Source: a virus. Taken from it: a DNA stretch of 21,036 nt. Positions within the stretch are counted from its first letter, which is position 1; each line of letters starts with the position of its first letter. The notes below the pieces were generated by a model. It did not search any database. It was not told the DNA's origin and was given only the letters and a program-made list of their open reading frames with translations. The position numbers and the translations under genes were made by a program. The stretch spans positions 1 to 21,036 of IMG/VR virus record IMGVR_UViG_3300031673_005317; one strand, given 5' to 3'. This document shows positions 1-21,036 of the stretch, one piece after another.

Positions 1-7
1 CTGCAAC

Positions 8-205
8 ATGGATAAGTGCATTAAACTGATTTACCTTGCCACTATGTTCGGTAGACACGGAAGCCCACTGTTTGTCTGGGAATCAATAAGAAGCAGATGT
101 TATGGAAAAAATGAATCAGAGCACATTAAAGACAATCTGCGAGCATTCATGCGTCTACGAAAACCTATGATAGCCGAAATGATCGCTACCGGTGAAATAA
201 CATGA
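8..205 (+). CDS. small hypothetical protein, possibly 5'-truncated
   Basis: I do not recognise this 65-residue protein. It has a hydrophobic, aromatic first third (LIYLATMF) and a basic, helical C-terminal half (RAFMRLRKP). The first ATG in the window is at position 8, but the frame is open upstream to the window edge and no ribosome binding site can be seen. The true start may therefore lie outside. The stop TGA at 203-205 overlaps the ATG of the next gene, so the two are probably translationally coupled. Confidence 0.6.
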   Translation: MDKCIKLIYLATMFGRHGSPLFVWESIRSRCYGKNESEHIKDNLRAFMRLRKPMIAEMIATGEIT

Positions 206-402
206 GCGAAAAGTGTGGCTTTCCACGATGCAGAAATATGGTATATTTTGGATATATAAGACGCGATATCTGTTGGGAACACTGGGTGCAAATTTGTGAG
301 TCAGACAGCAAGGCAGAAAAGAGGCTGTTAAAGAAGATAGGATTAGTCAGGAACAAAAGCGGTTCTGTAGTCAGTATTATTGGAGACAGCAATGAAGAAT
401 AG
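202..402 (+). CDS. small Cys-pair (zinc-finger-like) protein
   Basis: This 66-residue protein has Cys at 5 and 10, then a Cys-x-x-His-like element (CWEH) near residues 24-27 and a further Cys at 31. The spacing suits a single zinc knuckle. The C-terminal half is Lys/Arg-rich. It starts inside the stop of the previous gene (ATGA overlap) and ends about 10 bp into the next reading frame. The function is unknown. Small zinc-binding proteins of this kind are common in large phages and often bind nucleic acid or host proteins, but nothing here shows which. Confidence 0.6.
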   Translation: MSEKCGFPRCRNMVYFGYIRRDICWEHWVQICESDSKAEKRLLKKIGLVRNKSGSVVSIIGDSNEE

Positions 403-613
403 TATAAATTGGACAAGAGTGTGGGGTGATTTTGATTCATGGATGGAAAAGAGAGAAAGACCAACAACATGTAAAGAATGCGATCATAAAACATTCAATG
501 AACCAGAGTGGGACGAACAACAAGTAAAAATTCAAAGACTTATTAATGCAGAAGTCCGAAAAATAGGGCTCAGCACACGTCTCGGTGACGTAAAAAATAA
601 AACCAAAACTTAG
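392..613 (+). CDS. small hypothetical protein with a CxxC pair
   Basis: A 73-residue hydrophilic protein with one Cys-x-x-Cys pair (CKEC) near residues 27-30 and a charged helical tail. I chose ATG 392 because GGAG sits six bases upstream (382-385). A longer form from TTG 380 has no comparable site. The gene overlaps the end of the preceding one by 11 bp. I do not recognise a family. Confidence 0.6.
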   Translation: MKNSINWTRVWGDFDSWMEKRERPTTCKECDHKTFNEPEWDEQQVKIQRLINAEVRKIGLSTRLGDVKNKTKT

Positions 614-637
614 TGGAACAAATAGCTTGGTTACACG

Positions 638-643
638 TATAAT
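638..643 (+). promoter_or_regulatory. perfect TATAAT -10 box five bases before an ATG
   Basis: The hexamer TATAAT at 638-643 lies in the short gap after the stop at 613 and five bases before ATG 649. The -35 region is poor: TGGAAC at 614-619 with an 18-bp spacer matches TTGACA at only three positions. If used, transcription would begin at or very near the ATG and give a leaderless mRNA. This would fit the lack of a ribosome binding site there. In AT-rich DNA a chance TATAAT is not rare. Confidence 0.25.
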
Positions 644-648
644 AAGAC

Positions 649-861
649 ATGAACCCCAAACAAGTAGCAGCCAAGTTAAGAGAAATACTAGACCGAGCAG
701 ATATGGAAGGCGATGGACTTATAAATCGTAAGCGGTCGTCTAAACACGACAGCGATATCGAAGTTTTGTTAGCACATCTGTCTTTATTAGTAAGCGACTT
801 ACGATTCGAAGTAGTATCAACTCGCAGAGAATTGTTCGAAATACGTTCATTATTAGAATAA
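649..861 (+). CDS. small helical hypothetical protein
   Basis: A 70-residue protein, charged at the N-terminus (KQVAAKLREIL) with a C-terminal half that looks like one long amphipathic helix (IEVLLAHLSLLVSDLRFEVV). A small coiled-coil or dimerisation protein is plausible. Unlike almost every other gene here, its ATG has no recognisable AGGAG-type site upstream, only a TATAAT. The function is unknown. Confidence 0.55.
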   Translation: MNPKQVAAKLREILDRADMEGDGLINRKRSSKHDSDIEVLLAHLSLLVSDLRFEVVSTRRELFEIRSLLE

Positions 862-911
862 GGAATGGCTCACTTCTTTTTTTGTGATACTTGGTTTTAA
901 GGGACACTAAT

Positions 912-2459
912 ATGAAAGACTTTGCTACAAAGTTTTCTGATTACTGCTGCTCTGGACATGCCCTACTGTGTGTCGACACATTTGAAAAGGATCGGGCTAT
1001 CAGCGAAATTGCAAGGGTTGCCGCCACAATCGATCGTGAAATTTATATTTGGTCAATATCGCGTGGGTGGATTGACGATAAAGGAGTATCTGTCGGTGGT
1101 GTTAAACCTTCTGCTCCTGTATATGAACATGTGCAAGCCGTATTAGAGTTCAAAGAGGGTACAATATGTGTGTTCCGGGATTTCGGTGTATACCTAGATA
1201 GCAAAACGTATCCAAATTATGACGTAGTCATATCTTGGTTAGATGAATTGCGCAAGGTAGTGTCATCTGTTAGACAAACCATAGTTTTTGTGGGACCAGA
1301 GTTCGATATCCCAAAGCCACTACTACACGACATTACTAGCATAGATTTTGATTTACCGGGTACAGAAGCAATAGAAGAAAGAATTAGATTCACATGCAAA
1401 GATGTTTCAAAAAGCGATGGAAGTAAATTTGAGCTTGACGAAAAAATATTGCCAGAAATAGTTTTGGCTTGCAAAGGAATGACATCAACTGAAATTGTTG
1501 ACCGTGTAGCATTGAGTTTAAGAATACATAAAGACTTAGATGGCAATGCTATCAAAACTTTAATAGATGAGAAGGCTTCAGTAATTAATGCGTCAGGTAT
1601 TCTACAATATATCGAACCTAAAATAAAAGGCATGTCAGATGTCGGTGGGTATGAAGCTATTAAAAATCATGTCAAATTAGATAGACCGTGTTTTACCAAA
1701 TCCGCTCGTGATTTCGGGATTGATTACCCCAAGGGAATACTCTGCGTAGGAGTCAGTGGAACTGGAAAAACCCTAATGTCAATAGCAATTGCTGCGGAAT
1801 TCGGATTACCATTAATTACACTTGATATAGGAAGCATTATGGGTTCTTTCATCGGGCAATCTGAGGCGAACATGAGGCAAGCCATTAAAATTATTGAAAG
1901 CATCAGTCCATGCGTATTGCAGGTCGATGAAATCGAAAAATCCTTTGGCGGGAACAATGATCTTGATGGCGGTACTTCTAAGAGAACATTCGCCAGTTTC
2001 CTCAAGTGGATGAGTTCCAGAGAATCTGCTGTCTATGTTGTTGCAACGGCAAATAATGTTAGTGCCCTGCCTGTTGAACTACTTCGTTCGGGTAGATTCG
2101 ATACGCTCTTCGGTTTCGATCTACCAGATGAAGATGAAAAACAACAAATATTCAATATACACATATCTAAAAGAGGTAGAGACAGCGAATCTTTTAATAC
2201 TAAGAAACTATCAGAACAAGCGGTTGGTTTCGTCGGAGCCGATATTGAACAAGCGGTTAAGATGGGACTTAAAATTGCATTTGCTCAAAAACAACAATTA
2301 AAACAATCGCATCTTGAATCAGCTATAGAAGGAATTGTCCCACTAATCAGGGTGGAGCCAGAAAAAATTAAAGCAACTCAAGAATGGTGTCTGAAGCATA
2401 CCCAGATGGCAAATCCCAGAAAGCAAATTGAAAAAGTTAGAAAAGTCTCTCTAAATTAG
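912..2459 (+). CDS. Ycf46-like AAA+ ATPase
   Basis: This 515-residue protein resembles the Ycf46 family of AAA+ ATPases in length and plan. The N-terminal half contains the family-like stretch CVDTFEKDRA, then YIWSISRGW. The AAA+ module follows: Walker A GVSGTGKT at residues 280-287, Walker B with Asp-Glu at 339-340, a sensor-1-type ATANN, and LLRSGRFD supplying the arginine-finger region. All ATPase residues look intact. I chose ATG 912 because AGGGA lies seven bases upstream; a TTG at 891 would add seven residues without a good site. A homing-endonuclease-like gene follows after 8 bp. Ycf46 has been linked to inorganic carbon/photosynthesis control in cyanobacteria, but its biochemical role is unclear. 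Related DUF1257 and DUF2997 genes lie downstream. The family call is confident; the function is not. Confidence 0.85.
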   Translation: MKDFATKFSDYCCSGHALLCVDTFEKDRAISEIARVAATIDREIYIWSISRGWIDDKGVSVGGVKPSAPVYEHVQAVLEFKEGTICVFRDFGVYLDSKTYPNYDVVISWLDELRKVVSSVRQTIVFVGPEFDIPKPLLHDITSIDFDLPGTEAIEERIRFTCKDVSKSDGSKFELDEKILPEIVLACKGMTSTEIVDRVALSLRIHKDLDGNAIKTLIDEKASVINASGILQYIEPKIKGMSDVGGYEAIKNHVKLDRPCFTKSARDFGIDYPKGILCVGVSGTGKTLMSIAIAAEFGLPLITLDIGSIMGSFIGQSEANMRQAIKIIESISPCVLQVDEIEKSFGGNNDLDGGTSKRTFASFLKWMSSRESAVYVVATANNVSALPVELLRSGRFDTLFGFDLPDEDEKQQIFNIHISKRGRDSESFNTKKLSEQAVGFVGADIEQAVKMGLKIAFAQKQQLKQSHLESAIEGIVPLIRVEPEKIKATQEWCLKHTQMANPRKQIEKVRKVSLN

Positions 2460-2467
2460 GATATGCT

Positions 2468-3115
2468 ATGCCAAAATTAATTGATTTAACCGGAAGAAAA
2501 TTCGGACGGCTTGTTGTTATAAAACAAGTTGGAAAAGATAAGTGGGGAAGTTATAAATGGTTATGTCTATGTGATTGTGGTAATAAAACAATAATTATTA
2601 GCTATAGTCTTATAAAAAATAAAACTAAAAGCTGCGGTTGTTTGCAGAAACAAATTGTATCGAGTATCAATATGACACACGGCCATAGTAGAAGAGGTAA
2701 ATTGTCTAAGACCTATACAGTATGGGCATCTATGATTCAAAGATGCACTAACCCTAATTCTCAAGATTATTACCTTTATGGGGAGAGAGGAATTAAAGTT
2801 GGTAAAAAATGGATAAAATTCTCAAATTTCTTAGAAGACATGGGCGAGGTGCGAAAAGGTTGCCAGATTGATAGAATAAACAATAATAAAAATTATTGCA
2901 AATCAAATTGTCGTTGGACTACTCCTAAAATAAATAGTCGAAATAGACGAAATAATCGCCTAGAAACATATAATGGGAAAACACAATGTTTGGCCGCCTG
3001 GGCAGAAGAATATAACATTCCCTACCTTAGATTGTGGAAAAGATGTCAGAAATACGGCTGGCCAATAGGGAAAGCCTTAACAACCCCGGTGAACAAAAGG
3101 AGAAAAGTGAGATGA
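2468..3115 (+). CDS. free-standing homing-endonuclease-like protein
   Basis: A 215-residue protein with the layout of phage homing-endonuclease-like proteins. An N-terminal zinc-ribbon-like segment has CLCDCG near residues 33-38 and SCGC near 56-59. A central YTVWASMIQRC block follows, then YGERGIKV, then a nuclease-like core with QIDRINNNKNY and NCRWTT. These motifs recur in stand-alone phage HNH/AP2-type genes that spread by cutting DNA near their own insertion site. The catalytic residues cannot be assigned by eye. It sits tightly between the Ycf46-like ATPase (8 bp) and the DUF3150 gene (ATGA overlap). Its DNA is visibly more AT-rich than both neighbours, with AAT/AAA-heavy codons, consistent with an inserted mobile gene that landed without breaking the operon. 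Confidence 0.75.
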   Translation: MPKLIDLTGRKFGRLVVIKQVGKDKWGSYKWLCLCDCGNKTIIISYSLIKNKTKSCGCLQKQIVSSINMTHGHSRRGKLSKTYTVWASMIQRCTNPNSQDYYLYGERGIKVGKKWIKFSNFLEDMGEVRKGCQIDRINNNKNYCKSNCRWTTPKINSRNRRNNRLETYNGKTQCLAAWAEEYNIPYLRLWKRCQKYGWPIGKALTTPVNKRRKVR

Positions 3116-4107
3116 GCGAAACATTACAGAAAAAAGACGCTATCAATCTATTCGATCTAGGTACTCTTGTCAATCTTAAAGTGCGTATGTGGAGTGCCAG
3201 GAAAATGATAACCCGCACAGACCTAATAAGTGTCGGTTATGACCCAAGCAAACTTCCGGAAGATATTTGTAATCTTGGTCGCAAACTTCTAGTGCCTAAA
3301 GCCGAAATACAAGCGTTAACAAGAATTGAACAAAGGGCTAGGAAAGCCTTAGAGAGATTTTCAGTACCATTTGGTATCAGTAGTTCGCACTTTGTCCCAA
3401 TAAAAATGCTTCCCACCGTAGAAGGCCAAATTGGGGAACTTAAAAACGAATTTTTCATCTTAGTAGACAATTTCATCGCTCGTTTCGATAAATTAAAAGA
3501 AACAATTCAAAATAGCCATCCAGAATTTTGGGATAAATGCTTAAAAAATCATTACCCTTCAGACCCCAAAGCCCTAAGAAAACGATTCCAATTTAATTGG
3601 TACACATTTCGCATAGCTGGGATGGGGTCTATAGAAGAAACTAGTGTTGAAGAAATAATGGCCCGTCAGAACGTTCAAACCGAACGAGAAGGAGAACTAC
3701 GTCAGCAAATGCAAACAGAAGTTGGAGAATTTGTCGGAGAATACGTCAAGTCGATGCGAAATGAAACAATACGATTCTGTGATTTAATGACCGCTCGTAT
3801 TAGTGGTAAACCATTTGGTGACGAAACAGATGCAAAGAAGCTAACACCAAAATCTATTTCTTGTTTCCGTAAATATGTTGACCGTTTCCAGCAAATGAAC
3901 ATTTTCGGAGATGTAGAAATAGAAACCATGCTTACTGAATTCCGAAATATGTTCTTAGATTCGGGGGTTACATCTCAAGATTTTGAATCAGCTACAATAA
4001 AAAATAGTATAGAAACATCTCTCCAGGCTATCAGAAATAAAGCGGCAGCCGAAGGAGAAAGCGGGTCAAAGTTCATTGGTGAACTACAGAGACGAATCAC
4101 TTTATAG
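3112..4107 (+). CDS. DUF3150-family protein
   Basis: A 331-residue protein whose N-terminal half matches the DUF3150 pattern. It reads LVNLKVRMWSARKMI, then a Leu-Pro followed by LGRKLLVPKAEIQ, then a helix (RIEQRARKALERF) leading to a VPFGI/HFVPI segment. The C-terminal half is mostly charged helix. I chose ATG 3112 because AAGGAG lies about nine bases upstream; an in-frame ATG at 3034 lies inside the preceding gene. DUF3150 proteins occur in phages and often neighbour an AAA+ ATPase, but no activity is established. Here the nearest ATPase is the Ycf46-like gene, separated only by the homing-endonuclease-like insertion, so the two may be functional partners (inference). Confidence 0.7.
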   Translation: MSETLQKKDAINLFDLGTLVNLKVRMWSARKMITRTDLISVGYDPSKLPEDICNLGRKLLVPKAEIQALTRIEQRARKALERFSVPFGISSSHFVPIKMLPTVEGQIGELKNEFFILVDNFIARFDKLKETIQNSHPEFWDKCLKNHYPSDPKALRKRFQFNWYTFRIAGMGSIEETSVEEIMARQNVQTEREGELRQQMQTEVGEFVGEYVKSMRNETIRFCDLMTARISGKPFGDETDAKKLTPKSISCFRKYVDRFQQMNIFGDVEIETMLTEFRNMFLDSGVTSQDFESATIKNSIETSLQAIRNKAAAEGESGSKFIGELQRRITL

Positions 4108-4120
4108 AAAGGATCAAATT

Positions 4121-4627
4121 GTGAACAAAAATCCTGCCGAAATGCTACGAAGATTTGAAGAATTATGGGATAACGGTCAAATTACACACGGTTCAGCACT
4201 AAATAGAGAGGCAGTGTATGATTTATATAACGATATAGCTAATTATCTAACAGAACTAGATGATGCGAATTGTTGTCCAGATTGTTGTGAACCACTCAGT
4301 AACTGCGATTGCGACGAAGATGATGATTATGACGATGATTCGTGCTGTCTTACGTGTGGGGAATATTACACCCATTGTCACTGCACGCATAATGAAATGT
4401 CGCGTTGTGGTCAATGTGACGAATTATATTATGAAGATGGAGTGAAATTCTGCGAATGTGGTTGCGAACCACTTGGCGATTGTGATGATGATGAAGATGA
4501 ATTTTGCGAAGAATGCGAACGTGATTGCGTGTGTCACCGAGTAATACAAAGTGCCCAGGGCAACGAGGTGGTAGCTCCACCTCTGAATGCATTTGACAGG
4601 GCAAAGTGGATTAAATCACAGGAGTAA
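4121..4627 (+). CDS. Cys/Asp-rich multi-zinc-finger-like protein
   Basis: A 168-residue protein with a helical N-terminal third and a C-terminal region packed with Cys pairs (CPDC, CLTC, CHC, CGQC, CEC, CEEC, CVCH) separated by acidic runs such as DEDDDYDDD. Two segments look like an internal repeat: CEPLSNCDCDEDDD and CEPLGDCDDDEDE. This suggests several metal sites. I chose GTG 4121 because GAAAGGA lies seven bases upstream and the previous gene stops at 4107; an upstream TTG at 4076 lies inside that gene. It sits between DUF3150 and the Ycf35-like gene. The function is unknown. A metal-binding or protein-interaction role is the most that can be said. Confidence 0.75.
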   Translation: MNKNPAEMLRRFEELWDNGQITHGSALNREAVYDLYNDIANYLTELDDANCCPDCCEPLSNCDCDEDDDYDDDSCCLTCGEYYTHCHCTHNEMSRCGQCDELYYEDGVKFCECGCEPLGDCDDDEDEFCEECERDCVCHRVIQSAQGNEVVAPPLNAFDRAKWIKSQE

Positions 4628-4631
4628 ACAG

Positions 4632-5045
4632 ATGAGCAGATACGCCACCGTAAAGACCCAATTTAAGGACTGCAACGTCCTAGTAGAAGCCCTCCTAGAA
4701 ACGGGCAATTGGACTACCGAACAAATAGAAGTCCATACTAATCCACAACACCTTTTCGGTTACCATGGAGATCAACGAGCAGAGACAGCCCACATCATCA
4801 TTCGTCGAAAACATATTGGCAGCGCATCGAACGATTTAGGTTTCGTAAAAACTGAAGATGGTAGTTACGAGGCCATTATCTCTGAATATGACTCTGGAAA
4901 GTATGGGGCTACGTGGAGAGGACAACTCACGGGAAACTACGCCTTCCACAAGGTCCGGAGAGAACAGGAGTCTCGTGGAAGAAGTGTAACTCGTACTAGG
5001 TGTTCTAATGGTCATCAAAGGGTAGAAGTGATTGGATACAGATAA
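4632..5045 (+). CDS. Ycf35/DUF1257-like protein
   Basis: This 137-residue protein matches the DUF1257 (Ycf35) pattern over its whole length. It opens with SRYATVKTQFKD followed by LVEALLETG, then LFGYHGDQRAETAHIIIRR, a DLGFVKTEDGSYEAI strand block, a Tyr-Ala near the middle of the C-terminal half (GNYAFHKVRRE) and a basic C-terminal strand (QRVEVIGYR). ATG 4632 is preceded by AGGAG and lies 4 bp after the previous stop. DUF1257 proteins are encoded in plastids and cyanobacteria and have no settled biochemical role. With the Ycf46-like ATPase and a DUF2997 protein in the same block, it probably belongs to a shared module (inference). Confidence 0.8.
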   Translation: MSRYATVKTQFKDCNVLVEALLETGNWTTEQIEVHTNPQHLFGYHGDQRAETAHIIIRRKHIGSASNDLGFVKTEDGSYEAIISEYDSGKYGATWRGQLTGNYAFHKVRREQESRGRSVTRTRCSNGHQRVEVIGYR

Positions 5046-5049
5046 TATA

Positions 5050-5613
5050 ATGCAAACTAAACAAACATACCCGGAAGCTGGAAATTGGCACGAATTCGAT
5101 TCGTTCATCTGGTTCAAACGGCCTGACGACGCGGACGATTTCTGCATCTACCACTTGAATCATCGTGATTCGGGTCTACTGGATCAGTCCAACGCAGACA
5201 TCATAAGAGAAGCCCTAAAACCATTCGATAATGATGTACTTTTTATGGAATTTAGCCATTGGGCAGCCGGGTGGATTAACGCTGTGGCCGTTCGTGTAAA
5301 TACCGAAGCCTACAAAACACTTTGCGGAATCATCGACAGGTTATCTGAATACCCAGTCCTCGACGAAATGGAGTATTGCGAGCGAGAGTACGAAGCAACA
5401 TTGGAAAATATCAAAGATTCGTTTTATCAAGTAAAAGAAAAGATTGATAAGAATAAACTTCCAGAAGATTGGTCCTCCTACGCACATACGTGGTTTGGGG
5501 ATAACGATCAAAGCGCCGTAGAGAGTGTGGACGATCAGGGCGGATACCCAAACCATGATCAATTACTAGAGTGCATATCGTCACTGTGGCCAGAAGCAGT
5601 CAACACAAAATAA
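5050..5613 (+). CDS. hypothetical phage protein
   Basis: A 187-residue acidic, Trp/Tyr-rich protein of no family I can name. Recognisable stretches are HRDSGLLDQSN, FSHWAAGWINAVAVRV and YPVLDEMEY followed by an acidic helix. I recall similar unnamed proteins in other phages, but cannot assign a function. ATG 5050 lies four bases after the DUF1257 stop and has only a weak upstream purine tract. A TTG at 5032 that would overlap DUF1257 is an alternative start. Confidence 0.65.
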   Translation: MQTKQTYPEAGNWHEFDSFIWFKRPDDADDFCIYHLNHRDSGLLDQSNADIIREALKPFDNDVLFMEFSHWAAGWINAVAVRVNTEAYKTLCGIIDRLSEYPVLDEMEYCEREYEATLENIKDSFYQVKEKIDKNKLPEDWSSYAHTWFGDNDQSAVESVDDQGGYPNHDQLLECISSLWPEAVNTK

Positions 5614-5630
5614 TATGGGAACCAAAATAA

Positions 5631-5996
5631 ATGCTTACTCAACTAAGTACTGCAAAACGGGTTGCTGGGTATGGTAATGTCAAAAGAGCTAAAGTAAGTG
5701 CCATAGCTTTCACTTCAAACGGGCAAATCATAGCCAATGCACACAATAGAAGAGTAGGTGGCATACCAGGGAAATGGACAGAACACGCAGAAGAAGTATT
5801 AATCCATAAACTCAATAGAATTAGAGCATGGAATAGATATAGCGATATAACAATCCTGGTACTGCGTATAAATACTAAAGGTTTGGTTATGGCTAAGCCG
5901 TGCAAAAAGTGTCAACAGATATTGAAGCAGTATCCAGTAGAAGTATTCTATACAAACAGGGTTGGAGAAATAGTCCGATGGCATTGCAATTCTTAA
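5631..5996 (+). CDS. cytidine/deoxycytidylate deaminase-fold zinc enzyme
   Basis: A 121-residue protein with the zinc-deaminase signature. His52-Ala-Glu54 (HAE) supplies a zinc ligand and the proton-shuttling Glu, and Pro90-Cys91-x-x-Cys94 (PCKKC) supplies the other two ligands. The spacing and the surrounding beta strands (ITILVLRIN and VEVFYTN) fit the cytidine-deaminase fold. The length is close to a minimal deaminase domain. The substrate cannot be read from sequence: dCMP or cytidine deamination for dTTP supply is the simple idea and would suit ThyX downstream, but base editing of DNA or RNA is not excluded. Its last 19 bp overlap the BRCT gene. Confidence 0.8.
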   Translation: MLTQLSTAKRVAGYGNVKRAKVSAIAFTSNGQIIANAHNRRVGGIPGKWTEHAEEVLIHKLNRIRAWNRYSDITILVLRINTKGLVMAKPCKKCQQILKQYPVEVFYTNRVGEIVRWHCNS

Positions 5997-6352
5997 GTGA
6001 TACTGGGGTACTAAAAAATGCCGTATTCTGCTTTACCGGGAAAGCCCCTAAGCCACGTAAAGAGATGGCGGCTATAGCGAATAAGGCGGGTGCATCAGTA
6101 ACTCAGTCTGTAATTAATATGACGACAATACTAGTAATAGCTGATGCGAATAGTGTGTCGTCTAAAGCACGAAAAGCCCGTGAAAATGGGATTGATCTTA
6201 TTCGTCCCGAACAATTCTTTGACATGTGCAAAATGGTCACTGCATCGAACGGTGGTGATCATATTAGTAAGATTCATATAGAGTCACCAAAACCGATCAA
6301 TAAGCCAAATGAAAAACGGAAGCATTCATGTGTTCGGCGGATAGAATTATAG
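5978..6352 (+). CDS. stand-alone BRCT-domain protein
   Basis: A 124-residue protein that is nearly all one BRCT domain of the type ending NAD-dependent DNA ligases. It has the VFCFTGKAPKPRKEM opening, an internal Gly-Ala (NKAGASVTQSV), TTILVIAD, then a Lys/Ala-rich helix (SKARKAREN) and a hydrophobic IRPEQFF segment. A basic tail of about 35 residues follows. No ligase catalytic domain is attached. ATG 5978 begins exactly at the domain and overlaps the deaminase stop by 19 bp, so co-translation is likely. BRCT domains bind DNA ends or phosphoproteins, and a role in DNA repair or replication is inferred only. Confidence 0.8.
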   Translation: MALQFLSDTGVLKNAVFCFTGKAPKPRKEMAAIANKAGASVTQSVINMTTILVIADANSVSSKARKARENGIDLIRPEQFFDMCKMVTASNGGDHISKIHIESPKPINKPNEKRKHSCVRRIEL

Positions 6353-6365
6353 GGGAAACTGCAAT

Positions 6366-7331
6366 ATGAAAAAATGTTATGGATTCAACGATATAGCCCT
6401 GGTACAGAAAAAAAATATATGCAAATCACGGTCAGATGTAATAATAGAATCTGAAATCATCAGAGGAATAATAAGACCTATTCCATTAATTGCTGCCAAT
6501 ATGGCGTCTGTCACCAATGCAGGATTTTGCTCCCAACTGTATAAATTAGGAGCCATTGGTGTCTTGCATCGCGCATTTCATGAGCTAGAATATTTAGCAG
6601 AAGTTAAGGAATTGGCTTCCAACTGTCCAGTAGTCGCTGCTTCCATTGGTATAAGTGACCATTTTTTACTAAACAAGCTCATAAAACATGGGGTCAATTT
6701 GGTAGTAATTGATATAGCACACGCCTATTGCGACCCGGCAATGGATATGTGCAAACATATTAGACACATGTATCCACATGTTACAGTCGTGGTTGGAAAC
6801 ACAATAAACATCAATATGCTAGACGAGATAGATGGTATAGCTGATGGATTAAAAATCGGCTGTGCAAGTGGGAGTCCGTGCGAAACCGCTGTAACCGCAG
6901 GATGTTATGAACCACAATTCAGTGCAGTATTGAAATTCAGAGAACGCGCTCATCAATTGGGAATTCCAATTATATCGGATGGGTCTATCAAGCAACCGGC
7001 AGACTTTGTTAAGGCAATTGGAGCGGGAGCGTCGGGAGTTATGGCGGGGCAAATTTTTGCACGTTGCCCAGAAAGTGCCGCAACGACTGTGGATATAGAT
7101 GGCGTTACAAAGAAGGTATACTCCGGCATGGCGAGTCGTGCAGTCCAGGAAAAATGGAGAGGTAGTGTCCATAATGATTGTCCAGAAGGTAAAACCATTC
7201 TACTTGAAATGGGCGAATCATTAGAAAAATTGCTTATGCGATATTGTGGAGCATTGAGAAGCGGAATATCATACGCTGGGTTCAATAATGTTAATAATTT
7301 CAGTGCTAACTGTGAGTTTATATTGGTGTAG
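6366..7331 (+). CDS. GMP reductase / IMP dehydrogenase-family enzyme
   Basis: A 321-residue TIM-barrel enzyme of the IMPDH/GMPR family without CBS domains, which makes it GMPR-sized. Visible features are FNDIALV at the start, PLIAANMASVTN, a GAIGVLHR segment, the catalytic-loop region GCASGSPCETA with the likely nucleophile Cys172, ISDGSIKQPADFVKAIGAGASGVM for phosphate binding, the flap start YSGMASRAVQ, and EGKT followed by GISYAGFNN near the C-terminus. EGKT and the lack of CBS domains favour GMP reductase (GMP to IMP with NADPH). The loop differs from the usual GSxCTTR: the second residue after Cys is Thr, but Glu and Ala replace the neighbouring Thr and Arg. IMP dehydrogenase activity cannot be excluded. 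It would alter purine pools. Confidence 0.8.
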   Translation: MKKCYGFNDIALVQKKNICKSRSDVIIESEIIRGIIRPIPLIAANMASVTNAGFCSQLYKLGAIGVLHRAFHELEYLAEVKELASNCPVVAASIGISDHFLLNKLIKHGVNLVVIDIAHAYCDPAMDMCKHIRHMYPHVTVVVGNTININMLDEIDGIADGLKIGCASGSPCETAVTAGCYEPQFSAVLKFRERAHQLGIPIISDGSIKQPADFVKAIGAGASGVMAGQIFARCPESAATTVDIDGVTKKVYSGMASRAVQEKWRGSVHNDCPEGKTILLEMGESLEKLLMRYCGALRSGISYAGFNNVNNFSANCEFILV

Positions 7332-7340
7332 GAGTCAGTA

Positions 7341-7682
7341 ATGAAAATCAAATTAACACAAAAATGGAAACAATGCGGTTATGGTAAAGCATCGGACGCA
7401 TTCTGGAATGACATATATCTCCGGTGCGAAAAGGATTATACAACAAATAGACAGGTATTTATTGGCACTGCATCGTTACACCCAGTAGAAAGACCACTAG
7501 GCGAAAAACCCAGAATAATTATACAGCGTGGAGGTGTATCATGCAAACTAATTGGCCCTAGTAGAAAATCTGTTGCGAAAGCCAGGAGAGACGCGGAGAA
7601 ATTAGCAATTGAATTACTGCTTAATATAAGAGATGGCACGGATAGTCTTATAAAACAATATGGTATTATAAAGGATGACTGA
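7341..7682 (+). CDS. hypothetical protein with DAEK-helix
   Basis: A 113-residue basic protein of unknown function. Beta-strand-like segments are followed by a C-terminal helix (KARRDAEKLAIELLL). This layout, strands and then an Ala-rich DAEK helix, is shared with the protein at 11564-11923 and loosely recalls a double-stranded-RNA-binding or AP2-like fold. That resemblance is weak. AGGAG precedes ATG 7341 at a normal distance. Confidence 0.6.
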   Translation: MKIKLTQKWKQCGYGKASDAFWNDIYLRCEKDYTTNRQVFIGTASLHPVERPLGEKPRIIIQRGGVSCKLIGPSRKSVAKARRDAEKLAIELLLNIRDGTDSLIKQYGIIKDD

Positions 7683-7683
7683 C

Positions 7684-7938
7684 ATGAAAAAAACAATCTT
7701 AGAAATAGACGAAGCAGGTGACGTGCATTGTTTATACACTGATGACATTGATCTCTTTGCTGTCGGGCGAGTAACAAATATTCGTAAAGCAAGCAACGTA
7801 GAGTTTTCTGAACCGAAACAATGTTGGCAGGTCACTTCTCTGGATGGTGAAGTTTTATACGAGCACCCAAATAGGGAGGTGGCGATAGAATGGGAAATAG
7901 AAAACTTTTCTCCAAATGGACCTTATTACCATAAATAG
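7684..7938 (+). CDS. small hypothetical protein with a DUF2997-like opening
   Basis: An 84-residue acidic protein. It begins KKTILEIDEAGDV, much like the opening of the DUF2997 protein 60 bp downstream. It then diverges into DIDLFAVGRV, a RKASNVEFSEPKQCWQV strand block and EVAIEWEIENF. ATG 7684 lies just past the previous stop with AAGGATG upstream; an ATG at 7675 is too close to that site. The function is unknown. Confidence 0.65.
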   Translation: MKKTILEIDEAGDVHCLYTDDIDLFAVGRVTNIRKASNVEFSEPKQCWQVTSLDGEVLYEHPNREVAIEWEIENFSPNGPYYHK

Positions 7939-7998
7939 ATAAGAAAAAGAATTTAGTTAGTGAGTACAGCTAGGAACGGAGTGAATAAGGAGATCAGA

Positions 7999-8205
7999 AT
8001 GGTACAACAGAAAAAAGTAATAATTGACATCGACGAAAAAGGCAATTGTTTAGTGGAGGGCAAAAATTTTATAGGCCCCGAGTGTTCTCATTTTATAGAA
8101 GAGATAGAAGAATCCCTTGGAGAACGTATCTCTCAAACAGACAAGCCCGAGTATTGTCAAAGAGCGATAGTTAGAGATAGAAATATGCAGAGAGGTGGAA
8201 GATAA
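7999..8205 (+). CDS. DUF2997-family protein
   Basis: A 68-residue protein with the DUF2997 pattern: QKKVIIDIDEKGNCLVEG, then a Gly-Pro-Glu-Cys segment, a helix leading to ESLGERISQTDKPEY, and a short basic tail. ATG 7999 has AAGGAG at 7987-7992. A GTG at 7960 would add 13 residues but lacks support. DUF2997 proteins often occur near DUF1257 genes as far as I recall, and a DUF1257 homologue is present about 3 kb upstream with a Ycf46-like ATPase beyond it. No biochemical role is established. The conserved Cys suggests a link to a metal or iron-sulfur function, but that is a guess. Confidence 0.75.
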   Translation: MVQQKKVIIDIDEKGNCLVEGKNFIGPECSHFIEEIEESLGERISQTDKPEYCQRAIVRDRNMQRGGR

Positions 8206-8393
8206 TGAGTAGTCTACTCAATAGATCAGCAACGAAAAAATTTATACTTATACGATTCTCTGAATTACGATCTGGACCACCAATGACCCGTGTATCCAAA
8301 AAATATCTGAACGACCTAGAAGCGTGGCTAAAGAATAAGATAGTCAACGATATTGAATCACACCCGAGTATCGGGACGACCTTCAAACCGTAG
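8205..8393 (+). CDS. small hypothetical protein
   Basis: A 62-residue basic protein with no recognised family. Its ATG overlaps the TAA of the DUF2997 gene by one base, and GGTGGAAG lies just upstream, so it is likely co-translated with it. The central segment (SKKYLNDLEAWLKNKI) is an amphipathic helix. Confidence 0.55.
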   Translation: MSSLLNRSATKKFILIRFSELRSGPPMTRVSKKYLNDLEAWLKNKIVNDIESHPSIGTTFKP

Positions 8394-8417
8394 GAAGATT
8401 AGTCAAAGGAGAAACAA

Positions 8418-8732
8418 ATGTGGGATTCATTGGTTATTCGTAAGTTCGAAAAACTTCAATTAAAAGCAACGAGTGTTGGTTTGTTTCTACATGTAAATGA
8501 TGTTACTGCTTACCATGACGGTACAAAACATCCAGATCGTACCATTAGCTACCAATTTATAATTGGTCACCAAAAATATGGTTCAAAATCAAAAGCACAC
8601 GATACTATCAAAGACCACCATTCAGCATGTACCTCTAATCTATGTCCAGTGGCCGCGTTTAACACATTAGAGGAAGTTAAGGCATTTATCATAGGTTTCT
8701 GTATAGCCTCAAAGAAAGCAAATCCATTCTAG
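8418..8732 (+). CDS. hypothetical protein
   Basis: A 104-residue protein with alternating strands and helices. It carries several His residues and a CTSNLC segment near residue 75, possibly a metal site. The C-terminal helix begins TLEEVKAFI. AAGGAG precedes the ATG. I do not recognise the family. Confidence 0.6.
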   Translation: MWDSLVIRKFEKLQLKATSVGLFLHVNDVTAYHDGTKHPDRTISYQFIIGHQKYGSKSKAHDTIKDHHSACTSNLCPVAAFNTLEEVKAFIIGFCIASKKANPF

Positions 8733-8744
8733 GAGAAAATTGAG

Positions 8745-8960
8745 ATGTCAAACAGAACATATTCAAAATGCCCGATGGGACACAGGATGTCATTTGATCC
8801 AGGATCATGCACCCTAATAGAGTGGTGGTGTCCTAGTTGCCAGAAAAGCTATAAATTCACACCGAAAGAACGGAAAATGGTTCTTGTAGCATATAGGTAT
8901 GGCATAGAACGTGGCAAAAGGGAAATTATCGAATCAGTCAAGGACACACTTCATTTATAG
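8745..8960 (+). CDS. small zinc-ribbon protein
   Basis: A 71-residue protein with CPMGH near residues 9-13 and CPSC near 30-33, the two halves of a zinc ribbon, followed by a basic helix (RYGIERGKREIIESV). AGGAG precedes the ATG. The function is unknown. A short GGCG-TAG-CGCC hairpin and a possible promoter begin at its stop codon, so it may end a transcription unit. Confidence 0.65.
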   Translation: MSNRTYSKCPMGHRMSFDPGSCTLIEWWCPSCQKSYKFTPKERKMVLVAYRYGIERGKREIIESVKDTLHL

Positions 8961-8970
8961 GCGTAGCGCC

Positions 8971-8998
8971 TTGGCGATGTGTATGTTTTTAGTATACT
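8971..8998 (+). promoter_or_regulatory. possible sigma-70-type promoter
   Basis: TTGGCG at 8971-8976 (four of six matches to TTGACA) and TATACT at 8993-8998 (five of six to TATAAT) are separated by 16 bp. The element sits in one of the few gaps between genes, 35 bp before the DUF262 start. A 4-bp GC stem (8960-8970) and a T5 run at 8986-8990 lie in the same stretch and might act as a weak terminator for the upstream genes. Evidence is motif match and position only. Confidence 0.4.
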
Positions 8999-9032
8999 AG
9001 TTTGCTGTGAATGTTTTTGGTGGAGTGTATTT

Positions 9033-9569
9033 ATGAAATTCGCCAACATACCACAAATGAGTCTTGCCAACTATTCTGTTCATCATTTGCTTCACATGTT
9101 ACCTAGAACCATCCGTAGATATCAAGAAGAAACACTTTGTCCTCTAAATATCAATCCAGACTTTCAAAGAGCCCATGTATGGACACCAGAACAAAAAATA
9201 CGTTATATGGAATTTATCCTTCAGGGTGGAACCTCAGCCAAAGATTTCTATTTTAATTGCTGTGGATGGCAAAAATCTTATGATGGGCCTTTTGAACTCG
9301 TCGATGGGAAACAAAGACTTGATGCTTGCTTAGGTTTTATGTCTGGCACAGTTCCCGTCTTTGGCGGTTTATACATAACAGATTTTACCGACAAGCCATT
9401 TGATGTTCATCTTTCGTTCCATATCAATAATCTAAAAACGCGGACAGAAGTTCTTCGGTGGTATTTGGATATAAATTCTGGTGGAGTTGTTCATACTAAT
9501 GACGAGCTAGATAAAGTCAGGGAACTTTTAGAAAAAGAAAGAAAAAATAATGGAGAAAAAGAAAACTGA
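9033..9569 (+). CDS. DUF262 (GmrSD N-terminal/ParB-like) protein
   Basis: A 178-residue protein with the DUF262 core. It reads NPDFQRAHVW and TPEQKIRYMEFILQGG, then a strand region ending in LVDGKQRLDACLGF. These motifs form the ParB/sulfiredoxin-like nucleotide-binding fold found at the N-terminus of GmrSD-type modification-dependent restriction enzymes. The HNH nuclease half of GmrSD is absent. The protein ends in a charged helix, and stand-alone DUF262 genes are seen in large phages. I chose ATG 9033 because GGTGGAG lies about eight bases upstream; a GTG at 8979 overlaps the possible promoter. NTP binding is likely. Whether it acts in defence, counter-defence or regulation is unknown. Confidence 0.75.
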   Translation: MKFANIPQMSLANYSVHHLLHMLPRTIRRYQEETLCPLNINPDFQRAHVWTPEQKIRYMEFILQGGTSAKDFYFNCCGWQKSYDGPFELVDGKQRLDACLGFMSGTVPVFGGLYITDFTDKPFDVHLSFHINNLKTRTEVLRWYLDINSGGVVHTNDELDKVRELLEKERKNNGEKEN

Positions 9570-9732
9570 AAAACAACGTATTCACAGAATAGTCGTGGGG
9601 GCATTACGAGAAACTATTAGAATACACGGACAAATAAATAGACTACTTATAGGAAGCGCAGCAAAACGAATTACTGGTACACTATTAGCTAAGGAGAAAA
9701 AAAATGCAAGTATTCATAATGATGCAAAGTGA
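9550..9732 (+). CDS. small basic hypothetical protein
   Basis: A 60-residue, strongly basic protein overlapping the DUF262 gene by 20 bp and the next gene by 29 bp. The sequence is helical and Lys/Arg-rich with no known domain. The upstream region is purine-rich without a clear AGGAG. It could be a real overlapping gene or a by-product of A-rich sequence. Confidence 0.4.
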   Translation: MEKKKTEKQRIHRIVVGALRETIRIHGQINRLLIGSAAKRITGTLLAKEKKNASIHNDAK

Positions 9733-9925
9733 AGGAAAAGGACGAACCAGAGTTAGAGAAGTTTATTTTGATGAACAAAAAGCTAAAGATTTTATAGGAA
9801 CACCACAGCCAGAAACTATAAAATGTAAATGCTGTGGCCAACAAAAGAACAATCCAGAATATTATGACGATGCAACTGAAACTTGGAAAAAGAAACTATT
9901 TATAATAGAACGCACTGTGGAATAA
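9704..9925 (+). CDS. small hypothetical protein with a CKCC metal-like motif
   Basis: A 73-residue protein with an N-terminal strand/helix block (REVYFDEQKAKDFI) and a CKCCGQQ element near residue 43. AAGGAG sits at the right distance before the ATG, which makes this the best-supported start in the region. The function is unknown. Confidence 0.6.
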   Translation: MQVFIMMQSEGKGRTRVREVYFDEQKAKDFIGTPQPETIKCKCCGQQKNNPEYYDDATETWKKKLFIIERTVE

Positions 9926-9935
9926 GGAAAAAATA

Positions 9936-10190
9936 ATGAACGATTTGATTCCGAGGACTCTTAGATGTCGCGTTAACGAAACCACCATAGAAGTTTGTCA
10001 CGGAGAAATACCAGACATATTCAGACAGTCATATTATGACCCAGTCACAGAGTTTGAGTTGCCAGACGCAAAAGAGACAGGTACAGACGAGGATTTCAGA
10101 GATTGGCTAGATAGTTATCGTCGCGCAAATCTGTCTGGTGTTAACGCTTGGTATGAAGTAATGTTGTTACATAAATCTTGTTGTTCATAG
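9936..10190 (+). CDS. small hypothetical protein
   Basis: An 84-residue acidic protein with no recognised family. The sequence moves from a short strand block to an acidic helix (DEDFRDWLDSYRRA) and ends in adjacent Cys residues. AAGGA precedes the ATG. Confidence 0.6.
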   Translation: MNDLIPRTLRCRVNETTIEVCHGEIPDIFRQSYYDPVTEFELPDAKETGTDEDFRDWLDSYRRANLSGVNAWYEVMLLHKSCCS

Positions 10191-10200
10191 GAGAAGTAAA

Positions 10201-10716
10201 ATGGAACTAATTTTTTATCCATCACTTACATTGCTGGAGAAGTGTGAACCAGTACCTGATTTTGGGAAGGGACAAAGACGTAAAGATAGACTTGATCTAG
10301 CAAATATGATGTTCAATATTATGAGAAAAAATAACGGTGCAGGACTTGCTGCGCCACAGGTAGGTTTGAATATTCGTATGTTCGTGTGTAACATTGGCGG
10401 TGGCCGTTCAGTAAATAACCACGCCATTTGGAATCCAGTCCTCAATGAAATAGAGGGGTGTGTCGAATCAACCGAAGGATGTCTATCTATACCAGGAGTA
10501 AGCGTCACTTTAACAAGAGCAACATCATCTGTTCTGTCGGGCACCGGTGTAAATTGTAAACCAGTAATGTTTGTTGGTGACGCAGCAATGACAAGAATAT
10601 GGCAACATGAAATCGACCATCTCGATGGAAAATTGATCATTGATAATATGAGTCATGATGACGCAGTAAAAAACCGCAAAGCGATGAAGTCTCTGTTAAA
10701 AAATGTTGTTGTCTAA
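10201..10716 (+). CDS. def: peptide deformylase
   Basis: A 171-residue peptide deformylase with all three family motifs: GAGLAAPQ at residues 46-53, EGCLS at 92-96 and HEIDH at 136-140. Cys94, His136 and His140 bind the metal, normally Fe2+, and Glu137 is the catalytic acid/base. The enzyme removes the formyl group from the first Met of new proteins. The length is close to bacterial enzymes, which usually have a longer C-terminal helix; this one keeps a short helix after HEIDH. Phage deformylases are known from cyanophages and vibriophages, where they are thought to keep host or phage protein maturation running. AGGAG precedes the ATG. It appears functional. Confidence 0.95.
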   Translation: MELIFYPSLTLLEKCEPVPDFGKGQRRKDRLDLANMMFNIMRKNNGAGLAAPQVGLNIRMFVCNIGGGRSVNNHAIWNPVLNEIEGCVESTEGCLSIPGVSVTLTRATSSVLSGTGVNCKPVMFVGDAAMTRIWQHEIDHLDGKLIIDNMSHDDAVKNRKAMKSLLKNVVV

Positions 10717-10727
10717 CGGGGGACATT

Positions 10728-10964
10728 ATGAAAAAACAAAAAATAGTCAACGCATGGGTTTTTCTTAAATGTATTGATCCCATTAAGTGGGAATGGTTTT
10801 GTTTTCCTTTTCTTAGAGTCCGGATGACAGGACACACTAAGACACCAACTGGCGCAAAACGCGCAGCCAAGCGAACCATAGAACGTCTTGGGTACAAAAC
10901 GAACATTAAAATTCTTTGGCCAAAATTTGTTGCGAGAACATCAAATAGTAAAGATAAGGCTTAA
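10728..10964 (+). CDS. small basic hypothetical protein
   Basis: A 78-residue basic protein with a Trp/Phe-rich first third and a Lys/Arg/Ala helix (AKRAAKRTIERLG) that looks suited to nucleic-acid contact. GGGGGA lies just before the ATG. It is the last gene before the long gap. No family is recognised. Confidence 0.55.
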   Translation: MKKQKIVNAWVFLKCIDPIKWEWFCFPFLRVRMTGHTKTPTGAKRAAKRTIERLGYKTNIKILWPKFVARTSNSKDKA

Positions 10965-11282
10965 AATAAAAGATGTTTTCAACTTTTTTCAACTTTTTTG
11001 GAACATTTATTTAATTTCGTACTCTCTTTACTAATAAAGACTATCACTTTTTCAATCGCTTGTTTTTCACATGAAACATTCAACAATAGTGATTATTCGC
11101 TGGTGTTTAACATTCGGTTTGTTTACTCCATATATATTCTTTGTCTAGCTTGACATTTCCAATGATTTATAAAGAATACGATAGAACAGCGAATTATTCT
11201 AATCGCAGTAATATGACATCAGAAGCAAAATCGAAGATTCCAACAAGTAAGAGTTAACTGATAGTTTAACAAAATCTGAGCA
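10965..11282 (+). promoter_or_regulatory. 318-bp AT-rich non-coding region with repeats and palindromes
   Basis: This is the only gap over 300 bp in the window. It holds a perfect tandem repeat of CAACTTTTTT (10980-10999), a TTTCA-CA-TGAAA palindrome (11065-11076), inverted pairs ATCACT/AGTGAT (11043-11048 with 11088-11093) and ATTCGCTG/CAGCGAAT (11095-11102 with 11187-11194), and a GTTAA/TTAAC pair near its end. A perfect TTGACA at 11150-11155 has no good -10 box at 17-18 bp, so a standard promoter is not demonstrated. No tRNA fold or credible ORF is visible. The region separates two gene blocks and is the best candidate for a control region, operator cluster or replication element. Confidence 0.45.
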
Positions 11283-11303
11283 GTGCGCGCGGAGATAAAT
11301 CAA

Positions 11304-11561
11304 ATGGAATGTTTAATTTGTCATCAAAAAATAAGCCCTGGGGAACAAATATTTTGGGGCAATCAGATGGTTTATTGCGGCCCCGGAGAACGCGATTGTA
11401 GCTACTCTGAGGCTGCGTCAGGTCTAGTAGGGGCAACGCACCTAAGTTGTCTGGAAAATCGCGTAGCGGCTGCGAAAGAATTAAATACGGTGGTTTCTGA
11501 GCCTGTGGTGGAGTCTGTTGTTACAAGATCAGATGCTTTGGACGCTTTTAAGGGGTTGTAG
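11304..11561 (+). CDS. small zinc-finger-like protein
   Basis: An 85-residue protein opening with CLIC at residues 3-6 and containing further Cys/His in MVYCG, ERDCSY and THLSCL. This is a plausible one- or two-metal zinc finger, followed by a Val/Glu-rich tail. I chose ATG 11304 because GGAG lies about nine bases upstream; a GTG at 11283 would add seven residues. It opens the gene block after the long gap. Confidence 0.6.
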   Translation: MECLICHQKISPGEQIFWGNQMVYCGPGERDCSYSEAASGLVGATHLSCLENRVAAAKELNTVVSEPVVESVVTRSDALDAFKGL

Positions 11562-11563
11562 TC

Positions 11564-11923
11564 ATGAAGGGTGTTAAGTGGATAAAAAGAAATATACCGG
11601 TACGAAAACTAAATGATAGGGTGATCACAACAGCAGAGTCTTATTCAGCGGTATTGGGTAATATATCCCTTACTTGTCGTCCTAGTATTAAATATCCCAA
11701 TCATTATGAACATAAGGCATATTGTGTTGGATATCAGGGCAGTGCTCGCTATAATGGCCAATCTGTTTTTGGAACAGTTAGAAAATCGTTGCACTTAGCA
11801 AAGAAGGATGCTGAAAAATTTGCTACCAGATATCTGCTGGGTGGAGGAAATATCGTCCTGAAACAACTCAAACGAACTGGTTTGTTGGAAGAAGCGTTAT
11901 TTGATGTTGGGATTGATATATAA
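11564..11923 (+). CDS. hypothetical protein related in layout to the 7341-7682 protein
   Basis: A 119-residue protein: a basic N-terminus, a strand-rich centre, and a C-terminal helix with VRKSLHLAKKDAEKFA. The protein at 7341-7682 has SRKSVAKARRDAEKLA in the same place, so the two may be distant paralogues. AGGGG precedes the ATG. The function is unknown. Confidence 0.6.
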   Translation: MKGVKWIKRNIPVRKLNDRVITTAESYSAVLGNISLTCRPSIKYPNHYEHKAYCVGYQGSARYNGQSVFGTVRKSLHLAKKDAEKFATRYLLGGGNIVLKQLKRTGLLEEALFDVGIDI

Positions 11924-11933
11924 AGGAGCTAAA

Positions 11934-12179
11934 ATGTCCGAATGGATAGTTGCGTGCCCGATATGTGGTAAGCCGTATATGTTCTACGATTATGTTATTA
12001 TGGACCAATCTGCGTGTCGTGATTGTCAAAATAAGGCCGGGGGCGGTATCGGTGGTAGGACTGTTGAATGTCCAATTTGTGGTAAGCCTTATAAGTTTTA
12101 TCCGTACTATGTTGGAGATCAATCGGCGTGTCCTTCTTGTCGAGAAAAGGCTTACGATAGATTGCCAAAATGGAGTTAA
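11934..12179 (+). CDS. tandem duplicated zinc-ribbon protein
   Basis: An 81-residue protein made of two copies of a 24-residue zinc ribbon, residues 8-31 and 46-69, 38 residues apart. Each has CPICGKPY, then DQSAC and a final Cys, giving four Cys per unit. They match at 17 of 24 positions. A Gly-rich linker joins them. I chose ATG 11934 because AAGGAG lies just upstream; the 11901 ATG is inside the previous gene. A nucleic-acid or protein adaptor role is possible, but not shown. Confidence 0.75.
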   Translation: MSEWIVACPICGKPYMFYDYVIMDQSACRDCQNKAGGGIGGRTVECPICGKPYKFYPYYVGDQSACPSCREKAYDRLPKWS

Positions 12180-12182
12180 TAA

Positions 12183-13634
12183 ATGATTGAAACTGAAAAC
12201 AAACAGAAAGTCACCACCATTTTCCCCGAACACGGGGTAATAACAGACAAAAGCCTTGGTTCCTTAAATGAACAATTCCGTAAATTACCCTCATATGTCG
12301 GTGATTTTCTTATCGCAGAAATGGTTGACCCCAAAGACCCGACACCAGGACTTGAACGCATTGGCCAGTTACTCAAAAATCATCTCATGGATTCTAATCA
12401 AAAAGAATTTATAAAAAGTTGCATTAGGGAACGGGGAGAATATACCCTTATTGGTCGTATCAGATGTCGATATGACGAAGGTAAAGACATTTATTGGGTC
12501 GATGTTAATTGTCTAGGTAATCAATATGTTCGTATAGATAATTATTTGATTGCCGAGTATGGAGAGACTCTATTGACGGCAGGCGCCTGGGGGGTGTTCA
12601 AGATAGTGTACGATGAATCTTTCATCATGAGGAAAAGATTATATCCATTTTTAGTAACAGAATTCAAACCAATGCAGATTACTGGTATAGATTTGGATAC
12701 CTGGATTAGTCGTCGGTCTCAATTTACTGACAATGAATGGCTTAACCTGATGATTAATAGTGTAGGATTTGATCCAACCTATCTTTCGGAAGAAGAGAAG
12801 TGGTTGTATATGGTGAGGATGGTTCCGTTTATTGAGCGAAATGTCAATATGGTCGAACTCGGTGCCACGATGACAGGAAAAACATTCGCTTATCAATCTT
12901 TGAGTAGTTATGGATTTGTAATTTCTGGATCACAGACTACCGTTGCATCTTTATTTTATGATAAGTTGAGACGCCAATTAGGTTTGATAGGTTATCGAGA
13001 TGTTGTTGCTTTCGATGAATTTACCAATAGTCGTGGCGGGAATAAGTGGTCTGGGCAAGGCGACTTGATAGATTTACTGAAAGATTTTATGAATTCTGGA
13101 AAATTTGGCAGAGGTACGGCTGAATTTGCGTCCGATTGTTCTATCACTTTTATGGGTAATATTAGCTGCGATAGGGACAAAAGAGAGGTTGCTGTAAGAT
13201 ATAGGAATCTATTTTCTCCACTTCCTCAAGCAGTTAGTCAAGATCGAGCGTTCCTTGACCGGATACATGGGTTTATACCAGGATGGCGCATTGGACCAAT
13301 CAAAGAATCTAATCTCGCAAAGGGTGTAGGGTTTACGGCTGATTATATGTCAGAAATAATGCACAGAATGAGGGATTGTAATTATGCCAACGTCATACTG
13401 CAAAATGTAGATTTCGGTAAAATGGGTCAAAGAGATCAGCGATCATTGATGCGCATTGGATCGGGATTATTAAAACTTGTGTTTCCACATAGAACACCGA
13501 CAACAATAGAATCAAATGAGTTAAAAACTGTTTTGGACATTGCTGTTGATTTAAGGGGTAGGGTATTGGATCAATTGGCTATAATTTGTCCTGGTGAATT
13601 CAAGGGTGTTAAGTTGGAGTATAAAATCAAATGA
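12183..13634 (+). CDS. BrxL-like AAA+ ATPase without Lon protease domain
   Basis: A 483-residue protein matching the ATPase part of BrxL, the Lon-like protein of BREX phage-defence systems. The family-like order is clear: an N-terminal segment with LPSYVGDFLIAEM, KSCIRERGEYTLIGR, an EYGETLLTAGAWG block, then ELGATMTGKT with Walker A at residues 227-234, ISGSQTTVASLFY, Walker B VVAFDE with Asp278-Glu279, a sensor-like FMGNIS, and AFLDRIHGFIPGW. It closes soon after SGLLKLVFPH and an Arg/Val helix. The C-terminal Lon-type protease half of the longer BrxL (about 680 residues) is absent. No brxA, brxB, brxC, pglX or pglZ gene lies in the window. Family knowledge places BrxL as a ring-forming DNA-binding AAA+ protein. 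Here a helicase/translocase or anti-BREX role is possible. Confidence 0.8.
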   Translation: MIETENKQKVTTIFPEHGVITDKSLGSLNEQFRKLPSYVGDFLIAEMVDPKDPTPGLERIGQLLKNHLMDSNQKEFIKSCIRERGEYTLIGRIRCRYDEGKDIYWVDVNCLGNQYVRIDNYLIAEYGETLLTAGAWGVFKIVYDESFIMRKRLYPFLVTEFKPMQITGIDLDTWISRRSQFTDNEWLNLMINSVGFDPTYLSEEEKWLYMVRMVPFIERNVNMVELGATMTGKTFAYQSLSSYGFVISGSQTTVASLFYDKLRRQLGLIGYRDVVAFDEFTNSRGGNKWSGQGDLIDLLKDFMNSGKFGRGTAEFASDCSITFMGNISCDRDKREVAVRYRNLFSPLPQAVSQDRAFLDRIHGFIPGWRIGPIKESNLAKGVGFTADYMSEIMHRMRDCNYANVILQNVDFGKMGQRDQRSLMRIGSGLLKLVFPHRTPTTIESNELKTVLDIAVDLRGRVLDQLAIICPGEFKGVKLEYKIK

Positions 13635-13966
13635 ATAAAGAAATATTAAAACAACAACAAATCAAATTATTGAATGATCCAATGAATGTACATATCATTG
13701 ATATTATTACAAAAAAGGTGAAACACAAACATATTGAGTATAGACAAGAATTAACTATATACAATTCTAGAAATAGGTTGTATCGCTTTTGGGTAAATCC
13801 ACCGTGTAGTTTTATTTATACAAGAATGATAGAAGATGTTTCACCTGAAGTCCCTGTATCTTATCGGGAATTAGATTCACGTACGAATACTCTGGCAGCA
13901 GCAAGATTAATAAACAAAGAACCATGGGTCAGGGATTTTGCTTTATCGCTACCAAAAGGAGAATAA
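13631..13966 (+). CDS. hypothetical protein
   Basis: A 111-residue basic protein overlapping the BrxL-like stop (ATGA) and probably co-translated with it. It has no recognised domain. The N-terminal half is Lys-rich and helical; the second half has strands (LYRFWVNPPCSFIYTRMI). A link to the BrxL-like ATPase is suggested only by adjacency. Confidence 0.6.
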   Translation: MNKEILKQQQIKLLNDPMNVHIIDIITKKVKHKHIEYRQELTIYNSRNRLYRFWVNPPCSFIYTRMIEDVSPEVPVSYRELDSRTNTLAAARLINKEPWVRDFALSLPKGE

Positions 13967-13967
13967 A

Positions 13968-13991
13968 ATGAAGTTGGATGCAATAGAATGA
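13968..13991 (+). CDS. seven-codon mini-ORF with a strong ribosome binding site
   Basis: ATG 13968 begins a seven-residue frame (MKLDAIE) ending at TGA 13989-13991, with AAGGAG at 13956-13961. It may be a leader peptide, a relic of a lost gene, or chance reuse of the upstream gene's end. No conserved product is implied. Confidence 0.2.
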   Translation: MKLDAIE

Positions 13992-14019
13992 TGGTTTATA
14001 TCAAAGGAGTAAAGTTAGT

Positions 14020-14376
14020 ATGAAAATAAAACAACCAAACAATAAGTACATATGTGAAACAATTTATGGAAACGTGGTAGAATTCATTTTTGAAGAAAAA
14101 AACGAACCAGACTATATCACGAAATATTGGACTGTACAATTTACCAAAACCCCAAAGGGTAGGAAAAAAATAATAGCAGAAATTGTAGAAGAATTTGATC
14201 CAGACGACAAGAGAGTTATTCATATTTCTTTATATTTTAATGATAGTGTTACCAATAAAGAAAGGACGAAAATCAAAAGATATTTAACAGATGGATTAAA
14301 TGGTCTAAGCAAAGTAATGGTAAACGCAATAGAATTACATCCATGTATTGATGGTTTTGTAATTGATTTTGTTTAA
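14020..14376 (+). CDS. hypothetical protein
   Basis: A 118-residue Lys/Glu-rich protein with strand segments (YWTVQFTK and VIHISLYF) and a C-terminal helix. No family is recognised. AGGAG precedes the ATG. It ends 10 bp before the thyX start, and its stop overlaps the thyX ribosome binding site. Confidence 0.6.
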   Translation: MKIKQPNNKYICETIYGNVVEFIFEEKNEPDYITKYWTVQFTKTPKGRKKIIAEIVEEFDPDDKRVIHISLYFNDSVTNKERTKIKRYLTDGLNGLSKVMVNAIELHPCIDGFVIDFV

Positions 14377-14386
14377 GGAGAAAATA

Positions 14387-16159
14387 GTGAATTTTGTGAA
14401 TGAACCTAAAGTGGCACTTATAGGAAAGCCAGTTTTTGAAATCGATGGAGTCATGAGATTCCTTGATGAACATGGATATTCTTGGCCAGAACTTGAAGAA
14501 AAATTACAACAAATGATATCACTTGGGGATGACGATGCAGAATGGCTCGTGGAAACAGCGGGTCGTATGTGTTACCAAAGTTGGCCAAAACGTGGCGAGA
14601 CAATGAAGGGACGATCACACGAAGACCACATCAAACATCTGATCGAGGTGAAGCATGGCGCATGTATAGAGCACGCCAATTTCACTTTTGCAATATGGGG
14701 TATAAGTCGCTCCTTGTCCCACGAACTAGTTAGGCATCGTATAGCTTCTTATTGCCTAGCTGGTGATACGGTTATTCATAGTGGAAGTAGAATACATGGC
14801 AGGTTCAAGGGGGTGCTTAAGAAATGGACTATAAAACAATTGTTTGACTGGTCCCTAGATAAGAAAAGAAAAGGAAGATTAAAACGCATTTTGATTAGGT
14901 GTTTTGATAATGAAAAAATAATTCCTATAAATATTAAGTCTGTACAACAATCTGGATTGAAACAACTGGTTAAAGTTACTTTGGCTGACGGAAAATGGAT
15001 TAGATGTTCCAAGGATCATCGCTTTTTAACCAATATTAATGGTAAAAATATTTGGAAATCCATAAAAGAACTTTCTGTCGGAGAATTATTGGCTATTAAC
15101 GGGAAACCTATATATAAAGATATGGGGTGGCTTAGACGTAAATATCATGATGAAAATTTATCACAGAAAGAAATGGCTAAATTGGCAGGAGTTAGTCACC
15201 ATACTATTAGATCATGGATAAGGAAGTATAAATTGCAAAAGAGTTTTGGAAGTTGGAGCATAGGAAAAACACCGTGGAATAAAAATAAAACATATTGCGC
15301 CGGTTGGCATCATTCGCTGGAAACTCGTGAAACTCTAAGCCAAAAGAAAATGGGGAGCGGAAATCCACGATGGTTGGGAGATGCAGCCAGCCAACAAGCT
15401 GGACGCTTTCGGGCACAAAAACTTTATGATATAAAGCCGTGTGAAACATGCGGGAGCGAAGAAGATATATGCCGTCATCATATAGATGAGAATACTCACA
15501 ATAATGATGCCAATAATATTGAATTTTTATGCAATAGTTGTCATACAACGAAACACGCCGCCATGATGGGAAAATTCACACATACAATTGATTGGCAACC
15601 CATTCGGTCTATAGTGCCAGACGGAAAAGAGATGACATACGATATAGAAGTTGATCACGATTGTCATAATTTCGTTGCTAACGGGTTTATTACACACAAT
15701 TCACAATTATCACAGCGTTACGTAGATTCGTCCAGTGTAGCTTTCATAGTGCCACCCGCTATCCAGGAGTTAGCTAAAATAGACCAGAATGCTTATCAAA
15801 AGTGGATTGATCATTGCAAACAGTCAAGGTCGCTTTACGAAGAACTGACAAGTAAACTATCAGATATGTATGTGGATATTGAAAGTAAGTTGGAAAGGCG
15901 AAAAAAGGCGCGTCAGGCTGCAAGGTCTGTGCTTCCTAATGCTACTGAAACCAAGATAGTTGTCACTATGAACGCTAGGGCTATTCGTCATCTGATTGAG
16001 CTTAGAGCCAACCCCGCTGCGGATGTCGAGATTAGAAAATTAGCTGTCAAGATATGCCGCATCCTACAAGATAAAGCCCCACTTTTTGCCCATGGACTAG
16101 GTATAGTCAAGCTTGAGGATGGAACAGAAGGAGTCGAATCAAAATACCCCAGGGTATAA
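14387..16159 (+). CDS. thyX: flavin-dependent thymidylate synthase (ThyX), intein-split
   Basis: A 590-residue precursor made of 122 N-extein residues, a 316-residue intein and 152 C-extein residues. The spliced ThyX would be 274 residues. ThyX motifs are clear: EHANFTFAI, the start of the signature at ELVRHRIASY just before the intein, SQLSQRYVD just after it, and MNARAIRHLIELRANPAADVEIR near the C-terminus in two parts. ThyX makes dTMP from dUMP using FAD, NADPH and methylenetetrahydrofolate, so the phage would not rely on a host ThyA. I chose GTG 14387 because AAGGAG lies six bases upstream; upstream TTG/ATT codons lack it. The full signature RHRxxSx7S forms only after splicing, so activity depends on it. 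Confidence 0.93.
   Translation: MNFVNEPKVALIGKPVFEIDGVMRFLDEHGYSWPELEEKLQQMISLGDDDAEWLVETAGRMCYQSWPKRGETMKGRSHEDHIKHLIEVKHGACIEHANFTFAIWGISRSLSHELVRHRIASYCLAGDTVIHSGSRIHGRFKGVLKKWTIKQLFDWSLDKKRKGRLKRILIRCFDNEKIIPINIKSVQQSGLKQLVKVTLADGKWIRCSKDHRFLTNINGKNIWKSIKELSVGELLAINGKPIYKDMGWLRRKYHDENLSQKEMAKLAGVSHHTIRSWIRKYKLQKSFGSWSIGKTPWNKNKTYCAGWHHSLETRETLSQKKMGSGNPRWLGDAASQQAGRFRAQKLYDIKPCETCGSEEDICRHHIDENTHNNDANNIEFLCNSCHTTKHAAMMGKFTHTIDWQPIRSIVPDGKEMTYDIEVDHDCHNFVANGFITHNSQLSQRYVDSSSVAFIVPPAIQELAKIDQNAYQKWIDHCKQSRSLYEELTSKLSDMYVDIESKLERRKKARQAARSVLPNATETKIVVTMNARAIRHLIELRANPAADVEIRKLAVKICRILQDKAPLFAHGLGIVKLEDGTEGVESKYPRV
14753..15700 (+). mobile_element. ThyX intein with HNH homing endonuclease
   Basis: The insert is in frame and 316 codons long. 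It begins CLAGDTVI with Cys1 and has the block-B His in SKDHRFLT. It ends YDIEVDHDCHNFVANGF then ITHN, followed by Ser+1, so all splice residues (Cys1, His, penultimate His, last Asn, Ser+1) look intact. The centre holds a helix-turn-helix (SQKEMAKLAGVSHHTIRSWI, intein about 138-163), a NUMOD3-like basic stretch near 175-200, and an HNH domain near 230-267 with CETCG, CRHHIDENTHNN and CNSCH. It interrupts the Tyr-Ser step of the RHRxxSx7 FAD/dUMP signature. Confidence 0.9.
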
Positions 16160-16189
16160 AACAAAATATCAAAAAGATGGAACAAAATA

Positions 16190-17080
16190 ATGAGTTATGG
16201 GTATAATAGCATGGATGGATTTGATACATACATCACAACAGAATTGGGCTTATCACAGGAAACGCTTTCGGCGTATAAAAGAGATGTTCAGGAATTTCTT
16301 GATTTTATTGGGACGCAAACCTTGACGGCCCAACTTATAGAAATATTTGTAAATCATCTGAAACAACGTGGTCTAAAATCTACAACGGTACGAAGAAAAT
16401 GCATGTCGGTTCGGTGCCTGTGTCATCATCTCATAGGAATGGGTCGTCTAGACTCCAACATACTTGGTATGATTAATTCAATCCGTATAGATAGGAGAAC
16501 GTCAGATGCCTTGGATTCTAAAGATGTGGATACTCTCATTTCTGCTGTGGGGAAACGTACGCCCTTATTGCGAACAGCTAACATTCGCCGCGATGTCGCT
16601 ACTATACTAACACTGTATCATAGTGGACTTAGGGCGTCTGAGTTATGTGGTCTAAATTTGGATGACATAGATTTCTCTCGACGAACAATACGAGTGAGGG
16701 GCAAGGGCAATTGTGATCGAATAGTACCAACTACTCCCAGATGTGCCCAAGCGATTATGGAATATATAGATTTGGAACGCAAATCCGAAACCAATGCTAT
16801 TTTCGTCACAACCAATGGTCAAAGAATAACCCGTAGGGCTGTCAGCGACATGCTCACGTCTCTTTCTCGTCGGGCGGGTATAAAACACACTACCGCTCAT
16901 ATGCTTCGTAGAAGCTGCGCCACGTCTTTGATGAACAGCGGAATGGATTTGGAATTAATCCAAGTTTTATTGGGTCATCAAAATTTATCAACTACTCAAA
17001 CATATTTAGTAACTACCCTGGATCGACTCAAAAACATTCACCAATGTTGCCACCCTTTAGGAGCAAAGTATGAAGCTTAA
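16190..17080 (+). CDS. tyrosine recombinase (XerC/D-type)
   Basis: A 296-residue integrase-family recombinase. The N-terminal SAM-like core-binding domain spans about residues 8-95. The catalytic domain has every expected residue: Arg148 in GLRASEL, Lys172 in the RGKGN hairpin, His237 and Arg240 in HMLRR, His263 in LLGHQNL and the nucleophile Tyr272. The length and hairpin suit XerC/XerD. The upstream ribosome binding site is weak; ATG 16211 is an alternative start. Possible roles are integration, dimer resolution or DNA-end processing. No att site is visible, and the choice cannot be made from the window. It overlaps the ClpP-like gene by 11 bp. Confidence 0.92.
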   Translation: MSYGYNSMDGFDTYITTELGLSQETLSAYKRDVQEFLDFIGTQTLTAQLIEIFVNHLKQRGLKSTTVRRKCMSVRCLCHHLIGMGRLDSNILGMINSIRIDRRTSDALDSKDVDTLISAVGKRTPLLRTANIRRDVATILTLYHSGLRASELCGLNLDDIDFSRRTIRVRGKGNCDRIVPTTPRCAQAIMEYIDLERKSETNAIFVTTNGQRITRRAVSDMLTSLSRRAGIKHTTAHMLRRSCATSLMNSGMDLELIQVLLGHQNLSTTQTYLVTTLDRLKNIHQCCHPLGAKYEA

Positions 17081-17723
17081 TGGGAAGAAAGTACAGGGTA
17101 GTTACAAACATCATGAGGAACATGAAGAAGATACTGGGATAGCAATTCCGATACAACTGGACGAATTAGTAGACGAATTTCTACTACAAACACGTCGTTT
17201 GTTGGTCGTAGGCGAGATAAATGAAATATCATCCACCTATATCTGTAGTTATTTGCAATTGTTCTCATTAACAAAAGACCCCGTATATATGTATATCAAT
17301 AGTCCTGGGGGGTGTCTATCATCTGGGTATGCCATTATAGATCAAATGTTAGCTTGTCGGTACCCCATTTACACTATTATTCGTGGACAAGGCCATTCAA
17401 TGGGCGCTATGATCGCTGCGTTTGGCACAAAGGGACATAGGTATGCAACGCCGAATTCATCAATTATGCTCCATTCTGTTATCATTCAGAATCCACCAGA
17501 TTCTATTGATCGTCATACCGCGATGATGAATTATCTTATAGAAGACAGTAACAGAAAAGTTGCCAATCTAGCAAAAAGATTAAAGTTAACGACAAAACAA
17601 TTAACAGAATTAATGAATACAACTAAATGGATGTCTCCTAAGCAAGCGATTAAAATTGGTTTAATTGATGGAATATGGACACCCAGATTGGAACGATCTG
17701 TTTCTAGGAGTATTAAGAAATGA
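17070..17723 (+). CDS. ClpP-family protease with altered catalytic triad
   Basis: A 217-residue ClpP-fold protein. The nucleophile Ser110 is in GHSMGAM and His135 in IMLHSV, 25 residues apart as in ClpP. YINSPGG, the hallmark oxyanion segment, is present, as are a C-terminal MSPKQAIKIGLIDGI block and an N-terminal VVGEI strand. The usual third residue, the Asp four residues before the conserved Ser in the block RDxFMSA, appears to be Thr185 (NTTKWMS). The serine-protease core may therefore work weakly or need another residue. AGGAG precedes the ATG, which lies inside the recombinase gene. It would need a partner unfoldase, host ClpX/ClpA or a phage one. Phage ClpP-like proteins are also used as head-maturation proteases, but no capsid gene is near. 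Confidence 0.85.
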   Translation: MKLNGKKVQGSYKHHEEHEEDTGIAIPIQLDELVDEFLLQTRRLLVVGEINEISSTYICSYLQLFSLTKDPVYMYINSPGGCLSSGYAIIDQMLACRYPIYTIIRGQGHSMGAMIAAFGTKGHRYATPNSSIMLHSVIIQNPPDSIDRHTAMMNYLIEDSNRKVANLAKRLKLTTKQLTELMNTTKWMSPKQAIKIGLIDGIWTPRLERSVSRSIKK

Positions 17724-18241
17724 TGCGACAACAACGCCGTATAACTAAAGCGTATTTTGATATGGCTCGTCATCAATATACACCATTAATACATAAATTG
17801 GCATATCGTGTAGGTGTCCATTCAACACAAGTAGAAGAACTGAAAATTAGGGCTTTGGAAGAATTATTAAAGTGCATGATTTGTTATAATCGTAGTGGTT
17901 CGTTTATGACATTTTTCCATGGTAGACTATTCGATATTTTTAGGCACATAAGAGACGCGGAATTTAGGGCGAAAAGAATACCAACCAAACCGTCTGATTC
18001 AATGACGCATGTTGCTGGACCTTGTCATGATATGGATTCTCCCATAATGGTACGAGAGTGTCTTGAGTGTCTTGATGAGAGCGAAAAACAAGTTATCGTA
18101 AAGCTTTTCTTTAATGAAAAAACTGTAAGGCAGATATCTGGTGATTTAAGCATCGTCCCTTCTACTGTATGCAGAATCAAAACAAGGGCTATCAGAAAAA
18201 TGCAACGAAAATGTAAGCTGGAGTTAAACTATGGAAAATGA
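17720..18241 (+). CDS. sigma-70-like RNA polymerase sigma factor
   Basis: A 173-residue protein with sigma-factor architecture. Residues about 20-85 have region-2-like helices (VEELKIRALEELLKCM and FFHGRLFDIFRHIRDAE). After a short linker, residues about 115-165 form region 4 with CLECLDESEKQVIVKLF, RQISGDLSIVPSTVCRIK and a recognition helix. It would steer host RNA polymerase to phage promoters. The size is nearer to ECF or SPO1-type phage sigma factors than to RpoD. Its ATG overlaps the ClpP stop (ATGA), and its stop overlaps the next gene by 11 bp, so the four genes from the recombinase on look like one translational unit. Confidence 0.82.
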   Translation: MMRQQRRITKAYFDMARHQYTPLIHKLAYRVGVHSTQVEELKIRALEELLKCMICYNRSGSFMTFFHGRLFDIFRHIRDAEFRAKRIPTKPSDSMTHVAGPCHDMDSPIMVRECLECLDESEKQVIVKLFFNEKTVRQISGDLSIVPSTVCRIKTRAIRKMQRKCKLELNYGK

Positions 18242-18557
18242 AAAGGGTCATAACAAAAATAAAAAAGAACGCAGAAAAAATGAACGACTGCTAAGACGAG
18301 TGGGATTAGATTTATGTGCGTGTGGTGGGGGGCATAGACTTGAGTGTTCTGGGGTGTGTCGCAAGATTCATACGGATATTAAAACTAGGCGAGTAGAATG
18401 CCAAGAAATGTACCGGATAGATCATTCGACCGCTAAACAAGACAATCATCGCCGTCCAAAACGCACATGGAAATTTGGTCGCCAAAAAGAGGAAGCTGAC
18501 AATAAGCAGTCAAAACAAAGGCGCCGTGAAAGATTAGAAAGAGATCAATCAGAATAG
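18231..18557 (+). CDS. basic Cys/His protein
   Basis: A 108-residue, very Lys/Arg-rich protein. A CACGGGHRLECSGVC cluster near residues 29-43 could bind zinc, and a long basic C-terminal helix follows. It overlaps the sigma-like gene by 11 bp. Nucleic-acid binding is a reasonable inference, and its position next to a sigma factor would fit a cofactor or anti-sigma role, but there is no motif proof. Confidence 0.6.
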   Translation: MENEKGHNKNKKERRKNERLLRRVGLDLCACGGGHRLECSGVCRKIHTDIKTRRVECQEMYRIDHSTAKQDNHRRPKRTWKFGRQKEEADNKQSKQRRRERLERDQSE

Positions 18558-18622
18558 TTCATCGAATGTGTATAAACTTTCAACAAGTTAGTTCGATTGG
18601 GTGTTAAATCGGAGGATGTGAA

Positions 18623-19078
18623 ATGGAAAAGTGGTGGATCATATCGGTATTGTTAGTGGTTATGGCTATGCCAATGGGCGGTTGTGCTACACTAAGCGGT
18701 GGTAATAGTCAAAATTGGCAGCAGAACATTGAACAACTGAAAGATAACATCTTCATGTTTTCTAAGTTAGCTGCTAGAATAGCTTTGGCCGAAGCGGATA
18801 TGTCATCGTATGACGTAGCAATTGTGGAAAGATACTTAGTAGCACTGCAAGACCTATTAGCCGTACCTGGTCAGCCAGATTTTACGGGAGCAAGGGCGCT
18901 CGTGGGCAAAGAACTGCCGTCAAGATATCATGTGTATGGCCTAACAATTATTGATATATTAGAGAGATATTTACTGGCGGCGGACCTTGATGTAACTGAA
19001 GATCAAGAGGCTATTGCGGCTATAATTTCGGCCGGTATTAATGGAGCACTTGAAGCCGTACGGGAATTTGCCGTATAA
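18623..19078 (+). CDS. predicted lipoprotein
   Basis: A 151-residue protein with a type II signal peptide: a short charged N-end (MEK), a hydrophobic core (IISVLLVVMAMP), and a lipobox MGGC with the lipidated Cys21. Ala22 at +2 predicts outer-membrane sorting in a diderm host. The mature part is mostly helix (QLKDNIFMFSKLAARIALAEA) and no family is recognised. GGAGG precedes the ATG. It is followed by an exported protease, so the pair may act in the envelope. A role in superinfection exclusion or lysis is possible but unshown. Confidence 0.8.
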   Translation: MEKWWIISVLLVVMAMPMGGCATLSGGNSQNWQQNIEQLKDNIFMFSKLAARIALAEADMSSYDVAIVERYLVALQDLLAVPGQPDFTGARALVGKELPSRYHVYGLTIIDILERYLLAADLDVTEDQEAIAAIISAGINGALEAVREFAV

Positions 19079-19124
19079 GTATTGATTTGGGACAGAAAAC
19101 TGCTAGTCAGAAAAGGACAACCCT

Positions 19125-19985
19125 ATGTTCGTGAGTGATTCATATAACCGTAAGTCCCGCATACCTTTTTTTTCCTCGATTATCCTGTGTTTACTTTGTA
19201 TCGGCTTGGTAGCTATTATACCATCGGCCGCTCAACCACCAGACCAAGATACAATAGTCAAAGAAATACAGATAGACGAGATAGCGTTAAAGCAACGTGA
19301 AATGCAAGACACTGTTGTTATGGTGGCGACCGATCGGGGTCGTGGTTCTGGAACAATTATTGATGTCAGTGAAACTGACACAGAGGGTACGTTTGAATAT
19401 CGTGTGTTAACAAATGCTCATGTAACCACTTCCAGATTCAGGACACGTCTGCAAGACGTAGATTCCCTCACCGGGAAAATTGTCATAAACACGGTTGATA
19501 CTGGTTGTCAAATTATCATATTTGATAATCCAGATAGTGACTGGGATGAGTGTAACGCCAAGGTAGTTGTAGAAAACGTACTATATGACATCGCAATCTT
19601 GTCGTTCGTATATGATCGAGAACTTTACGTCGCTAATATGGCCAATGAAGATATGCTAAAACGGGTCAGAGTTTTTGATGAAATATTCACAATTGGTTGT
19701 CAACTAGGTACGGCCCCTAGTCCGACCTTTGGTATCATATCACAAATAATCACAGGCAGCACGGGCGATAAAGAGTGGGTAGTATACATGAATACAGCGC
19801 ACATCGCTCCTGGCGCTAGTGGCGGTGGGTTATTTAAGAAATACGACGGCCATTATTATCTGATAGGTGTTCCATTTAGTGTCTCTATGGCAAATAACGG
19901 TCAATTTATAACCCATATGGCACACGCAATATCTATTACAACTGCAAGAGAATTTATTGATCAAAGTCTGGTAACTTATCCATGA
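19125..19985 (+). CDS. exported trypsin-like serine protease (HtrA/Deg-type catalytic domain)
   Basis: A 286-residue protein. The N-terminus has basic residues, a hydrophobic stretch (FFSSIILCLLCIGLVAII) and an SAA site near residues 34-36, so it is exported or membrane-anchored. The chymotrypsin-fold triad is visible: His99 in TNAHV, Asp155 in YDIAIL and Ser232 in GASGGGLF. There is no PDZ domain, unlike DegP/DegS. AAGGAC lies about ten bases before the ATG. Periplasmic cleavage of host or phage envelope proteins is inferred. The HD-hydrolase gene begins inside its stop (ATGA). Confidence 0.85.
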   Translation: MFVSDSYNRKSRIPFFSSIILCLLCIGLVAIIPSAAQPPDQDTIVKEIQIDEIALKQREMQDTVVMVATDRGRGSGTIIDVSETDTEGTFEYRVLTNAHVTTSRFRTRLQDVDSLTGKIVINTVDTGCQIIIFDNPDSDWDECNAKVVVENVLYDIAILSFVYDRELYVANMANEDMLKRVRVFDEIFTIGCQLGTAPSPTFGIISQIITGSTGDKEWVVYMNTAHIAPGASGGGLFKKYDGHYYLIGVPFSVSMANNGQFITHMAHAISITTAREFIDQSLVTYP

Positions 19986-20617
19986 GTCAAATAGATAAAA
20001 TTATCAATGGTATGCAAGCCGCACCAATGCCTAGTGATTATTGGGAGTCGTCAAATATAGAATTTCCAGAATTAATGGTAAGTAAAACTATTATACAACA
20101 CAATAATCAATCAGTATGGGGACACACAATGTCAGTAATAGATATACTGACGATCAAGAACCCCATCACTTTGCTGTCTGGCCTATTCCATGACCTGGGG
20201 AAAGGATATATAATACCCACAGATGACCCATCTCTCCCCAGATTTCCTGGACATAGTCTAGAATCATCATGCATAGCTCAAACAACACTAAAAAAATGGG
20301 GAGCTTCTTCGTATTTTATCGATCGTGTTATGCGTTTAATATGTATGCATATGTATGATATAAAAATAATACCACAAGAAAAATCAATTCGCAAATTTAT
20401 CGCAAACGTCGGGCCAGACAATATTGATAATTGGTTTGTATTGCGTATTGCGGATTCTTGTTCCTATGCTTCGCACCAACGATATTATAATCGTTTAATA
20501 GAACCGTTCAGAATTGCAATAATGTCATATTTGAAACAACAACCAAGTGCCGATCAGCCGGAATTTGCCAGTAAAGACGAGATCGGCAACATATGTATAG
20601 AAGGGGGAGACTGCTAG
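19982..20617 (+). CDS. HD-domain phosphohydrolase
   Basis: A 211-residue protein with metal ligands in HD order: His48 in VWGHTMSV, His70-Asp71 in GLFHDLGKG, a further His in FPGHSLES, and an Asp in LRIADSC. HDLGK is typical of the tRNA-nucleotidyltransferase-like or YqeK-like HD group. A nucleotide or polyphosphate phosphohydrolase role is likely; the substrate is unknown. It starts inside the protease stop and ends with a TAGTG overlap into the ribonucleotide-reductase gene, so it may act on dNTP pools with it. Confidence 0.82.
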   Translation: MSQIDKIINGMQAAPMPSDYWESSNIEFPELMVSKTIIQHNNQSVWGHTMSVIDILTIKNPITLLSGLFHDLGKGYIIPTDDPSLPRFPGHSLESSCIAQTTLKKWGASSYFIDRVMRLICMHMYDIKIIPQEKSIRKFIANVGPDNIDNWFVLRIADSCSYASHQRYYNRLIEPFRIAIMSYLKQQPSADQPEFASKDEIGNICIEGGDC

Positions 20618-21036
20618 TGGGTCTTCAGAAGTATTCGCCGCAAGGATTCGCGTTTGAAATTTTTCGTGATAGATATGCTATTCACGCCGAAGAAACGTTT
20701 GAACAAGCCTGTGAACGAGTCGCTAGATTTATTGCAGATGCAGAGATGGGGGTCAAGAGAGATGAATACTTCTCTAGATTCTTGGATATTCTTGATACAA
20801 ATCGCTTTTCCCCTGGAGGAAGAATTTGGAGGGGAGCAGGACGACCAAGGGGGCAATTATTAAATTGTTTTGTATGGAGCGATGACCTTGATTCCAGAGA
20901 AGGGTGGGGGGATGTACTTAGAGCAGTCACTATCATTTCAGGTACCGGTGGTGGGGTCGGCATCAATTTTTCACGAATACGTCCAAAGGGTACTCTTATT
21001 CGTGGTACAGGAGGTGAGGCTACCGGCGCAGTTAGT
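20617..21036 (+). CDS. class II (B12-dependent) ribonucleotide reductase, N-terminal part
   Basis: An open frame of 140 codons running off the window. From GTG 20617 it shows RFSPGGRIWRGAG, LLNCFVWSDD (NCFV carries the first active-site Cys), and SGTGGGVGINFSRIRPKG, then GTGGEATGAVS. These match the N-terminal catalytic region of adenosylcobalamin-dependent ribonucleotide reductase (NrdJ type). AAGGGGGAG lies just upstream, and the start overlaps the previous stop by one base. It would make deoxyribonucleotides without oxygen, complementing ThyX. The truncation is only the window edge; the catalytic radical-site residues lie beyond it, so class II is likely but not fully proved. Confidence 0.82.
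   Translation, partial: MGLQKYSPQGFAFEIFRDRYAIHAEETFEQACERVARFIADAEMGVKRDEYFSRFLDILDTNRFSPGGRIWRGAGRPRGQLLNCFVWSDDLDSREGWGDVLRAVTIISGTGGGVGINFSRIRPKGTLIRGTGGEATGAVS

Follow-up and report, generated by a model that had tools for sequence, protein, structure and literature searches.

The window, by which we mean the whole stretch of DNA analysed, has 21,036 bases and is catalogued in IMG/VR as a virus record. The following features are considered here:

912..2459, plus strand: Ycf46-like AAA+ ATPase (Pfam AAA 4e-25; PHROG 8638 1e-108)
2468..3115, plus strand: HNH endonuclease between the ATPase and the DUF3150 gene, outside the module (PHROG 374 HNH 2e-70)
3034..4107, plus strand: DUF3150 protein, virus-only fourth member (Pfam 7e-20)
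4632..5045, plus strand: DUF1257 (Ycf35-like) core partner (Pfam 3e-10)
7675..7938, plus strand: small phage-only protein 'ph5', probable fifth member (family in 34 phage/viral loci)
7999..8205, plus strand: DUF2997 core partner with a G-x-x-C motif (GPEC, Cys29) (Pfam 1e-7)

The preliminary description had assigned three of these proteins to the Ycf46-like AAA+, DUF1257 and DUF2997 families, and profile searches upheld all three assignments; the coordinates were also right. The PHROG 8638 match covers residues 16-505, the whole length of the ATPase, whose reading frame may start at TTG 891 or at ATG 912. The DUF1257 protein scored 40.5 bits against a curated cut-off of 22.2 (Pfam PF06868, Ycf35) and was matched also in a genome-wide search (4.6e-12). 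DUF2997 scored 32.0 bits against 24.1 (Pfam PF11211), with GxxC present, and DUF3150 71.9 bits against 24.9 (6.7e-20, Pfam PF11348); the start of the latter possibly lies downstream of 3034, clear of the HNH reading frame. Because we had built our own profiles, the family test was repeated with profiles rebuilt without the window and its closest phages in the seeds. These leave-clade-out profiles matched the ATPase (2e-150), DUF3150 (6e-43), DUF1257 (2e-27) and DUF2997 (4e-14), as well as ORF 7675-7938 with the profile of 'ph5' (3e-10).

In the window the module is spread out by HNH endonuclease, deaminase-like, BRCT and IMPDH/GMP-reductase-like genes. Matches to the IMPDH-like gene were found in the window's closest phages only, and those to the HNH gene in the same phages and a few other viral loci. 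The related contig L008 has no HNH gene at this place and its DUF3150 begins 4 nt past the ATPase stop. Upstream of the ATPase in two relatives of the window phage (L008:3902-7101 and L174:2-3175) there is a four-gene run that resembles a ubiquitin-like conjugation operon, with a small ThiS-like protein (weak), a Cys-rich protein of ~425 aa and two proteins that resemble Prok-JAB and ThiF/E1, the latter at 4.7e-24. Elsewhere in the window, a ThyX-like ORF at 14363-16159 has an apparent intein by eye (..SYCLAGDT...FVANGFITHNSQ..).

The ATPase has an N-terminal region of ~240 residues without a Walker A motif, followed by a single AAA+ domain. In this domain the Walker A motif reads GVSGTGKT and the Walker B motif VLQVDEIEK, sensor 1 is N381, and the arginines are R392/R395. 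Residues K286, D339, E340, N381, R392 and R395 are invariant in a 7-row alignment (A6), and the motif residues are invariant in alignment A7 too. The features of an active ATPase of the AAA family (PF00004), namely the Walker A Lys, the Walker B DE, the sensor-1 Asn and the arginine finger, are all kept. The nearest solved chains of the AAA+ domain are CDC48/VCP, AFG2 and FtsH-class remodellers (E 1e-47 to 1e-39). Unlike these, the window protein has a single intact AAA+ domain with no fused protease, a family-specific N-terminal region and dedicated small partners, and it reaches at most 98 bits with the CDC48, FtsH and proteasome ATPase models, whose NCBIfam cut-offs are at least 500. In the libraries used no curated Ycf46 model gave a match, and the Ycf46 likeness is one of full-length homology: the window protein is 36% identical over residues 36-493, N-terminal region included, to a Planktothrix plasmid protein that adjoins DUF2997 and DUF1257.

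Several side observations concern this ATPase. In phage Tunturi_3 (L002:8329-9921) and in L177:5641-7116 the AAA+ core is permuted, so that the Walker B segment (DEIEK..WMQ) precedes Walker A (GVPGVSKS / GPPGAAKS). The two proteins are 38% identical, and each is followed by DUF1257, DUF2997 and a match to the DUF3150 profile; no description of permuted AAA+ domains was found in the literature searched. In four cellular loci (L045:8121-9638, L057, L075 and L076) the ATPase is preceded by a ~505-aa protein without Pfam match, possibly actin/Hsp70-like by eye, and by a ~65-aa protein. A ClpP-like protease ORF was seen by eye at 17070-17723 of the window, and nothing was found that ties it to the AAA+ ATPase.

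The preliminary description had also proposed that the three families belong together, and the co-occurrence was analysed from two directions. In the forward test the collections were searched by ATPase sequences only, giving 80 viral and 80 cellular loci. DUF1257 was found in 50/80, DUF2997 in 47/80 and both in 47/80 of the viral loci, and in 32/80, 32/80 and 25/80, respectively, of the cellular ones; these counts are lower bounds because many loci are cut by contig ends. Where at least 5 kb was available on both sides, both small genes were present in 29/49 viral and 15/38 cellular loci. All three genes share one strand in each of the 72 loci that have both DUF1257 and DUF2997, and the two small genes are usually adjacent, with a median gap of 9 nt in viruses and 33 nt in cells. 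About 60% of the cellular ATPase loci are without one or both small genes nearby, which suggests that some relatives either do not need the two partners or encode them at another place in the genome. The reverse test started from Pfam DUF2997, with which whole genomes were screened independently of the ATPase. It was found in 31/199 genomes of Planctomycetota (the phylum of L038) and in 2/398 of Pseudomonadota (the phylum of L066), and about 1.5 kb on either side of it (n=32) DUF1257 was present in 30/32 loci and the ATPase in 27/32.

Two further lines point in the same direction. On the ATPase tree ~10 independent pairs show a joint gain or loss of DUF1257 and DUF2997, and none shows a clearly separate one (p ~0.002). 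In the virus contig L168 the two families form one polypeptide of 172 aa (residues 1-118 and 113-171), in which Pfam scores the DUF2997 half alone, weakly, so that the DUF1257 half rests on our own profile. Such a natural fusion makes the binding of DUF1257 to DUF2997 likely. A second apparent fusion, in L195, was not counted, being probably a reading frame called too long in a draft assembly. The grouping of ATPase, DUF1257 and DUF2997 is confirmed as far beyond chance: neither a failure of the profiles nor co-occurrence at chance level was seen, with Pfam scores above the cut-offs and the forward and reverse tests, the tree and the fusion in agreement.

The other genes of the block had been named as candidate extra members. 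For DUF3150 this was borne out in viruses only, with 23/80 viral and 0/80 cellular ATPase loci. It occurs also in 9/398 Pseudomonadota genomes, there next to genes that by eye look P-loop/CobS-like and CobT-like. We infer that DUF3150 partners AAA+ proteins in general and that phages have joined it to the Ycf46-like ATPase. A probable fifth, phage-only member is the small ORF 7675-7938, as its family ('ph5') was found in 34 loci, all phage or viral, with 30/34 within 4 kb of the ATPase. The Cys/Asp-rich protein at 4076-4627, also put forward, had no homologue in any of about 176 loci and is dropped from the list; ORF 5032-5613 likewise had none in any locus. In the place of DUF3150 the phages RHph_I4, SM1 and HJ05 share a different protein of ~205 aa. 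Neither this protein nor the ~310-376-aa plasmid proteins that we tried as DUF3150 relatives showed significant similarity to it.

The same gene order (ATPase, DUF3150, DUF1257, IMPDH-like, DUF2997) is found in three viral contigs of 166-181 kb (L008, L174 and L175). The operon is also present in the named phages Rhizobium RHph_I4, Pseudomonas SM1, Aeromonas HJ05 and Tunturiibacter Tunturi_3, and the deposited annotation of RHph_I4 already names DUF1257 and DUF2997. Altogether 139 phage records contain a relative of the ATPase; in a corndog-type mycobacteriophage and a streptococcal satellite this relative has no adjacent DUF1257 or DUF2997. All three genes are found on Planktothrix and Anabaena plasmids and on the IncC plasmid record examined. 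There DUF2997 is annotated, and an unannotated 130-aa protein beside it (L010:8573-8965) is a divergent DUF1257 that Pfam misses and that our profile, built without it, matched at 1.5e-8. On the ATPase tree most viral proteins fall in one starred set of 66 rows (63 virus and 3 plasmid, 99* support), with 6 virus/non-virus changes in the tree. The viral ATPases are thus mostly one old lineage of their own, so capture from cells is infrequent. The idea of a portable module carried by viruses therefore stands in its first part, the carriage by viruses, and is refined in the second, from frequent capture to ancient spread.

The AlphaFold2 model of the window DUF1257 has a pLDDT of 89.1 and a pTM of 0.84; with it, Foldseek found nothing below E 0.001 in either PDB or BFVD. 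Comparison with TBP-like/KA1 folds reached a best Z of 3.9, and rows suggesting KA1, RnlA or Hsp70 domain likeness were at noise level. The DUF2997 model (pLDDT 57.5) is too poor for a fold search, and neither family had a significant sequence relative in the PDB. In the DUF2997 sequence G15, G26 and C29 are invariant in sets of 62-68 sequences. The cysteine is present in 99-100% of 62-76 non-redundant sequences, with a near-invariant GxxC, and such conservation of two glycines and a cysteine would be unusual for a mere scaffold.

Clustering of the neighbouring genes revealed a radical-SAM gene of the Fer4_12 type, of which four examples scored 9e-33, 2e-22, 1e-28 and 1e-21 with Pfam. Such a gene was present no more than 4 kb from the ATPase in 19/88 DUF2997-positive and 2/84 DUF2997-negative loci (Fisher p 1e-4, an optimistic value because the loci were treated as independent though some are related). 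The spread over phyla is a stronger argument for the link than the p value, as these loci belong to spirochaetes, actinobacteria, Planctomycetota, Verrucomicrobia, Proteobacteria and the phage contigs L105, L111, L123 and L177. In three spirochaete loci (L074, L080 and L087) a radical-SAM - AAA+ - DUF2997 trio sits within a contractile injection system cluster; in L087 the sheath, gp19 tube and CIS_tube genes were confirmed by Pfam.

Based on these data, we suggest that the window encodes a phage form of a widespread protein-remodelling machine of several subunits, in which DUF1257-DUF2997 would act as adaptor, a reading to which we give a probability of about 0.6. The Ycf46-like AAA+ protein would form an ATP-driven ring, while DUF1257 and DUF2997 would associate with each other and be the adaptor or regulatory subunits dedicated to it; to these the viruses add DUF3150 and, probably, the small protein 7675-7938. 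A particular protein would be pulled on, unfolded or taken apart by the ring; in phages it may be one of replication or virion assembly. A complex of the ATPase with the small subunits is likely, given the operon, the co-loss and the fusion. The remodelling activity we infer from the ATPase class. Points against this reading are the cellular ATPase loci without one or both small genes nearby and the pore-loop position, which is hydrophobic in most members but more often leucine (94/170 by a regular-expression count) than aromatic. The invariant cysteine of DUF2997 would be a functional thiol that serves as a ligand, in redox chemistry or as a site of modification. In many cellular lineages a radical-SAM protein or ferredoxin may be a working partner of the machine.

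That the three families are widespread and meet by chance in a gene-rich phage region might be supposed from the window itself, where the three lie scattered across 7 kb, interspersed with unrelated genes. Yet the correlated gain and loss on the tree, the gene fusion and the forward test all speak against this, and the reverse test leads us to reject it as exceedingly improbable. A role in anti-phage defence or phage counter-defence built on the AAA+ ATPase, for example as a relative of IetAS, is rather unlikely and has little support. The module does ride on phages, satellites and conjugative plasmids, and PADLOC IetA models match the ATPase (2e-24), but this match is limited to the AAA+ domain. 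Among the neighbour proteins scanned we recognised no protease of the IetS type, so that membership of IetAS is not indicated, DUF1257, DUF2997 and DUF3150 had no PADLOC match, and the cyanobacterial and plastid copies are tied to physiology.

The most interesting rival is a function in the maturation of Fe-S or radical enzymes. Here a cluster or a modification would be carried or received by the DUF2997 cysteine, with the chemistry coming from the radical-SAM protein or ferredoxin and the AAA+ protein serving to open up the client enzyme. We regard it as possible, at clearly lower odds than the remodelling machine. The invariant GxxC and the radical-SAM neighbour in five cellular groups and four phages are in its favour, as is fed7 in the duf2997-ycf35-fed7 gene cluster of Synechocystis (PMC4284462). 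The operon of the Synechocystis Ycf46 (slr0374) is up-regulated when iron is deficient and under oxidative stress (PMC7496141), and SufU/IscU gave weak, non-significant matches at the GxxC segment (E 0.8-0.9). However, a single cysteine per DUF2997 is unable to bind a cluster alone, and Fer4_12 is common, being present in 14/14 control genomes. The radical-SAM gene is moreover absent from the window's relatives, from IncC and other plasmids, from four named phages including RHph_I4 and from most phage and plasmid records tested, and so cannot belong to the core machine. This chemistry may be a specialisation of some lineages. More speculatively, and with somewhat less confidence still, DUF1257-DUF2997 could be the adaptor of an undescribed AAA+ class that opens clients for radical or Fe-S chemistry at the Cys-bearing subunit, with the phage and plasmid lineage rebuilt around DUF3150.

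The remodelling machine can be compared with several described systems. The cyanobacterial and plastid Ycf46 and the Synechocystis cluster resemble the window in ATPase class and in the DUF1257 and DUF2997 families, which adjoin each other there as well (PMC4284462); in contrast to that cluster, the window has DUF3150 and a phage-only small protein, with no ferredoxin or radical SAM nearby. Loss of Ycf46 lowers the activity of the carbonic anhydrase EcaB in Synechocystis (PMC7496141), and in red-algal plastids the losses of ycf35 and ycf46 share a habitat pattern (PMC5940233). The RHph_I4 operon has the same three families on one strand; its genes are contiguous, and a 212-aa protein replaces DUF3150 between the ATPase and DUF1257. 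A survey of jumbo phages proposed MoxR-vWA chaperone pairs (PMC7824862), which are likewise AAA+ proteins with partner genes in phages, and the position of DUF3150 beside P-loop/CobS-like and CobT-like genes in Pseudomonadota adds to the likeness. The window ATPase, however, belongs to the classic AAA class rather than to MoxR, and we recognised no vWA gene in the block. The freely accessible papers searched name DUF1257 or DUF2997 in three cases and DUF3150 in none, and those found describe neither the module of phages nor its partner DUF3150 nor the link to radical SAM. The co-occurrence itself is visible to anyone looking, since deposited annotations show the genes side by side.

To our knowledge, Ycf46 and Ycf35, which are conserved in cyanobacteria and many plastids, have no known biochemistry. 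The present analysis places them with DUF2997 in one mobile module of phages, resistance-plasmid backbones and many bacterial phyla. The gene set is real, largely unstudied and probably a travelling machine; it recurs side by side in many unrelated phages, plasmids and bacteria. It offers small, tractable systems for finding the function, such as the phage operon and the 172-aa natural fusion, and the radical-SAM link together with the invariant cysteine gives a first specific, testable chemistry for DUF2997.

Follow-up and report, generated by a model that had tools for sequence, protein, structure and literature searches.

A BREX-free short BrxL ATPase in the core genome of a lineage of large uncultured phages

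What would a phage do with an ATPase of the BrxL family? The question is raised by the 21,036-base virus record analysed here, whose whole length we call the window, and in which an open frame with an ATG start (12183-13634, plus strand) encodes a 483-amino-acid protein that Pfam, PADLOC, NCBIfam, an alignment to solved BrxL and a predicted structure all place among the short BrxL-family AAA+ ATPases. A sequence-only reading of this stretch had proposed two roles for it, either a decoy or dominant-negative subunit directed against host BREX or an MCM-like DNA ATPase acting in replication. We consider it more likely that this protein handles the phage's own DNA than that it fights or mimics the defence of the host, and we give a probability of about 0.5 to the reading that it belongs to the core replication/recombination machinery of the phage, as a DNA ATPase that acts alongside the DnaB encoded by the phage itself.

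The domain content of the protein is that of the short form. Pfam places a BrxL_N domain at residues 18-143 (PF20442, 12234-12611, plus strand, 80.4 bits against a cut-off of 28.2, E 1.5e-22) and a BrxL_ATPase domain at residues 156-477 (PF13337, 12648-13613, plus strand, 339 bits, E 2.5e-101), the latter over a span that a second profile search reproduced. No domain follows them, no further family is matched at E up to 1, and the C-terminal Lon-like or HKD nuclease domain of long BrxL was not found in the phage protein. All five PADLOC matches are to BrxL models. When the long and short BrxL profiles are compared, as the sequence-only reading had proposed, the short model TIGR02688 is matched from position 3 to position 447 of its 449, with 423.5 bits where 329.3 are required, and the score for the long profile TIGR02653, 351.7 bits, is under its cut-off of 628.25. 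The best solved relatives, BrxL 8EMC and 8EMH, align over query residues 3-480, and the alignment to the 679-residue solved BrxL ends at its residue 470, with the Lon-like C-terminal half missing.

The conserved motifs are all in place, namely the Walker A GATMTGKT (12861-12884, residues 227-234), the Walker B VVAFDE (13002-13019, residues 274-279) and DRIHGFIPGW (13257-13286, residues 359-368), all on the plus strand. Residues K233, T234, D278, E279, N326 (which we take to be the sensor 1 asparagine), D359 and R360 are identical in 27/27 aligned rows (26 phage and one archaeal), and W368 is invariant in these rows as well. In the alignment to solved BrxL, the phage E279 falls on the essential E280, whose replacement in E280Q abolishes restriction according to the available text of PMC10164562. 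Because TIGR02688 is spanned end to end, TIGR02653 stays under its cut-off and solved BrxL is aligned over residues 3-480, the protein is a complete short-type BrxL and, judging by its residues, apparently a catalytically intact one; the end-to-end match to the short model rules out a truncated long BrxL. The family assignment and the motif set given by the sequence-only reading are thus borne out. That reading was also right that the protein ends before the Lon half, but the short form is recognised as complete in itself and represents no unusual loss: the half is missing as well from Type-4 BREX BrxL and from most archaeal BrxL sampled. Its guess that short forms might already be known proved correct, since they appear in TIGR02688, in the proteins of two loci described below (L043 and L044) and in archaeal frames.

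The fold leads to the same family. An AlphaFold2 model built from 27 alignment rows (26 phage, one archaeal) has a pLDDT of 87.4 and a pTM of 0.87. In VIA-align, solved BrxL comes first, at Z 43.7 and an rmsd of 4.3 over 463 residues; MCM subunits come next, with a Z of about 18 for some 350 residues within 66-464 of the model, and Foldseek agrees. The protein thus has the OB plus AAA+ arrangement of the MCM replicative helicases, a likeness of fold that alone shows no function, but it differs from them: Pfam gives no match to MCM at E up to 1, and the identity is about 8-15%.

No BREX partner accompanies the gene in the records searched. These were 29, the window and 28 related phage contigs, including contigs of 160-181 kb, and they may be fragments; PglZ, BrxC and an Eco57I-type (PglX-type) methylase were each found in 0/29 of them. 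The phage BrxL is an orphan, and what had been noted for the window alone extends to its 28 relatives.

The family is not confined to this record. Successive scans of viral contigs yielded 8, 28 and 35 loci, which combine into 34 related IMG/VR contigs that carry a member of the phage family (40-81% identity) and one further locus, L177; six contigs came from the later scan and lie outside the BREX-gene search, the alignments and the tree. A further profile scan gave no new contig among the matches listed. L177 (a 34% match) was left out of the phage count as a BREX-like locus beside phage tail genes. Its 712-aa BrxL (7875-10013) has a strong Lon_C match (176.7 bits) and, by eye, retains the Lon-type serine and lysine motif; published BrxL reportedly lacks the Lon catalytic pair.

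Is the gene a stable part of these genomes? An independent marker, a protein taken by eye for the tail-tube protein, was found in 17 contigs. BrxL is present in 10 of them, which are 10/10 of those of at least 119 kb, and the seven without it are fragments of 22-78 kb; as BrxL and the tail-tube gene lie about 87 kb apart in the contig G004, fragments are expected to miss BrxL. Ranked by identity among reciprocal ortholog pairs, BrxL comes 6th of 120 between G004 and G005 (contigs of 166-168 kb), 34th of 64 between G004 and G008 and 30th of 61 between G005 and G008, so that its conservation is middling towards G008, the most distant well-covered relative. Nei-Gojobori dN/dS is 0.029-0.110 in five of the six pairs that have dS under 2.2 among 12 sequences, and 0.223 in the sixth (dS 2.1); saturation is clearly absent only for the pair L008/L009 (0.058, dS 0.81). 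Among the 27 loci read, L065 is the only one with a stop close to the beginning of its match. The phage BrxL is under strong purifying selection and is a core gene of a lineage of large uncultured phages, not a stray. The phage setting, in which the sequence-only reading saw the novelty, is therefore real, with 34 related contigs and every marker contig of at least 119 kb carrying the gene.

We then come to the relationship with host BrxL, for which that reading had also suggested a tree. The tree (IQ-TREE, midpoint root) holds 56 proteins, 24 of them phage rows. Three loci were kept out of both alignments and tree, L004 (whose BrxL has the place, size and identity of that of L002), L065 (early stop) and L050 (distances equal to those of L049), and L051 and L052 were kept out of the tree. 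All 24 phage rows lie on one side of a single branch (100/100), as a clade of their own apart from the sampled hosts, and no sampled host BREX group includes any of them. Their nearest neighbours are Type-1 BREX BrxL (95/92, under the midpoint root only), and the Type-4 rows and archaeal short forms sit elsewhere; long branches and odd composition in some rows, several phage rows among them, leave the deeper order unsure. The cellular side is thinly sampled, with plasmid records, three phage-collection records and one archaeal phylum, and a profile scan of genome contigs gave just two distant loci. The best plasmid-borne host proteins are about 33-36% identical to the phage protein.

Compared with Type-1 BREX BrxL (8EMC, 8EMH), its nearest sampled group, the phage protein shares the fold over residues 1-483 and the Walker B glutamate, but it is 31-33% identical, has no BREX partners and is missing the roughly 200-residue ring-joining C-terminal domain, which in solved BrxL pairs two rings (available text of PMC10164562). 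It resembles Type-4 BREX BrxL (TIGR02688) in length, in the order of BrxL_N and BrxL_ATPase and in having no C-terminal Lon or nuclease domain; however, it is 26-29% identical to it, and the Type-4 gene adjoins BrxC and PglZ, neither of which the phage has. This arrangement is that of L043 and L044, where short BrxL of 474 and 503 aa stand behind BrxC-like and PglZ-like genes, named by eye. Together with L045, these loci are filed as phages (MT835963, MT835511 and an Acinetobacter phage contig), and they were considered as further phage BrxL and rejected, as we read them as cellular BREX loci; none of the six non-rudiviral phage-database matches (including H2, H3 and H4) was counted as phage.

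Short BrxL is also found outside BREX in archaea. In a sample of 300 genomes from one phylum, TIGR02688 matches 25, of which 22 above the cut-off, and the frames above the cut-off measure 466-507 aa, with one exception of 690 aa. PglZ and DUF499 were checked in 21 of the 25 genomes (G067, G171, G184 and G190, which have split or partial matches, were left out). PglZ is matched in three of the 21, and of these only the genome that encodes the 690-aa protein has it beside BrxL. DUF499 was tried as the usual archaeal partner and rejected: it occurs in 8/21 genomes, beside BrxL in none among the matches listed. Two long ORFs that adjoin BrxL, in L067 and in L135, resemble DUF499 on inspection by eye, which Pfam did not confirm. 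Among 20 archaeal neighbourhoods, ten have a related ORF of 1219-1279 aa immediately upstream of BrxL (in the one scanned, Pfam recognises an Eco57I-type methylase) and two have broken or partial homologues of it; the rest comprise five solitary genes in a similar chromosomal setting, one long form and two others (L135, L138). The ten loci with the upstream ORF, L126-L134 and L136, suggest a two-gene methylase-BrxL system. In L140-L144, the five with a solitary short BrxL, the gene stands beside others taken by eye for transporter-like ones and no BREX gene is visible nearby; these BrxL form one clade (100/100). Since short BrxL is found in several settings, missing BREX partners are not strange in themselves.

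The genes that surround BrxL in the phages are conserved. In the window, it is followed on the plus strand by an intein-interrupted ThyX thymidylate synthase (14363-16159, Pfam Thy1 and Intein_splicing) and then by a block, conserved too, of an Xer-like tyrosine recombinase (16190-17080, Phage_integrase, 140.9 bits), a ClpP-like protease (17070-17723, CLP_protease, 111.7 bits) and a sigma-70 region 4 protein (17720-18241, Sigma70_r4, 33 bits). In 27/28 loci, BrxL is followed on its strand by ThyX, in some of them directly, and in 23/28 by an RNR-like gene, several loci ending before the position of the latter. These 28 loci leave out L004 and keep L050, and they are not all independent, as L049/L050 and L052/L058 look like near-copies; RNR, RecA and DnaE were named in them by eye, without a family search. 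Split ThyX matches also occur in L003, L007, L059 and L065, while in other relatives the match is in one piece. DnaB, above the cut-off in 6/9 records including the four longest of those nine, is encoded by the phages too, as are a DnaG-like (Toprim) primase and two PD-(D/E)XK nucleases. In G004, these genes share the strand and block of BrxL, DnaB at about 18 kb from it and the nucleases at about 11 and 21 kb. A role as sole replicative helicase is ruled out by the DnaB present in six of the nine records.

Two other genes of the window can be mentioned here. The 215-aa ORF at 2468-3115 is HNH-like by eye, without a Pfam match; its relatives lie directly upstream of BrxL in 5/28 loci (L002, L003, L005, L007 and L059) and it is 9.7 kb from BrxL in the window, so it looks mobile. 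At 8979-9569, a 196-aa protein conserved in some relatives has a GmrSD_N (DUF262-type) domain (40.5 bits).

A parallel for a virus-encoded BrxL-type ATPase comes from archaeal viruses. Three rudiviral ORFs annotated as 'protease' (from ARV1, SIRV4 and SMRV1; 435-443 aa) all match Pfam BrxL_ATPase above the cut-off (44.9-53.9 bits against 25), and rudiviral ORFs match the phage BrxL profile at 97.3% (E 2.5e-11). As they carry a BrxL-type ATPase domain by Pfam, the 'protease' label (L046, L094, L095) is probably wrong. The gene that directly follows these ORFs bears the annotation of a CRISPR-associated RecB/Cas4-like nuclease. Among viral structures, the top match of the phage model is nameless, and the second and third are proteins of SIRV9 and Acidianus filamentous virus 2 (AFV2), of similar fold (TM about 0.6). 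The rudivirus/lipothrixvirus ATPase (ARV1 ORF443, SIRV4 ORF8, AFV2 ORF425) thus resembles the phage BrxL in being virus-encoded and of 425-443 aa, but it belongs to archaeal viruses of another realm, is 13-15% identical over the fold and adjoins the Cas4-like nuclease, which the phage BrxL does not have next door. From operon position, we take SIRV2 gp18, presumably an annealing ATPase, to be the likely counterpart of the three rudiviral ORFs tested, and a 2015 study by Guo et al. reportedly names ssDNA binding, annealing and nuclease activities in its title. In their available text, PMC5537682 suggests a replication role for SIRV2 gp17 and gp18, and PMC7826561 terms the gp17-gp18-gp19 operon highly conserved.

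From solved BrxL, MCM and this rudiviral homologue in its operon with a Cas4-like nuclease, we infer ring assembly, DNA translocation or annealing and a role in replication for the phage protein. Its OB-like N-terminal DNA-binding region and MCM-type AAA+ ATPase would probably come together in a ring on the DNA of the phage itself and would spend ATP on travelling along this DNA, remodelling it or annealing it, complementing DnaB and not replacing it. Because the phages also encode DnaB, a Toprim primase and two PD-(D/E)XK nucleases, it would be an accessory core DNA ATPase, acting in origin remodelling, fork restart or annealing, and not the main helicase. In favour of this replication role, BrxL is encoded in one co-oriented block with ThyX and, further on, with DnaB, the DnaG-like primase and the two nucleases. 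Against it, DnaB and the primase leave no replication job obviously vacant, no replication gene proper directly adjoins BrxL, and the nucleases are unlinked to it, unlike in rudiviruses. The helicase activity of solved BrxL was sought but not conclusively shown, according to the available text of PMC10164562.

Could the protein instead be turned against BREX? A phage BrxL that joins the rings of host BrxL, or occupies BrxC or PglZ, and so blocks restriction would agree with a family and fold that are those of host BrxL and with the lack of BREX partners of its own, and a protein missing the ring-pairing C-terminal domain (PMC10164562, available text) could cap host rings. On this idea, the gene should be patchily distributed, change fast and stand close to host BrxL, and none of these is seen: it is core and slow-evolving, under purifying selection, and its clade stands apart from all sampled hosts, at about 33-36% identity to the best plasmid-borne ones. 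The ATPase residues are conserved as well, which a poison subunit need not keep. The decoy proposed by the sequence-only reading is therefore disfavoured and seems to us quite improbable, and its second idea, the MCM-like DNA ATPase in replication, is the likelier one in view of the core status, the fold and the conserved ATPase residues. That the gene was recently captured from a host BREX locus and is functionless in the phage is scarcely credible, even for a family whose other known members come mainly from BREX and related loci, given the 34 related contigs forming one deep clade, the dN/dS of 0.03-0.11 in close pairs and the single early stop among 27 loci.

A stand-alone BrxL might also serve as a phage-borne exclusion factor that blocks the replication of phages or plasmids competing within one cell, self being told by another route. 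BrxL is required for phage restriction in Acinetobacter BREX (PMC10164562, available text), and the archaeal two-gene loci of short BrxL and Eco57I-type methylase look like defence; but this methylase is found in 0/29 phage records, hence no known self-mark, and nucleotide-metabolism neighbours and core status would be unusual for an exclusion gene, so that we hold this role to be unlikely. A similarly low weight goes to DNA handling outside replication, in nucleoid remodelling, genome partition, late transcription or packaging. The sigma-like protein, the Xer-like recombinase and ClpP among the neighbours would suit it, as would a DnaB already encoded, but BrxL is not in the structural block of G004, about 87 kb away at the tail-tube gene, and the rudiviral counterpart has been assigned to replication in print (PMC5537682, available text).

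The accessory role on the phage's own DNA is thus the reading that we retain. Short BrxL itself was already known, and the new part is its phage-core, BREX-free occurrence; full-text literature searches, which covered titles and the beginnings of abstracts and had most subscription papers outside their scope, returned no description of a phage-core BrxL. One practical consequence is that automated defence annotation could label these phages BREX-positive. A stand-alone, conserved phage BrxL without BREX partners also offers a simpler protein for testing BrxL activity, and it connects the family with a viral operon for which ssDNA binding, annealing and nuclease action have been published. The BREX papers, in the text available, leave it unsettled what BrxL does to DNA that enters the cell: the fold is MCM-like and no helicase activity is shown. 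We tentatively consider, as a possibility that is still rather speculative, that the BrxL-type ATPases form a broader class of motors with which viruses replicate or anneal DNA, core here and in rudiviruses, and that BREX took its restriction effector from the same stock. If this is true, BrxL would block phages by loading onto replication structures, as its viral counterpart does.
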